Part shown: positions 1 through 64,000 of the stretch, piece after piece
Position numbering within the stretch: position 1 is the stretch's first letter
Layout of the letters: each line of letters opens with the position of its first letter
Source of the DNA: PVC group bacterium
GTDB lineage: Bacteria > Verrucomicrobiota > Kiritimatiellia > CAIKKV01 > CAITUY01
Length of the DNA stretch: 64,000 nt
NCBI GenBank assembly: GCA_945870225.1
Contig: CAMBRF010000011.1
Location: 27,826-91,825 of the forward strand
Direction of reading: 5' to 3'
Made by a program: the position numbers and the translations under genes
The notes under the pieces: model-generated
Seen by the model: only the letters and a program-made list of their open reading frames with translations
Database searches by the model: none
What the model was told of the DNA's origin: nothing

Positions 1-1468
1 CGCGGATTTTCGCGACCTCCCAAGCCGACAACGGCTGAACGGGCGCGGCCACCACCAGCACCGCACAATCATTGGAAATACCCGCCGCCGAATCCATCGT
101 CAGGGACCGAACCTCGGCCACACTGTCGTGTATTTCACCCGCTATCTCGGAGTATCCCACGCGGTCGTTAAAGTCATCAATGCCCCGCTCCCCGTGGCCG
201 GAAAGGAAATACACCACCGGTGCCGCCTCATGCGAGAGGGTGTACACCGCAGACGCCAGCCCCCGCTCCAGATTTGCCAGGAAAACCGCCCCCCGCTGAC
301 CGGGCCTTGGAACCGCGCCCCCCTGGGACGCAAACGAGGCCAGCGGCAACACCTTCGAGCGACCGCCACTCTCCACCACCAGAACCCCCGTCCCATTGAG
401 ATTGAACCGGTGAACCAAACCCCGCGTGCGGCCGAGATCCGTATCCGGGTCGACAACCTCGACCTTAACCTGGGAGCTGACCTTCCGATACTGATCAAGA
501 ATCCGGCGGACAGACGGCACAACCCGTTCGCCTGAAGACACCAGCAGGGTCACCTCCACCGGCGTCCGGAGCCCCTCCAGCACCTGCCGACTCCGTTCAG
601 ACAAGGCCCCGGAACCTGAGGCGCTCCAGTTGGCCTGTACTCCGTGCCGCAGGGAGACATAGTTGACCAAAATCAGCAGCAGTGCCGTGAGCAGGCACGT
701 CACCGCCATGTTCACCACCCCCGCCAAACGCCCGTACCGTGTCATCTGGATCATCCGGACATTCAGGAAGAGCAGCACCGCGATCACCGAGAGGTAGAAA
801 ACCACGGCGCGACCATCCACCACCCCTGCAGCAAAACCAGCGACATGCGAACTCATGGCCACAAGATTCCCCATACCGCTCGCGCCGCCCTCGCCGATCC
901 AGTTGCGCAGAGAACCGCGGAAGATGAGAAGACCGCCCACAACAAAGGTCGCCGCGCCAGCCGCCACCTGCCGTCGCAAAACCTGCGATAAAAACATTCC
1001 AGCGGCCGTCACAAACCCGACCACCATGAAAACGACGAGGACCCCGGCCGCCCAGGCGCCCGGGTCAATGCCCCTCCACGCCGGATCAACCACTCGGAGA
1101 AGCCAGGGATAGGATACGGCAGGCAGGCACAACGCCATCATACAGACCACGCCGGCGGTATATTTCGCCAGGACGATATCCACCTCATGCACCGGAACCG
1201 TCATCAGCAGTTCCAGCGTGCCACTATCCTGTTCCTCCCCCAGCAGCCGGACGGAACAGCTGGCGGTCGTCGCCACGACCGCCATCCAGAATAAGACCCC
1301 GCCGAAGGTGATCTCCGACGTCAACAATCCCTTGCCGGGCATGGTCACCGCCAGCACCCAGAACCCCAGCCCGGTCAGGGCCAGAAAAGCCGCCCCCATC
1401 AGGTGGTTCGCAGGGAGCCTCAGCCAGCCCCGGACCTCACGACGACAGAGCACGCGAAAAGCGCTCAT
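1..1468 (-). CDS. ABC-2 type permease fused to GldG-like (ABC_transp_aux) domain, partial at window edge
   Basis: Manual reverse-strand reading from ATG at 1468: MSAFRVLCRREVRGWLRLPANHLMGAAFLALTGLGFWVLAVTMPGK..., later VYFLSGHGERGIDDFNDRVGYSEI (GldG-like 'GHGE' segment). Missing from the ORF track because it runs off the window. Overlaps the ATPase stop by 4 bp. Confidence 0.75.
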   Translation of the reverse strand, partial: MSAFRVLCRREVRGWLRLPANHLMGAAFLALTGLGFWVLAVTMPGKGLLTSEITFGGVLFWMAVVATTASCSVRLLGEEQDSGTLELLMTVPVHEVDIVLAKYTAGVVCMMALCLPAVSYPWLLRVVDPAWRGIDPGAWAAGVLVVFMVVGFVTAAGMFLSQVLRRQVAAGAATFVVGGLLIFRGSLRNWIGEGGASGMGNLVAMSSHVAGFAAGVVDGRAVVFYLSVIAVLLFLNVRMIQMTRYGRLAGVVNMAVTCLLTALLLILVNYVSLRHGVQANWSASGSGALSERSRQVLEGLRTPVEVTLLVSSGERVVPSVRRILDQYRKVSSQVKVEVVDPDTDLGRTRGLVHRFNLNGTGVLVVESGGRSKVLPLASFASQGGAVPRPGQRGAVFLANLERGLASAVYTLSHEAAPVVYFLSGHGERGIDDFNDRVGYSEIAGEIHDSVAEVRSLTMDSAAGISNDCAVLVVAAPVQPLSAWEVAKIR

Positions 1469-2220
1469 GACCGCTCCTCTCTTCGGGTCACGGCGATCAC
1501 AACCTCCGCCAGGTTTTGCGCCTGATGTTCGGCCATGAGGGCAGCCGGCGACCCATCCGCCGCCAGACAACCGCGGTTCATCACTAAAACCCTGCCGCAC
1601 AAGGTCTGGGTTTCCAGCATGTCATGCGACGAAAACACCACCGTGTGATCCCCGCGGAGCGTCGCGATCAGGGACCGGACACGTTCCGCATTCACGGGAT
1701 CCAGTCCCAGAGTCGGTTCATCCATCAAAATCACATGTGGGGCGCCCACCAGGCAATCGGCCAGCAGAACCCGGCGTATCTCTCCCTTGGAAAGCTTGCC
1801 CATGAGCGCACGCTCGAGCCCCGCCAAACCGCAGCGGCCCATCAGCTCACGCAAGCGCTTCTGCCGCGAGCGACCCCTCAGGCCTTTCAACTGCGCCCGA
1901 AAGGTCAGGTATTCCATCACGCGCATCTCACTGTAAACCGCATCCTTTTCGGTCATATATCCCAGCGCACGCCTGGCCGCCAGGGACTCGCGTAACGTGT
2001 TGCGCCCATCGATCACCACGCACCCCTCACCCGGCATGCGGTAACCTGCCAGAATCCGGAGCAGGGTGGTCTTTCCCGCCCCGTTGGGGCCGATCAGGCC
2101 GACCATCTCGCCGCGTTCAATTTTTACGGTCACGTCCTGAAGGGCAATGATCCTTCCAAAACGTTGTCCGACATGGCTGATATCAATCATGTTTGGTACT
2201 TGGCCCCGTGTCTGCTTCAA
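1465..2220 (-). CDS. ABC transporter ATP-binding protein (GldA-like)
   Basis: Walker A GPNGAGKTT, LSKGEIRRVLLADCL signature, Walker B VILMDEPTLGLDP. Confidence 0.9.
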   Translation of the reverse strand: MKQTRGQVPNMIDISHVGQRFGRIIALQDVTVKIERGEMVGLIGPNGAGKTTLLRILAGYRMPGEGCVVIDGRNTLRESLAARRALGYMTEKDAVYSEMRVMEYLTFRAQLKGLRGRSRQKRLRELMGRCGLAGLERALMGKLSKGEIRRVLLADCLVGAPHVILMDEPTLGLDPVNAERVRSLIATLRGDHTVVFSSHDMLETQTLCGRVLVMNRGCLAADGSPAALMAEHQAQNLAEVVIAVTRREERS

Positions 2221-2366
2221 GGTAAACCGCCATTATGGGGGTGGCAGGCGCGACGTCAAGCTGCGGTTGCCGTCGGCCCGTCTTTTTTTTGGAGTGCGCT
2301 TCTTGCTTGCCTGCCTGCCGCCTCCGTTGTAGAAGTAACCCGCCAATCAATCATGAGGTGAAACCG

Positions 2367-4214
2367 ATGTCTGCTCGCCATGCAACGAGTTCTGCCACCC
2401 CCGACGGGAATGAGCCCGGGGGATCAACCAAACCCCTTCTATTCGAGATCGCCTGGGAGGTCTGCCAGCAGCTCGGAGGAATCTACACCGTCATCCGGTC
2501 GAAAGTGCCCAGCATCGTCGAACAGTGGGGCAGCCGGTACTGTCTGATCGGGCCGTACAACCCCCAGACGTCACAAACGGAATTCGAGGAATCGCAACCC
2601 CCGGGAATTTTTCGCGATGTCCTGAACGCTCTCAAGGAACAGGGTATTGAAGCCCATTACGGCCATTGGCTGATCACCGGGCGCCCCCGCGTCATCCTGC
2701 TCAATCCCCGCTCGGTCGCCAACCAGCTGGGCTGGATCAAGTACCTGCTCTGGGAGCACCATGGCATTGGAATCCACAGCCAGGATGATCTGGTCGATCA
2801 GGTCGTATCCTTTGGCTACACCGTTGAACAGTGTCTCCGCGCGCTGGCCAAGGCCCAGCCTACACGCCGCCCGATCATTGCCCATTTCCACGAATGGATG
2901 GGCGGATCGGCCATCCCCGAAATCCGCCGCGCGAACATCCCGGTCTCCATCGTCTTCACGACTCATGCCACCCTGCTGGGGCGCTACCTGGCCATGAATG
3001 ATCCCTGGTTCTATGACCATGTTCCCTTTGTGGACTGGGAAGCCGACGCGCGCCGGTTCAACATCGAGAGTCAGGTGCGCATCGAACGAGCTGCCGCACA
3101 CGGCTCGCATGTGTTCTCCACGGTCAGCGACATCACCGGCTACGAATGCGAACACCTGGTCGGCCGCAAACCGGATATCCTGCTGCCCAACGGCCTGAAC
3201 ATCGAGCGCTTTGTGGCCCTGCACGAGTTCCAGAACCTGCATCGCGTGAATAAGGAGAAGATCAACCAGTTCGTCATGGCGCACTTCTTCCCCAGCTACG
3301 CCTTTGACCTGGATCGCACCCTCTACTTCTTCACCTCCGGCCGGTTCGAATACCGTAACAAGGGATTCGACCTGACCATTGAGGCGCTGGCCCGCCTGAA
3401 CTGGCGCATGAAACAGGCCGGCACCAACCGGACCGTCGTCTTTTTTGTCATCACCCGCCAGCCCATCCGCTCCATCAACGCCGAGGCGCTACGCCGCCGC
3501 GCGATGATGCAGGAAATGCAGCACGACTGCCGGACCATTGCCGAGCAGATCGGGGACCGGCTGTTCACGTCCACGTCCATGGGCAAGTTCCCGCCGCTCG
3601 AGGAACTGGTGGATGATTACTGGCGCCTGCGCCTGCGCCGCCTGATGCATGCGTGGAAAACCAACAAGATGCCCACCGTGGTCACCCATGACCTCGTGGA
3701 CGACACCCACGACGAAATTCTCAACCAGATCCGCTCCTGCTCGCTCTTCAACCTGCCGAGCGACCCGGTGAAAGTGGTTTATCATCCGGATTTCGTCACC
3801 ACGAACGATCCGCTCTTCGGCATGGATTACGACCAGTTTGTGCGCGGCTGCCACCTGGGGATTTTCCCGAGTTCGTATGAGCCGTGGGGGTATGCGCCGC
3901 TCGAATGCGCGGCTCTGGGCCTCCCGTCCGTCACCAGCAATCTGTCCGGCTTCGGCACCTATCTGGACCAGAACATGCCGGATCATGAAAAGAACGGCCT
4001 GCATGTGCTGAACCGCCGCTACGCCTCGTTCGACCTCGCCGCCGCCCAACTGACCGATCGCCTGTTCGACTTCCTGCAGCTTGACCGCCGCGAGCGCATC
4101 AACCAGCGCAACTGCGTGCAAAGCGTCTCGGAACATTTTGACTGGCACAACCTCGGCCGCTATTACGCACAGGCCTACGAAATGGTGATCCAGCGCTCGA
4201 ATGCACCGGACTGA
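2367..4214 (+). CDS. Glycogen synthase, eukaryotic-type GT3 family
   Basis: FEIAWEVCQQLGGIYTVIRSK N-terminus and GIFPSSYEPWGYAPLECAALGLPSVTSNLSGFG typical of GT3 (Gsy-like). Likely start at MSARHATSS rather than the upstream ATG of the track. Confidence 0.88.
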   Translation: MSARHATSSATPDGNEPGGSTKPLLFEIAWEVCQQLGGIYTVIRSKVPSIVEQWGSRYCLIGPYNPQTSQTEFEESQPPGIFRDVLNALKEQGIEAHYGHWLITGRPRVILLNPRSVANQLGWIKYLLWEHHGIGIHSQDDLVDQVVSFGYTVEQCLRALAKAQPTRRPIIAHFHEWMGGSAIPEIRRANIPVSIVFTTHATLLGRYLAMNDPWFYDHVPFVDWEADARRFNIESQVRIERAAAHGSHVFSTVSDITGYECEHLVGRKPDILLPNGLNIERFVALHEFQNLHRVNKEKINQFVMAHFFPSYAFDLDRTLYFFTSGRFEYRNKGFDLTIEALARLNWRMKQAGTNRTVVFFVITRQPIRSINAEALRRRAMMQEMQHDCRTIAEQIGDRLFTSTSMGKFPPLEELVDDYWRLRLRRLMHAWKTNKMPTVVTHDLVDDTHDEILNQIRSCSLFNLPSDPVKVVYHPDFVTTNDPLFGMDYDQFVRGCHLGIFPSSYEPWGYAPLECAALGLPSVTSNLSGFGTYLDQNMPDHEKNGLHVLNRRYASFDLAAAQLTDRLFDFLQLDRRERINQRNCVQSVSEHFDWHNLGRYYAQAYEMVIQRSNAPD

Positions 4215-4226
4215 TCCCCACAAAAA

Positions 4227-4263
4227 ACGGAGAGGCGCCCTTGGCGCGGCGCCCCTCCGGCTC
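4227..4263. terminator. Hairpin, candidate terminator between convergent glycogen synthase and glnB
   Basis: ggagaggcgccc-ttggcgc-ggcgcccctcc inverted repeat immediately after the glycogen synthase stop. Confidence 0.5.
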
Positions 4264-4295
4264 ACTTAGGTTGTTCAGTTCTCTTTATCGACATA

Positions 4296-4637
4296 TCAGC
4301 CTATGGCCACACCTCCTGTTTCCCCGGTTCGGATCCGGATGCAGTCATCCAGGTTAAGGACAAAGATCTTGCCATCGCCGACCTGCCCCGTCCGCGCCCC
4401 TGTGGTGATCGCCTCAATCGTGGGCTTGACGTAGGCGTCGTTGACCGCGATCTCCAGTTTCACCTTTCGCAGCAGGCTGCCGGCCTCCTTATGACTGCGG
4501 TAAACTTCCGCAATTCCCTTCTGCCGTCCACGACCCAGCACATTGGTCACGGTCACCAGATGGATTTCCTTATCCGTCAGCAGTTTCAATACTTCGTCCA
4601 CCCGGTCGGGTTGAATAATCGCCACAATGTATTTCAT
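4296..4637 (-). CDS. glnB: PII-family nitrogen regulatory protein
   Basis: MKYIVAIIQPDRVDEVLKLL, GRGRQKG, GDGKIFV, RIRTGE motifs; adjacent to amtB. Confidence 0.92.
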   Translation of the reverse strand: MKYIVAIIQPDRVDEVLKLLTDKEIHLVTVTNVLGRGRQKGIAEVYRSHKEAGSLLRKVKLEIAVNDAYVKPTIEAITTGARTGQVGDGKIFVLNLDDCIRIRTGETGGVAIG

Positions 4638-4666
4638 GATTTTAGTCTCCTGTCTTATGTCGCGCT

Positions 4667-6016
4667 TTAGTCCAGCATGGTATATCCGGCCTCACGGTGC
4701 TGAGTCAGGTCGAGCCCGATCCGTTCCTCCTGGTCGGAAACCCTCAGGCCGAAAATAAGATCGACGATCTTTAACAGCACGTACGACAGCACCAGCGAAT
4801 AAACCGCCGTAATGGCGACTGCCTTGAGCTGGATCAGGAACAGACCGGGGTTGCCGTACAGCAGCCCATCCGCGCCGGCGGCATTCACCGATTTGGTGGC
4901 CCATAACCCCGTGGCCAAGGCGCCCCAGATCCCGCCGATACCGTGGACGCCGAATGCATCCAGCGAGTCGTCATAGCCGAACTTGACCTTGACGTAACTG
5001 ACGAACAGGTAGCAGATAACCGACACACCCAGACCGATGCCCAGCGCTCCGCCCACGGTCACAAAACCTGCCGCCGGCGTAATGGCCACCAAACCCGCCA
5101 CTATCCCGGTAATCACCCCCAACACCGTGGGACGCCCGTTGAAGATCCCATCCAAAAACGCCCAGGTCAGCCCGGCCATGGCCGCCGCCACATGCGTAAC
5201 CACGAAGGCGTTGCCGGCCAGACCGTTGGCCGCCAGGGCACTGCCCGCGTTGAACCCAAACCAGCCAAACCACAGCAAGGAGGCGCCCAGCACGGCAAAG
5301 GGAAGATTATGCGGCGGAGAAATCGAATCCCCCGACCCCAACCTTTTACCAAGCACCAGCGCACACACCAGGGCCGCAATACCGGCGTTGACGTGCACCA
5401 CGGTTCCTCCCGCAAAATCCAGCGCGCCCATGTTGCGCAGGAATCCGCCCACGCCCCACACCCAGTGCGCCACCGGGTCATAGACCAACGTGGACCAGAG
5501 AAGCATGAAGGCGCAATAGGCGCTGAACTTCATGCGCTCGGCAAACGCGCCCAGAATCAGGGCCGGCGTGATCACGGCAAACATCATTTGAAACATCATG
5601 AAGACCTGATGGGGAATCGTCGCCGCATAATCCGGATTCGGATCCATGCCCACCCCCTTGAGCCCCAGCCAGGAGAGGTTACCGATGATCCCCTTCACAT
5701 CCGGTCCGAAGGAAAGGCTGTACCCGCAGATCACCCATTGCACACTGATCATGCATAGCACGATCATGCATTGCATGAGGATCGAGAGGACGTTTTTCCT
5801 CCGCACCAGACCTCCATAGAAGAAGGCCAACCCGGGAGTCATCAACATGACCAGCGCCGTGCTGATCAACACCCAGGTCGTGTCGCCACTATTTACAGCC
5901 GCTGCCGGCACGGCCGTGGCCGCCTCCTGCGCACCGGCCATCCCCGCTCCTCCTGCCAACAGAGCCAACGGCAGCAATCTTCGGAACCACAATCCTATCC
6001 TTCTCATTTCTTCCAT
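4667..6016 (-). CDS. amtB: Ammonium transporter
   Basis: TPGLAFFYGGLVRRKNVLS, DFAGGTVVHVNAGIAALV, FGVHGIGGIWGALATG. Confidence 0.96.
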   Translation of the reverse strand: MEEMRRIGLWFRRLLPLALLAGGAGMAGAQEAATAVPAAAVNSGDTTWVLISTALVMLMTPGLAFFYGGLVRRKNVLSILMQCMIVLCMISVQWVICGYSLSFGPDVKGIIGNLSWLGLKGVGMDPNPDYAATIPHQVFMMFQMMFAVITPALILGAFAERMKFSAYCAFMLLWSTLVYDPVAHWVWGVGGFLRNMGALDFAGGTVVHVNAGIAALVCALVLGKRLGSGDSISPPHNLPFAVLGASLLWFGWFGFNAGSALAANGLAGNAFVVTHVAAAMAGLTWAFLDGIFNGRPTVLGVITGIVAGLVAITPAAGFVTVGGALGIGLGVSVICYLFVSYVKVKFGYDDSLDAFGVHGIGGIWGALATGLWATKSVNAAGADGLLYGNPGLFLIQLKAVAITAVYSLVLSYVLLKIVDLIFGLRVSDQEERIGLDLTQHREAGYTMLD

Positions 6017-6078
6017 CCTTCCTTGGGTTTAACGATTCTTTTCCCTGAATCAATTTGTTCTCGCGTTTAGGGTTAATC

Positions 6079-6093
6079 GCAGGGACTGTGCCA
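6079..6093 (-). promoter_or_regulatory. Putative sigma54 (-24/-12) promoter of amtB-glnB
   Basis: Reverse strand TGGCACAGTCCCTGC: GG and GC elements 12 nt apart, ~63 nt upstream of the amtB start. Confidence 0.65.
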
Positions 6094-6318
6094 ACCGCTC
6101 ATCCGTTTAGATATTATCATCGCAAGCCTCTGCAATATAACGGGTTAAATATTTATAGCCGCTTGTCCCGCGGAAAATATACGCATCATATGACGACAAT
6201 TTTGTATGATGCTTTGAGTTAAATACAATAATGGCAATCCTATCACGATCCCGTCCATGGACAGGATGCTCGACAAAATTCTCCTGTTCACATAGTTTCA
6301 TTCGTCTTTCATCGTGTT

Positions 6319-7155
6319 ATGAACCCAAAACCCACATCCGGCTACGGCCTCAGGCTCCCTGCGGACTATCACACCCATACCGCCCTATGTAAGCATGCCA
6401 CGGGGGCGCCCGCTGAGTTCCGCCAGGCGGCCGCCACAGCCGGACTTGCGGCAATCTGCTTCACTGACCACTGCCCTGAACCGTCGGGATATGATGCCCG
6501 TCACCGTATGAGCCTGGCCCAGTACCCCGACTATCTGGATCTGGTCCAACCCCTTCAGGACGGGGAAGCACCCGTTGTCCTTCTGGGTCTTGAAGCCGAC
6601 TTTTTCCCAGGCACTGAGCCTTTCCTTCGCGAGTGGCTCCCTCGCCAACCGCTCGATCTTGTGCTGGGTTCCGTGCACTACATCCGCGACTGGGGATTCG
6701 ACAACCCGGACTATCTCAAGATGTGGGAGTCCGTGGATGTCAAAGGCGTCTGGCGGGAGTACTTTTCCCTGGTCTCGGCTGCCGTGGACCTGCGCCTGTT
6801 TGACATCATCGCGCACTTCGACCTGCCGAAAAAGTTCGGGCATCGTTTGCGTGACAACGTCATGACGGAAATGGTTCAGCCTGTGCTTGACCGCATAGCA
6901 GGTGCCGGCATGGCCCTGGAGATCAACACGTCCGGCTGGCGCCGTGACGTGGCTGAGGCCTATCCTTCCCCTCTTATCCTCAGTCTGGCCTGCGAGCGCA
7001 ATATCCCCATCACCTTCGGGTCCGATGCTCATGTCCCGGGCGAGGTCGGCCATGAATTCGCCAAGGCGGTTCGTCTGGCTCGGGAAGTCGGCTATTCCGA
7101 GTCACTGCAGTACCGGAAACGTCAACCCTCGCGCTCGCCTCTTCCCCGCGATTAG
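6319..7155 (+). CDS. PHP-domain histidinol-phosphatase
   Basis: DYHTHTALCKHATG, FTDHCPEP, FGSDAHVPGEVG typical of HisJ/HisK PHP phosphatases. Confidence 0.8.
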   Translation: MNPKPTSGYGLRLPADYHTHTALCKHATGAPAEFRQAAATAGLAAICFTDHCPEPSGYDARHRMSLAQYPDYLDLVQPLQDGEAPVVLLGLEADFFPGTEPFLREWLPRQPLDLVLGSVHYIRDWGFDNPDYLKMWESVDVKGVWREYFSLVSAAVDLRLFDIIAHFDLPKKFGHRLRDNVMTEMVQPVLDRIAGAGMALEINTSGWRRDVAEAYPSPLILSLACERNIPITFGSDAHVPGEVGHEFAKAVRLAREVGYSESLQYRKRQPSRSPLPRD

Positions 7156-7224
7156 TAAGGTAGATGGGGCGTCCCGCCCCATTTCGACCCGAACAAGCCG
7201 GGACGGCTCGTTTACTCCATGGGA

Positions 7225-8442
7225 TCATCCCAGCATTCTGTTCATCGAGATGATGGGCAGTAATACGGAGAGGGTGACCAGCAGCACGAACAAGCCGATC
7301 AACAGGATCAGCGCCGGTTCGAGCCAGCTCAGGGTCCGGGCCGCGAACCGGTTCCATTGATGCTGGAAGGCATCTCCGGCCGTGTTGAGCAGTTTCTCAA
7401 GAGCGCCGCTGGCCTCACCGGCTTGAATCCAGGCAGGAAGCGAAACCGCCAGCGGGGGAACGCGGCGTATGGCATCCGCCAAGCTGGCGCCGTGCCGCAC
7501 CGCCTCCGCTTCATTCTCCATCAGGGCGGCAATCCAGACACTACCCGTCGAGCGCCCTGCCAACGGCAGGGCCTCCACAAGCCCCACGCCGCCTTTGAGA
7601 AGAATCGCCAGCGTCCGTGCACATCTCAAATTGGCCACCAACCGATACCCCCGCCCCACCAGGGGAATGCGGAAGCAAAACCGATCCAGCCCGGCATGGA
7701 AAGCCGGATCCTTCGCCATCCGCTTCCGCAGGTTTACCCACCCGATCATGCCCGCCAGAATCGCCACCGGCAGGGTCCACAGAAGAATCCGGCCAGCCAG
7801 CATCATATACCGGGTCAGGGCCGGGAGCGGTTCCTTGGAGTGTTCCGCGAGCACGGCGGCGGCCGACGGCACCACAAAGCCCAACATGACCACTGCCACC
7901 AGCAGCGCGAACACCATGATGATCGAGGGATAAATCAGGGCGGAAACAATCCGCTCCCGGAGCTGCTTCTGCTCATCAAGAAATTGGGCCAGCCGTTCGA
8001 GCATGCCATCCAGCCCGCCCGAGCGTTCACCCACTTCCAGAATGGCCTTTTCGAAGGCGTGGACTTCCGGCGCCGCCTGGGACAGCGCGGCGGCCAGGGA
8101 GGCGCCTTCCTTGACCTGATCCCGGACACGAGCCAGCCGTTCCGCCGACACCCCCAACTCGGGAGACTCCATCAGAATTTCGAGGGCATTAACCAGCGGC
8201 AGTCCTGCCGTCAACAGCACTCCCAGTTCCTGGTAGAAGGCAACCCGGGCGTCAACGTTGAAGGATTGGGAACGAGTCCACGCCCGGTGACCCGCCGCCT
8301 CACGGCCGGCCGCCTCCACCGATTCAGGGAGAATCCCGCGCGTCATCAGCCGGTCACGGGCTTCCTTCAGGTCCAGGGCCTCTATCAGACCCCGCCGGAC
8401 GGCACCCGCGCTGTCATAACCTTTGTAGGAGAATGTTCTCAC
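7225..8442 (-). CDS. gspF: Type II secretion system inner membrane protein GspF
   Basis: Two T2SSF domains (FYQELGVLLTAGLPLVNALEIL; CARTLAILLKGGVGLVEALPLAG). Likely GTG start VRTFSYKGYDSAG; the longer track ORF runs into gspE. Confidence 0.88.
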   Translation of the reverse strand: MRTFSYKGYDSAGAVRRGLIEALDLKEARDRLMTRGILPESVEAAGREAAGHRAWTRSQSFNVDARVAFYQELGVLLTAGLPLVNALEILMESPELGVSAERLARVRDQVKEGASLAAALSQAAPEVHAFEKAILEVGERSGGLDGMLERLAQFLDEQKQLRERIVSALIYPSIIMVFALLVAVVMLGFVVPSAAAVLAEHSKEPLPALTRYMMLAGRILLWTLPVAILAGMIGWVNLRKRMAKDPAFHAGLDRFCFRIPLVGRGYRLVANLRCARTLAILLKGGVGLVEALPLAGRSTGSVWIAALMENEAEAVRHGASLADAIRRVPPLAVSLPAWIQAGEASGALEKLLNTAGDAFQHQWNRFAARTLSWLEPALILLIGLFVLLVTLSVLLPIISMNRMLG

Positions 8443-8446
8443 GGTC

Positions 8447-10027
8447 TCACGCCCCGGACATCCCCACCGCGTAAAGAATTTCGGCCAGACTGGTCTTCCC
8501 TTCCACCACCTTGTCCAAACCGTCTTCCAACATCGTGCGCCGGAACGAACCTCCGGGAAGGGCGCGCATCCGCTGGGCCGCTCCCACCCCGGTCCGGATA
8601 ATCTCCTGCGCCGCTTCGTCCACCACCAGCAATTCAAAAATGCCAATTCGCCCACGGTAGCCCGCCAGACAGGCCGGACAGCCGCCGGGCTCATAAAGGG
8701 TCACACCCGCCAGCCCCCGCCCCGCCTCCCCGAGCAAAGCGAGTTCGCGATCAGAGATCTTCGCCGGCCGCCGGCAGAGCGGGCACAGTTGCCGCACCAG
8801 CCGCTGGCCGAGCGCCCCGCGCAAGGCGGCGGCAAGCAAATACGACTCCACCCCCATGTCCATCATCCGGATGATGGCGCTGGGGGCGTCATTGGTGTGC
8901 AGGGTCGTAAAAACCAGATGCCCGGTCAGGGAAGCCCGCACCGCAATATCGGCCGTCTCGCTGTCACGGGTTTCACCCACCAGGATGACATCGGGATCCT
9001 GCCGCAAGATATGCCGCAACCCACCGGCAAACGTCAGCCCGATTTTGGGCTTCACCTGCATCTGGCCGATATCCGGCAACTGGTATTCGATCGGGTCCTC
9101 GATCGTGAGAACATTCCGGCCCCGTGTGTCCAATTGCCGGATGGCGGAATACAAGGTGGTGGTCTTCCCGCTTCCGGTCGGCCCGCAGACAATGATCAGT
9201 CCATTGGCCTCATGCAAAAGAGACTCAAACGAGTGTTGCACCGCAGCGGGCATTCCAAGCGCCGCCAGCGGCAGCACGGACGATTCGCGATTCAGCAACC
9301 GCAGCACCACCCGTTCCCCCTCCGCCACCGGCAAGGTCGATACCCGGATATCGATTTCCCGCTCACCGACCCGGACCCGGGCTGAGCCATCCTGCGGCAG
9401 CCGCCGCTCGGCAATGTCGAGGCGCGCCATCACCTTCATGCGCGACACCAGCGCCCGGGCCAGATGCTTGGGCGGCGAGGCCTGCTCATAAAGTAACCCG
9501 TCCACACGGTAGCGCACCCGTAAGCGCGACTCAAAGGGCTCCACATGAATATCCGACGCGCGGGCTTTGACCGCCTCCAGCAGAATCAGGTTGACCAGTT
9601 GAGTGACCGGCGCCTCTTCGGCTGATTTGAGCAGGTCATCGGACCGCGCTTCGACCACGCGCAGGGAATCGTCCCGGTCCATATCCCGCAGGAAATCCTC
9701 CGTGGAGTCGTGGCGGCTGAAATAGCAGCGTTCGATGCCGTCGAGAATCGCCGCTCGCGGCGCCACCACCGGCCTGAGCTCCGCGCCAACCAGGAGCGCA
9801 ACATCGGCGTGTTTACCAACTTCCGCGGGCTCAGAGGTGAGCAGGCATAATTCGTCATTCCACCGGACCGGAAGCAAACCGTGCGTCCGGGCCCATTCCA
9901 CGGGGATCCCGGCCACCAGCAGGGGATCGAGCATATCGGCCCCGACTTCAGGCAGGAAGGCCAGCCCGAGTTCTTCCGCGGATTGCCGCAAGGCGGCGAT
10001 ATCTTCCGGAGTGTCATCCATGATCAT
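8447..10027 (-). CDS. gspE: Type II secretion ATPase GspE
   Basis: GPTGSGKTTTLYSAIRQL, EDPIEYQLPDIGQMQV, LRQDPDVILVGETRDSETADIA, CPLCRRP..CPACLAGYRGR zinc motif. Confidence 0.95.
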   Translation of the reverse strand: MIMDDTPEDIAALRQSAEELGLAFLPEVGADMLDPLLVAGIPVEWARTHGLLPVRWNDELCLLTSEPAEVGKHADVALLVGAELRPVVAPRAAILDGIERCYFSRHDSTEDFLRDMDRDDSLRVVEARSDDLLKSAEEAPVTQLVNLILLEAVKARASDIHVEPFESRLRVRYRVDGLLYEQASPPKHLARALVSRMKVMARLDIAERRLPQDGSARVRVGEREIDIRVSTLPVAEGERVVLRLLNRESSVLPLAALGMPAAVQHSFESLLHEANGLIIVCGPTGSGKTTTLYSAIRQLDTRGRNVLTIEDPIEYQLPDIGQMQVKPKIGLTFAGGLRHILRQDPDVILVGETRDSETADIAVRASLTGHLVFTTLHTNDAPSAIIRMMDMGVESYLLAAALRGALGQRLVRQLCPLCRRPAKISDRELALLGEAGRGLAGVTLYEPGGCPACLAGYRGRIGIFELLVVDEAAQEIIRTGVGAAQRMRALPGGSFRRTMLEDGLDKVVEGKTSLAEILYAVGMSGA

Positions 10028-10051
10028 CGCCCCGCATGCTGTCCCGCATCC

Positions 10052-12070
10052 TCAGCGCTTTTCTTTTGGCAGCTCACCCATCGCCGCCTCATTGACGTTA
10101 GTCGCATAGAGACCGGTTTTGCGGCTCCAGGCTTCCGTGGTAGCCTGGGCCACCGCATCGTTCCGCATCACCCGCGGTGTGACGAAAATGATCAGATTGG
10201 TGCGTTCCACACTGTCCACCGTGTGGCGGAAGAGAAAGCCGATCAGGGGGATGGAACCGAGCAGCGGGATCTTACGAACCTGATTGATACGATCCTCACG
10301 AATCAGGCCGCTGATCACAATGGTCCGGCCATCGGGCACAGTCACCGTGGTGGAGACTTCCCGCCGCGCAATGGTGGGGGTGAATTGCGTCCCCGTTGTC
10401 GCCCCGGAATCGATGATCGCCTCAATGCTGGGGTTGAGCGCCATGCAGACCTCATTGGAGGGATTGATGTGCGGCGTCAGCTTGAGTTTGATCCCCACAT
10501 CCACGCGGTCAATGTTCTGGATCACATCCCGTGACGTTCCCGAACCGCCTTGTATGGTGGACTTCAGGATCGGAATATTGTTCACCACGCTGACGCTGGC
10601 TTCCTTGTTGTTCTGGGCCAGCAAGGGAACACTCGACAGGATCCGCACCTTCCCCTGCTTCTGGAGGGCGTTGATGTTCAAGGCGGCTGGAAATCCAGAA
10701 ACCACTTCGCCCGCTGCGTTCAAACGGACTCCCCGCGCCAGGGCAAACGTGATTCCGCGGGGAAAGACGCCCTCCTGAATGTTATTCATCAACCCGGCGC
10801 CGTCGCTCAACTGGCTTGCCCCCTGAACCACCGTATCCCCCACCTTGGAGGGCGCGTTGAGCGCCCCCAGTTCCACGCCCATATCAAGGGATTTATCGGC
10901 GCTGATTTCGGCAATCACCACTTCGATCAGCACCTGCTGGGGCATCTGGTCGAGTTCCAGAACCAGCGACTTCACGAGTTGAAAATCCATGGGGGAGGCG
11001 TCCACCAGCAGGGCATTATTGGCAAGGCTGGCCTCGATGGAAATCCGGCGCCTGTCGGTAACCTTGGACGGCTCCTTGCCCACGGACTTTTCCAGGAGGG
11101 CATTCAGGCTCTTCGACGCCTCCTCGGCCCCAATATACTTCAGGAAGAGCACATGCAGATTCCCTCGTCCGGAAGGCGTTTCAATGTCGATCTGCGCAAG
11201 GATCCGTTTGACGTCCGCGATCTCCACCGCCGGCCCGATCAGCACCAGACTGTTCGATTGCGGCGCCGTCAGCATGACCAATTCCCGGCCCGCGCGGGCC
11301 GGCACCCCGTCACGCACCATCACGCGTTCCTTGGTTCCCGCCGCACTGTTGTATTGCTGGACAAAATCGGCGGCATCCACATGCTTGAGGGCGACCACTT
11401 CGCTGGTCGAACCCGCGCCCGTTTTATCCACTTCGGCGACCACCTGCTCCAAACGCCTCACGTTGTCCGCGGTATCGGTCACGATGAGCAGGTTGGACGC
11501 CTCCAGCACCCCGACAGACCCGCCCCCCTTCTCGCGACCCGACAAAACCTCAAGCACCTTGCGCAGGTCGGCCACATTGGTGTTTTGCAGGCGGATCACC
11601 CGGGTCACAAGCCCGCCCAGGGGAAGAGGCATGCCGACGCCCACTACCGGCGCGGAAGGAACCGTCCGCGCCGACAAAAGCACCACGCGGCTCACGGGGC
11701 CGTCTTCCACCACGGTGCACCCGACCGACTCGAGAATCTTCAGGGATAGGGGATAAGCCTCCGCCACCGGAACACGTGGAGCCAACACGGTGACCTGCCC
11801 TTTTACCGCCTCATCCACCACGAACCGCCGCCCGCTGATTTCCCCAATCACCTTTACAAAGGTACGAACATCAACCTGATCAAAATTGAAATTAACCGTG
11901 CTTTCAGGAGAGGACAGGGCGACCGGATGGTCTGCGTCGCCCGACAGGGCGACCGTGCCCAGCATCACCCAGGCCGCCACCACGCCCGGGCGGACCAGCA
12001 TCGACAACAGGACTCCGGGACGCACTCTCATCGCACCCCTCCCGGCCCTCGCGGGCCGATCACTTGACAA
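10052..12070 (-). CDS. gspD: Type II secretion secretin GspD
   Basis: Secretin N0/N domains and C-terminal VTVPDGRTIVISGLIREDR...PLLGSIPLIGFLFRHT. Confidence 0.93.
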   Translation of the reverse strand: MSSDRPARAGRGAMRVRPGVLLSMLVRPGVVAAWVMLGTVALSGDADHPVALSSPESTVNFNFDQVDVRTFVKVIGEISGRRFVVDEAVKGQVTVLAPRVPVAEAYPLSLKILESVGCTVVEDGPVSRVVLLSARTVPSAPVVGVGMPLPLGGLVTRVIRLQNTNVADLRKVLEVLSGREKGGGSVGVLEASNLLIVTDTADNVRRLEQVVAEVDKTGAGSTSEVVALKHVDAADFVQQYNSAAGTKERVMVRDGVPARAGRELVMLTAPQSNSLVLIGPAVEIADVKRILAQIDIETPSGRGNLHVLFLKYIGAEEASKSLNALLEKSVGKEPSKVTDRRRISIEASLANNALLVDASPMDFQLVKSLVLELDQMPQQVLIEVVIAEISADKSLDMGVELGALNAPSKVGDTVVQGASQLSDGAGLMNNIQEGVFPRGITFALARGVRLNAAGEVVSGFPAALNINALQKQGKVRILSSVPLLAQNNKEASVSVVNNIPILKSTIQGGSGTSRDVIQNIDRVDVGIKLKLTPHINPSNEVCMALNPSIEAIIDSGATTGTQFTPTIARREVSTTVTVPDGRTIVISGLIREDRINQVRKIPLLGSIPLIGFLFRHTVDSVERTNLIIFVTPRVMRNDAVAQATTEAWSRKTGLYATNVNEAAMGELPKEKR

Positions 12071-12863
12071 TGCCTCGTTCCGATGTCTCGATGAAGCTGA
12101 GAAGGTAGTCCAGTTCGGGACAGGCCGTCAGTTCCGCGCGCATTTTTTCCACGGCCTGACGTGTCGACAAACCGTCCCGGCACAGCATCTTGAAGGCTTT
12201 CTTCAGCGTGGACTGCGTCTCAGCGGAAACGCCCAGACGCTGCAACTTAACCGAGTTAACGCCGCGCGCCTCAGCAGGATTGCCTTCCACCAGCAGATAA
12301 GGCGGCACGTCCTGGGTAATCCGCGACATCCCGCCCACCATCGCGAACCGGCCGATCCGCGTAAACTGATGGATGCCCGTCATGCCTCCGATGGTGGCAT
12401 CATCCTCAACCACCCCATCGCCGGATAACGAGGCGCCGTTCGCCATGATAACCCGGTCGCCGACCCGGCTACCATGCGCCACATGACAATACGCCATGAT
12501 CAGGCAACCCGATCCCACCCGGGTCGTCTCACCTTCCGCCGTCCCGGAATTGATCGTCACATACTCCCGGATGGTCGTGCGCTCGCCGATTTCAACGAAC
12601 GTGTCGCCCCCCTTGTACTTCAGGTCCTGCGTGAGACTGCCCAGACTGGCAAACGGGAAAATCGTGCATTCCCTGCCGATCGTTGTCTGCCCGTCCAAAA
12701 AGACGTGCGGCATAACCGTCACCCGATCCCTGAGTTTGACCCGGGGCCCGACGATACTGTAGGCGCCGATTTCGACATCCTCGCCCAATTCGGCCCCGTC
12801 ATGCACAACAGCGGTAGGGTGAATACACGTCACACAGTCACCTTCTGATTCGTGATCATGCAC
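12060..12863 (-). CDS. lpxA: Acyl-ACP--UDP-N-acetylglucosamine O-acyltransferase
   Basis: Left-handed beta-helix hexapeptides, IHPTAVV, GMTGIHQFTRIGRFAMVGG. Confidence 0.93.
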   Translation of the reverse strand: MHDHESEGDCVTCIHPTAVVHDGAELGEDVEIGAYSIVGPRVKLRDRVTVMPHVFLDGQTTIGRECTIFPFASLGSLTQDLKYKGGDTFVEIGERTTIREYVTINSGTAEGETTRVGSGCLIMAYCHVAHGSRVGDRVIMANGASLSGDGVVEDDATIGGMTGIHQFTRIGRFAMVGGMSRITQDVPPYLLVEGNPAEARGVNSVKLQRLGVSAETQSTLKKAFKMLCRDGLSTRQAVEKMRAELTACPELDYLLSFIETSERGIVK

Positions 12864-13276
12864 ATCATCTCCGCCTCAGAGGCCAGTTCACCGTCGACAA
12901 AAACCTTTCCCTGAAAACGGGCGGTCCGGGTTTTGATGGAAAGGAACTCAACCTCAATGCGCATCTGATCCCCGGGCTTGATCACCCGCCGGAACTTGGC
13001 CTTGTCGATCGACATAAAGAAGGGAACACTTTCCCCCGCCTTGGCAATCCGATTCATCAGAATGCCGCCCGTTTGCGCCATCGCCTCCAGCTGCAACACG
13101 CCCGGCATCACTGGAATGCCGGGGAAGTGCCCCTGGAAGAACGGTTCATTCATCGTCACGTTCTTCAAGCCCACAATGCGCTTCTGGTCGTCACACTCCA
13201 CAACCCGGTCCACGAGCAGAAACGGATAGCGATGCGGAAGCAGCTTTAGAATTTCCTGAATATCAAGCGTTGCCAT
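12830..13276 (-). CDS. fabZ: 3-hydroxyacyl-ACP dehydratase
   Basis: LLPHRYPFLLVDRV, NEPFFQGHFPGIPVMPGVLQLEAMAQTGG. Confidence 0.95.
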   Translation of the reverse strand: MATLDIQEILKLLPHRYPFLLVDRVVECDDQKRIVGLKNVTMNEPFFQGHFPGIPVMPGVLQLEAMAQTGGILMNRIAKAGESVPFFMSIDKAKFRRVIKPGDQMRIEVEFLSIKTRTARFQGKVFVDGELASEAEMMCMITNQKVTV

Positions 13277-13313
13277 AGAGCTCCTTTACGTTCGTCCCTA
13301 ACCACGGTCCGGT

Positions 13314-14477
13314 TTACACCGAGCCCTGCAGCGCCTTGATCTTGTCGACCCGTTCCCAGGTGAAATGATCCAGATGATCCGTTCGCCCGAAATGACCGTA
13401 GGCCGAGGTCTCCTCGTACACAGGACGGAGAAGGTCCAAAGTCTTGATGATTTGCGCGGGCTTGAGGCCAAAAACCTTCGTCACGGCCTTGGCGATCTTC
13501 TCGTCGCTGACCTTGCCCGTTCCAAACGTATCCACATGCACCGAGACGGGATCCGGGAAACCGATGGCATAAGCCAGCTGGACTTCGCAACGCCGGGCCA
13601 ACCCTGCGGCCACCACGTTCTTGGCAACATACCGGGCCATGTAGGCCGCGCTGCGATCGACCTTCGACGGATCCTTACCTGAGAAGGCGCCGCCGCCATG
13701 CCGCCCCATGCCGCCGTAGGTGTCCACAATGATCTTCCGGCCCGTGAGACCGCTGTCGCCATGAGGGCCCCCGATCACAAACCGGCCGGTCGGATTGATG
13801 AGGTACCGCGTCTTCTTGAGCAAGCCCGCCGGGATCTCCTTCTTGATGACTTCCTCCAGGATCCCTTCGCACAGGGCCTTGTAGGAGACATCCGGCGAAT
13901 GCTGTGAGGAAACCACTACGGTATCAACCGCAACCGGACGCCCATTCTCATAGGCAACCGTCACCTGAGATTTTCCATCCGGCCGCAGGAACGGAAGCGT
14001 GCCCTTACGGCGCGCCTTCGCCAGAGCGCGAGCCAGGCGATGCGCAAACATGATCGGCATGGGCATCAGCTCGCGGGTTTCATCGCACGCATAGCCGAAC
14101 ATCATCCCCTGGTCGCCGGCGCCCTGCTCCTTGAACAAGCCCTTGCCGGCGGTCACGCCCTGCGAAATATCCGGCGACTGCCGGTCAATCGCCACCATCA
14201 CGGCGCAACTATCCGCGGAAAACCCAAGCGTGGCATCGTTGTAGCCGATTTTCCGGATCTTCTCGCGGGCAATGTCGGCAAAATTGACGATCGCCTTGGT
14301 GGTGATTTCCCCCGCGATCACCACCAGGCCCGTGCTGACAAGTGTTTCACACGCCACGCGGGCTTTGGGATCCTGAGCCAGATTGGCATCAAGAATCGCA
14401 TCGGAGATTCCATCCGCGACCTTGTCGGGATGCCCTTCAGAGACGGATTCGGATGTGAACAGGTATTTGTCGGCCAT
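13314..14477 (-). CDS. metK: S-adenosylmethionine synthase
   Basis: [55 protein letters not shown]. Confidence 0.98.
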
Positions 14478-14568
14478 TTAGCTTTCCTCTGTTTCTTTTT
14501 GTGTTCTCACCGCAGAGCCCCCCCCCACGGCGTAAAAGTCCGGAATGAAAAGTCGAAGAGTACCTGAA

Positions 14569-16350
14569 TCACCGCACCAATTCAAGTATTTCAGGAGCCA
14601 CGGCGGCAATCAATTTACGGCAATGATCCATGACTTCCGCCGCCGACCCGGCCATCAGCGCCTGCGCGGCCAAAACCCGCGCCTGCTCGCCTGTGATGCT
14701 CCGGATGATCGTCTTCACCACCGGCACCGAAGCAGGCGCCATGCTCAGTTCATCGATGCCCAAGCCGATCAGCAATGGCGTCAGGACCGGATCACCTGCC
14801 ATCTGCCCGCAAATACCGACCCAGATATTCCGGTTGTGCCCCGCCTCGATGGTGTGCTTGATCAACTTAAGCACCGCCGGGTGAGTCGGTTCGTACAGAT
14901 GCGCCACTCGGTCATTCACGCGATCAACCGCCAGCGTATACTGGACCAGGTCGTTGGTTCCAATGCTGAAGAACGAGACATGCCGCGCGATCAGATCGGC
15001 GGTCAGGGCGGCGGAGGGGATCTCGATCATCACACCGACCTCCAGCGCCTCATCGAACGCCACACGGCGCTTTCGCAATTCCTTCCGGCACTCCTCCAGC
15101 AACGTGTTCGCGCGGACCACCTCGTCCACATTGCTGATCATCGGATACATCATTCGCACCTTCCCGAAGGCACTGGCCCGCAGAATGGCGCGCAGCTGGG
15201 TTTTGAAAATCTCAGGCTGGGCCAGACAGAAACGGATGGCACGAAAGCCGAGGAAGGGGTTGATCTCTTGCGGCATCTTCACGGCGGAGGCGAATTTGTC
15301 GCCCCCCAGATCCACGGTCCGGATGATCACGGGGGCGGGTGCCAACAAAGACGCCACCTCGCGGTAGGCCGCCAGTTGCTCCTCCTCCGTCGGAAGTTCG
15401 TTGCGGGTGATATAGAGATACTCCGAGCGAAACAGCCCCACCCCTTCGGCACCGCATTTTTTTACGGCCCCGACCTCATCCACCAGTTCAATGTTGGCCG
15501 ACAGGATCTTGCGGCAACCATCCAGGGTCTCCGCGGGCTGATCCCGCAAATGGCTCAACCCACTCTGAATCATCTTCCGGGCGGCGGCCAGTTTCCCGTA
15601 CTTCCGCAAACTGCTCCCGGAGGGATGCAGGATGACAATGCCCTCCGTCCCGTCCATCAGGACCATCTCGCCCGACGAAACCCGTGCCGTAATGTCGCCA
15701 AGTCCCACGACCGCCGGGATCCCCAACGCCCGCGCCATGATGGCCGTGTGGGAGGTGCTGCTCCCCATGTCCGTCGCGAACCCCACGACCATATCCTTGC
15801 GCAGGGACGCTGTTTCCGAAGGAGCCAGATCGGGGGCCACCACAATGCTGCGCTCATGCAGGCCGTCCAGCATATGGCTCTTTCTGCCGGCCAGATTCCG
15901 GAACACCCTCCGCGCCACGTCCTTGACGTCGGCCACACGCTCGCGCAGATACTCGTCTTCGACAAGCGAAAGGGCCTCGCTGTAGCGATTCGCGACGAGG
16001 CGAACGGCCGCCTCGGCATTCTTCCGCTCGACTTGAATCTTGCGGATGGCCTCCTCGATGAACGCCCCGTCATCCAACACCATCTTATGAACGTCGAAAA
16101 TATTGGCGTCATAGTCGCCAATGGCACGACGCACATTGCCTTGAATGGCATTGATCTGTCGCCGGGTCTCAATGATGCCGGCCTCGAAACGCAGGATTTC
16201 GGCGGGAATTTCTTCAGGCAAAAGCTCCCGTTCCGACAGGGGCGCTTCCTCCAGGTCCACCCGGTAGAGCGGGCCGACGGCCACGCCGGGAGAGACCCCA
16301 ATCCCTTTGAGGATGATCTCTTCGGGTTTCTTTTTTCGCACCTTTTTCAC
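14569..16350 (-). CDS. ptsI: Phosphoenolpyruvate-protein phosphotransferase (EI)
   Basis: GSSTSHTAIMARALGIPAVVGL active-site His, GVGLFRSEYLY, GTNDLVQYTLAVDR. Confidence 0.96.
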   Translation of the reverse strand: MKKVRKKKPEEIILKGIGVSPGVAVGPLYRVDLEEAPLSERELLPEEIPAEILRFEAGIIETRRQINAIQGNVRRAIGDYDANIFDVHKMVLDDGAFIEEAIRKIQVERKNAEAAVRLVANRYSEALSLVEDEYLRERVADVKDVARRVFRNLAGRKSHMLDGLHERSIVVAPDLAPSETASLRKDMVVGFATDMGSSTSHTAIMARALGIPAVVGLGDITARVSSGEMVLMDGTEGIVILHPSGSSLRKYGKLAAARKMIQSGLSHLRDQPAETLDGCRKILSANIELVDEVGAVKKCGAEGVGLFRSEYLYITRNELPTEEEQLAAYREVASLLAPAPVIIRTVDLGGDKFASAVKMPQEINPFLGFRAIRFCLAQPEIFKTQLRAILRASAFGKVRMMYPMISNVDEVVRANTLLEECRKELRKRRVAFDEALEVGVMIEIPSAALTADLIARHVSFFSIGTNDLVQYTLAVDRVNDRVAHLYEPTHPAVLKLIKHTIEAGHNRNIWVGICGQMAGDPVLTPLLIGLGIDELSMAPASVPVVKTIIRSITGEQARVLAAQALMAGSAAEVMDHCRKLIAAVAPEILELVR

Positions 16351-16357
16351 GAGCGCT

Positions 16358-16663
16358 CTAATCCTCGAAGAACTTACTCTCGACCAGATGCTTCAATTCG
16401 TCGAGAGCCTCCTCGGCATCCACGCCATCCGCCGTCACCCTCATCACACTCCCCATCCCCACTTCGAGGGTCATCAGGCCCATGATGCTCTTGCCGGAAA
16501 CCTTGTTGCCGGCCTTCTCAACCGTGATATCACACTCAAACCGGGAGGCCGCCTTCACAAACAATGCCGCAGGCCGGGCATGCAGGCCCAACTGGTTGAC
16601 AACCTTCATGTCTCGCACCAGGAAGCGACTGGCCACAGGTTTTTTGACATCCCGGCTATTCAT
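16358..16663 (-). CDS. ptsH: Phosphocarrier protein HPr
   Basis: NQLGLHARPAALFVKAA (His15 site) and SGKSIMGLMTL (Ser46 site). Confidence 0.95.
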   Translation of the reverse strand: MNSRDVKKPVASRFLVRDMKVVNQLGLHARPAALFVKAASRFECDITVEKAGNKVSGKSIMGLMTLEVGMGSVMRVTADGVDAEEALDELKHLVESKFFED

Positions 16664-17624
16664 TCGCTTTTCCGCCTCCCGCCAATACAGCGATCAGCTT
16701 CGCATCCAATTCCTTGGCGGCATCATGCCCCAGCCGCTTGAGCATCTGGTCCAGCGCCGCCACTTCAACGATATTGGCCACGTCCCGCCCTGGTGCCACA
16801 GGAATCTCAATGAGGGGTATGTCCGTGCCGAAAACCGGGCGTGTCCGCGTCGCCTGCCCGCTCCGATCCTCCGATGTGACCGTTTCCGGACTGCAGAGAT
16901 TGATGATGAGGTCCAGCTTCTTCTCATTCCGTACGGACGCCACTCCGAACAGACTGGGCACATGAATAATACCCAGTCCCCGGATCTCCATGTGATACCG
17001 CGTCACCCCGACCGGCGCCCCCACGACCGAGCCCGAACTGTCCAGTCGAAGCGCGGTGACATCATCCGACACCAGACTGTGGCCTTTCTTGATCAAGGCC
17101 AGCGCGGTTTCGCTCTTCCCCACCCCCGCGCGCCCGGTCAACAGAACACCCACCCCCAGAATCTCCACCATGGTTCCCTGGATGACCGTGTGAGGAGCCA
17201 TCAGGTTTTCCATGACGATGGTCGCGCCGTTGACAAAATGCTTCGTGATCAGGGGCGTCTTCAGGACCGGCGTCCGGAATTCCTCGGCCAATTGCTCGAT
17301 CTCGCTCAACACCCTGTGCCGCCGCGTGATCACCAGGCAGGGAATGTGATTTTCGAATAATTTCTGGAGACGACCCCGCCTTTCCTTGGCGGGCAGGGAT
17401 TGCAGGTAAGCCATTTCGGCATGGCCCAAGGTCTGGATGCGACGCGGGGCGAAAAACTGAAAGAACCCCGTCAGGGCCAATCCCGGCCGGTTCACGGCGG
17501 CCTCCTCGATCCGGCGGTTCAAGCCGGATTCACCGGCTACCAGATCGAGTTCCAAGCGTTGTTTCCCGGCATCAACAAAGTCGGCCACGGAAACAACGCT
17601 CTTACTTTCCGAAGTTTCATTCAT
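16656..17624 (-). CDS. hprK: HPr kinase/phosphorylase
   Basis: LLTGRAGVGKSETALALIKKGHSLVSDDV, EIRGLGIIHVPSLFG. Start at MNETSES; the longer track ORF is out-of-frame overlap with hpf. Confidence 0.95.
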   Translation of the reverse strand: MNETSESKSVVSVADFVDAGKQRLELDLVAGESGLNRRIEEAAVNRPGLALTGFFQFFAPRRIQTLGHAEMAYLQSLPAKERRGRLQKLFENHIPCLVITRRHRVLSEIEQLAEEFRTPVLKTPLITKHFVNGATIVMENLMAPHTVIQGTMVEILGVGVLLTGRAGVGKSETALALIKKGHSLVSDDVTALRLDSSGSVVGAPVGVTRYHMEIRGLGIIHVPSLFGVASVRNEKKLDLIINLCSPETVTSEDRSGQATRTRPVFGTDIPLIEIPVAPGRDVANIVEVAALDQMLKRLGHDAAKELDAKLIAVLAGGGKANE

Positions 17625-17967
17625 TGTCGGACGAGGAGGACTGGACCGGTTCGACATCCCGCAGTTTGCTTTCGCCCTTGTGTTCGTGCCGCTTTTCAAG
17701 CGACCGGCGCAGCTGTTTCTCAACCTTATCCACGACTTCATCAATCGAGGCATACATACTGTCGGATTCCGCCTTGGCTTCCACCCGGACCTGACGGCCC
17801 ATGTGCGCGATGACCTCGGCCATGTGCACATACTTCTGAACATCCAGAATCACATGGATCCTGTCCGCCTTCGGAAACTCAGCCTCCAGTTTGCCCACCC
17901 GCTTTTCAGCGTACTGGCGCATACTGTCGGTAACATCAACATGCCGTCCTGTAATTTCAATTCCCAT
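17617..17967 (-). CDS. hpf: Ribosome hibernation promoting factor (short form)
   Basis: MGIEITGRHVDVTDSMRQYAEKRVGKLE..., D-x-MYASIDEVVDKVEKQLRR. Confidence 0.92.
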   Translation of the reverse strand: MGIEITGRHVDVTDSMRQYAEKRVGKLEAEFPKADRIHVILDVQKYVHMAEVIAHMGRQVRVEAKAESDSMYASIDEVVDKVEKQLRRSLEKRHEHKGESKLRDVEPVQSSSSDNE

Positions 17968-17986
17968 AATACTGCCCTCCGTTGCT

Positions 17987-18724
17987 TTACATACTGAAAC
18001 GCGACCCTAAATACAACTCCCGACTGACCTCGTCATGGATCAGAAAATCACTGGTGCCTTCCCGCAGAACGCGGCCTTCGCAAATCAAATACGCCCGGTC
18101 GACAATGGACAGCGTCTCACGGACACTATGATCTGTTATCAGGATGCCCAAACCCCGCTTCTTGAGGCTGCGAATAATCTCCTGCACGTCATACACCGCC
18201 AGGGGATCCACACCGCTGAACGGCTCGTCCAGTAAAATCATGGCCGGGTCCGTGACCAAAGCCCGCGCGATCTCCAGCCGCCGCCGCTCGCCGCCGCTCA
18301 ACGTGAACGCCATCTGCTTGGCCCGCGACGCAATGCCAAGATCCTCCATCAATTCCTGCTGCTTCTGCCGGCGCTGACGCCCGGTCATCTTGCGCGTCTC
18401 CAGGATCGCCATGATATTATCCGCCACCGTCAGCTTGCGAAAAATGGAAGGCTCCTGAGCCAGATACCCCATGCCCATACGGGCCCTCTGGAACATCGGC
18501 TCGGTCGTAATGTCCCGGCCCTTGAAGGAAATTGCCCCGGCCGTCGGCCGCACCAAACCCACAATCATGTAAAACGTGGTCGTTTTCCCGGCACCGTTGG
18601 GCCCCAACAACCCCACGATTTCGCCTGGATTGACCGTAATACTGACGCCCTGGACAACAGTTCGTCCGCGATAGGCTTTGACCAATTCGGTTGTTGTCAC
18701 CAAGGGATCCACGCGCAACCTCAC
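17987..18724 (-). CDS. lptB: LPS export ABC transporter ATP-binding protein
   Basis: GLLGPNGAGKTTTFYMIVGLVRPTAG, YLAQEPSIFRKLTVADNI, LSGGERRRLEIARAL. Confidence 0.96.
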   Translation of the reverse strand: MRLRVDPLVTTTELVKAYRGRTVVQGVSITVNPGEIVGLLGPNGAGKTTTFYMIVGLVRPTAGAISFKGRDITTEPMFQRARMGMGYLAQEPSIFRKLTVADNIMAILETRKMTGRQRRQKQQELMEDLGIASRAKQMAFTLSGGERRRLEIARALVTDPAMILLDEPFSGVDPLAVYDVQEIIRSLKKRGLGILITDHSVRETLSIVDRAYLICEGRVLREGTSDFLIHDEVSRELYLGSRFSM

Positions 18725-19236
18725 CTTTTGAGTTTCATCAGATCATCGGTTCCGCCACCCTGCCCGGGAACAATCAGCAGCCTGGAATCCTCGCACTTCA
18801 CCTTGTCGTCATCGCGACTGAAAATAATGCGCGAGCCACTCAGGACATTCCCGGCCTGATATACCTTGGGTTTCCCGGTCAGGACTAGCAGACCCGACCG
18901 GATGCTGTACACCGCCCGGTCGGACACCGCCGTCCGGTTTTCCTGCTCGATCCGCACGTTCCCGACCGCCGTGATCATGTCCGGCTGGTTGTTGGTGTTG
19001 AACAGCGCCGTGAGCTGATCGGCCAGGATCCGGACACGCGGATCGGTCACCACCACGTCACCATCAAATACCGCCGTGTGCTTGGAATAGTCAAAATCAA
19101 GACGCTTGGAAACAATAACGGTCGAATTGGTACCGTCACCGGAATCCAAGGTCGCCTCCGCCGCCGCCAGTTCCCCGCCGATCATCCCGATCAACGCCAC
19201 CGCTCCCATCAAAACGCTCTGCCATTTCGTAAACAT
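18721..19236 (-). CDS. lptA: LptA/OstA-like periplasmic LPS transport protein
   Basis: Signal peptide, then VSKRLDFDYSKHTAVFDGDVVVTDPRVRILADQL; directly upstream of lptB. Confidence 0.75.
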   Translation of the reverse strand: MFTKWQSVLMGAVALIGMIGGELAAAEATLDSGDGTNSTVIVSKRLDFDYSKHTAVFDGDVVVTDPRVRILADQLTALFNTNNQPDMITAVGNVRIEQENRTAVSDRAVYSIRSGLLVLTGKPKVYQAGNVLSGSRIIFSRDDDKVKCEDSRLLIVPGQGGGTDDLMKLKR

Positions 19237-19237
19237 G

Positions 19238-19714
19238 TTATTGCTTCTCCTTCTTCTGCCACACCGGCATGCCTTGCAAAACGACACGCACCGAGTTCAG
19301 GATTTCAATGTGCTGATTCTCCGAAGCCCATCGAAACCCCTTCCCGGTAACTCTCATTTTACCCCGCTCAATCGTCACGCCCCCATTGGAAAACGCGAGC
19401 TTCTGCGCACGGTCAAACGTACACTCCGCCGCGCTGATCGTGGTTTCAATCTCGCCCTGGGAAAAAAGAAAGATCTTCAGCCCGGTGATCTTGACCTTGC
19501 CATCCGGCGGAATCACCGCCCGCTCTCCGAAAATTTCAGACTTCTTGACCCCATTGACATCGAACTCGGGGACCTTGAAACGCTCGATGGTCTGAGTTCG
19601 GGTCATACTGGTCGTCGAGGTTTCCGCCCCTTGGGCCCGTACGGACTCGGCCAGCCCGCAGACCAGCACCAGCGCCAGCATCCAGCCGGATTTATGCACG
19701 TTGCACCACTTCAT
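19238..19714 (-). CDS. LptC/OstA-like LPS export protein
   Basis: Signal peptide; VPEFDVNGVKKSEIFGERAVIPPDGKVKITGLKIFLF; position in the kds-lpt operon. Confidence 0.6.
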   Translation of the reverse strand: MKWCNVHKSGWMLALVLVCGLAESVRAQGAETSTTSMTRTQTIERFKVPEFDVNGVKKSEIFGERAVIPPDGKVKITGLKIFLFSQGEIETTISAAECTFDRAQKLAFSNGGVTIERGKMRVTGKGFRWASENQHIEILNSVRVVLQGMPVWQKKEKQ

Positions 19715-20513
19715 CGATGTCCCTCAGTGTGCCCCACAGGCGGCCCAACGCCGCCAGTGGCACTGTGTTATCCTTATCCGAAAGCGCTTCCTCCGGATTC
19801 ACATGGGTCTCCAGAAAGACTCCATCACACCCGGTGGCCACCGCCGCGCGCGCCAGGGCCGGCGCCCATTGGCCGTCGCCGCCGGTCCGGTCCCCCGCAC
19901 CGCCCGGCCGTTGTACGCTGTGCGTGGCATCAAATATCACCGGGTACCCGTAGTCGCGCATGATCAACAGGCTGCGCATATCCGCGACCAGATTGTTATA
20001 ACCGAACGAGACGCCCCGCTCGGTCAACAGGATTTGCCGGTTTCCCGTGCTCTCGACCTTGGCGATCACATTGCGGATATCCCAAGGCGCCATGAATTGC
20101 GCCTTCTTGATGTTGACAGGGATGCCGGTTTCCCCGGCGGCCACAACCAGATCCGTCTGACGGCACAGGAAGGCAGGAATCTGAATCACATCCACAACCT
20201 TGGCGGCGGGCCCACATTCCGCCGCCGAATGAACGTCCGTCAGCACCGGGACCCCGAACCGCTCCTTGACTTCGGCCAGAATCTCCAGCCCCCGCTTCAA
20301 CCCGGGCCCGCGATAGGCGCGAATCGAGGAGCGATTAGCCTTGTCATACGAGGCCTTGAAAACAAGAGGAATCCCCTTGGCCTTCGCCAGACGTACCAGG
20401 CGGGCGGCAAGGTCCAGACATCCTTCACGGCTTTCGATCACGCAAGGTCCGGCGATCAGCATCAAAGACTGCTTGCCCCCGACCTTGACCTTACCAATGG
20501 ATATCGTCTTCAT
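19692..20513 (-). CDS. kdsA: 3-deoxy-8-phosphooctulonate synthase
   Basis: LIAGPCVIESRE, VFKASYDKANRSS, VTDVHSAAECGPAAKVVDVIQIPAFLCRQTDL. Confidence 0.97.
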   Translation of the reverse strand: MKTISIGKVKVGGKQSLMLIAGPCVIESREGCLDLAARLVRLAKAKGIPLVFKASYDKANRSSIRAYRGPGLKRGLEILAEVKERFGVPVLTDVHSAAECGPAAKVVDVIQIPAFLCRQTDLVVAAGETGIPVNIKKAQFMAPWDIRNVIAKVESTGNRQILLTERGVSFGYNNLVADMRSLLIMRDYGYPVIFDATHSVQRPGGAGDRTGGDGQWAPALARAAVATGCDGVFLETHVNPEEALSDKDNTVPLAALGRLWGTLRDIDEVVQRA

Positions 20514-20522
20514 AATGCTTCT

Positions 20523-21281
20523 CTACCGCACCAAACCCGCGCCCCTCAAGGCGGCTTCCGCCAGGGCCACATCCTCGGGCGTGTCCACCCCGACACTGAC
20601 ATCCTGCGTTTCCAGCACCCGCATCCGGGCTCCCAGGTGCAGCGCCCTGAGCTGTTCCAATTTTTCCGCCTGCTCCAACAAACACGGCGGCGTCCGTACC
20701 AGCCGCTCCAGAAACTCGCGCCGATAGGCGTACAGCCCCACATGCCGCCAGTGCCGCAGCCCCTCCGGCTTGACGTCCCGCACGAAAGGAATGACCGACC
20801 GGGAAAAATACAGCGCCCTGCCCCGCTCGCCCCATACCGCCTTCACCACCGAAGACTTCTGCAGCTCCTCCTCGGTCCGGATCGGGGTGGCCGCCGTGGC
20901 CATATCCCACTCCGGTTCCCCAACCATAACCTCCGCCAGCCGATTGATCAACTCCGGATCGATCAGCGGTTCATCCCCCTGAATATTGATGACCACGTCA
21001 GCCTGGATTCCCGCCACGGCCTCAGCCACCCGGTCCGTCCCGGATGGATGATCCGGCTTGGTCATCACCGCTTTCGCCCCAAGAGCTTCCACCACGGAGC
21101 CAATCCGGGCATCATCGGTTGCCACAATAATCTCGTCCAGTCGCCGGGCCAGGCGTGTGCGCTCCAGCACCCACTGAATCAAAGGCTTGCCGCAAAGGGC
21201 AACAAGGGCTTTCCCCGGAAGCCGGGTCGAGGCCCAGCGCGCCGGGATGACGCCCACCACTCGCGTTGGCTTAGTGCTCAT
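20523..21281 (-). CDS. kdsB: CMP-Kdo synthetase
   Basis: VVGVIPARWASTRLPGKAL, INIQGDEPLIDPELI; start at MSTKPTR. Confidence 0.95.
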   Translation of the reverse strand: MSTKPTRVVGVIPARWASTRLPGKALVALCGKPLIQWVLERTRLARRLDEIIVATDDARIGSVVEALGAKAVMTKPDHPSGTDRVAEAVAGIQADVVINIQGDEPLIDPELINRLAEVMVGEPEWDMATAATPIRTEEELQKSSVVKAVWGERGRALYFSRSVIPFVRDVKPEGLRHWRHVGLYAYRREFLERLVRTPPCLLEQAEKLEQLRALHLGARMRVLETQDVSVGVDTPEDVALAEAALRGAGLVR

Positions 21282-22278
21282 TCGTCTCCACGCTGGCCAG
21301 CAATTCCTCCGGTGAACAGGTCGCCGTGCCCAGTTTACCCACCACCACACCGGCCGCATTGTTGCCGAGAACCGCCGCCTCGTCAAACGTCGCTCCCGCC
21401 GCCAGCGCCAGCACACAGAGGGCGATCACCGTGTCCCCCGCCCCGCTCACATCGAAAACTTCACGGGCCCGCGTGGGAATCACCCAGGGCTGGCGGTTGG
21501 GGGCCAGCAGGTACATGCCCTGCGGGCCAAGCGTCACCATCAACTGCTCCGGTTTCCAGCGCTTCAACAGGATTTCCCCGGCCTTCCGCAAGCTTTCGTC
21601 CGCCAGCGGATCCGCCACCGGCCCCTTGGGCGTCAAGCCTGCACACGCATGCGCCTCGCGATAGTTCGGCGTCGCCAGCGTGATCCCCTCGATGTTCAGA
21701 TCCAGATTGTCCTTGGGATCCAAGCCCACGGGAATCCCTTTTTTCTTCGCACCGGCGAGCAGCACATCCATGACTTCCTGCCGTATAATGCCCTTGCTGT
21801 AGTCTTCGATCACCACCCCGGTGCAAAGGGCAACCTGTTTCTCCAGCAGGTCACAAAAGGCATCCACCTCCGAGCAGGGAAAGGTTGCGGCAGGATCCCA
21901 GTCCACCCGCACCACTTGCTGACGATCAGCCAGAATACGCATCTTGACAGTGGTCGGTATGCCCTTGATCTGACGCACACCACCGGTTCCGATCCGGCTC
22001 TCCTGAAGCAGACGCAGCAGATCCTGCCCCGCCGGATCGTTGCCCACCACGCCGGCCACGACCGCTTCGCCGCCCATCGCCCGGACATTACCGGCCACGT
22101 TGGCGGCCCCGCCGGGAACCTGCCGTTCCCGGGACACACGCACCACCGGAACCGGGGCTTCGGGCGAAATCCGCTCCACCGTCCCATGGATATACTTATC
22201 CAGCATCAGGTCGCCAACCACCAGAATACGCTGACCGAGAAACGCCTTCGTCAACTGCTTCGCGCGCTCACTTTTCAT
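21271..22278 (-). CDS. D-glycero-beta-D-manno-heptose-7-phosphate kinase (RfaE1/HldE kinase domain only)
   Basis: LVVGDLMLDKYIHGTVERISPEAPVPVV, VFDVSGAGDTVIA; no adenylyltransferase domain follows. Confidence 0.88.
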   Translation of the reverse strand: MKSERAKQLTKAFLGQRILVVGDLMLDKYIHGTVERISPEAPVPVVRVSRERQVPGGAANVAGNVRAMGGEAVVAGVVGNDPAGQDLLRLLQESRIGTGGVRQIKGIPTTVKMRILADRQQVVRVDWDPAATFPCSEVDAFCDLLEKQVALCTGVVIEDYSKGIIRQEVMDVLLAGAKKKGIPVGLDPKDNLDLNIEGITLATPNYREAHACAGLTPKGPVADPLADESLRKAGEILLKRWKPEQLMVTLGPQGMYLLAPNRQPWVIPTRAREVFDVSGAGDTVIALCVLALAAGATFDEAAVLGNNAAGVVVGKLGTATCSPEELLASVETNEH

Positions 22279-23053
22279 CCTGTATCGCTCCTCGCTGACC
22301 GTCCATTGCCGGGCTGCTCCACCAATCCCGGAAAACGGCGTTACCCCGCCAAACCGGCCGGTACACAATCTCAACATAAGGATTATCGGAAGCGCTCAAC
22401 CAGCACCGGCGCACATTCTGCCCTTCCACCCCACCCGCCCGTTTGACGTCGCGGGCAAATAGCTCATAAAACCACATCCGCCGCCCCGGGAAGTCGAGTG
22501 GCATCGCCCACAGTTCAAGCCCTTTCACCCGACGGGTGATCTCGCCGTCGGCCGTGCCCCAGGAGATCGCGCTGTCACGGATATTCAGGCGCAGTCCACG
22601 CGGCACATCCACAAATAAACCCGGCGTATCCCGCACATCGTTCAACACGGCGATCCGTTCGAAGGCCGCCGGCAACCAGCCGTCGGCTGTCTTGACCAGA
22701 TCCAGTTCCGCCCCCTTCACGCCAAGTTCCACAACTCCGTTCAGCCGCGCCCCCATCCGGATCTCGACGGCTTTGAACCCGCCATACGCTTCCGCCTGCC
22801 GGGCTTGAACGTTCTTCAAAACCAGATCGAAGGGCAACCCGAGACGCGCCTCGCCAATCTTCAAATCCAGCCCGGTCTTCTTACGAAGCACGTCGGCAAT
22901 CCAGTCGCCTCCCGCCTTCGAGCGGACCGACAGCGTGAGCACCGTCACCACAAGAACAACCAGCAATATGACGATGGTTAGACACCCCACCGCCGAGAGG
23001 CGCTTGCGGGGCGGCTTGAAATCGTCGTCCAGATTGTCATTCGACCGGGTCAT
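22268..23053 (-). CDS. Single-TM protein with AsmA-like N-terminal organisation, unknown function
   Basis: TM segment LSAVGCLTIVILLVVLVVTVLTL followed by ADVLRKKTGLDLKIGEARLGLPFDLVLKNVQ. Confidence 0.5.
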   Translation of the reverse strand: MTRSNDNLDDDFKPPRKRLSAVGCLTIVILLVVLVVTVLTLSVRSKAGGDWIADVLRKKTGLDLKIGEARLGLPFDLVLKNVQARQAEAYGGFKAVEIRMGARLNGVVELGVKGAELDLVKTADGWLPAAFERIAVLNDVRDTPGLFVDVPRGLRLNIRDSAISWGTADGEITRRVKGLELWAMPLDFPGRRMWFYELFARDVKRAGGVEGQNVRRCWLSASDNPYVEIVYRPVWRGNAVFRDWWSSPAMDGQRGAIQDEK

Positions 23054-23747
23054 GGGACTCCTTCTTCTTCCGCGGTCCGAACAATAACGACCCCACCCGC
23101 ACCCAGGTGGCCCCTTCCTCCACCGCCACCTCGAAATCGTGCGACATCCCCATGGAAAGCTCCGGCAGCAAGACGCCGGTCTCGCTCTGCCAGCGATCCC
23201 GCAGCTCGCGCAACCGCCGGAAGAAAGGCCGCGCCTCTTCCGGGTCTTCGGCGATCGGCGGAATCGTCATCAATCCCGCCACATGAACCCGAAACAGGGA
23301 GGCCGCCCGGGCCAGAACGGCCGGAACATCTTCCGGAGCCATCCCGAACTTGCTGCGTTCCCCGGAAACGTTCACTTCCAGACAGACCGGAACCGTGCGC
23401 CCCTCTTCCTGGGCGACACGATCCAGATGCTCCAGCAGCCGCAGGGAGTCCACCGCATGAATCATCTCGAACAGACGGACCACGTCCCGAGCCTTGTTGG
23501 TCTGGATATGGCCGATGTAATGCCAGTGCAGATTCGAAGAACACAGTGGAATCTTCACCCGCGATTCCTGAACCCGGCTCTCACCAAAGACCATCAGGCC
23601 CGCCGCCACCGCCTCCTGCACCACCTCCGGCCCGAGGGTCTTGGTCACCGCGAGCAGCTTCACGCCCGCCGGTTCCCGCCCGACCCGACCGCAAGCCAGC
23701 CCAATCCGCCGCTGAATATCAGTTAACCGTGCTTCCACTTCTGTCAT
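23037..23747 (-). CDS. YggS-family pyridoxal phosphate homeostasis protein
   Basis: VKLLAVTKT, FGESRVQE, WHYIGHIQTNKARDVVRLF, LSMGMSHDFEVAVEEGATWVRVGSLLFG. Confidence 0.94.
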   Translation of the reverse strand: MTEVEARLTDIQRRIGLACGRVGREPAGVKLLAVTKTLGPEVVQEAVAAGLMVFGESRVQESRVKIPLCSSNLHWHYIGHIQTNKARDVVRLFEMIHAVDSLRLLEHLDRVAQEEGRTVPVCLEVNVSGERSKFGMAPEDVPAVLARAASLFRVHVAGLMTIPPIAEDPEEARPFFRRLRELRDRWQSETGVLLPELSMGMSHDFEVAVEEGATWVRVGSLLFGPRKKKESHDPVE

Positions 23748-23755
23748 CAGACTCT

Positions 23756-23878
23756 CTCAGATCTCAAACTCAGGTCTTCTTCCCTGTTCCCTCTGACTCA
23801 GGTTTCAGGCTTCAAACTCAGGTCTTCTTCCCTTCCCTCTGACTCAGGTTTCAGGTTTCACACTCAGGTTTTCTCCCT
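23756..23878. repeat. ~50-bp tandem repeat (about 2.3 units) between yggS and recR
   Basis: Unit tcaaactcaggtcttcttcccttccctctgactcaggtttcagg repeated. Confidence 0.8.
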
Positions 23879-24480
23879 CACCTGCTCTGCCGGCCCTTCA
23901 TGGCCCGCGACAACGTCACAGGATCCGAATACCCAATGCCGCTCCCCACCGGAATCCCCGAGGCCAGCCGCGTGAGACGAATCGGGGTGGTCTTCAAAAG
24001 CTCCTCGATATAGCTCGCCGTCGCCTCACTTTCAACATCCGTACCCAGCGCCAGGATGACCTCCTGAAACCCTTCCTCTTCAATCCGCCGGAGCAGAGGC
24101 TGCAGACGCAGGTCGCGCGGTCCTTCTCCGTGCATGGGTGAAATGACCCCCATCAGCGCATGGTAACGGCCTTTATAGCTACCGGAACGCTCGATCGCCA
24201 CAATGTCATTGGGATTCTGGACCACGCACACCACCGTGCCGTCACGCGCCGGATTCGCGCACAAACGGCAGGGCGTTTCGGCGATCGTTGTGATGCTCCC
24301 GCACCGGCTGCACAGCCGCACCTGGTCCTGCGCCTCCCGCAGCGCCCCCACCAGTTCGCGCATCACACCCTCGGTGTCCCAGGCCAAACTGTAGGCCATG
24401 CGCTCCGCCGATCGGCGCCCGATGCCCGGCAGCTTCGCCAACGCCGACGCAATGCGGTCCAGATACTCCAGCCCGTTCAT
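23878..24480 (-). CDS. recR: Recombination protein RecR
   Basis: LAKLPGIGRRSAERMAYSLA, CSRCGSITTIAETPCRLC, ALGTDVESEATASYI. Confidence 0.97.
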   Translation of the reverse strand: MNGLEYLDRIASALAKLPGIGRRSAERMAYSLAWDTEGVMRELVGALREAQDQVRLCSRCGSITTIAETPCRLCANPARDGTVVCVVQNPNDIVAIERSGSYKGRYHALMGVISPMHGEGPRDLRLQPLLRRIEEEGFQEVILALGTDVESEATASYIEELLKTTPIRLTRLASGIPVGSGIGYSDPVTLSRAMKGRQSR

Positions 24481-24494
24481 CCCGGAATCTCCTG

Positions 24495-24809
24495 CTACAT
24501 GCCCATCATGCCCGGCAGGCCCATGCCGCCCGTCACCTTCTTCATGTCGGCGGCGGCCATCTCACGGCTTTTCTTGATCGCGCCGTCCACCGCCGCCAGC
24601 AACAGGTCCTCCAGCAATTCCTTGTCGGCGGGATTGATCACCTTGGGATCGATCTTGATCGAAACGACCGAACCATCGCCGGTCGCGGTCGCCGTCACCA
24701 CGCCGCCTCCACTGGAAAAATCGACCCTTTTACCGGCCAGCTCAGACTGGATGCGCTCCATATCCTTCTGCATCGTCTGGGCCTGCTTCATCAATTTCAT
24801 CATATTCAT
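24495..24809 (-). CDS. ebfC: YbaB/EbfC nucleoid-associated protein
   Basis: MNMMKLMKQAQTMQKDMERIQSELAGKRVDFSSGGGVVTATATGDGSVVSIKIDP. Confidence 0.94.
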   Translation of the reverse strand: MNMMKLMKQAQTMQKDMERIQSELAGKRVDFSSGGGVVTATATGDGSVVSIKIDPKVINPADKELLEDLLLAAVDGAIKKSREMAAADMKKVTGGMGLPGMMGM

Positions 24810-24815
24810 CGGCTG

Positions 24816-26549
24816 TTACTCCCTGACATCCACAATACTACCGTTGAAAATTTCCAAAGCCCGCCGCACCACGGGCTCCTGAACCCAGTCCTGCTTCGAT
24901 TTTATCGGTTTGGCACCCGCCGCCCGGTGTGGCTCCGATTTCTTCTCCACCGTGTGATCTGCGGGCACATCCACCTGCATGCCCTCCGACTGGATCAGTC
25001 GCAACTCCACACTCACCTGCCGCTTGAGCTCCTGTCCCAATACGTTTTGGACAGGACGCAGGAAGGAAGGAGCCTGCAGACGTTCCATATTCTTGGCAAA
25101 CTCAGGATCAAACCCGATGATCACCTTGTCAGCCGTCACCGCCAGGGGCCTTGAATCAAGCAACAGATTCCTGGCCAGTGACGCCACCTTGCCGACCCGC
25201 TCGCACAAATCACGCCATTGAGCGGTAAGCCTATCGATCTCGCTCTCCGCAACGGCGCTCACGGGTGCCGGCGGCGGAGTTGGAGCCGCCCCATAAGCGC
25301 TGCCGGAGGGCTCGCTGACCTTTCGCTTCGCCGTGGGGGCAGGAGCTGGGGCAGCCGCAGGGGTCGCCGTACTCGCGGCCCCCGACCCGGTGTTGGCCAC
25401 CGGCAGTCCGGCGGATTTCTGAACCGCCTCCAGCCGGCGCAACAGTTCATCGATTGAAACGGCCGTCGTCCGGGCACACCGGATCAGGGCGGTCTCAACC
25501 AGGGTCCGCTTGGAAAGCGAGTACCTCATGCGGTCCTCGGTCTGCGAGAGAATTTCCGCGATCCGCAGCAGGCGTTCGGGACTCGTCAGCCCGGACTGCT
25601 TCTGGAAGGTCTCGAGTTGCGACGTTACCACATCCAGTTTCGCCGCCGCCTCCGGCGCACACAGCAACACCAGGAGACCGCGGAAATAATCGAGCAACTC
25701 CAGGTTCAACCGCTGCATATCCTTGCCGGCCTCGTCCAAATCCGCGACCGTTCCCACGAGGGTCGAAACATCGCCCCGTAACACGGCCTCCGCCAGCGTT
25801 TCCAGGGTCCGCCGCGACACCAGCCCGAAAACCGCCAGAACATCCGCTTCAGTGATCTTGCTCCCGCGGAACGCAATCAGTTGATCCAGCGCCGATTCGG
25901 CGTCGCGCAGCCCGCCCTCCGCACCGCGCGCAATGGCCAGGGCGGCATCGCCGTCGAGTTCAACCCCTTCCGCCCGCGCGATCAACTGCACCCGTTCCAC
26001 GATCAGGGCGGCGGGAATCCGGCGCAGGTCAAACCGCTGGCAGCGCGACACAATGGTCGCCAGGATCTTATGCGCCTCGGTGGTCGCCAGAAAGAACTTC
26101 ACGTGAGCCGGCGGTTCCTCGAGGGTCTTCAGCAGGGCGTTGAAGGCCGCCGTGCTGAGCATGTGGACTTCATCGATGATGTAGATCTTGTAGGGACCCC
26201 GGGTGGGGGCATACTTGACGTTCTCGCGCAGCTCGCGCACCTGATCCACGCCGTTGTTCGAGGCGCCGTCGATTTCCATGACGTCCATGGAGGAGCCGGA
26301 CATGATTTCCAGACAGGAGGCGCACTTGTCACAGGGGGTGGCGGTCGGGCCTTCATGGCAGTTCAACGCCTTGGCAAACAACCGGGCCAGCGACGTCTTG
26401 CCGATGCCGCGGGGCCCCACAAAAAGGTAGGCATGCGCAATCCGGTTGGCCTTGATCGCATTCTGCAGGGTCTGGGTGACATGCCCCTGCCCCACCACAT
26501 CCGCAAACTGTTGCGGTCGCCACTTTCTCGCCAGCACTTCGTACGCCAT
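24816..26549 (-). CDS. dnaX: DNA polymerase III subunit gamma/tau
   Basis: YEVLARKWRPQQFADVVGQGHVTQTL, FVGPRGIGKTSLARLFAKALNC, DEVHMLSTAAFNALLKTLEEPP. Confidence 0.97.
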   Translation of the reverse strand: MAYEVLARKWRPQQFADVVGQGHVTQTLQNAIKANRIAHAYLFVGPRGIGKTSLARLFAKALNCHEGPTATPCDKCASCLEIMSGSSMDVMEIDGASNNGVDQVRELRENVKYAPTRGPYKIYIIDEVHMLSTAAFNALLKTLEEPPAHVKFFLATTEAHKILATIVSRCQRFDLRRIPAALIVERVQLIARAEGVELDGDAALAIARGAEGGLRDAESALDQLIAFRGSKITEADVLAVFGLVSRRTLETLAEAVLRGDVSTLVGTVADLDEAGKDMQRLNLELLDYFRGLLVLLCAPEAAAKLDVVTSQLETFQKQSGLTSPERLLRIAEILSQTEDRMRYSLSKRTLVETALIRCARTTAVSIDELLRRLEAVQKSAGLPVANTGSGAASTATPAAAPAPAPTAKRKVSEPSGSAYGAAPTPPPAPVSAVAESEIDRLTAQWRDLCERVGKVASLARNLLLDSRPLAVTADKVIIGFDPEFAKNMERLQAPSFLRPVQNVLGQELKRQVSVELRLIQSEGMQVDVPADHTVEKKSEPHRAAGAKPIKSKQDWVQEPVVRRALEIFNGSIVDVRE

Positions 26550-26571
26550 AATACCGCCCTCCGGGATCGTT

Positions 26572-26746
26572 GCGGATGCCGGTACCCAATAAGCCGGGTC
26601 CCGGCCTCGGATCAGGAAATCTACGGCGCCCGGAAGCCCAGGCATACCGCTGCTACCTTCCGGTCCTCACGGGATTTTGCCGGTTTCCGACGCATAGGCC
26701 CCGACCTTCAGCACAGTCCCCGACTTACTGGGTACCAGGCATCCGC
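26572..26746 (-). ncRNA. ffs: Signal recognition particle RNA
   Basis: Reverse strand GTGAGGACCGGAAGGTAGCAGC (SRP domain IV core, 26649-26670). Ends pair: gcggatgcc/ggcatccgc and ggtaccca/tgggtacc. Lies upstream of dnaX-ybaB-recR, as scr does in Bacillus. Confidence 0.88.
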
Positions 26747-26801
26747 CTCTGAAACAACCGCCCCATAAGCTACCGGTCCGAGCCCCCCCGATCAAGCACC
26801 A

Positions 26802-27878
26802 TCATACCGCCGCGAGGAGTTCGTGGAGCATGGCCCGGATGCCCAGCGTGTTGGGGCACTTTGTCTCGCACTGGCCGCATTCGTTGCAATGGGAGGCGGT
26901 TTGTGCTTCCGGAATGCCCTTCAATGCGCTCTGGGGCCAGCCGGCCAGACCGAAACATTTCCAGTTCCGGTAGATCTCCATGTGACGAGGAATATCAACC
27001 CCTTGCGGACAGGGCATGCAGTAGCGGCACATCGTGCAGAAACGTTCCCCCAGCGTGGCGCGCAGGCGGTCCAACCCTTCGCACATCGCCCCGAAATCAG
27101 CCGAACCGGGCTCGAATTCCCGCGCCGTTTTAACGTTCTGATCCAGCTGCTCCATCCGGTTCATGCCCGAACAGGCGGTGCTGACATCGGGGTTTGAAAG
27201 GACAAAGCGCAACGCCATCTCCGTGGTGGGCATGTCCATGTTCAATGCGGCTTTCAACTTATCGGATTCGAAGGCCAGCATTCCGCCAGCCACGGGACAC
27301 ATCGCCACCACCCCCACACCCAGTTCACCCGCCCGCTTGATGGTCGGTTCATACATGCGGTTCAGGAGGTTGTAGGGAACGGTCAGGCTGTCGAACAATC
27401 CGGTCTCGATGCAGCGGATGAAATGCTCCGGCGTATCATGCCCCGTAAACCCGACATGCTGGATGAGTCCTTCATTCTGCGCGCCGCGAATGGCCTCCAG
27501 AACGCCCCCGCGCTTGAGCAGGTGCGGCATCATGTTCCACCCGAACCAGCCGACCTGATAGAACTTGAAATGGGTCAGACCGAGAATATCGAGCTGGCGC
27601 TCGATCTCTTTCCTGAACCGGTACGCCGTCTGGTCGGGCCCGATCCCGTCCTTGCCGGAGACAATCACGCCCGCCGTCTTGCCGGCGAGGCCCGGCGCGG
27701 TGCGATGCTGGCAGGTGTTTCCCAGATAATAGCGGGTGGTCTCGAAGTAATTGACACCCAGATCGATGGCCCGGGCAATGAGCGGGGTGTTATACGCCTG
27801 ATCATCACACAGGCGCATGCACCCGAAGGAAAGAGCGGAGACCTTCAGACCGGTTCGGCCGAAACGGCGATACCGCAT
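26802..27878 (-). CDS. Aldo/keto reductase with C-terminal 4Fe-4S cluster motifs
   Basis: MRYRRFGRTGLKVSALSFGCMRL; CTMCRYCMPCPQGVDI and CNECGQCETKCPN; AGGAG before the ATG at 27878. Confidence 0.88.
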   Translation of the reverse strand: MRYRRFGRTGLKVSALSFGCMRLCDDQAYNTPLIARAIDLGVNYFETTRYYLGNTCQHRTAPGLAGKTAGVIVSGKDGIGPDQTAYRFRKEIERQLDILGLTHFKFYQVGWFGWNMMPHLLKRGGVLEAIRGAQNEGLIQHVGFTGHDTPEHFIRCIETGLFDSLTVPYNLLNRMYEPTIKRAGELGVGVVAMCPVAGGMLAFESDKLKAALNMDMPTTEMALRFVLSNPDVSTACSGMNRMEQLDQNVKTAREFEPGSADFGAMCEGLDRLRATLGERFCTMCRYCMPCPQGVDIPRHMEIYRNWKCFGLAGWPQSALKGIPEAQTASHCNECGQCETKCPNTLGIRAMLHELLAAV

Positions 27879-27928
27879 GGTCTCCTCTTTGCAGATCAAA
27901 GGTTCACTATTGGATGGTATTACCACAT

Positions 27929-28534
27929 TCATCTTCGCAACTCCTGCCGGCAACGGGACAACGGTGTCCTCTTTGAAAATTTGGCCACGGTTTCAAAACC
28001 CACGATCCCCGCCGGTTCCAGCCGGTCACGGAAAACCTGCTGGAACAGGCGCACGGTGGTCTTGACGTCGTTCAAGCCCCGATGCGACCGTTCATCCCCC
28101 AGCCTGAAATGTTGTTTCAGCGTTTCCAGCCTGTGGTTGGGCGTCTCCTCGATAACACGCCGGGCCAGCGTCATGGCGCAGAATCCCTTTGTGCCGGACA
28201 CCGGGACGCCAAGCCGCCGATACTCCGGGGCGAGGACACGACCCCAGTCGAACGCCAGGTTATACGCCACGATGGGAAGTTCCCCGGCATAGTCATGAAA
28301 GGCCTGATGGGCGCGCCGCGGATCCTCGCCGTGGAGGCGGAGATATTCCCGTGAGTAGCCATGCACGGCTTCCGCCCCGGGATCGATAGGGACCTCATGG
28401 TTCAACAACATCTGGAACGGGTCCCCGACCGGTTCCCAGCCGCACATTTTTTGCGCCGCGATTTCAACGACATAGACCGGCTGAAAGAGACCATTGGTCT
28501 CCGTGTCCACAATCAGCCAGGTTTCGTCTTTCAT
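27929..28534 (-). CDS. DnaQ-like 3'-5' exonuclease
   Basis: LIVDTETNGL, AYNLAFDWGRVL, HRGLNDVKTTVRLF. Confidence 0.8.
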   Translation of the reverse strand: MKDETWLIVDTETNGLFQPVYVVEIAAQKMCGWEPVGDPFQMLLNHEVPIDPGAEAVHGYSREYLRLHGEDPRRAHQAFHDYAGELPIVAYNLAFDWGRVLAPEYRRLGVPVSGTKGFCAMTLARRVIEETPNHRLETLKQHFRLGDERSHRGLNDVKTTVRLFQQVFRDRLEPAGIVGFETVAKFSKRTPLSRCRQELRR

Positions 28535-28553
28535 CGCAATGGATCCCGCTATT

Positions 28554-29090
28554 TCAGCCTTTCGGCGGGAACAGCATTGCCTTGAGATCCGGCATCTCCG
28601 CCGCCACCGCATCGGAAAGGCCGACCCAGAACTCCCCGCCGGCCGAGCTCATGACCGCCATATACAGGGCTACATCCCGGGCCGGGAACTGAGCCTTGAT
28701 GGCCTGGATTCCTTTGCGCAGCGACTTGGCCGTCGGCGGGGCCGACTCATCCTGGATGATTCCGCCAATATGCTTCATGCCCTGTGTCTCAACAAAGCAA
28801 ACCAGCATGGGCGCCTTTCGCACGACCATCCACGACCGCAAGACGTCGTCCTCGTATTGACGCAAGGTCGGCCCGTCAATCAGGCGGCGCAGGTGACGGG
28901 CCTTATCCGCCGCCGTCATCCGCTTCACGAAAATTTCCCGAAAACGCAGGGCACCTGCCAGATCGAGCAATACCCTAGGTTGCGCCTCACGGCTCAGGGA
29001 GTCCGTTCCCTGCCAGAACGCCAGGCAGGCGTCCTCTTTTTCCTCAGCCGTCAATGCCGTCCAAATTCTCGGTGATGCGATATCCGCCAT
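28554..29090 (-). CDS. Conserved-looking hypothetical protein
   Basis: 178 aa ORF in operon-like spacing with the exonuclease; no family recognised. Confidence 0.55.
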   Translation of the reverse strand: MADIASPRIWTALTAEEKEDACLAFWQGTDSLSREAQPRVLLDLAGALRFREIFVKRMTAADKARHLRRLIDGPTLRQYEDDVLRSWMVVRKAPMLVCFVETQGMKHIGGIIQDESAPPTAKSLRKGIQAIKAQFPARDVALYMAVMSSAGGEFWVGLSDAVAAEMPDLKAMLFPPKG

Positions 29091-29340
29091 AACTGCTTCT
29101 CCTGATGAATGCGCGAAAAGGCATGATTATGGCATGCTACGGCTCCTCCGCAAGCAGAACTTCCAACCACGACAGGGGGGGGTACGACAAGAATTTTCTA
29201 CAGAACCATCCACAGAAATCCTAATCGCAATCTTAATCACTAGCATCCCACAGGATGCCAGGCTGAAGGTTACTTGGCGGTAGACTGTTAGGAAATACGT
29301 GTATTCCCGCTCGTTTTCGTTCCAAGGCCTTTTCGATGTT

Positions 29341-29580
29341 TGGATTCCGTCTTTATGCGGTTTCAACTAACCCGTTATCGCCGGAACCAAAATGAAGAGT
29401 TTGAACAGAAGTCGCGAAGCACGCGAAGTGCTGCGGCGAAGACGCCGCAGCATAGATTAGGAGCCAGAAATGTCCTGCATGCGCGGCATCTTTGCCGCGC
29501 ATGCCTTTGCGGCCTTCGCGCCTTCTGTTCAAATACTCTTTCAGCTCGAATCCTTACCACGTTTCAACGAATTCCAAATG
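29341..29580. repeat. Repeat family 2, left copy; core 29400-29533 with 12-bp TIRs
   Basis: TTTGAACAGAAG...CTTCTGTTCAAA, two internal hairpins (TGCGGCGAAGACGCCGCA; GCGCGGCATCTTTGCCGCGC). Near-identical to 39790-40021. Confidence 0.9.
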
Positions 29581-29713
29581 ACAAACCATTCCTGCTCAGG
29601 CAGCCAGAATTCAGGAGCCAGTATTCAGGATAAATCCGAATAAGGTGGCGTTCGACGTCCCCGGCGAACGCATGGTCCATTGAAAGCAGCCGCCAGAGAC
29701 GTCGGCTACCACC

Positions 29714-30250
29714 TCAATCCCCTCCATGCTTCTTGAGCAAGTCAAGGATTCTACGATTTCCAGCCCGCTTGGCAAAAAAGACTGGAGACCACCACGCAAA
29801 ATCCACTCCATCGACCGACCTTACTCGTCGCCCAACATTTGGATCAGCACCTGCGTTCAGAAGAATTTCCACCACATCCTCATGTCCGTATAGACATGCG
29901 AGCATCAATGCAGTCATTCGGGGGTTACACTCAAGAAACTCGTTGAGATTGCGCGACTTAGAGGTCTCCAGGCGGACGACGTCGACTGCTCCGACAGCAC
30001 ACGCCCATGCAAAATTGGAGCCATAAAAGCGGTTTGTGCTGAATCCAACTCTGTTAAAAAGATCAATTCGCACCCTGTCACCAGCGTTCAAGAACCTCTG
30101 GTAATTTTCGTTCGTAATCTCAATACGATCCAAGGCCAGCTTCAGCCGAGCTTCCTCCACGTCATTCATGCGATATTGCGGCGCACAACTGCACAGCAAT
30201 GTAATCCCTGAAATCAATATGAAGCACTGCAACCTTGGATTCTTCAACAT
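29714..30250 (-). CDS. Ankyrin-repeat lipoprotein, array ORF 1
   Basis: Signal peptide with cysteines (ISGITLLCSC); NPRMTALMLACLYGHEDVVEILLNAGADPNVG ankyrin repeat. Confidence 0.7.
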   Translation of the reverse strand: MLKNPRLQCFILISGITLLCSCAPQYRMNDVEEARLKLALDRIEITNENYQRFLNAGDRVRIDLFNRVGFSTNRFYGSNFAWACAVGAVDVVRLETSKSRNLNEFLECNPRMTALMLACLYGHEDVVEILLNAGADPNVGRRVRSVDGVDFAWWSPVFFAKRAGNRRILDLLKKHGGD

Positions 30251-30280
30251 ACAACTTTTCCCCTCAGCAAATTCAGAAAC

Positions 30281-30430
30281 GAGAAGGGTCAGCCCTTAGA
30301 ATAGTGATTAATGTCCGCATTTCCCCTGCTCCTTATCACGTCTCCGCTCAACTTTCCGCACGATTATCATCAACGCACCCTGCCCCGGACACTTATCACC
30401 TGCAGAGTTTATTGTGACGGGCTGACCCTG
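30281..30430 (-). repeat. Array repeat copy A
   Basis: gagaagggtcagcccttagaatagtgattaa...ctgcagagtttattgtgacgggctgaccctg; TIR agggtcagccc/gggctgaccct. Confidence 0.92.
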
Positions 30431-31638
30431 AGCCCCCGCTCACCTACACAATCCCTCCTGTAACTAATTATTTCCACGGGGAAAGGTTCCGTATTCCCGA
30501 CCCATAAGCGAGACTGAGAATCAACACGAAGAGACTCCACGTTTCGCGAAAGCCACGCCAAGACAATACCACGGCTACCCGCCCGACCTCCCCATTCTTG
30601 CGGGTTTAGCCTTTTACTGTAACCACAGTATCGAAGACAGCAATTTTCGAGACCTGTGATGCCCCCTCCAGTCTTATTATTTCTCAAGTTAGTAAGCGCT
30701 ATGGTTGCACTATCCTGCCCCTCTGCAGCCGTCTGCGCTAGCGAAGCAAAAGAACCCTTTGTGTCGGATAGATATTCCTCATATTTTTGAGTCGACGCCC
30801 TATCATATATGTACAACATGTTAGCACCAACTGGCTGCCCTTTTAATAGAGGCAAAGCAAATGCCTGTGCAACTGTCGTCACCATTACATCAATAGTACG
30901 ACGTGAACCGTACAACAATCGCCACGGGACACACTCGTCATCCTTAATAGCGGCATCCACTTGAGACAGTCCCAATTGAATACACTTCGGAGTCCCCCGA
31001 CTAAAGAGTGCTTCCATGACAGCACCGCGCGAACGAATCCACTCCTCCGAATATTTTTCAACTGCTTCGAGGACTACCGAATCCTTCACACTGGCTGCAG
31101 CGTTCAGGGGGGCAAAAACGTCGTCCGCCGGGATCCCTTGAGACGCATCATTAGCCAAATACAACAAACGCTCTTCACTCAAATATGGTGCAGCCAAGTA
31201 TAGAGCCCTTCGTTTTTCCAAAGGCCCTGAATTATTTGCATTATAAATTTTCAGCAAAGACCCAAGCACAAAATCACGTGTTGGTGTCGCTTCTCCTGTC
31301 GCATCCAGCAATTCTCCAGATAGATACAATAGTCGCCCACGAGACTCATGATTCGTCTGTGCCTGATACGCCGCCTCAATCACCGCACATGCTTCAACCT
31401 CGGAGAATTGTTTGCCTTTGCCGATGTTCAAAAGAAAAGTGTGCGGATTTCCATCACGAGCGAAGCCACTTATCATTGAGCGCAAGTCGCTTCCAACTTC
31501 ATCAGCCATTAATACACACCCACTGAGAAATATATTAAAGACCAGAAAAGCGAAAAGACACCGAGAGTTCACCGTTAAATATTTAATATCCGAGGGACGG
31601 GATGGGCCAACCCTTAGAATAGTGATTAAAGTCTGCAT
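30409..31638 (-). CDS. Putative lipoprotein, array ORF 2 (start may be internal)
   Basis: LFAFLVFNIFLSGCVLMADEVG lipobox. The longest ORF begins in repeat B (MQTLITIL) and ends in repeat A (VSPSQ stop). Confidence 0.6.
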   Translation of the reverse strand: MQTLITILRVGPSRPSDIKYLTVNSRCLFAFLVFNIFLSGCVLMADEVGSDLRSMISGFARDGNPHTFLLNIGKGKQFSEVEACAVIEAAYQAQTNHESRGRLLYLSGELLDATGEATPTRDFVLGSLLKIYNANNSGPLEKRRALYLAAPYLSEERLLYLANDASQGIPADDVFAPLNAAASVKDSVVLEAVEKYSEEWIRSRGAVMEALFSRGTPKCIQLGLSQVDAAIKDDECVPWRLLYGSRRTIDVMVTTVAQAFALPLLKGQPVGANMLYIYDRASTQKYEEYLSDTKGSFASLAQTAAEGQDSATIALTNLRNNKTGGGITGLENCCLRYCGYSKRLNPQEWGGRAGSRGIVLAWLSRNVESLRVDSQSRLWVGNTEPFPVEIISYRRDCVGERGLRVSPSQ

Positions 31639-31771
31639 TTCGCCTGCTCCTTATCAAGCCCCTGCTCCACCCACTGGACGATTTCCATGAACTCTCCCCA
31701 CCCTCCCCGGCAAGCTCTTGCTTTTTTTGATTTCTTGGCCTGACCCGATTAAATCCATTGGGTTGACCCCG
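31601..31771 (-). repeat. Array repeat copy B (divergent right end)
   Basis: gggccaacccttagaatagtgattaaagtctgcatttcgcctgctccttatcaag...gggttgaccc. Confidence 0.8.
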
Positions 31772-31796
31772 CCACCCGACCCGCTCTATTGCTCCC

Positions 31797-32324
31797 CTAC
31801 TCCTCAGAGACAACGTGTACCGGCAGAATAAGAACCCCTTTGTCTGACAAACTGTAGATAAACGGCGGGTTTACTTGGAGTTGTGCTGTTCGCAGGATTT
31901 CGAAAAGGGAGCCACCATGCAATGAAATGCTTATTTCTGGCATTTTGCCGTACTCTTTCCATACATCGCTCGGGAAAATTGTGATCTGAACCGAGTTCTT
32001 AGGGTCAACCGATTGACGCTGAGCCTCCATCAACTTGTCGACAAATGATGGTAATGGCTCTTTATCGGCCTCTATTTTGATTCTCGTCGATTTGAGCCGC
32101 ATCAGTGTGTCAAGTTCACCCGAATTCGGCTTGATGATTTGGAAACCAGCCCCCCTCGTCGTATACACAAACGTGCCATTTTTTATCTCGAATGGGCCAA
32201 TGAGCCAACCCGAACTCATATCCCGCGCATAGAACTGCGGAGCGGCAGAGATACAGCCCTGCAGCCCCATAAGCAAAATCACAAGAGAAAACCTCAACGC
32301 CAAATAGATCACTGAATTCTTCAT
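31797..32324 (-). CDS. Putative lipoprotein with secretin STN-like C-terminus, array ORF 3
   Basis: LVILLMGLQGCISAAP lipobox; PEISISLHGGSLFEILRTAQLQVNPPFIYSLSDKGVLIL. Confidence 0.6.
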   Translation of the reverse strand: MKNSVIYLALRFSLVILLMGLQGCISAAPQFYARDMSSGWLIGPFEIKNGTFVYTTRGAGFQIIKPNSGELDTLMRLKSTRIKIEADKEPLPSFVDKLMEAQRQSVDPKNSVQITIFPSDVWKEYGKMPEISISLHGGSLFEILRTAQLQVNPPFIYSLSDKGVLILPVHVVSEE

Positions 32325-32471
32325 GGTGACGGCTCCTGTTCAAGGAAAAGTAATAACAGTGTACTCATAGACCATGGTTGATTCGTCACTCCGTGCGTAC
32401 AGCTTGTAGATACGACCACAATGCCTGCTTTTAGTTTTTGGGTCTGCCCGATCGACGCGCGCTGCCGGAAC

Positions 32472-32570
32472 GAGAAGGGTCAACCCTTAGAATAGTGATT
32501 AAAGTCTGCATTTCACCTGCTCCTTATTAAGGCCCCGCGCAACCTCTGAACGACTTACATCAACTGTTTA
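32472..32570 (-). repeat. Array repeat copy C (right end eroded)
   Basis: gagaagggtcaacccttagaatagtgattaaagtctgcatttcacctgctccttattaaggccccgcgcaac. Confidence 0.85.
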
Positions 32571-33114
32571 ATCCCGCTCTTTGATAAGAGCCCCCACCTG
32601 TCGTCGAAGTCAGCTTGCCTGGTTCAATCCATGTTTTTACGATTTCGCCGCCCGGCACGACTGACAGATAATCAAGTTGCATCTCTTTCGGCCTCTTCTT
32701 TCGCAATAAACATGGAAAGTTTCGATCCTCCGCAAAAGAAGCATACATCACGAGACAAGAGGAAAGAAACACGGCGTGGTCACTGCGCCCTTTTACGTAC
32801 TGAACGCCCATTGTTGAGCCTGCAAATTGCTCCGGCCCCCAAGCACCTCCCTCGATATAAACAATTCTTTTAATGTGCTTATTTACAAGGGATTTGAATT
32901 CCCGCGCTGCAAGATGATCCAACAAAAGAAACGCAGCCTTCACAGCGTCTATTTGCACTGGGACCCAGTCATATTGCTTTGTTGTGGACACGAAGAATAC
33001 GCGGCACTTCCTTATTTTGTATCTCTTCCCCTTCAATCCAATCAACCCCACATAAAGCCATCCAACTAACCCGAGCTCCATGGCCTTAAGCATAATCAAT
33101 TTGATCTTATTCAT
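32560..33114 (-). CDS. Hypothetical membrane-anchored protein, array ORF 4
   Basis: N-terminal hydrophobic segment MELGLVGWLYVGLIGL; no family recognised. Confidence 0.5.
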   Translation of the reverse strand: MNKIKLIMLKAMELGLVGWLYVGLIGLKGKRYKIRKCRVFFVSTTKQYDWVPVQIDAVKAAFLLLDHLAAREFKSLVNKHIKRIVYIEGGAWGPEQFAGSTMGVQYVKGRSDHAVFLSSCLVMYASFAEDRNFPCLLRKKRPKEMQLDYLSVVPGGEIVKTWIEPGKLTSTTGGGSYQRAGLNS

Positions 33115-33144
33115 AAGCTTTACGGCCCTGAATCACTGGGGAAC

Positions 33145-33297
33145 GAGAATGGTCAGCCCATAGAATAGTAATTAAAGGCTGCATTTCGCTAACTCCTTCT
33201 CACATCCCCCGCACAACAGCCTGACGACTTCCATCAAATCACTTCGATCCCTCGGATACTCATCGTTTGCGAAGTTTATTGTGCAGGGCTGACCCTG
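33145..33297 (-). repeat. Array repeat copy D
   Basis: gagaatggtcagcccatagaatagtaattaaaggctgcatttcg...tttattgtgcagggctgaccctga. Confidence 0.88.
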
Positions 33298-33970
33298 ACC
33301 CCTCCGTTTTTATAACAAAGAGTGTTTTGACATCTCCTTTAATATTTTTCTCCGAAATACGAAATTCTAAAGGTGATTTTTGACTCACCAAGGAGCCATT
33401 CACTTCGTGGAGCCCATTCGACAACACGTTTGTTTGACAGGTCAATACGTCTTGAGTTACTACAGATGCTGAAAAAGAATCCAAAACCGCAGAAGCAGAT
33501 GCACTGCACCAACCCTGAACGCGCGTTTCGACAACCCTTCTATCTCGTATCGTTTGCCTATAAATCAGTCCGCTAGGCATTAATGAACGGATTGCTAATG
33601 CCATTTTGCACATGTCATCTGAAATTGGCCCCCATAATTCGGGAGCAGTCTTGCATCGCTTTTCCCAAGCGTCTAATTGTGAGTAATATCCGTACTCACA
33701 CACCATACAAACAACAGCTGGACTCACAGCAAGACCGTATTCAATCCAGAAAAGCAACCGACCTTGAGCATCACGGTTCTCCTCAAGCGTAGGCGGGGCG
33801 TTTTTTCTTTTAATCTGAGGTAACCGCCTCGCCTCAAGCTGCTTGATATCTTTATGACCAAAAGGACAGTTTCTCGGGATCCCCTTTTCGGCTTGAGAAC
33901 ACCCTGTCAGCAGGCTAAATACTGAAGCCAAAAGTGTTAAATACCACACAGGCTTTTGAAATATTTTCAT
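33260..33970 (-). CDS. Putative lipoprotein, array ORF 5
   Basis: MKIFQKPVWYLTLLASVFSLLTGCSQAEKG lipobox; C-terminus runs through repeat D. Confidence 0.6.
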   Translation of the reverse strand: MKIFQKPVWYLTLLASVFSLLTGCSQAEKGIPRNCPFGHKDIKQLEARRLPQIKRKNAPPTLEENRDAQGRLLFWIEYGLAVSPAVVCMVCEYGYYSQLDAWEKRCKTAPELWGPISDDMCKMALAIRSLMPSGLIYRQTIRDRRVVETRVQGWCSASASAVLDSFSASVVTQDVLTCQTNVLSNGLHEVNGSLVSQKSPLEFRISEKNIKGDVKTLFVIKTEGSGSALHNKLRKR

Positions 33971-34165
33971 GGCCACGATCTTCCTGTGATTGGTGCTTGT
34001 TGAGTTGTTGGGGAAAATGAATATGGGGATCTGACGCACCTGCCGCGCGAGGCGGCAGGGAGCAGGAGTAGTCGCGGTGGGCGGCAAAGAGCTGGGAGCA
34101 TGGAGCGCTTGGAAGATGAGAAGGAGGGGGATTGGGAAAGAATGTTGCTGGGTGACCCCAATTGC

Positions 34166-34534
34166 TCAACTCGCTTTCGACCTCCTCCCAAAATACATCC
34201 CTATTAAGAATAAACCACTTCCCAAACAAGCCATGACACCATAAAGAATCTGAACTATTGCAAAAACATTAAAATGATTCACGCTTTGAACAAACATCCG
34301 GCCGTCTCCGACCAGCATGTAGTCCACTCCCATGATTTTTGCTGACGTTGTATAAAACGGATATCTTCTCGACACCTCGACCTCAGTTGGGGTTGCACGA
34401 GCTAACCAATCTTCATAGGTAGCAACTTCAACCCTCGCCTGATGCCACCACCCTATGTACGCGGCACCAGAGAGAAAGACAATCGACGCAATAATGATAG
34501 TTATTTTCACAGCAAATCTCCGATTCATCGGCAA
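34166..34534 (-). CDS. Two-TM hypothetical protein, array ORF 6
   Basis: TMs IIASIVFLSGAAYIGWW and IVQILYGVMACLGSGLFLIGMYFG. Confidence 0.5.
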   Translation of the reverse strand: MPMNRRFAVKITIIIASIVFLSGAAYIGWWHQARVEVATYEDWLARATPTEVEVSRRYPFYTTSAKIMGVDYMLVGDGRMFVQSVNHFNVFAIVQILYGVMACLGSGLFLIGMYFGRRSKAS

Positions 34535-34606
34535 TCAAAGTCAATATATGCGAAGAGCTGACCCCGGTCTCCCCCGGCGGCGCGGAGGAAGATTGTCTAT
34601 TGACGC

Positions 34607-35083
34607 CTACTCTTTGATGGGTGGCCCCAATCGATCCCGCTTGATGACGCGCACTAATCCCCCAACGCAGCCAGCCAAGAACGCACCAGCCGCCGCACTT
34701 GCGAAAACAGAAAGAAATTGCGCGCACAATATTCTCCCCACAATGAGCATTGAAGACTGCTCCAAAAGAGGGAACCAAAAGAAAAAGTTACTCAAAAAGA
34801 GCACCCCCACAATTACGGTAATCGACATAAACTTTCTAATTGAGCCTCGGCAACTGAACTGCCATAGCAACGCAAAAAGAGCAAGAAAACCCATCATTGC
34901 CAACGGCCCTCTATATGCACAAGTGCATACTTCACTTACAAGCCTATAGACAAAGCTACCAAGAAGCCAGACCACTACTGATGATGTCAATACCCCACGG
35001 ATAAGACGGCGGCAGACGGCATGAGCTGAGTGAGTTTCAGAACGAGAAGGGTCAGCTTTTAGAATAGTGATTAAAGTCTGCAT
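34607..35083 (-). CDS. Multi-TM hypothetical protein, array ORF 7
   Basis: Four hydrophobic segments; the ORF begins with the MQTLITILKADPSRS leader encoded in repeat E. Confidence 0.5.
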   Translation of the reverse strand: MQTLITILKADPSRSETHSAHAVCRRLIRGVLTSSVVVWLLGSFVYRLVSEVCTCAYRGPLAMMGFLALFALLWQFSCRGSIRKFMSITVIVGVLFLSNFFFWFPLLEQSSMLIVGRILCAQFLSVFASAAAGAFLAGCVGGLVRVIKRDRLGPPIKE

Positions 35084-35350
35084 TTCGCCTGCTCCTTATC
35101 AAGACCCCGCTCAACCCCTACGGGCCTCAGTTACACTTACCCTGCCCCAGACACTCATCGCCTGCAGAATTTATTGTGCAGGGTGCCCCTGAGAGGCCCA
35201 AAGTTGTTATTTACGCTCTGACCCCGGCACCGGGATATGTGGCACTTCGATGTCAACTCCCCCTCCCAGCGAAGACCATCGATAGCCTTCCTGCACATGG
35301 ATCTGTCGAATCCTGAGCGCCTCCGGAAATTATTGTGCAGGGCTGACCAC
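35044..35350 (-). repeat. Array repeat copy E, composite with two right ends
   Basis: Left/body 35044-35192, then a different segment, then a second right end ttattgtgcagggctgacc (35331-35349). Confidence 0.8.
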
Positions 35351-35368
35351 AGTCGGCGCACGATCCCT

Positions 35369-36487
35369 TCACTCACGCAGCTCTTCATATAGTATAACTA
35401 CGTCATTTGACAGCACCGTACTGCGAAAGAGAGCTGCCCGTTTGGGATAGTCTCCCAGCCGAGATGAACAGAAGACTGTTCCATTTCGAAATGGGATACC
35501 CGCCCAACGTGTGTAATTATTCGACATTTGCACCGGCAACTTCCGGACAACTTTACCTGTACCGAGATCACAAACCCCTAAACCGTAGTCCAGTAAATCG
35601 CCATAAATGGTAAATGCTCCTGCGAAACCCGGCAGGTTGATCGTCGTCTTTTTCTTTAAATCGGGAATATCTACTATCTCAATCCTGTCAGGGTATCCCA
35701 ATACAATGCTATTCTCCCCCCACACAGCTGACCTCTTAAAACGGTCAGGTCGCCCCAGAGATCCAAGTTCCTCTCCACTTTCTCCACTAAGCAGCCAAAT
35801 CCGATTGTTGAGGCGAATGCACAGCCTCCTCCCAGCACAGAACACCTCCTGGTCTGGGGGCACTTTTTCGCTGCTCATTAGCTTGGTTTTGATGGGCGCC
35901 CCGTCTTCTCCTCGAAAAACCATCCACCCAGTCGCACCCCCGACGGTCACAATCTTACCAGCGTCATTTTCCCTCCAGTTAACAGGACTGAATATCAGGC
36001 TTATGACATCTCCGCAGGGCTGAAGCATGACGTTTACATTGGAGAGATCCAAGTTATGCTGCCACTTCAACGCACCACTTGAAAGAGAATGGCGCTGAAG
36101 TGTATAGAAAGATTCATTACGAATCAGTAATGAGACCACATCGCCCCCGCTGAGTGTGCTGACAGCATAGAACGTCATATTGGTCCCGCCCTGGGGCACT
36201 ATTCTGGTCAATACTTTCCCCGTTCGGGAATCCACCGCCAGGATTTCAGACCGTGTCCAAAGCACGACCTTCGACTCATCGACTGGATTTATGGAGACAC
36301 TTGATTCGCCCGTATCTAACCTCCACTTCAGGAGACTGCTTGCGTCCATATCGAACCCAACCACTTCCCCATTACCCCACAGAGAAGCGACCAACATGCT
36401 GCCGCTAGCTTCAATACGACCCGCCGAGGAAGTCACTGCTTTCAGAATTATCAGAAACAATAAGAACTGGAACCGTTTTAAGGACAT
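35369..36487 (-). CDS. Secreted PQQ-like beta-propeller protein, array ORF 8
   Basis: Signal peptide, then repeated SLWGNGEVVGFDMDASSLLKWRLDTGE / VDSRTGKVLTRIVPQGG / LLSGESGEELGSLG blades. Confidence 0.6.
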   Translation of the reverse strand: MSLKRFQFLLFLIILKAVTSSAGRIEASGSMLVASLWGNGEVVGFDMDASSLLKWRLDTGESSVSINPVDESKVVLWTRSEILAVDSRTGKVLTRIVPQGGTNMTFYAVSTLSGGDVVSLLIRNESFYTLQRHSLSSGALKWQHNLDLSNVNVMLQPCGDVISLIFSPVNWRENDAGKIVTVGGATGWMVFRGEDGAPIKTKLMSSEKVPPDQEVFCAGRRLCIRLNNRIWLLSGESGEELGSLGRPDRFKRSAVWGENSIVLGYPDRIEIVDIPDLKKKTTINLPGFAGAFTIYGDLLDYGLGVCDLGTGKVVRKLPVQMSNNYTRWAGIPFRNGTVFCSSRLGDYPKRAALFRSTVLSNDVVILYEELRE

Positions 36488-36545
36488 GTTATTAATGCCT
36501 TTGCTGTCAGAATGCCGCTCGCAAGACGAGATGTTTAGCAACTCG

Positions 36546-36600
36546 CCCTGCCCCGGACCCCTCATCGCTTGTAATGTTCATCGTGAAAAGGGCCCCTAAT
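36546..36600 (-). repeat. Array repeat, right-end fragment F
   Basis: gccctgccccggacccctcatcgcttgtaatgttcatcgtgaaaagggcccct resembles the right half of copies A/E/H. Confidence 0.6.
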
Positions 36601-36620
36601 CGACCCCCATCGCTCGCTGC

Positions 36621-37469
36621 TCAATCTTCCCCACCACCGGACGATAAAACCTTGATCTCTTCAAGGCTATCAGTTGGCGTAAACGACTGGTCATGATGGG
36701 GCACATTCTTTAATTGGAAAGGATCGAGCCCGCTTTTTACAGCAACCTTAATATTTTTTGACCTAAGATTATTGAGCGCAGCAGATTCGAATTCAACAAC
36801 GACAATGAACCCAGATTCCTCGTACTGGTGCCGATCAACCGACAGCGATCCGTACGACAAATATATTCTTCTGACTAAAGGCCATTTTGCCCCATTATTC
36901 ACAATCTCTGGCAATGTCAGCACGCGGTCTAAGACGGTTCCCTTTGGGAATCGAGATTGGGCAACTAACTCAGAAAACGGGAGATGAACGTTTGAAACAA
37001 AAACCGCCTGTGCGCCAACGATGCAACCGGGCTTTTTTGTTGGTATTTCTCGATCAAGTTTGCCCGCGGTTAGCATCAGGTACAGATCGAAACTGTATTT
37101 TGATGCGGTCCTGAACGCATTGGTTTTTATCAGATAGTGACAGTTGATGACGTCTCCGTTTTCCCATTGGTCAATAATGCGAAGACCCTGTCTCATCAGT
37201 TCATTCGACACGTTCTTCCAAGGCTTTCCCACGCATTGTGGTTCAACGACATGAGACATCTCTCTCAATAGAACCTGATACGAAGTGTTGGTCGATCTCA
37301 GCGTCTCCTGAAGCCCATGCACCACATCACAAACAGCCACGGCGGGCGCGGGGTGCGTCTCCACCTTTACTTCACTTCCAATGACCCACCTGCTTGTTAT
37401 CGAACAAGCCAGAACCACAGGCACTATGACAGAGACTATCATGCTTCCCTTCCGGCGATGCGTGATCAT
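36621..37469 (-). CDS. Putative lipoprotein/secreted protein, array ORF 9
   Basis: MIVSVIVPVVLACSITSRW lipobox-like signal; no family recognised. Confidence 0.55.
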   Translation of the reverse strand: MITHRRKGSMIVSVIVPVVLACSITSRWVIGSEVKVETHPAPAVAVCDVVHGLQETLRSTNTSYQVLLREMSHVVEPQCVGKPWKNVSNELMRQGLRIIDQWENGDVINCHYLIKTNAFRTASKYSFDLYLMLTAGKLDREIPTKKPGCIVGAQAVFVSNVHLPFSELVAQSRFPKGTVLDRVLTLPEIVNNGAKWPLVRRIYLSYGSLSVDRHQYEESGFIVVVEFESAALNNLRSKNIKVAVKSGLDPFQLKNVPHHDQSFTPTDSLEEIKVLSSGGGED

Positions 37470-37493
37470 GGCAAAAACAGGAGTATTGGGGAA

Positions 37494-37636
37494 CGAGAAG
37501 CCCTTGGAATAGTGATTAATGCCGGCATTTCGCCTGCTCCTTATTAAGACCCCGCTCAACTTTCCGCACAATTATCATCAACACACCCATTCCGGATACG
37601 CATCAAATAATATGCTCAATGTGAAGGGCTATCCCC
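37494..37636 (-). repeat. Array repeat copy G
   Basis: gagaagcccttggaatagtgattaatgccggcatttcgcctgctccttattaagaccccgctcaactttccgcac. Confidence 0.85.
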
Positions 37637-38449
37637 AATCGGACCGTTCACTTTCCCAGACGTCCCTCTGATGGCATTATTTGCTGCATTCATATCGCCA
37701 TCACTAAGCACACCTTGCCTCTTAAAACGTTCTAATGAATCCATCATTTCCGGAGTTAGCGGAAGCTTGCTAGGTCCACGATCGAACTCCCCTTTGTCAT
37801 AGCGCTCCCAAAATAGTTTTGCCGGCACCACTTCAGACCCGACACCAATATGAATCAAAGACTTCATTTCACGAATAGCAGTAATCCCGAATTTGATACG
37901 TTCCGGAGAGAATCTCAATGCCTCAAGAGGCAACGCTCGCAGAGGCGATAGATCATCAATAGGCGTTCCTGAAACATCAAGTGAGTTAAGCGGAATAGTT
38001 CCTAACATTTTAAGCGATGAGATTCGAGTGCCCGCTGCGACAAGAACGGAAAGCGGCATCCCTTTTACGAAATCAAGGTTGTCAACTTTTGTCATAGAGC
38101 AGTTCAACATTCGCAGGGGAATTCCTGTTAATGGTGTCATGTTGCTCACTAATGTTGAACTGACGTCAAGAACGGTTAACGGCATTCCTGACAACGGCGA
38201 TAAATCAATTACTTCTGTTCCGCGAAGCGAAAGAACTGATATTGGCAGTCCCTTCAAAACAGACAAGTTTTGAATATTTCCTTCCGATAAATCAACACTC
38301 AGCAAGCCATTCGAGACTACTGTGACATATTTATACTCTATTGCAGCACGCTCCAACACGCGGACCACTGAATCCTTACCAGCCTGATCTGCAAATACAG
38401 CGTTAATGCTTACAATATAGACAAGGAGACAGACAACCCATGCAATCAT
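37616..38449 (-). CDS. Secreted leucine-rich-repeat protein, array ORF 10
   Basis: Signal peptide (NAVFA|DQ) and tandem LRRs: IQNLSVLKGLPISVLSLRGTEVIDLSPLSGMPLTVLDVSSTLVSNMTPLTGIPLRMLNCSMT. Confidence 0.75.
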   Translation of the reverse strand: MIAWVVCLLVYIVSINAVFADQAGKDSVVRVLERAAIEYKYVTVVSNGLLSVDLSEGNIQNLSVLKGLPISVLSLRGTEVIDLSPLSGMPLTVLDVSSTLVSNMTPLTGIPLRMLNCSMTKVDNLDFVKGMPLSVLVAAGTRISSLKMLGTIPLNSLDVSGTPIDDLSPLRALPLEALRFSPERIKFGITAIREMKSLIHIGVGSEVVPAKLFWERYDKGEFDRGPSKLPLTPEMMDSLERFKRQGVLSDGDMNAANNAIRGTSGKVNGPIGDSPSH

Positions 38450-38513
38450 TCAGAACCTCACTTTATGACGAGTTTTATTAACTGAACTTTATCGCGCACT
38501 TACAATTTGGGAA

Positions 38514-38664
38514 CGAGAAGGGTCAGCCTTGAGAATACTGATTAAAGTCTGCATTTCGCCTGCTCCTTATCCAGTCCCCGCTCAACCCGCCTGACGACTT
38601 ACATCAACTCACCCGACCCAGGACACTTATCGCCTGCAGAGTTTATTGTGCCGGGCTGACCCTG
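38514..38664 (-). repeat. Array repeat copy H
   Basis: gagaagggtcagccttgagaatactgattaaagtctgcatttcgcctgctccttat...gcagagtttattgtgccgggctgaccctg. Confidence 0.92.
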
Positions 38665-38726
38665 ATCACGCCTCGCGCCAATCACGGAAAAGCTTAGCTG
38701 GACCTTGCATTTTCTCGTTGGTGAAC

Positions 38727-39215
38727 TCATTTTTTCATTATCGATAGATGTGTCGCCAACATCAGCAGGACTGTCACATCAATCAAGACAAGTACAACGG
38801 GAAGGACCGTTGCCCCAACTGATTTGGGAAGCCGGCGGCTTGCAAAACACACGATGGCCAAAGAGAATAGGCACACAATGATATTACTCAGCAAAGATCC
38901 CACGATCTGTGCGAGACACAGATACCACATGGCGGCGTTGCCTGGCTGAGTGATGGGGCCGTCTGTCATCATCCGGATGCTCGCCACAGTTTCAAGGAGA
39001 AGAAACAGGAGCATCTGCGCAATCACGAAGCCAGCAAAAATCGTTGGATCTCGGTTGGGTGTCCTTTTAACCAGCCACCTGAGCGAGATCGCAAGTGCAG
39101 CCACCAACACGGCCACTGCGGAACCCCAGGTGATGATGAAGTAGAAAGGGAAGCCACCGATCGGGGCGACTGCCCAGAACTCCGTGCTTCCTGGCGCTGG
39201 TGGCTGAATAGTCAT
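38727..39215 (-). CDS. Four-TM hypothetical protein, array ORF 11
   Basis: Hydrophobic segments FYFIITWGSAVAVLVAALAI, FVIAQMLLFLLLETV, LLSNIIVCLFSLAIVCF, VLPVVLVLIDVTVLLMLAT. Confidence 0.5.
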   Translation of the reverse strand: MTIQPPAPGSTEFWAVAPIGGFPFYFIITWGSAVAVLVAALAISLRWLVKRTPNRDPTIFAGFVIAQMLLFLLLETVASIRMMTDGPITQPGNAAMWYLCLAQIVGSLLSNIIVCLFSLAIVCFASRRLPKSVGATVLPVVLVLIDVTVLLMLATHLSIMKK

Positions 39216-39660
39216 CTTTGGATTCGCGAACTTGTTATTCTTCCGAACCTGTCTTCCCGGATCTGATCAAAGGTTTTTCCTGTCCTCCACGGAGAACACC
39301 CGAAAAGCCAACAGACGGCCGCATTCCCAAGTGTGCGACCCTGCCCTTCCAGAAGGTCGCCCACGCATGGCTATACTGGCACCCAGGGGAACCTCCCACA
39401 ACCATTATTGCTCAGTGGAGCACCGCCGGACAGGACCAACCGCGGATGACGCTGATGGACGCGGATGGGAAATAACTTATCTATTCATCCTGTAAATCCT
39501 GTCAAAACTCTTCAGGCTGCCGTCTCTTTTAATGCAGCCAAACTCGCATTCAGTCCTCAGTCCTGCCTGTTTATTCCGCGAAGCGTAACCCGACCCCCAC
39601 CTTTGCGCTCTTTGCGGCTTTTGTTCAAACTTACCGGCGTCCCATAGTAATCCTAATCGT

Positions 39661-39782
39661 GAAGACGCCGCAGCATGGATTGGGCGCCAGAAATGCCCTG
39701 CAGGCGCGGCATCTTTGCCGTGCATGCCTTTGCGGCCTTCGCGCCTTCTGTTCAAATACTCTTTCAGCTCGAGTCCTTACCA
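39661..39782. repeat. Repeat family 2, truncated copy
   Basis: gaagacgccgcagcatggattgggcgccag...cttctgttcaaatactctttcagctcgagtccttaccac. Confidence 0.88.
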
Positions 39783-39789
39783 CATTATT

Positions 39790-40021
39790 TGGAGTCCGAC
39801 TTTATGCTGTTTCGACTAACCCGTTATCGCCGAAACCAAAATGAAGAGTTTGAACAGAAGTCGCGAAGCACGCGAAGTGCTGCGGCGAAGACGCCGCAGC
39901 ATGGATTGGGTGCCAGAAAAGCCCTGCAGGCGCGGCATCTTTGCCGCGCATGCCTTTGTGGCCTTCGCGCCTTCTGTTCAAATACTCTTTCGGCTCGAAT
40001 CCTTACCACGTTTCGAGGAAT
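39790..40021. repeat. Repeat family 2, right full copy; core 39849-39982
   Basis: Same 134-bp TIR core and flanks as 29341-29580. Confidence 0.9.
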
Positions 40022-40207
40022 TCAATTCGTAAAAAATATAGGCCTACATCCTGAATCGCCTCAGCCTTGGCGTCCCTATGGGACGCCCGTGACTGAATAA
40101 CGAAAACGCGAATTTTTTTATGGCTCGTTCCGGCCAGGCCAGACATAATCGCCGACAACTGTACTCGATCTGTAATCGGACGACACAAAAATCAATGTAG
40201 GACCACC

Positions 40208-42745
40208 ATGAAAATCGCCGTTGTATTCGCCACACCTCAATCGGTGCAATTTCAAGTCATTGAAGGTCGGCTCGGAAAAGTCGCCGCCCAACAAAACCGG
40301 CAACGATGGGTCATCGAAGTCCTGGACGCAAAGGTTGGTCCCGGCGCACCGGCCACACGAGTGACGGTGCGAACGAAGACGGCCGGCTTCACCTTCTGGA
40401 TTGGACAGGTGACCGCGGCGTGGCCGATCTGGATTCCGCACTATGGGGTCGCCGTCGTACCGGCGGACGATGCGCGCACGTACCAGGAGATTAGAGACGA
40501 AATTCGCGGCCGCGGGCTTCAGAGCGAACTCGACCGGATTGCCTCCGAACCCGAGGAAACTTTCGCCGCTGCCGCAGCCGTGACGCGCGACCTGAATTGC
40601 GAGACGTGGCTCGGTTTGAGCCGCGACATGCGGATCTTCCGCATTAACTTCGATGCCCGTCAGGGGTATCTCGGATTTTTCCAGAGGAAGAATGCCGGGC
40701 TCGGAAGCGGCGAATGGGGCAAGGATGAAATCGGAGAGGAGTGTGAGATTTTCGTGGGGCGCGGCGCGACATGCCGGGTGGATATGCGCCGGTGGCTCGA
40801 AGATGGATCGTTGCCAATTTTACATGCCGAACAACGCGACGCCGACATGGTCTATCGGATGACGACGTTCGTGACGCTGGAGAAGTCAGCCTTGACGGCG
40901 AAAAATTTGCGCGGCACGCATTATCTGGTGGCAGATGATCGTTGCATCGGGCACATGCATTTGCCGAAGGAACAGGAATTCGTCAAAGCTAACACGGCGA
41001 AGGAAAAGGCCGGGGGCGGGGAACAGACCGTGTTGCTGATTCGCGTCGAGGCGATCAATACCGGGACGACTCCGCATTACGCGTTCTTGTCGACGCTTGC
41101 GCCCCGCAGTCGGGCGGACTGGAAGCATGACGGCGTGGCCGGGTATGGAGTGAGAAATGACGGAACGGTCATGGGGATCAGCCGACTGGATGGCAAGCCG
41201 ATGCCGCAACACGAGATCGCGGTGCTGTTGCAGCCGGGCGAAAAGACGACTCTCGAAGTGGCCATGCCGCATGAACCGTTACCGGTGAAACGGGCGCAGG
41301 CTTTGTCGAAGTTTGATTTCGACAAGCGCCGCGACGAATGCCGGGCGTTTTGGCAGGCGAAACTCGCGGCGGTCAGCTCGATTCGTTTGCCGGAACGACG
41401 AATTGAGGAAATGGTTCGGGCCGGACTGTTGCATCTCGATTTGATCACGTACGGCTTGGAGCCAAACGGACCGACGGCGGCAACGATTGGGTTTTATTCG
41501 CCAATTGGCTCGGAGAGCTCGCCGATCATCCAGTTCTACGATTCCGTGGGCTGGCACTCGCTGGCGGAGCGATCATTGCAGTTCTTCCTCGATAAACAGC
41601 ACGAGGACGGGTTCATCCAGAATTATGGCGGATACATGCTGGAGACCGGCGGTGCATTGTGGTCCATGGGCGAGCATTACCGGTATACCCGGGACAAGGC
41701 GTGGTTGCGGCGGGTACAGCCGAATATGCTGAAGGCATGCGAATATTTGTTGGCGTGGCGGGAACGGAACAAGACGCCGCAGGGGATGGGGCTGATCGAA
41801 GGCAAGTGCGCTGACCCGGAAGATCCGTTCCGGCAATTCATGCTCAACGGCTTTGCGTACGTCGGCATGCAACGCGTTGGCGAGATGCTGGCGGAGTTGA
41901 ATCCCAAGGCGGCGAAGCGCTGGACGGCGGAAGCCGCCGCGTGGCGCGCGGATATTCGCAAGGCGGTGGAATTGGTGATGAGCGAGTCGCCGGTGATCCC
42001 GCTCGGGGACGGGACATGGACGTTGACGTGTCCGGCGTGGGCGGAGGGTCGCGGGCCAGCAGCGCTGCATGTTGACGGGTCATCGAGCAATTCGCACGCG
42101 ACGATCGGCTGCCGGGATTCGCTGCTCGGGCCGCTGTATCTGATTTTGCAGGAAGTGGTAGACGCAAACGAATGGATGGGGGAATGCCTCTTAAAGTCGC
42201 ATCACGAGTTGTTCACGCTGCGCAATGCCGGCTTCAGTCAGCCATACTATTGCCGACATGATCTCGCCCATTTGCGACGCGGCGAGCCGGCAGCGTTTTT
42301 AAAGACGTATTTCAATCAGGTAGCCAGTTTAGCCGACCGGCAGACCTACACGTTTTGGGAACATTTCTTCGGCGCGAGTCCGCACAAGACACACGAGGAA
42401 GCCTGGTTCCTAATGCAGACTCGCTGGATGCTGTGGATCGAAGACGGCACGACGTTGCGACTCTTGTCGGCCGTGCCGCGCGCGTGGTTGGAGCAAGGTC
42501 AGGAAATCAAGCTGGAGAAAGTCGCTAGTTATTTTGGGAAGTTTTCGCTGACGGTCCGGTCTCAGGTGCAGTCCGGGCGGATAGAAGCGGAAGTGAAGTT
42601 TCACGAGTCGGGCCGGAAGCCCGGCAAGGTCGTGCTCCGGTTGCCGCATCCGCTCGGATTGAAAGCCGTTCGCTGTACAGGCGGAAAATACGATGCGCTA
42701 ACCGAAACGGTTGTCACCACCGGTAAGGTTGTTTTGGAATTCTAA
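40208..42745 (+). CDS. Six-hairpin (alpha/alpha)6 glycosidase-like protein
   Basis: GFYSPIGSESSPIIQFYDSVGWHSLAERSLQFFLDKQHEDGFIQNYGGYMLETGGALWSMGEHYRYTRDKAWLR; family level only. Confidence 0.65.
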   Translation: MKIAVVFATPQSVQFQVIEGRLGKVAAQQNRQRWVIEVLDAKVGPGAPATRVTVRTKTAGFTFWIGQVTAAWPIWIPHYGVAVVPADDARTYQEIRDEIRGRGLQSELDRIASEPEETFAAAAAVTRDLNCETWLGLSRDMRIFRINFDARQGYLGFFQRKNAGLGSGEWGKDEIGEECEIFVGRGATCRVDMRRWLEDGSLPILHAEQRDADMVYRMTTFVTLEKSALTAKNLRGTHYLVADDRCIGHMHLPKEQEFVKANTAKEKAGGGEQTVLLIRVEAINTGTTPHYAFLSTLAPRSRADWKHDGVAGYGVRNDGTVMGISRLDGKPMPQHEIAVLLQPGEKTTLEVAMPHEPLPVKRAQALSKFDFDKRRDECRAFWQAKLAAVSSIRLPERRIEEMVRAGLLHLDLITYGLEPNGPTAATIGFYSPIGSESSPIIQFYDSVGWHSLAERSLQFFLDKQHEDGFIQNYGGYMLETGGALWSMGEHYRYTRDKAWLRRVQPNMLKACEYLLAWRERNKTPQGMGLIEGKCADPEDPFRQFMLNGFAYVGMQRVGEMLAELNPKAAKRWTAEAAAWRADIRKAVELVMSESPVIPLGDGTWTLTCPAWAEGRGPAALHVDGSSSNSHATIGCRDSLLGPLYLILQEVVDANEWMGECLLKSHHELFTLRNAGFSQPYYCRHDLAHLRRGEPAAFLKTYFNQVASLADRQTYTFWEHFFGASPHKTHEEAWFLMQTRWMLWIEDGTTLRLLSAVPRAWLEQGQEIKLEKVASYFGKFSLTVRSQVQSGRIEAEVKFHESGRKPGKVVLRLPHPLGLKAVRCTGGKYDALTETVVTTGKVVLEF

Positions 42746-42765
42746 GTCCGTAGCCTCCCATTGAA

Positions 42766-42832
42766 ATCCTAATCTTAATCGTAATCGTAATCGTAATCTA
42801 TTACCCCAGAATGGATTAAGATTACGATTATA
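42766..42832. repeat. Hexamer (gtaatc) tandem repeat plus reverse complement
   Basis: aatcttaatcgtaatcgtaatcgtaatc...gattaagattacgatt. Confidence 0.8.
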
Positions 42833-43071
42833 AGCAATATGTAAAAATATCAATTTCGCAACCGCTTCCAAAACATTGGTAAACGAGGACAAGCTGAAGG
42901 ATTCACCACCCGGTTCGCCCCCTCCCCTTCAACATCCAACTCATTCATTCTGTTAATCCTGTCAAAACTCTTCAGTCTTCCCGCAAGATCTCTTGAAAAA
43001 CTGAGCTCGACTCGCCATAGTACCCGCCGCCTTGATAAACACGCGTTGGTTCCTGAATCAGGATCTCTCCC

Positions 43072-44922
43072 ATGGCACTGCTCAGTCTGAAAAATGTTAG
43101 CTTGAGTTACGGCGGCAAACCCCTGCTCGATGACGTGGAATTCCACATCGAGCGCGGCGACCGGATCTGCCTGCTCGGCGCCAATGGAAGCGGCAAGAGC
43201 TCGCTGCTGCGGATCCTTGCCGGGGAATCCCCGCCGGACGAGGGCAAGGTCATCCGCTCCTCCGATCTCCGCGTGGCGCGCCTCCCCCAGCAGGTCCCCG
43301 TCCACCTGCAGGGCCGCGTCCACGATATCGTCTGCCCCGACTCCTCTGATCCGGATCAGGATCTCGCCGCCACCCAGATTCTCAGCCGACTGAATCTCGA
43401 TCCCGACGCTGACTTCGGCTCGCTCTCCGGCGGAACCCGGCGGCGCGTCCTGCTGGCGCAGACACTCCTTGGTGACCCTGATCTGGTCTTGCTCGATGAA
43501 CCCACCAACCATCTGGACCTGGATTCCATTGCCTGGCTGGAAACCTTCCTGCTGCGCCGGTGCCGGACGTTTCTCTTTGTGACCCACGACCGGGCCTTCC
43601 TCCGTCAACTCGCTTCACGGGTCGTCGAACTGGATCGGGGCAAGCTGAGCGACTGGCAGTGCGACTACGATACGTTCCTCAAGCGCAAGGAGGAAGCCCT
43701 GCATGTTGAAACCCGGAAATGGGAGGAGTTCGACCGGAAACTGGAGAAGGAAGAGGCTTGGAGAAAACAGGGCGTCAAGGCCCGGGCGGTCCGCAATCAG
43801 GGACGCCTGCGGGCCCTGGAAGCCCTGCGCGCCGAACGCCGCCAACGGCGGGATCGGGGCGGTTCCGTCCAGATGGCCATTCAGGAAGCCGGCCGCACCG
43901 GACAGATCGTGCTCAAGGCGGAACATGTCGACTTCGGGTATGATGGCCGGCCGCTCCTCCATGACGTGTCAACCGTGCTCGCACGTGGCGACAAGGTGGG
44001 CATTCTCGGGCCCAACGGCTGCGGAAAAACCACCTTGTTACGGCTCCTGCTTGAGGCCCCGTCACGCCTGCCCCGCACGGACGGTGGTGAGTCGCTGGTG
44101 CCCCTGTCGGGACGCATCGAGCATGGAACCAATCTCAAGATCGCCTACTCCGACCAGCTCCGCGCCCAGCTGGACGATCAGGCCTCGCTGGCCGAGAACA
44201 TCTGTCAGGGGCAGGAATTCGTGATGATCCAGGGCGTACGGCGGCATGTGGTGGGGTATCTTGAGGATTTCCTGTTCACTCCGGACCGAGCGCGCCAGCC
44301 CGTATGCGTGCTCTCGGGCGGCGAACGCAACCGTCTCCTGCTCGCCCGCCTATTCGCCCAGCCCTCCAACGTCCTCGTGCTGGATGAACCCACCAACGAC
44401 CTCGATCTCGATACCCTGGAATTGCTTGAAGAACAATTGGACGCCTATAGTGGAACCGTGTTGCTCGTCAGCCATGACCGGTCCTTCCTGAACGACGTGG
44501 TCACCAGCGTGCTGGCCTTCGAGAAGCACCACCCCGACCGGCCGGGCCAGTGGCTGGGCCCCGCCGACGGCTGGTACGTCAACGAATATGTCGGCGGTTA
44601 TGATGATTGGGCGAAACGCCGGCTGCTGCCGCCTTCCCCGGATTCGTCGGAGAAGAAATCCCTCCTCCCGCCCCGGCCCGAGCCGACGCCGAAGAAGAAG
44701 CGTTTATCGGAAAAGGACAAGCGGGAACTGGAATCCCTGCCGGCCCGGATTGAGGCCATGGAAGAGGAGCAGACCCAGTGGCACGGACGCATGGCCGACC
44801 CGGCCTTCTACCGCCAGGACGCCGCGTCCATTGCCCACGCCCGAGCGCGCACCGAGGAACTGGTGGCAGAACTTGAGGTCGCCTACCGCCACTGGGAAGA
44901 GCTGGAAGCCAAATTGCGGTAG
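43072..44922 (+). CDS. ABC-F family ATPase (Uup-like)
   Basis: Two ABC domains (GANGSGKSSLLRIL; GPNGCGKTTLLRLL), LSGGTRRRVLLAQTL, LSGGERNRLLLARLF, C-terminal coiled coil. Confidence 0.93.
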   Translation: MALLSLKNVSLSYGGKPLLDDVEFHIERGDRICLLGANGSGKSSLLRILAGESPPDEGKVIRSSDLRVARLPQQVPVHLQGRVHDIVCPDSSDPDQDLAATQILSRLNLDPDADFGSLSGGTRRRVLLAQTLLGDPDLVLLDEPTNHLDLDSIAWLETFLLRRCRTFLFVTHDRAFLRQLASRVVELDRGKLSDWQCDYDTFLKRKEEALHVETRKWEEFDRKLEKEEAWRKQGVKARAVRNQGRLRALEALRAERRQRRDRGGSVQMAIQEAGRTGQIVLKAEHVDFGYDGRPLLHDVSTVLARGDKVGILGPNGCGKTTLLRLLLEAPSRLPRTDGGESLVPLSGRIEHGTNLKIAYSDQLRAQLDDQASLAENICQGQEFVMIQGVRRHVVGYLEDFLFTPDRARQPVCVLSGGERNRLLLARLFAQPSNVLVLDEPTNDLDLDTLELLEEQLDAYSGTVLLVSHDRSFLNDVVTSVLAFEKHHPDRPGQWLGPADGWYVNEYVGGYDDWAKRRLLPPSPDSSEKKSLLPPRPEPTPKKKRLSEKDKRELESLPARIEAMEEEQTQWHGRMADPAFYRQDAASIAHARARTEELVAELEVAYRHWEELEAKLR

Positions 44923-45173
44923 GGTAGACGAGGCGTCTCGCCTCGTTCCCTCATTCTCGTCCCACGCATGGCCCCTCTCACCCGACGAGGCGGGACGCCT
45001 CGTCTACTTTGAAAGGACGGAATGCCGCCGGCCTTCTACCGCCACGGGGAAGAGCTGGAAGCCAAATTGCGTTAGGGTAGACGAGGCGTCTCGCCTCGTT
45101 CCCTCATTCTCGTCCGACACATAGCCCCTTTCACCCGACGAGGCGGGACGCCTCGTCTACTTTGAAAGGACGG
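44883..45173. repeat. ~153-bp tandem duplication at the convergent ABC-F/MFS junction
   Basis: ctaccgccac(t/g)gggaagagctggaagccaaattgcg...ctactttgaaaggacgg repeated at 44883 and 45036; contains gtagacgaggcg...cgcctcgtctac palindromes. Confidence 0.9.
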
Positions 45174-46470
45174 GGTGGCGCCGGTGGATGCCCCACTGGA
45201 ACAGAAGCGTCAGCAACAGCAGCGCCATCCCGCCGGCATAGAGTGTCCCGAACCCCAGACGGTCGGCCACCCAGCCCCCGATCATAGCGCCTGCCATGCT
45301 GCACACCCCGACCACCGATTCGTTGATGGCCACATACCGGGAACTCCGCTGCGGATGGACCAGGGCGTGAAAGACCAGGTAGAAGAAGAAGCTCCCGGAA
45401 TACACACCGAACAGCACCGCCCCCGCCACAAGCGCCAGAGTGGCCTCTCCGAAGCCAAACACCAGCAACCCCAGAACTCCCAGCAAGCCGAACGCCGAGA
45501 TGGCCAGAGGCCTATACATCCAGTAACGACTGCGGCACAACACCAATCCGGTCAGGCCCTGGGCCAGACTGATCAGGAAAAAGATCAACCCCTGCGTGCT
45601 CTGGGCCAGGTGCAGGTCCACCTCTGCCCGGACAGGAAATACGGCGCGAACAAAAGTAATGAGGATCACCCCCACCCCTCCGCCGATCCAGCCCAACCAC
45701 GCCAGATCCGACATCCGGGAATAGTCCATCCCGGCACAGAAACAACCACCTCCTGTGGTCGTTGGTCGTTGGTCGGGGGTCGTTGGTCGTTGGTCGGGGG
45801 TCGTTAGTCGTTGGTCGTTGGTCGTTGATCGTTGGTCGTTGGTCGTTAGTCGTTGGTCGTTGGTTGTGGGTCGTTCGACCAGAGACTTGAGATAGTACAC
45901 GCTGATGGCGGCAGCCAGGGCCACCGCCACGGCAAACCAACAGGCATATTTCCAACCATCCGGTCCAAGGTCCATTAGGAACCCCGCGACAAAAGGTCCG
46001 ATGGCGAAGCCCATGCTCCATGAAAACGTGTAGAGCCCCGTTGAATAAGCCAACGGCTTATCGTCCACCCTGTCCACGGCTTTCATGAAGACTTGAAAAG
46101 GGGGAAAGAACAGCGCGGCGATCATGCCCGTCAGGGCCATCAGGATGTAGACCCCGACAACTCCATCCATCACCGTGAAAAGCGCGCCGATCAGGGCCAA
46201 CCCGAGCATCGACCCCATCATCATGCGGGCGGCATTATCGGCCGTCAGGAACCGACCGATCACCGGGCAGGCGAGCAGGTACGCCACGCTCCACACGGTC
46301 ACCGTATTGGCCACCACCGAGGCGCTCGCGCCGGCATGGGCCAGGCGCACCGCGTTGACGAACAGGAACTGCGCCACCAGCAGGTCGGCCAGCGCGGGCA
46401 GCAGATAAATCAAAACAGGGGCGATGCGACGGACAGGAGGAGTGTTCATTTCAGTAATTGAACAGCTCAT
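45157..46470 (-). CDS. MFS transporter with in-frame low-complexity insertion
   Basis: 12-TM-like protein; cytoplasmic-loop insertion RPTTNDQRLTTNDQRSTTNDQRLTTPDQRPTTPDQRPTTT. Confidence 0.85.
   Translation of the reverse strand: MSCSITEMNTPPVRRIAPVLIYLLPALADLLVAQFLFVNAVRLAHAGASASVVANTVTVWSVAYLLACPVIGRFLTADNAARMMMGSMLGLALIGALFTVMDGVVGVYILMALTGMIAALFFPPFQVFMKAVDRVDDKPLAYSTGLYTFSWSMGFAIGPFVAGFLMDLGPDGWKYACWFAVAVALAAAISVYYLKSLVERPTTNDQRLTTNDQRSTTNDQRLTTPDQRPTTPDQRPTTTGGGCFCAGMDYSRMSDLAWLGWIGGGVGVILITFVRAVFPVRAEVDLHLAQSTQGLIFFLISLAQGLTGLVLCRSRYWMYRPLAISAFGLLGVLGLLVFGFGEATLALVAGAVLFGVYSGSFFFYLVFHALVHPQRSSRYVAINESVVGVCSMAGAMIGGWVADRLGFGTLYAGGMALLLLTLLFQWGIHRRHPVLSK
45757..45875. repeat. 17-unit heptanucleotide tandem repeat (ggtcgtt) inside the MFS CDS
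   Basis: Counted directly: 17 x 7 bp = 119 bp with a few substituted units. Confidence 0.95.
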
Positions 46471-46699
46471 TGAGCCGGTGCTTGCCTTCCGTGGCGCGAT
46501 TCAACGCATCGAGCACCAGCGCCTGGGAATACGGCGTCAACCGCCGCCCCTTGCAGGCGCGGGCAATCAGCTTGTGCGTGATCGGCGATGGGGAGGCGGC
46601 GACCAGATCGTGGGGCTTGAGGCCCAACTGCGCCATCAGCCCGGCAATGGGCTGTTCACCCAGATTTCGTTCGACCACATGTTTTTGCACCGGATCCAT
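46451..46699 (-). CDS. Small hypothetical protein (82 aa)
   Basis: MDPVQKHVVERNLGEQPIAGLMAQLGLKPHDLVAASPSPITHKLIARACKGRRL; overlaps the MFS start. Confidence 0.55.
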   Translation of the reverse strand: MDPVQKHVVERNLGEQPIAGLMAQLGLKPHDLVAASPSPITHKLIARACKGRRLTPYSQALVLDALNRATEGKHRLNELFNY

Positions 46700-46874
46700 T
46701 CACGCCTCGTTCCTGACGAAAGTCGCCAAATCAGTTCTGTTCGAAAAGGGCGGCATCATATTGATCCCCCGCCTCCCATTCAAGCACCGTTGTCAGGTAG
46801 ATGCGGCGCCGGGTGCATGACAAATTTCTTTCTGGAATATGGAGATGATGAGGGGGTCGTCTGAAATTCGGTTA

Positions 46875-46957
46875 ACATTGATGGACAGGATATACAGGAT
46901 GAAATCAGAAAAGATAATTTGGTTCTGAACGATCCTGTCTATCCTGCACATCGATGT
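46875..46957. repeat. 26-bp imperfect inverted repeat
   Basis: acattgatggacaggatatacaggat / atcctgtctatcctgcacatcgatgt, 4 mismatches. Confidence 0.85.
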
Positions 46958-47337
46958 AAAAATCTCTTCTCGGTGATGCCGGTATATATGTTTGAATAGA
47001 CCTGTTGGCCTGACAACAAAGGGATTTGCGCATTGTCTTCAGAAAATTGTCACGCACCCCGAGGCGTCTCGCCTCGTCCACACTGTCAGCGGCTTGACGC
47101 CGCTTTCATAAGGCCTGGCTTGACAGGCCGACAGTACGGCGCGTCAAGCCGCGCCGAAGAAAAGCGGCGTCAAGCCGCCGCACTCCCAAAACAAGCCTTT
47201 CCTCCTGAGTATTTGAACCAAACCGCCAGAATATAAGGAATTAGATGCGGTTGCCCTGCCAGTCAAGGCTTGCAGACAACCGGTCCGGGCGATACACTGA
47301 CTCAGTCGAAGACGTGACTTGAAAGCAGGGTCCCAAC

Positions 47338-48192
47338 ATGAAAAACGAACGCCAGATTACGAGGACCGCACTGGGTGCCGGCCGTTGGTTTCCCGGCCAG
47401 CGCGAGGAATTGGCGAAGATGGTGGGGAAGTTTATCGACGAGGCCAAACCCACCAAACAGCCGGGCCGGATAGTGGGCCTCATTGCCCCCCACGCCGGCT
47501 ATGTCTATTCCGGGCCCGTCGCGGGCTACGCCTATCGGGCCGCCCGGGATAATGCCGCCAAGGCGGGTAGCCCCGATGTTGCCGTGGTCCTCGGGTTCAG
47601 CCACCGGGAAAGCTTCCGCGGCGTCGCGCTGATGGACGGCTCCACCTTCACCACGCCTCTGGGTGCCGCAACCCTCGACACCGCCGCCGCCGATGAACTC
47701 ATTTCTACTGATCCCCGCATCGTCCTGGATTACCGTCCCCACATGGGCGAACATTCCGCCGAGAATCAAATTCCCTTCCTGCAGGTGGCCCTCCCCGCCA
47801 CCCCGCTTGTGATCGCCCTGATCGGTAGTCATGATCCGGATCTCATCGCGGCCCTGACCACCGCCCTGGACAAACTCGCCCAAAATAAAAAAGTTCTCGT
47901 CATCGCCAGTTCTGATATGCTCCACGATCCTGATTACGAACGGGTCCGGAAGACCGATCAGAACACGCTTCGCCATGTGGCGGCCCTTGACATCATGGGT
48001 GTGATGCGGGAATGGGACCATGACCAGCAGGTGTTTTGCGGCCTCGCCCCGGTGGTGGCGGCCATGACCTTCGCACGGCAGCAAGGCAGTCGGGAAGGAC
48101 TCGTGCTCCGCTATCGTAACAGCGGGGATGACCACCCTGAAAGCCGGGGACAATGGGTGGTCGGTTACGGCGCCGTGGCGTTCACGGTATAA
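47338..48192 (+). CDS. amrB: MEMO1/AmmeMemoRadiSam system protein B
   Basis: GRWFPGQREEL, LIAPHAGYVYSGPVAGYAY, EHSAENQIPFLQ, IASSDMLHD. Confidence 0.9.
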   Translation: MKNERQITRTALGAGRWFPGQREELAKMVGKFIDEAKPTKQPGRIVGLIAPHAGYVYSGPVAGYAYRAARDNAAKAGSPDVAVVLGFSHRESFRGVALMDGSTFTTPLGAATLDTAAADELISTDPRIVLDYRPHMGEHSAENQIPFLQVALPATPLVIALIGSHDPDLIAALTTALDKLAQNKKVLVIASSDMLHDPDYERVRKTDQNTLRHVAALDIMGVMREWDHDQQVFCGLAPVVAAMTFARQQGSREGLVLRYRNSGDDHPESRGQWVVGYGAVAFTV

Positions 48193-48198
48193 CGAATT

Positions 48199-49008
48199 AT
48201 GACCACAGCCTCCAACCATCTTCGCGTGACCGTGGTGCAGCTCGCGGCCGGGCAGGATCTTGAGTCCAACCTCACCCGCCTCAAACACGTTCTGTCAGGG
48301 ATCGGCGCCACCGACATCATTGCCCTGCCCGAGGTGTTTGCCATCCGGGGCAGCGACCAGGACTACCGGGCCAACGCCCAGGCGCTGAACGGCCCGCTGG
48401 TCACCCTGCTCGCGGCCACCGCCCGCCGCCACAATGCCTGGGTGCTGGCGGGCAGCCTCATCGAGGCCTCGGACGGGAAATGCTATAATACCAGCCTGCT
48501 GCTCAACCGCGGCGGCGACACAGTCGCCGCCTATCGCAAAATGCACCTGTTCGAGGCTGAATTGGACTCGGGCCGGACCATCCGTGAACGCGACATCTAC
48601 GAGGCGGGCAATACCCCCGTCATGGCGGACCTTGAAGGATGGCGCTGCGGCCTGACCATCTGCTACGACCTGCGTTTTCCAGAACTGTTCCGCCATTACT
48701 CGGCCCAGGGTGCCCATTTGTTCTTCGTTCCGTCAAATTTTACCCAACACACCGGCAAGGATCACTGGGAGGTTCTCCTCCGGGCGCGCGCCATTGAAAA
48801 CCAGTGTTTCGTGGTGGCCCCCAACCAGTGCGGCATCAACCCGCATTCCCGCGTGGAGAGCTATGGCAACAGCATGGTCGTGGGGCCCTGGGGCGAGATT
48901 CTTGCACGGCTGGAGGAAGGCGAGCAGGCTGCCACCGTGACGATTGACCTGCACGATATCCACCGCACCCGCCGCCGCATTCCCGCCCTGGAGCATAGAA
49001 AAATATGA
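48199..49008 (+). CDS. Carbon-nitrogen hydrolase (Nit family)
   Basis: ALPEVFAIRG, YRKMHLFE, CGLTICYDLRFPELFRHY catalytic Glu/Lys/Cys. Confidence 0.93.
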   Translation: MTTASNHLRVTVVQLAAGQDLESNLTRLKHVLSGIGATDIIALPEVFAIRGSDQDYRANAQALNGPLVTLLAATARRHNAWVLAGSLIEASDGKCYNTSLLLNRGGDTVAAYRKMHLFEAELDSGRTIRERDIYEAGNTPVMADLEGWRCGLTICYDLRFPELFRHYSAQGAHLFFVPSNFTQHTGKDHWEVLLRARAIENQCFVVAPNQCGINPHSRVESYGNSMVVGPWGEILARLEEGEQAATVTIDLHDIHRTRRRIPALEHRKI

Positions 49009-50216
49009 TGTCTGAGAAGCACACCCTGCTCATCGCCTGCGCGCGGGGAATCCCGCCTTACCTGAAGGCCGAGCTGACCGATCTCGGGTTCCCAATGAAG
49101 ACCGAAATGGAGTCCGGCATTGAAACCGAAGGCACTCTGGCCGACACCATGCGCCTGAATCTTTTCCTCCGCACCGGCAACCGTGTGCTGCTGGAACTGG
49201 CCCGGTTCAAAACCTTCCTGCCGGACATCCTCTATCAGCGGCTGAACGCCCTCCCCTGGGAGGAGGTTCTTCCCGCCAACGGCTATTTCACGGTCACCTC
49301 GTTCGTCCAAACCGCGGCCATCCGCGACGCCCGCTTTGCGAACGTGAAGTGCAAGGATGCGATCGTGGATCGCATCCGGAACCAATGCGGGCAGCGCCCG
49401 GATTCGGGCAATGAGCGGGCGGGCGCCGTCGTTTTCCTCTACTGGAACCAGGACGATGTGAAGGTCTATCTCGACACCTCCGGCGAATCGCTGTCACGCC
49501 GGGGCTATCGCAAGATTCCGATGAAGGCCCCGATGCAGGAGACCCTCGCCGCCGCCGTGGTGATGGCGACCGGCTGGAACGGCGAAGGCGCCTTTGTGAA
49601 TCCCATGTGCGGCAGCGGCACACTGGCGATCGAGGCCGCGCTGCTCGCGCAGGGCCGCCCGCCGGGATTATTGCGCAGTAATTACGGGTTCATGCACATC
49701 AAGAATTTCGATGCGGAGGCTTGGCAGACCTGCCGGATGGCGGCCCGCGCCCTCCCCAAACGGAAGATGGCCGGCCCCATCATCGCCAGCGACATCAGCG
49801 CCGATGCCGTGGCGGCCGCCCGTCAAAACGCCCGGACCGCCGGGGTGGAACAGTTGATCGAGTTCCATGTGTGCGACTTTTCCGAGACCCCCGTGCCGCC
49901 CGGCGGCGGCGTGGTCCTGCTTAATCCGGAATACGGCGAGCGCCTGGGATCGGAACCGGAATTGGAGCCCCTCTACCACAGCATCGGCGATTTCTTCAAG
50001 AAACGCTGCAAGGGTTACACCGGATATGTGTTCACCGGCAATCTGGAGCTCGGCAAGCGGATCGGACTTCGCCATTCACGCCGTATTCCTTTCTTCAACA
50101 GCCAGATCGAATGCCGCCTTCTGGGTTTCCAATTGTACGACGGCTCGAAGCGGCAATCGAAACAGGGCCTCACGCCGGAAGGGACCGAGGGTACAAAGCC
50201 CGACCTCGGATCCTGA
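49005..50216 (+). CDS. THUMP-domain RNA guanine-N2 methyltransferase (RlmL-like)
   Basis: ESGIETEG, FVNPMCGSGTLAIEAALLAQGRPPG, ASDISADAVAAARQNA, LLNPEYGERLG. Confidence 0.88.
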   Translation: MMSEKHTLLIACARGIPPYLKAELTDLGFPMKTEMESGIETEGTLADTMRLNLFLRTGNRVLLELARFKTFLPDILYQRLNALPWEEVLPANGYFTVTSFVQTAAIRDARFANVKCKDAIVDRIRNQCGQRPDSGNERAGAVVFLYWNQDDVKVYLDTSGESLSRRGYRKIPMKAPMQETLAAAVVMATGWNGEGAFVNPMCGSGTLAIEAALLAQGRPPGLLRSNYGFMHIKNFDAEAWQTCRMAARALPKRKMAGPIIASDISADAVAAARQNARTAGVEQLIEFHVCDFSETPVPPGGGVVLLNPEYGERLGSEPELEPLYHSIGDFFKKRCKGYTGYVFTGNLELGKRIGLRHSRRIPFFNSQIECRLLGFQLYDGSKRQSKQGLTPEGTEGTKPDLGS

Positions 50217-50226
50217 CACCTTCTCC

Positions 50227-51438
50227 ATGACCACCGTCACTCTTCTCATCACGGATGTCGCCTATGGCGGCCGGGGCGTGGCCCGTCTTGAAAACGGGAA
50301 AGTCTGTTTCGTGCCCGGCGTTCTGACCGGCGAAACGGTACGGGCCGGCGTGCTCCGTGAACGTGACGGGTTTGCCGAAGCGCGGCTGCTTGAGATCGTC
50401 ACCCCCTCCCCGGCCCGGATCGCCCCCGCCTGCCCGCTGGCGTATTCCTGCTCATCCTCCCTCTCCTGCCCGGGTTGCACCTATCAGCATGTCGATTACG
50501 CGGAAGAGGTCCGCATCAAGCAACATCAGCTTGTTTCCCTGCTCACCCGTCAGGCCGGCATCGACGCGGCAGTGCCACAACCACCCGTGCCAGCCCCCCT
50601 GCCTCTGGGTTATCGCAACAAACTGTCGTTACACGCGCAAAAGGACGGGAAGGAAACCCGCCTGGGCTATTTCGCGGAAGATAACCAGACGGTTCTGGAC
50701 GTACCGGCCTGTCCACTGGCGGACCCCGCCCTGAACCGATGCCTGACTGAACTGAGGAATGATGTCTCGGTCCGGCACGGGCTCCGGGACGGGATGACCC
50801 TCACCTTCCGGCACACCGAACGGGAGGCGGCGGTCTGGTGGCGGGGCGAGCCCCGCGCCAATGAAACCTGGCTTGTGGAAAACACTTTGCTGGGCCCGCT
50901 CTCCGTCCCGCGCGGCAGTTTTTTCCAGGTCAACCCGCCCGTCGCCGGACTGCTGCTGAGCCAGATCATGGAATCCCTCCAGGCGTGCGCGCCCCGCACC
51001 GTCGTCGATCTCTTTTGCGGCGTCGGACTGTTTTCGCTGGCCGCCGCCAAGGCGGGTGTTCCCGAAACGATCGGCATTGATGTGGACGGGCCCGGCATCG
51101 TGGCGGCGGAATTCAACGCGCGGAAACTGAACCTTTCAGGCATCCGCTGGGAAGCGGCCCCCGCTCAAAAAGCCCTGGCCAAACTCGGCCCCAAACTGGA
51201 GGCAGGCGATACCGCCCTGATCGTGGATCCGCCCCGTAACGGGCTGGGCCGGGCACTGGTCCAGGAAATCCTGAACCATCCGCCCCGCCATCTCTATTAC
51301 ATTTCCTGCGCGCCCGACACCATGGTTCGTGACCTGGCCTGGCTCAGGGAAGGGGGCTACCTCACGGAGCGGACGCAACTGTTCGACATGTTCCCCCGCA
51401 CCGCCCACTTCGAATCCTTAACCGTCCTGCACCGGTAA
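50227..51438 (+). CDS. RlmD/TrmA-family RNA uracil-5 methyltransferase
   Basis: TRAM-like N-terminus from ATG 50227; CPGCTYQHVDY, VVDLFCGVGLFSLAAAK, LIVDPPRNGLGRALV, YISCAPDTMVRDLAWL. Track ORF is over-extended upstream. Confidence 0.9.
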   Translation: MTTVTLLITDVAYGGRGVARLENGKVCFVPGVLTGETVRAGVLRERDGFAEARLLEIVTPSPARIAPACPLAYSCSSSLSCPGCTYQHVDYAEEVRIKQHQLVSLLTRQAGIDAAVPQPPVPAPLPLGYRNKLSLHAQKDGKETRLGYFAEDNQTVLDVPACPLADPALNRCLTELRNDVSVRHGLRDGMTLTFRHTEREAAVWWRGEPRANETWLVENTLLGPLSVPRGSFFQVNPPVAGLLLSQIMESLQACAPRTVVDLFCGVGLFSLAAAKAGVPETIGIDVDGPGIVAAEFNARKLNLSGIRWEAAPAQKALAKLGPKLEAGDTALIVDPPRNGLGRALVQEILNHPPRHLYYISCAPDTMVRDLAWLREGGYLTERTQLFDMFPRTAHFESLTVLHR

Positions 51439-51448
51439 CCGCCCGGCA

Positions 51449-52702
51449 TCATCCGGCCCAGACCCTCTCGGCCACGTCCCGCACCAACTTTACCCAACGT
51501 GTCAGGCGGGTCACATCGCCTTCGACGGTCTCAACATCCTTCAGGTGAATGTGCGGATACCCGCCTTTGCAGGCGGTCAGGCCCTCGCCGATGATGCGGC
51601 GGATCCGGTCTTCGTCATATCCGCAGCACACCATGTCCGTTGGATTGGGTCGCCACGAGATCGCATAGTCGGTCCCAATCTGTTCCGCGCACAATGGCAC
51701 ATCGGCTACCGGGGTCACGGCAATGCTGCGCAGGTTCTTGAATTGCCGCAACAGGCCAATCTTACGCCCCAGGTCTTCACAGCACCCGTAATGGATCAGC
51801 CCGAAATGCGCGTAAATGGGCAACTGGTACTGAAGCAGGAACTCATCATGGAAGGCCGGCGAGATCAGCGTATACTCCTGGGCGGCACAGAAGCCCCAGA
51901 TATCCCTGCGTTGACGCGGCCCGCTGTTCGGTCTGGGAGGGTCGAGTTCCCCGGCGTAGCACATCGCCTGGTTCTGACCGGAGGTCAGCGAGTAGTGCCC
52001 GGCTTCTTCAGCTTCCCGGTTATTCTGCAAAATGCCGTCGCGCATGAAAGCCAGCAGACGGTGAACTTCCTCCGGAGCCTCATACATGTCGATCATCAAT
52101 TGCTCCATCCCCCGCAATTTCGTGATACTGGTCGATATATCGGACTTGAAACCGATGTAGGACGGAGTGCGTTGGATGTCTATGGGCAGAACGTCGCCAA
52201 TGGCGGCGGATAGTTTCTCCAGATTCCGGGCAGTCCCGGCCTCATCCACCTCGTGATGGGTCATCCGCAACTTCGTCATGTCGGCCCAATCCTTGAGAGG
52301 CGGATCGAAAGCGGCAGCGCCGCCTTCGACACCGGAAGCATGCAACGTCTCGTCAACGCCCCAGAGGTTCCCCCCGCCGCCCTTGAGGCTGGCACCCATC
52401 GCGATCCACGGTTCCTGAATGCTATCGTCCCCCACTATCTCATGCTGGAATAGGCGCAGCCGGAGGCCTCGTTCATGCGCGCGGAGGAAGGGGTCCTGAC
52501 ACTCCATCCGGACATCCCCAAACACCTCACGGCACCAGACGTTCCACATACCATACGTGGCCAGAATGGGAACGCGGGTGGGTTTCAGACTAAAGTGATC
52601 CGTCCACAACTTCCGTTTCTCCGCCTGGATGGGAAGAGCCGCAATCGCCGCATAGCGCTCTGCCAAGGGTCTGAGGACCTCTGTATCATGCTGCATGGTC
52701 AT
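51449..52702 (-). CDS. Uroporphyrinogen decarboxylase (URO-D)-like family protein
   Basis: HEVDEAGTARNLEKLSAAI, FGLIHYGCCEDLGRKIGLLRQFKNLRSIAVTPVADV. Confidence 0.6.
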   Translation of the reverse strand: MTMQHDTEVLRPLAERYAAIAALPIQAEKRKLWTDHFSLKPTRVPILATYGMWNVWCREVFGDVRMECQDPFLRAHERGLRLRLFQHEIVGDDSIQEPWIAMGASLKGGGGNLWGVDETLHASGVEGGAAAFDPPLKDWADMTKLRMTHHEVDEAGTARNLEKLSAAIGDVLPIDIQRTPSYIGFKSDISTSITKLRGMEQLMIDMYEAPEEVHRLLAFMRDGILQNNREAEEAGHYSLTSGQNQAMCYAGELDPPRPNSGPRQRRDIWGFCAAQEYTLISPAFHDEFLLQYQLPIYAHFGLIHYGCCEDLGRKIGLLRQFKNLRSIAVTPVADVPLCAEQIGTDYAISWRPNPTDMVCCGYDEDRIRRIIGEGLTACKGGYPHIHLKDVETVEGDVTRLTRWVKLVRDVAERVWAG

Positions 52703-52928
52703 ATGATCTCCTTGCTTCACGGGCGTCCCTACGGGACGCCCATGCCCCTGTTTAGCCGTCCGTTTCCGCCAAGACAATGCAGGATGTCACGAACGGGGTC
52801 GCCCCGCCAACCTCTTTTCAATCCCTTTCTTCATCGGGCAGGGACTTGACCGGGGGCAAAACATCTTGCAGTATGTCCTCGTGGCCGGAAGACTTGTTCC
52901 GAGGCCCTGCAAGGAAAGGAAGCATACC

Positions 52929-53540
52929 GTGAGAACAAAGATATTCAGATGGATGATCGTAGCGGGAATGATCTTACTCACACCCCTTGCCGTTCTGGCT
53001 CAAGGCATCGGGCTGCAGGTGGCCGACACAGCCGGAACCGGTGAACCCGGGCGATTGGAACTCACACCGGGCGTCGTCTTCGGGGACGATGTCTCTTTCT
53101 ACGGCATCCGGGAGACCTACACTGTTTTCGAAGAACTGCGGGCCTTTCTTGATCTTGGCGCGATCAACGCCGACGACTCGGATCTTGATTTCGGGGCCCA
53201 GGCCGGTGCACTGGCCTGCATCCCCAGTGAAGACATGGCCTGCGACCTGGCCTTCCGTGCCGCCACCTACTTTGTCAACACCGACAGCAAGGATATGTTT
53301 GGCGGCACCCTGATGCTGGTCTCCAGCGGCGAAACGCTGCTGAACGATCTTTATCTGTACGGAGGACTCGGGATGGATTTGTGCAACCGGAAAGCATCCA
53401 CCGCCTCCAAAAGCCGCACGGAGATCAATCCGGCCTTGAGCGCGGGGGTCCTGTTTAATTTCACCGACTCGATTGCGGCCTATATCGAGGTCTCGCACGT
53501 CGACAGTGCTTTCATCGGGACGGGGATCCGGCTTCGGTAA
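52929..53540 (+). CDS. Secreted/outer-membrane beta-strand-rich hypothetical protein
   Basis: Signal peptide (MIVAGMILLTPLAVLAQG), amphipathic beta segments, ends ...IGTGIRLR; GTG start. Confidence 0.5.
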   Translation: MRTKIFRWMIVAGMILLTPLAVLAQGIGLQVADTAGTGEPGRLELTPGVVFGDDVSFYGIRETYTVFEELRAFLDLGAINADDSDLDFGAQAGALACIPSEDMACDLAFRAATYFVNTDSKDMFGGTLMLVSSGETLLNDLYLYGGLGMDLCNRKASTASKSRTEINPALSAGVLFNFTDSIAAYIEVSHVDSAFIGTGIRLR

Positions 53541-53604
53541 GTTTTTTATGACAGCGTCTTGACACCCACCCGGTCTCTCGGCATGATGTGGGCCCCTATT
53601 TTGA

Positions 53605-53681
53605 GGGCGTTTAGCTCAGTTGGTTAGAGCGCTTGCCTCACATGCAAGAGGTCACTGGTTCGAATCCAGTAACGCCCACCA
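53605..53681 (+). tRNA. tRNA-Val (CAC), CCA encoded
   Basis: gggcgtttagctcagttggttagagcgcttgcctcacatgcaagaggtcactggttcgaatccagtaacgcccacca; full cloverleaf with anticodon loop CTCACAT. Confidence 0.97.
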
Positions 53682-53749
53682 TCCGACACCCGCTGTTTCA
53701 CCCAGGCACGCATCACGCTAACTCGCCCACCCTTGATCCCTATCCATGC

Positions 53750-55720
53750 TCAATACTCGAACACCACGATCTGGTGACATTTCACCGTGGGCACGTTAAC
53801 ACTCACCCGGCCTTCTCGGCGGGTCATCATTAACTCACGTTTCGCCGGGGCCAGATAGGCGCGCCGTATGGTTTCCGGCACGAGCAGGGATACCGGCACA
53901 TCATGTAAGGGAACCATATCCTCAATGACCAGCGCCCTTCCCCGTTGCAGCGTCGGGGCATAAAGCAGATGGGCGACATAGCGTTTCCGGTCCGGTTGGT
54001 GAATTAGATTTGCCCGCCCGCAACTGGGCATGACGGTGGAAAACACGGGCCGCTTATGTACCAGGCGGAGGCCGGCCAGGAAGAGGTCACGGTGAATCCG
54101 AGCGCCATTCTCAATGTACAGGGCCCCCAATTTGTGGGAGAAAAAAACCACCCGGCCCTTTTTTACGACGCCCGGATGGGCCGCATCGCGCAACTGGTAT
54201 GGGGTATTCTCATGTGAACAATACCTTGCGTAGGTGCGGTCAAAGTATGGCTCGCGAATGGCAGCCAGCACACGCGCACCCTTCTTTACCCGCGTCCTCA
54301 CGGCCCCGGAGTAGTTGAGGAAAGGCGAAGAAATGAGTTCCCTGCCCATCTGGGATTTGACGACCGTGTAATCGTTTTCAAAGGCCGCCGGGCCGATATA
54401 GGTGGCACCGATATCAATCAGGAAACGCTGGCGTTTGGAATCGAGGGCGCCCTCGCCGAGCACAACCAGGGCGCCACCCCTGCGGACAAAAGCGGTCAGT
54501 TTGGCGGCGGTCCCGTCATGCAGACAGGGCGCGCCGGTCAGGACGATCGTTTCGATGCCGTGAAGGTCGGAGTCCGCGTTGACGATGTCAAAGTCGACCT
54601 GCGTTTCCAGGAGCATATTCACAACACCCTGGTCATCCCGATCGCTTCCGCTTAACCAAACGCCCAGACTTGCGGCACTTTGTCCGTCCAACCCATAAGG
54701 TTCAATGCGTTTCACGTAGGAGTAGGCCTCGCCAATATTCCGGTAGGTGGCCATATCCATCTCGCCGCAGGGATGAAGTTGATCCCCGAAAATGCACCGG
54801 GCACCCCACGCGACCATGGAGGCAGCCTCGTAGCGGATGGCATTCGGGTGTTTAAATCCCCCGAATTCGCCCCAAGCCAAATGGAATTTCCCGCTCATGG
54901 CCATGAAATCTTTGCCGTGCTGTGCGTATAACTTGGCGCGAGGAGGGAACTTGTTGTACCCCCCCCATGCGGTGGGAAGGTCCTCAAGCTCGAAATGGGT
55001 ATTCCAGGGGTGATAATCTGTTGCATAGGTACCCGCCGTGCCGTTGAAAAAGAGTGTGGCGTCAGGATGCCGGGAAAGAATGACTTCCTTGCAGTCATTC
55101 ATCAGGCGGCGCCACGTTTTGACCTTATAGGCGAGGGCATCGGCCTCCTTTTCCGGGTCGAGCCCCTCCTCCTTCATCCCGGCGCGGCAGTTTTCACACC
55201 AGCAGGTGTGAGCGGCACAAATGTCGTAGAAAAATCCATCTACACGGAAGCTGCGACAGATTTCATCCGTTTGTGAGACAATCAGGTCGCGATACCCGCC
55301 CGACGGACAGAGAAGGGTCCAGGAACACGACGGGCGCTTGTCTGTCGGCTTGGCCTTTGGATCAAAATTGAACGACTCCACGCTGCCATCACGACGGCGA
55401 ACAACCCAATCAGGATGTCGGGTTACATCATGGGCGGACCAGCCCAGAGTATAGTAGATGGGCGCGCGTACACGGACGGCATGAGCGGCATCGATCTGCT
55501 CTTTCAGCAGGTTTCTCTTGAGATGTGGGTGGGGCAATCCAATTTTCGTCGGATAGTAGGACCAACCGTGATGGCACTTGGCAAACACCGTGATTGAGTT
55601 GACGTTCCCGACTTTCAGCGCCTGCTGGAATTGCCTCCGGTCGAACCGTGAGCCGATTCCGGTAATGTGTTCAGAGTTGTGGAAATCGAGATGAACCTGA
55701 CGCGCGCACAATTTATTCAT
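53750..55720 (-). CDS. Putative TIM-barrel glycoside hydrolase with trimerisation-like domain (GHL6-like)
   Basis: VDGFFYDICAAHTCWCENCRAGMKEEG; GARCIFGDQLHPCGEMD; ETIVLTGAPCLHDGTAAKLTAFVRRGGALVVLGEGAL. Confidence 0.65.
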   Translation of the reverse strand: MNKLCARQVHLDFHNSEHITGIGSRFDRRQFQQALKVGNVNSITVFAKCHHGWSYYPTKIGLPHPHLKRNLLKEQIDAAHAVRVRAPIYYTLGWSAHDVTRHPDWVVRRRDGSVESFNFDPKAKPTDKRPSCSWTLLCPSGGYRDLIVSQTDEICRSFRVDGFFYDICAAHTCWCENCRAGMKEEGLDPEKEADALAYKVKTWRRLMNDCKEVILSRHPDATLFFNGTAGTYATDYHPWNTHFELEDLPTAWGGYNKFPPRAKLYAQHGKDFMAMSGKFHLAWGEFGGFKHPNAIRYEAASMVAWGARCIFGDQLHPCGEMDMATYRNIGEAYSYVKRIEPYGLDGQSAASLGVWLSGSDRDDQGVVNMLLETQVDFDIVNADSDLHGIETIVLTGAPCLHDGTAAKLTAFVRRGGALVVLGEGALDSKRQRFLIDIGATYIGPAAFENDYTVVKSQMGRELISSPFLNYSGAVRTRVKKGARVLAAIREPYFDRTYARYCSHENTPYQLRDAAHPGVVKKGRVVFFSHKLGALYIENGARIHRDLFLAGLRLVHKRPVFSTVMPSCGRANLIHQPDRKRYVAHLLYAPTLQRGRALVIEDMVPLHDVPVSLLVPETIRRAYLAPAKRELMMTRREGRVSVNVPTVKCHQIVVFEY

Positions 55721-55841
55721 TGGAATATGATCCCTGCCTGATTCGTCTTCAGATTAACCGTTTCGAAATATCACAAAGCGTCAGCGGCTAGAACCTTCTT
55801 TTTGCACCAACGGAACGGATTGCGCGCCCCTTCCCGGGCTC

Positions 55842-56600
55842 TTATAGCCGAATACCCATGTCGATGAATTCGGCTTCAATCCGGCAACGGGCCTTGAGCA
55901 GCCTCGCCACCGCCTTGACCCCGAACACTTCGGTGGCGTAATGCCCGGCAAAAATGGCGTTGATCCCGTATTCCTGCGCCAGATGATAGGCCATCAGCTT
56001 GGGCTCACCACTGATATACACATCGATCCCCTTCTGCCCCGCCTCCGCAATCTCGTCCGCCGCACCACCCGATACCACGGCAACCGTCCTCACAACCCGT
56101 TTTCCGAAATCCAAGGTGCTGACAGTATTGCCGAACAAACGGTGTGACCGGGTCTTGAAGTCCGCATAGGTCACCGCCTTCGATAGAACCCCGCAGAATC
56201 CAATGCAGGTGCCATGGTAGAGGCCAAACGGCTGCAACTTACTCAACCCTAGCCCCTTGCATATCTGCGCGTTGTTGCCCAGCCGCGGGTGGGCGTCCAA
56301 CGGGAGATGACAGGCATAAAGCGCCATATCGTGATCCATAAGGAACTTCAGCCGACGGTAGTTGAGGCCCGTAATACGCTTGAGGGAATCCCCCCAACTT
56401 AATCCATGATGGCAGATGACCAGATCGGCCTTCCGCTCTGCTGCCTCCTTAAAAAAGGCTAATGAGGCATCCACGCCGACACAAACCCTCCGCACCCGAC
56501 CCGAGTTTTCCACCTGCAACCCATTGTGGGACTCGTCCGAGTACGCGGCCACATTCAATGTCTTGTCTAAAAACGAGGTGATCTTGCCCAATGGGTTCAT
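55842..56600 (-). CDS. Nif3-like dinuclear metal centre protein
   Basis: SHNGLQVENSGRVRRVCVGVDAS, ICHHGLSWGD, ALYACHLPLDAHPRLGNNAQI, GHYATEVFGV. Confidence 0.93.
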   Translation of the reverse strand: MNPLGKITSFLDKTLNVAAYSDESHNGLQVENSGRVRRVCVGVDASLAFFKEAAERKADLVICHHGLSWGDSLKRITGLNYRRLKFLMDHDMALYACHLPLDAHPRLGNNAQICKGLGLSKLQPFGLYHGTCIGFCGVLSKAVTYADFKTRSHRLFGNTVSTLDFGKRVVRTVAVVSGGAADEIAEAGQKGIDVYISGEPKLMAYHLAQEYGINAIFAGHYATEVFGVKAVARLLKARCRIEAEFIDMGIRL

Positions 56601-56809
56601 GGAAGGCTCCTTATCCAGTTGGAACCGGATAGTACGCCTTTGCCCGCACGGTGACCAGCCTCAGAAAGCAGGCGGATTGCATGCCCGACTATGATAAATA
56701 TCGGCCCCTGATTCGCAGTAACGAGAGGTCGGTGCCAATAAAGGGCTCCGGAGGGGAAAATTCACCTTCAAAATCAAACAGATGACCCATAACTGATTAA
56801 TAATCGCCT

Positions 56810-56824
56810 TGGCATGGCGCCTGC
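56810..56824 (+). promoter_or_regulatory. Putative sigma54 (-24/-12) promoter of the pilin-like gene
   Basis: TGGCATGGCGCCTGC, GG/GC spacing 12 nt, 56 nt upstream of the ATG at 56880. Confidence 0.55.
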
Positions 56825-56879
56825 TATATAATCACAACGAATACGATTCATGTGAGAGATTGATTGAAAGACAACTGAA

Positions 56880-57215
56880 ATGAAAACAAGCAAATTGGGT
56901 TTTACACTGCTGGAAATTATGATCGTGGTGGCCATTATTGGCTTACTCGCAGCCCTCGCCATCCCGTCATTCATGAAGGCCCGGACCACATCCCAACAGA
57001 AAGCCTGCATCAACAATCTGCGCCAGATTGAATCGGGCAAGGAGCAGTGGGCGCTTGAGGCCAGGAAAAGGCAGGGAGACGCAACCGATGTAACGGCCAT
57101 TAACTCGTATCTGAAGTTGGCGCCGGCATGCCCTTCCAGCGGAACTTACGACTACACGGTCATCGGGACGGACGCCACCTGTACCATGACGTACCCTCTC
57201 CTGCACACGCTGTAA
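56880..57215 (+). CDS. Type IV pilin/pseudopilin-like protein
   Basis: MKTSKLGFTLLEIMIVVAIIGLLAALAIPSF prepilin cleavage motif G|FTLLE. Confidence 0.93.
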   Translation: MKTSKLGFTLLEIMIVVAIIGLLAALAIPSFMKARTTSQQKACINNLRQIESGKEQWALEARKRQGDATDVTAINSYLKLAPACPSSGTYDYTVIGTDATCTMTYPLLHTL

Positions 57216-57219
57216 GCGA

Positions 57220-58488
57220 TCAAATACGTTCCCGCCTGTACAACAGCAGCAGGAGCACGCTGACCAACAATGACGCCGAACCAATAATCCCGAAGGATTG
57301 GGTAGGCGCCCAACGGATGTTCAATTGGTTGGCCACCAGCCCCGAGAGCAGGATTCCGCCAAAGACCACAAAATTTGCCGCCGCCCACACAGCACCTTTG
57401 CGCTCACGCGCGGGGCGCACCTGCAAGAAACTCTCCATCGGAACCAGAATACCCCCTCCCAGCATCCCGAGCAGGAAAACCCCGGCAAAGAGGAGAGGCA
57501 ACTGCACGGTCACCGGCCACTGCGGCACCGTGACCATCCCCATCATCGTCAACGACAACCCGATACCCAGAGGACCGACAACCCGATGCCATCGGGCCCC
57601 GTGAACCAAGCGACTGCTCAGCAATCCGCCCAGGCCAAGGCCCACCAATTGACTGACCAATAGACCACTCGTAAGGGATTTGGTGAGATGGAACTGCTGC
57701 AAGCCCATGGGATTGATCAACAGGATCTGCAACGATCCTATAAACCAGACGAAGACATTGGCCCCGATGGAGAGAGCCAGCAACGGGTCCTTCCCTGTGG
57801 CCAGCAAGTCTTTTACCGTGTGCAGGGGACCTGCCCAGGGGAATCGGGCGGCAGGATCGGCCGCCGGTCGTTGGACCACCCCATAACTGACCAGAACGCC
57901 GATAAGAGCCACCCCGATGACGGTACCCGCCACCAGCAGGTGACCGACCTCAATCCCCCACCACCCCTTGCCGGGCCGGTCCAGCAAAAGGCCCGCCATA
58001 CCGATCCCCGACAGAATGCCGACCGTGATCAGAACACGAAGAAACCCATTCGCGCGGGGCACATAGGATTCCGGATAGAGTTCCGGCAGGGACCCGTTCA
58101 GCGCCGGACTGAAGAACGCCGCCTGCAAACCCATGGTCAACAACATGCCGAACATCAGGACCCAGTTCCCCATGACCAATCCTGCCGCCCCCAACGTCAT
58201 GGCCGCTAGTTCGATCCATTTAGAGGCAATCACCACCCGGCGTTTGGAAAACCGGTCAGCACACCATCCCGCAGGTGCCGCAAAAAGAAGGAACGGCAGG
58301 GTGAAGGCCATCAAGGCATACCCCTGCAGTTCGCTGCGGCCGGCGGCTACAGCCAGCATCATTGCCGCCTGTTTGAAAAAATTATCGTTGAAGACGCCAA
58401 GAAAGTAGGCGGACGCCATGCAGGCAAATTTCCCGCGGGCTTCACGAAGCTGATCATCAGCACAGGGTATTGAACCGATGGTCCGCAT
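57220..58488 (-). CDS. MFS transporter (LplT-like)
   Basis: YFLGVFNDNFFKQAAMML, FLLFAAPAGWCADRFSKRRVV; start MRTIGSIPC. Confidence 0.85.
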   Translation of the reverse strand: MRTIGSIPCADDQLREARGKFACMASAYFLGVFNDNFFKQAAMMLAVAAGRSELQGYALMAFTLPFLLFAAPAGWCADRFSKRRVVIASKWIELAAMTLGAAGLVMGNWVLMFGMLLTMGLQAAFFSPALNGSLPELYPESYVPRANGFLRVLITVGILSGIGMAGLLLDRPGKGWWGIEVGHLLVAGTVIGVALIGVLVSYGVVQRPAADPAARFPWAGPLHTVKDLLATGKDPLLALSIGANVFVWFIGSLQILLINPMGLQQFHLTKSLTSGLLVSQLVGLGLGGLLSSRLVHGARWHRVVGPLGIGLSLTMMGMVTVPQWPVTVQLPLLFAGVFLLGMLGGGILVPMESFLQVRPARERKGAVWAAANFVVFGGILLSGLVANQLNIRWAPTQSFGIIGSASLLVSVLLLLLYRRERI

Positions 58489-58508
58489 TCTTTTTTCGGT
58501 TGGCAGGA

Positions 58509-59888
58509 CTAGCTTAAAGGAGGCGGCTTGGGAAGATCCTTGAGGCATTCCTCCGCCTTGAGGATCTCAGAGTCGGGCAGGACATAGTCCGTCAGCTTGC
58601 CTTCCAGATAGGCCTGATAGCCGGTCAAATCCATGATGCCATGGCCCGACCAGTTGAGAACGATGACCTTCTCCTTGCCTTCCTCCCTGGCCTGGTTCGC
58701 CTCGCGAATGGCCATGGCGATGGCATGCGATGTTTCCGGCGCGGGGATGAACCCCTCGGTCTGGGAAAACAGCATGGCGGCCCGGTAGCATTCCAGCTGC
58801 GGGATGGCCACCGCTTCGATCAGACCTTCGCGCATGGCATGACTCACCAGCGGCGCCATGCCGTGATACCGCAACCCGCCGGCATGAATGGGGGCCGGAA
58901 CATAGGTGTGCCCGAGACTGTACATGGGCAGAAGCGGCGTCATCATGGCCACATCGCCCGAATCATAGGCGAACTTGCCGCGCGTCATCTTGGGACAGGC
59001 GGCCGGCTCAACGGCGATCACACGCGGATTCTTTGTTCCCGCAATCTTGTCGGCCAGGAAGGGGAAGCTAAGGCCGGCGAAATTCGAACCGCCCCCCGCG
59101 CAGCCAATGACGATATCGGGATAGGTGTTGATCTTGGCGAACTGCTTCTTGGCTTCCAACCCGATGATGGTCTGGTGCAGCAGCACATGATTCAAGACGC
59201 TGCCCAGGGCATACCGGGTATTCTTGGAGGTCACACAATCCTCAATGGCCTCGCTGATGGCAATCGCCAGACTGCCGGGGCAATCGGGATCCGCGGCAAG
59301 AATGGCCCGGCCGGCGTTGGTCGTATTACTGGGACTGGCGATACACTCCGCCCCCCAGGTCTGCATCATGATCTTGCGCAACGGCTTCTGGGTGAAACTG
59401 ATCTTCACCATGTACACCTTGCACTCCAGGCCAAACATCTGGCACGCCATGGCCAGGGAGCTACCCCATTGTCCAGCCCCCGTTTCGGTGGTCAAACGCT
59501 TGATGCCGAATTGCTTGTTGTAATAAGCCTGCGGAACGGCCGTGTTGGGCTTGTGACTGCCGGCAGCCGAAACACCTTCGTTCTTGTAATAGATTTTGGC
59601 GGGCGTCTTCAGCGCCTTTTCCAAACGGGTCGCCCGGCACAGGGGGCTCGGCCGCCACTGCCAGAGGATTTGCAGCACTTCCTCGGGGATGTCAATCCAG
59701 CGCTGAGTACTGACTTCCTGTTCGATCAGGTTCATGGGGAATACCGGCGCGAGCTGCTCGGGGCCGATGGGCTTGCCGTCCGGACTGACGGGGGGCGGCA
59801 CGGCGTGGGGGAAATCGGCGGCAATGTTGTACCACTGCCGGGGCATCTCATCTTCGCTAAGAAACACCTTGATCTGATCCATGGTCAT
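58509..59888 (-). CDS. trpB: TrpB2-type tryptophan synthase beta-like protein
   Basis: [63 protein letters not shown]. Confidence 0.92.
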
Positions 59889-60031
59889 ACCCTCACAAGC
59901 TGATGCGGTTTGAAACGTGAAAGGCGGACATTATGGCAACGGTGTTTCTATAAACAAGAACAAATTCTGAGCAACCCTGAAGGAGGTGTCTCAGATCCGA
60001 CCGATCCGGCAAGAGCCGGATACAGCTCCGG

Positions 60032-61342
60032 CTATCTCGGCCCGGCTGACGGCTTTTCGCCCTTGTATTGGTCGCGATCCCAGAAACCCGCGAGACGCGT
60101 CCCGTCCTGAGCGGAATAGACGCCCTGCCCGTGCATCAGTCCCTGACGCCACTCGCCCTCATACCGATCGCCGCCGGGGAACGTATAGGCGCCCTTACCC
60201 TCGGCCAGTTCACCGTTGTTCCAGAGTCCCGTCAGTTTGTTGCCGTTGGCATACGTATAGACCCCCTGCCCGTGCATCTGATCATTCCGCCATTGCCCCT
60301 GATGCTTGTCGCCGTTGGTGAACGTGTAAACCCCTTGTCCCTGACGCCGGTCGGCTTGCCACTCGCCGTCATAGACATCGCCGTTGGCGAAGGTTAATTG
60401 ACCCAGACCCTGGCGACGTCCGGCCCACCACTGCCCCTGATAGCGCCCGCCATCGGCGAAAAACGCGGTGCCCTCGTAGAGGTTAGTCCGGCTGGGCGGC
60501 TGCCCTTCGTAGCGCGTGCCATTGGGAAGTTTCAGTTCAACCTGTGCCGGGGCGGTGGGCACAACCATGACAGGCGGCGCCACAGGCTCAGGCTTCACCG
60601 GCTCAGGCTTCACCGGCTCAGGCTTCACCGGCTCCACAACCGGCTTCGGCTTGACCGATCCCGGTTTGGCGGGGGCCCGATGAAAAATCTTCGCCATGAG
60701 GGAGGGGGTTCTGGGTTTGAACGCCTCAAGGGCAGCGGAGGAATTACGAGCGCGGGCCACGTCAAGCGCCGTCTGATTGTTGACATCCGTCAGGGTGGCG
60801 TCGGCACCACGACCCAGCAGAAGCCGGGTGATCTGGCCGGCGTCAACATAGGCGCTCCAGTGCAGAGGGGTAAACCCGTTGGCGGCCCGAACGTTCACTT
60901 CGGCACCGTTTTCAAGCAACATCCTGACAATCGTCTCGTTCTTGTTATAGGCGGCCCAGTGAAGGGGTGCCGAACCTTTAGCCGTCAACGCATTCACCTT
61001 GGCGCCTTTGGCAAGCAGGAACCTAACCATCGCGGCCTGATTCTTGTTCACGGCATGATGCAAGGAGGTCAGGCCATTGCTGGATGCGGCATTGACTGAC
61101 GCCCCGGCGCTGATCAACACCTTGGCGATATCGATCCGACCCATGGCCGAGGCCTGCTGGAGGGGGGTTATGTCGTCCTGATCCGGCGCATCCACCGAAT
61201 CGGCGGGCAGGCCATCGAGCAGAAGTTTGACCTGGGTAAGATCATCGTTGCGCACCGCTTCAACCAGCGCCCCCCCCTGGATTGACGGACCCCAGACCAC
61301 TCCCAGAATAAACAGAAAAACAAGAAGCAAACCTTTTTTCAT
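60032..61342 (-). CDS. Secreted ankyrin-repeat + MORN-repeat protein
   Basis: Signal peptide, ankyrin repeats (GLTSLHHAVNKNQAAMVRFLLAKGAKVNA...), PVKPEPVKPEP linker, MORN repeats (YEGEWRQGLMHGQGVY etc.). Confidence 0.9.
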   Translation of the reverse strand: MKKGLLLVFLFILGVVWGPSIQGGALVEAVRNDDLTQVKLLLDGLPADSVDAPDQDDITPLQQASAMGRIDIAKVLISAGASVNAASSNGLTSLHHAVNKNQAAMVRFLLAKGAKVNALTAKGSAPLHWAAYNKNETIVRMLLENGAEVNVRAANGFTPLHWSAYVDAGQITRLLLGRGADATLTDVNNQTALDVARARNSSAALEAFKPRTPSLMAKIFHRAPAKPGSVKPKPVVEPVKPEPVKPEPVKPEPVAPPVMVVPTAPAQVELKLPNGTRYEGQPPSRTNLYEGTAFFADGGRYQGQWWAGRRQGLGQLTFANGDVYDGEWQADRRQGQGVYTFTNGDKHQGQWRNDQMHGQGVYTYANGNKLTGLWNNGELAEGKGAYTFPGGDRYEGEWRQGLMHGQGVYSAQDGTRLAGFWDRDQYKGEKPSAGPR

Positions 61343-61459
61343 GACAGTTCCTCTCCGGTCCGATATTCCAAAAACTCTTGCTCGACAAGGATGCCGTGTA
61401 GCATAAGACTATGCCCCTGCGATTGCAAGGGGTGGATGAGGGAGGGTGAGGGAAGGCTG

Positions 61460-62083
61460 ATGATTGCGATTGTGGACTACAAGGCGGGAAACCTGACCAG
61501 CGTGAAACTGGCCTTCGAGGCTCTGGGCATCAAGGCCGTTGTTACCGACCAGGCGGCCGACATTCTGGCGGCCGACCGCGTCGTCTTTCCCGGAGTCGGC
61601 GCCGCCGGTGCCTCCATGCGCCACCTGACGGAACTTAACCTGACGGAAACCCTGAAGACGGTGGTCTCACGGGGCACGCCCTTTCTGGGAATCTGCGTAG
61701 GGATGCAGATTCTTCTCGATCGCTCCGAGGAGGATGGCGGCACCGCCACGCTGGGCTTTATTCCCGGCGATGTGCGGCTATTCCGGCCGGAAAATCCCGC
61801 CGACAAGGTCCCTCAAATCGGCTGGAACACGGTCCGGTTCAACCGCCGGCACCCAGTCTTTGCGGGGGTCGAGGACGAGACCGAGTTTTATTTTGTGCAC
61901 AGTTATTATCCCATGCCGACCAACCCGGCGGACCGGCTGGGGGTCACCGACTTCGCGGGCGTCACGTTTACCTCCGTGGTGGGTCGGGCCAACCTGGTGG
62001 CCACCCAGTTTCACATCGAAAAATCCGGCCGCATCGGGCTGCGCGTGTTCGAAAACTTCAGCCGGTGGGATGGACAATGCTGA
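61460..62083 (+). CDS. hisH: Imidazole glycerol phosphate synthase subunit HisH
   Basis: MIAIVDYKAGNLTSVKLAFEAL, FLGICVGMQILLDRSEE, FVHSYYP, QFHIEKSGRIG. Confidence 0.97.
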   Translation: MIAIVDYKAGNLTSVKLAFEALGIKAVVTDQAADILAADRVVFPGVGAAGASMRHLTELNLTETLKTVVSRGTPFLGICVGMQILLDRSEEDGGTATLGFIPGDVRLFRPENPADKVPQIGWNTVRFNRRHPVFAGVEDETEFYFVHSYYPMPTNPADRLGVTDFAGVTFTSVVGRANLVATQFHIEKSGRIGLRVFENFSRWDGQC

Positions 62084-62856
62084 CTAAACGCATCATACCC
62101 TGCCTGGATGTCCGGGACAAAAAAGTCACCAAGGGCGTCAAGTTCCAGAACAACGTGATTCTGGGCGATGCCGTGGCACTGGCCTCGAAATATTACGAGG
62201 AGGGTTGCGACGAGCTGGTCTTCTACGATATCACCGCGTCGGCGGAACGCCGCCCCATCGACATCGAGATGGTGCATGAAGTGGCGAGGGCCATTCACAT
62301 TCCCTTTGCCGTGGGCGGGGGTATTTCCAACCTGTCCGACATGTCGCGGGTGCTGCTGGCCGGCGCCGAGAAGATCTCGGTGAATTCCCTCGCCGTGGTT
62401 AACCCGCAGATTATCGCTGAGGGCGCCAGGGCCTTTGGGTCCCAGTGTATCGTGCTGGGCATGGATCCGGTGCGGGTGGAGAACGACCCTCGATTCCCCA
62501 GCGGGTACGAGATTACCACGCGCGGGTTCCGGGAACGGACCGGAATGGATGCCGTGGCCTGGGCCCGACAGGCGGAAGATCTGGGCGTGGGCGAAATCGT
62601 CGTGAATTCGGTCGATGCCGACGGAACCCGCGCCGGGTTCGCCATCACCCTGACCCGGTTGATTGCTGAGGCCGTCAGGGTCCCCGTGGTGGCGTCCGGC
62701 GGGGCGGGCCAGCCCTCCCATCTGGCCGAGGTCTTCAAACAGGGCAAGGCCGATGCCGCCATCATTGCCGGCATGATTCACACCGGAGAATACACCATTC
62801 CACAGATCAAAACCGACCTCATTGCCGCCGGCATCCCGATCCGCAAACGGTGGTGA
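62077..62856 (+). CDS. hisF: Imidazole glycerol phosphate synthase subunit HisF
   Basis: LTKRIIPCLDVRDKKVTKGVKF, PFAVGGGISNLSD, VVASGGAGQPSHL. Confidence 0.98.
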   Translation: MLTKRIIPCLDVRDKKVTKGVKFQNNVILGDAVALASKYYEEGCDELVFYDITASAERRPIDIEMVHEVARAIHIPFAVGGGISNLSDMSRVLLAGAEKISVNSLAVVNPQIIAEGARAFGSQCIVLGMDPVRVENDPRFPSGYEITTRGFRERTGMDAVAWARQAEDLGVGEIVVNSVDADGTRAGFAITLTRLIAEAVRVPVVASGGAGQPSHLAEVFKQGKADAAIIAGMIHTGEYTIPQIKTDLIAAGIPIRKRW

Positions 62857-62878
62857 CCCCCGCGCCAAACGGGGCACC

Positions 62879-63295
62879 TCATTCTCCGATAATCTTCACC
62901 AGCAACCGCTTCCGTCGCTTTCCATCAAACTCACCGTAGAAGATCTGTTCCCATGGTCCGAAATCAAGCCGGCCGCCGGTGACCGCCACGACCACTTCCC
63001 GTCCCATGATCGTCCGTTTCAGGTGGGCATCGGCATTATCCTCGGCCCCATTGTGGGCGTATTGCGAATAGGGTTTCTCGGGGGCCAGTCTCTCAAGCCA
63101 CTTCTCAAAGTCAGCATGTAGGCCGGGCTCATCATCATTGATGAAGCAACTGCTCGTGATGTGCATCGCGTTGACAAGGCAAAGCCCCTCCCGGATGCCG
63201 CTCTCCCCCAGGCACTCCTCGACCTGCGGCGTGATGTTGATCAGGCCCCGGCGGGTGCGGACCTCAAACCACAATTCCTTGCGATAACTCTTCAT
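62879..63295 (-). CDS. YjbQ/UPF0047 family protein
   Basis: [68 protein letters not shown]. Confidence 0.93.
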
Positions 63296-63369
63296 CCCAT
63301 GCTCCTTTCAAGGGGCCCGGCTTCTGGCCTCGACAAGTATCCGTCGCCAACCTATTCTCCCCCGACACT

Positions 63370-63963
63370 ATGACTCGATTCAGCAAGCGGATTATACTCA
63401 TTCTGACCCTGATGGCTATCTCAGGAATGGGACTGCTCTGGCTCTTTCGCTTTGAACTGGGATATCACCGTTATCGGACCCACATTCAAGCCGCCGCCGA
63501 CCGCTACAAGGTCCCCCCGCATCTCATTGCCTCCGTGATCTGGCAGGAAACGCGCTTTCAGCCTTACCGAAGGGGACTGGCCGGCGAAATCGGCCTGATG
63601 CAAATCATGCCCGGCAGCGCCCGGGAATGGGCCAAAGCCGAACAAGTCGCCGATTTCAACTCCCTCATGCTCCTGGACCCCCAGACCAACATTCTGGCGG
63701 GAACATGGTATCTGGCAAGAGCCCTGCAGCGCTGGTCGGATCACAGCAATCCCCTCCCCTACGCCCTGGCCGAATACAACGCCGGCCACTCCAATGCAAC
63801 GCGATGGAATCGCGAGGCGGCGCCGGACCCGGACGCCTTTATGCAGGCCATCAGCTTCCCTGCCACCCGGAATTACGTCCGCCGCATCCTGGCAAGATTT
63901 CACGCCGTGGGCCGCCCCTGGAAACTCTGGTTCGATAGGGATCCTAAGAGGAGAGGGATATGA
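63370..63963 (+). CDS. Lytic transglycosylase (SLT domain)
   Basis: PHLIASVIWQETRFQPYRRGLAGEIGLMQIMPGSAREWA, LAEYNAGHSNATRW. Confidence 0.93.
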   Translation: MTRFSKRIILILTLMAISGMGLLWLFRFELGYHRYRTHIQAAADRYKVPPHLIASVIWQETRFQPYRRGLAGEIGLMQIMPGSAREWAKAEQVADFNSLMLLDPQTNILAGTWYLARALQRWSDHSNPLPYALAEYNAGHSNATRWNREAAPDPDAFMQAISFPATRNYVRRILARFHAVGRPWKLWFDRDPKRRGI

Positions 63964-64000
63964 AGATCCAAGCTGTTGTTTTTGACCTGGATGGCGTCAT
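63960..64000 (+). CDS. HAD-superfamily hydrolase (beta-phosphoglucomutase-like), partial
   Basis: ATGAAGATCCAAGCTGTTGTTTTTGACCTGGATGGCGTC = MKIQAVVFDLDGV at window edge; ATGA overlap with the transglycosylase. Confidence 0.75.
   Translation, partial: MKIQAVVFDLDGV

What the first reader, a model, noticed from the sequence alone, without database searches (positions are those of the whole stretch)
29714..39215. Head-to-tail array of 11 orphan ORFs separated by oriented ~150-bp TIR repeats (cassette-like, no integrase seen)
Seen directly: copies A (30281), B (31601), C (32472), D (33145), E (35044), G (37494), H (38514) and right-end fragment F (36546) share 'gagaagggtcagcccttagaatagtgattaaagtctgcatttcgcctgctccttatcaagaccccgctcaac ... 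gcctgcagagtttattgtgcagggctgaccctga'. The ends form an inverted repeat (GGGTCAGCCC/GGGCTGACCC). All copies point the same way, all 11 ORFs are on the same strand, and most boundaries are one repeat per ORF. Random MITE insertion should give mixed orientations, so inference is a unit of gene + repeat that is gained or shuffled as a cassette, or a repeat retained for a role in expression. I recognise no known function shared by the ORFs.
Basis: partly seen in the sequence, partly recalled or inferred. Interest (0 to 1): 0.85.

Follow-up and report, generated by a model that had tools for sequence, protein, structure and literature searches.

The report
Orphan immunity genes with transposon spacers
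A row of eleven unrelated small genes, most likely spare antidotes against toxins from rival bacteria, is separated by short, decayed copies of a known kind of jumping DNA that all point the same way because this element prefers one DNA strand when it inserts, not because gene and repeat move together as cassettes.

Summary
In detail: seven ~155-bp repeats plus two fragments, all in one orientation, lie in 8 of the 10 gaps between eleven co-directional ORFs. Apart from one remnant, these are the only copies found in the 2.7-Mb, 84%-complete genome.

The repeats are not attC sites or a new cassette. They are miniature derivatives of a TIRYT element (REP/IS200-type Y1 transposase with GGGTCAG inverted repeats). 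In a same-family genome the same ends flank an intact transposase. In another genome the parent and five internally deleted copies coexist. Co-orientation has an ordinary cause: 21 of 23 such elements in relatives lie on the G-rich strand, against 60 of 108 control genes (p=9e-4).

The ORFs are a low-GC island of exported or membrane proteins. Class-wide, o3 and o4 have one homolog each, and each sits directly downstream of an Rhs toxin gene. An o10-like gene overlaps the end of a third Rhs gene; o1 carries ankyrin repeats. I therefore read the array as a heterogeneous polyimmunity (orphan immunity) locus, resembling rAID arrays but with transposon relics as spacers and no recombinase on the contig.

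Immunity function is inferred, with direct support for 3 of 11 ORFs. A true MITE-driven cassette system is not excluded but unlikely.

The parts
29714..30250 (-). o1: lipoprotein-like ORF with ankyrin repeats (Ank is a known immunity fold)
   Evidence: Pfam Ank 1.9e-10; lipobox-like LLCSC by eye; Imm-Ank in PMC3482391
30278..30432 (+). TIRYT-derived MITE copy A, both ends present
   Evidence: o2 stop codon lies inside it
30409..31575 (-). o2: lipoprotein-like orphan, last codons supplied by MITE A
   Evidence: no Pfam/NCBIfam/PHROG hit; no class-level homolog
31594..31755 (+). MITE copy B, left end good, right end decayed
31797..32324 (-). o3: lipoprotein-like; homolog is the gene directly downstream of an Rhs gene in G146
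   Evidence: 31-38% identity, tblastn 1e-24; context L122
32467..32570 (+). MITE copy C, left end only
32560..33114 (-). o4: N-terminal hydrophobic segment; homolog overlaps the stop of an Rhs gene in G026
   Evidence: 24-25% identity, tblastn 2e-9; context L123
33139..33300 (+). MITE copy D, both ends present
   Evidence: o5 stop lies inside
33260..33970 (-). o5: lipoprotein-like orphan, C-terminus supplied by MITE D
34166..34534 (-). o6: membrane orphan; no repeat recognised in either adjacent gap (toward o5 and o7)
34607..35083 (-). o7: membrane orphan, could start at the ATG inside MITE E
35038..35193 (+). MITE copy E, both ends present
35294..35350 (+). isolated right-end fragment
35369..36487 (-). 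o8: exported orphan, faint beta-propeller similarity
   Evidence: sub-threshold Pfam propeller hits
36539..36600 (+). MITE fragment F, right end only
   Evidence: E 0.008 with copy A
36621..37469 (-). o9: exported orphan
37485..37640 (+). MITE copy G, decayed; o10 stop lies inside
37616..38449 (-). o10: exported leucine-rich-repeat protein; an LRR gene sharing its C-terminal FW(E/Q)RYD motif overlaps an Rhs gene in G071
   Evidence: Pfam LRR_4, L197
38504..38665 (+). MITE copy H, closest to consensus, both ends present
38727..39215 (-). o11: multi-pass membrane orphan
29339..29574 (+). left copy of a dispersed 236-bp repeat bordering the island
39788..40023 (+). right copy (94%) of the same repeat, with a partial copy at 39661-39786

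Best explanation
The region is an imported or fast-evolving low-GC island of orphan immunity-like genes (a heterogeneous polyimmunity locus) whose gaps hold old, decayed miniature derivatives of a TIRYT element. SHOWN: the repeats carry the two ends of a Y1/REP-type transposase element, including the last codons of the transposase, with the middle deleted; such elements in relatives lie on the G-rich strand; o3 and o4 have homologs directly downstream of Rhs genes; all eleven ORFs begin with a hydrophobic segment. INFERRED: each ORF once protected, or still protects, the cell against one Rhs-type toxin of a competitor, so cells that keep a stock of such genes survive attack. The TIRYT copies were inserted from single-stranded lagging-strand template, giving one orientation. 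Insertions inside genes were lost, leaving about one per gap. The copies may now be passive, or may give patches of homology that help recombination add and remove genes.
For: Transposon identity: in same-family genome G005 the ends GGGTCAGCCCTTAGATTAGTAATTA and ...TTATTCTAAGGGCTGACCC flank a Y1 transposase gene (Pfam Y1_Tnp 4e-6; NCBIfam REP_Tyr_transpos 7e-15, below that model's cut-off). G072 holds a 1.1-kb parent and five 207-212-bp deletion copies with the same ends. Other Y1 loci of the order carry related GGGTCAG inverted repeats. Array copies retain 21 codons of the transposase C-terminus. Orientation: 21/23 elements on the G-rich strand, 14/15 where skew is strong, against 60/108 control genes, Fisher p 9e-4 and 0.004; the array copies obey it (skew -0.15, equivalent strand minus). 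Immunity: o3 and o4 homologs are each the next gene after an Rhs core ORF (Rhs_assc_core 2e-15 and 2e-25); an o10-like LRR gene overlaps an Rhs ORF by ATGA. Rhs genes of this genome and order are followed by short low-GC ORFs, GC median 0.51 against 0.58, p 6e-4, often with an N-terminal hydrophobic segment. All 11 array ORFs have such a segment against 57/171 controls, p 1e-5. Ank and LRR immunity proteins and co-oriented toxin-free polyimmunity loci are described in PMC3482391.
Against: Seven of eleven ORFs (o2, o5-o9, o11) have no homolog at all, so immunity is extrapolated to them, and o1 rests on fold type alone. The o10 link is weak: of 13 LRR loci examined only one is beside Rhs. No ORF matches a named Imm family. 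Most described immunity proteins are cytoplasmic (PMC3482391), whereas these look exported. Insertion alone does not explain why almost all copies in the genome sit in one 8.4-kb stretch; that needs import of the island or local hopping, and neither was shown. No syntenic empty site was found in relatives. GC skew is only a proxy for replication direction.
Confidence: 0.6

Rival explanations
1. The repeat is the mobility site of a gene-cassette system: each unit of one ORF plus one repeat is gained, lost and reordered, either by the TIRYT transposase acting in trans on composite single-stranded units or by homologous recombination between repeats.
For: One orientation, 8 repeats in 8 distinct gaps of 10 (p 0.018), no copy inside an ORF, ORFs unrelated, copies confined to the array, GC island. 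Immunity arrays of rAID type have conserved intergenic motifs and a recombinase (PMC12247911).
Against: The same repeats occur as ordinary dispersed MITEs beside their parent in G072. Orientation is explained by strand bias. B, C and G lack the right end and F the left, so they could not be active sites. Four ORFs run into the repeat, as after insertion at a gene end. No recombinase or transposase gene on contig C11. No second array with other genes was found in 348 genomes of the class.
Confidence: 0.12
2. The array is a decayed integron cassette array: the genome does encode an integron integrase, and the island is a run of cassettes that has lost its integrase.
For: Integron integrase model TIGR02249 at 387 bits on contig C34, next to a low-GC exported ORF and palindromic attC-like sites.
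Against: No attC-like R/L box pair in the array. The CGTTCGG motif that recurs three times beside the integrase occurs once in the array, inside o8 and not in a gap, though the simple scan also failed on the C34 sites, so only the motif comparison counts. The array repeats match a Y1 element instead.
Confidence: 0.05
3. The ORFs are simply a horizontally acquired low-GC orphan island of mixed surface proteins with no immunity role, peppered with MITEs.
For: Most ORFs have no homologs and no family hits; GC 47-50% against 60%; no syntenic counterpart in relatives.
Against: The two ORFs with a single class-level homolog both have it directly after an Rhs gene, which is unlikely by chance at a few Rhs genes per genome, and a third ORF has such a relative.
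Confidence: 0.22

Closest known systems
TIRYT / TIRtron elements (TIR-associated Y1 transposases; Di Nocera et al. 2013, PMC3733652; probably subclass 2.1 TnpA-REP in PMC6006769)
   Same: Y1 REP-type transposase gene flanked by inverted repeats with a GGGGWSAS-type motif; short copies of the ends dispersed in the genome
   Different: In the array nearly all copies sit one per gap in a single island, are decayed, and no parent transposase of this type was found in the genome
REPINs / RAYT-mobilised REP doublets (PMC3116915, PMC2817692)
   Same: Short non-autonomous extragenic units with two inverted ends derived from a Y1 transposase system; tandem REP arrays in P. fluorescens also have opposite orientation on the two sides of the chromosome
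   Different: Ends are imperfect TIRs without a strong hairpin or GTAG tag; single digits of copies, not hundreds; part of the spacer derives from the transposase gene
Heterogeneous polyimmunity loci of polymorphic toxin systems (Zhang et al. 2012, PMC3482391)
   Same: Toxin-free row of co-oriented, tightly packed, unrelated genes including ankyrin and LRR proteins; relatives sit beside Rhs toxins
   Different: Proteins look exported or membrane-bound, match no named Imm family, and gaps are filled by transposon relics
rAID arrays of Bacteroidales (recombinase-associated acquired interbacterial defence, PMC12247911)
   Same: Co-oriented short genes of low GC with conserved intergenic sequence
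   Different: No tyrosine recombinase on the contig; intergenic sequence is a transposon derivative; immunity not demonstrated
Orphan immunity arrays of Vibrio cholerae T6SS clusters (PMC5361080)
   Same: String of immunity genes left after toxins are displaced
   Different: No toxin or secretion gene adjoins this array
Integron cassette arrays / attC
   Same: Repeat-separated co-oriented orphan genes, low GC; the genome has an integron elsewhere
   Different: Repeats are Y1-element derivatives and the array is not linked to the integrase

Membership tests
TIRYT-derived MITE | Ends shared with an intact Y1 (HUH) transposase element | tested here: met
   G005 element
TIRYT-derived MITE | Non-autonomous copies are internal deletions of a parent in the same genome | tested here: inconclusive
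   Shown in G072; in G000 no parent of this type was found, the nearest Y1 gene being only 34% identical, in an 84%-complete genome
TIRYT-derived MITE | Inverted repeats with GGGGWSAS motif | tested here: met
   GGGGTCAG in G072 and most loci of the order; the variant AGGGTCAG in G005 and the array
TIRYT-derived MITE | C-terminal helix-turn-helix of subclass 2.1 transposases | not tested
   Only the Y1 domain was scored
REPIN | GTAG-tagged strong palindromes at both ends | tested here: not met
   Tip hairpins little or no more stable than shuffles (best z -1.8 at one end of the G005 element); right ends lack a conserved tetranucleotide
Integron cassette array | attC sites between genes | tested here: inconclusive
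   None found, but the simple scan also missed the sites beside the genome's integrase; no dedicated attC model was available
Integron cassette array | Integron integrase adjacent | tested here: not met
   Integrase on contig C34; none on C11
rAID system | Array of co-oriented short low-GC genes | tested here: met
   122-388 aa, low relative to a 60% GC genome; absolute GC is above the 41% rule used for Bacteroidales
rAID system | Tyrosine recombinase at the head of the array | tested here: not met
   tblastn of IntI and Xer proteins against contig C11
rAID system / polyimmunity locus | Genes encode immunity proteins | tested here: inconclusive
   Homolog context supports o3, o4 and, weakly, o10; function needs experiment
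Heterogeneous polyimmunity locus | No toxin genes within; same orientation; small gaps | tested here: met
   No Rhs core motif in the window; gaps are essentially the MITEs

The most novel reading that the evidence does not exclude
TIRYT ends act as the assembly device of an immunity-gene array: neighbouring copies in direct orientation let the Y1 transposase, or recombination between copies, mobilise the gene lying between them on single-stranded DNA. This would be a cassette system for interbacterial defence built on a REP-type transposase instead of a tyrosine integrase.
Probability: 0.1. Interest if true: 0.85.

Novelty: new variant of a known kind. Interest (0 to 1): 0.5.

Why it matters
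It corrects a tempting cassette reading by showing that co-orientation is expected for single-strand transposons, and gives genome-comparison evidence for such a strand bias in TIRYT elements, for which I found no published test. It also points to a probable orphan immunity locus with exported proteins in an uncultured lineage, with testable toxin partners (the Rhs genes beside the o3, o4 and o10 relatives).

Tried and rejected
Leader peptide or ribosome-binding function of the repeat: all copies carry AAGGAG-8-ATG, but this is the inherited 3' end of the transposase gene, and substitutions are not enriched at third positions. Selection on the left half only: left ends are lost in 2 of 9 pieces and right ends in 3 of 9, so no clear asymmetry. 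Promoters or terminators in the repeat: no excess over shuffles. Rfam: no relevant family in the window. Exact-pattern scans of public genomes: nothing for the long motif, one distant hit without a transposase for the short one. Phage origin: no PHROG hits. Plasmid relatives of o3: none. Single-sequence AlphaFold models of o4 and o9 have pLDDT 31-35 and were not used. Synteny of flanking genes in the order: none. Tandem duplication of units: the closest repeat pairs (A-H, E-H) are not neighbours.
Full report
OBSERVATION. The repeats are real. Seven copies (A, B, C, D, E, G, H) and two right-end fragments lie between 30270 and 38670, all in + orientation. They fill 8 of 10 gaps between eleven minus-strand ORFs that are unrelated to each other. 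Eight of eight in one orientation has p 0.008, and eight in eight distinct gaps of ten p 0.018. The whole genome (2.70 Mb, 84% complete, 54 contigs) holds no other BLAST match and one 62-bp remnant on contig C6 by profile search. GC drops from about 60% to 47-50% over the array.

WHAT THE REPEAT IS. A profile of the repeat finds a match in genome G005 of the same family. There the two ends flank a Y1 transposase gene: left GGGTCAGCCCTTAGATTAGTAATTA, overlapping the 3' end of the gene, and right TTATTCTAAGGGCTGACCC, about 50 bp upstream of its start. The protein matches Pfam Y1_Tnp and NCBIfam REP-associated tyrosine transposase (E 7e-15, below that model's curated cut-off). Array copies still encode about 21 C-terminal codons of it. 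In genome G072 of the same class a 1.1-kb parent and five 207-212-bp deletion copies share the inverted repeat GGGTCAGCCCTTAGAATA. Other Y1 genes of the order are flanked by related ends (GGGGTCAGACC, GGGGTCAGGTC and so on). This is the TIRYT/TIRtron group of PMC3733652 (motif GGGGWSAS) and PMC6006769. The array repeats are therefore old, partly truncated MITEs of a TIRYT element.

WHY ONE ORIENTATION. IS200-type Y1 elements use the lagging-strand template (PMC6006769). I tested 17 TIRYT-type genes and six elements of the G072 family against GC skew of their flanks: 21 of 23 lie with the transposase strand on the G-rich strand, 14 of 15 where skew is strong; all five gene-less MITEs of G072 agree, though skew is weak at three of them. 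Control genes in the strong-skew loci show 60 of 108 (Fisher p 9e-4 against all elements, 0.004 against the strong set). The array copies follow the same rule (skew -0.15; equivalent strand minus). Co-orientation thus needs no cassette.

WHAT THE ORFS ARE. Only two have a family assignment, and both are generic repeats: o1 ankyrin and o10 leucine-rich repeats. Apart from o1 and o10, a search of 348 genomes of the class finds homologs for o3 and o4 only (at most two candidates scored per genome). The o3 homolog in G146 starts 10 bp after an Rhs-core ORF (L122:14-1186 then 1196-1768). The o4 homolog in G026 overlaps the stop of a 1853-aa Rhs ORF (L123:4562-10123 then 10116-10637). An o10-like LRR gene in G071 overlaps an Rhs ORF by ATGA and shares the C-terminal FW(E/Q)RYD motif; twelve other LRR loci lacked Rhs, so this is weaker. 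The position directly 3' of an Rhs toxin is that of the immunity gene. Rhs genes in this genome and order are followed by short ORFs of lower GC (median 0.51 against 0.58, p 6e-4, n=7, which includes the o3 and o4 homologs), 5 of 7 with an N-terminal hydrophobic segment. All eleven array ORFs have one, against 57 of 171 controls (p 1e-5; a crude hydropathy score, not a signal-peptide predictor, at the most permissive of three thresholds; 9 of 11 against 45 and 31 of 171 at the stricter two). Ankyrin and LRR immunity proteins, and rows of co-oriented toxin-free immunity genes (polyimmunity loci), are described in PMC3482391.

MECHANISM. Most likely the island is a stock of orphan immunity genes gained by transfer and kept because they protect against toxins of neighbours; TIRYT copies inserted into gaps and gene ends, where they did no harm. 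Four ORFs (o2, o4, o5, o10) now end inside a repeat, as expected for insertion at the 3' end of an existing gene. Not explained: why nearly all copies are here. Import of the island from a donor with the element, or local hopping, are the candidates; relatives offer no empty site.

COMPARISON. It resembles rAID arrays (co-oriented short low-GC genes with conserved intergenic sequence, plus a tyrosine recombinase; PMC12247911) and Vibrio immunity arrays (PMC5361080). It lacks the recombinase, and immunity is unproven, so I do not file it as rAID. It is not shown to be an integron array: attC-like pairs were not found, but that scan also missed the sites beside the genome's own integrase, so the argument rests mainly on the repeats being a Y1 element.

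VERDICT. Repeat identity is close to certain, the orientation explanation likely, immunity probable for o3 and o4 and extrapolated for the rest, cassette mobility unlikely. The taxonomic name of the host was not available.

Noticed in passing
G000 contig C34 (L092:11324-12583 minus; 12600-14070): The genome carries a genuine integron integrase (TIGR02249, 387 bits) beside a low-GC exported ORF and three ACGTTCGG-ended palindromic sites; the contig ends within the array.
   Followed up: partly
window 29339-29574, 39661-39786, 39788-40023 and about ten long copies elsewhere in G000: A dispersed 236-bp palindromic repeat (GTTTGAACAGAAG...CTTCTGTTCAAA) borders the island on both sides in the same orientation.
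   Followed up: partly
L104 (G007:C122) and L097 (G016:C15): Two of about twenty TIRYT genes of the order lie within a few kb of Rhs loci, one with short TIR pairs next to a low-GC membrane ORF; by my rough estimate about 0.4 expected, so only suggestive.
   Followed up: partly
L173 (G016:C169): Four Rhs-core ORFs in series with short low-GC membrane ORFs between the third and fourth, a classic orphan toxin/immunity series.
   Followed up: no
L092:9382-11262: LacI-type N-terminus fused to a long proline-rich repeat region next to the integron integrase; a similar fusion lies beside a TIRYT element in L098:1668-2690.
   Followed up: no
L098 (G005:C82): A roughly 1-kb segment ending in a TIRYT left end is duplicated at 95% on the contig (4020-4999 and 7060-8082).
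   Followed up: no
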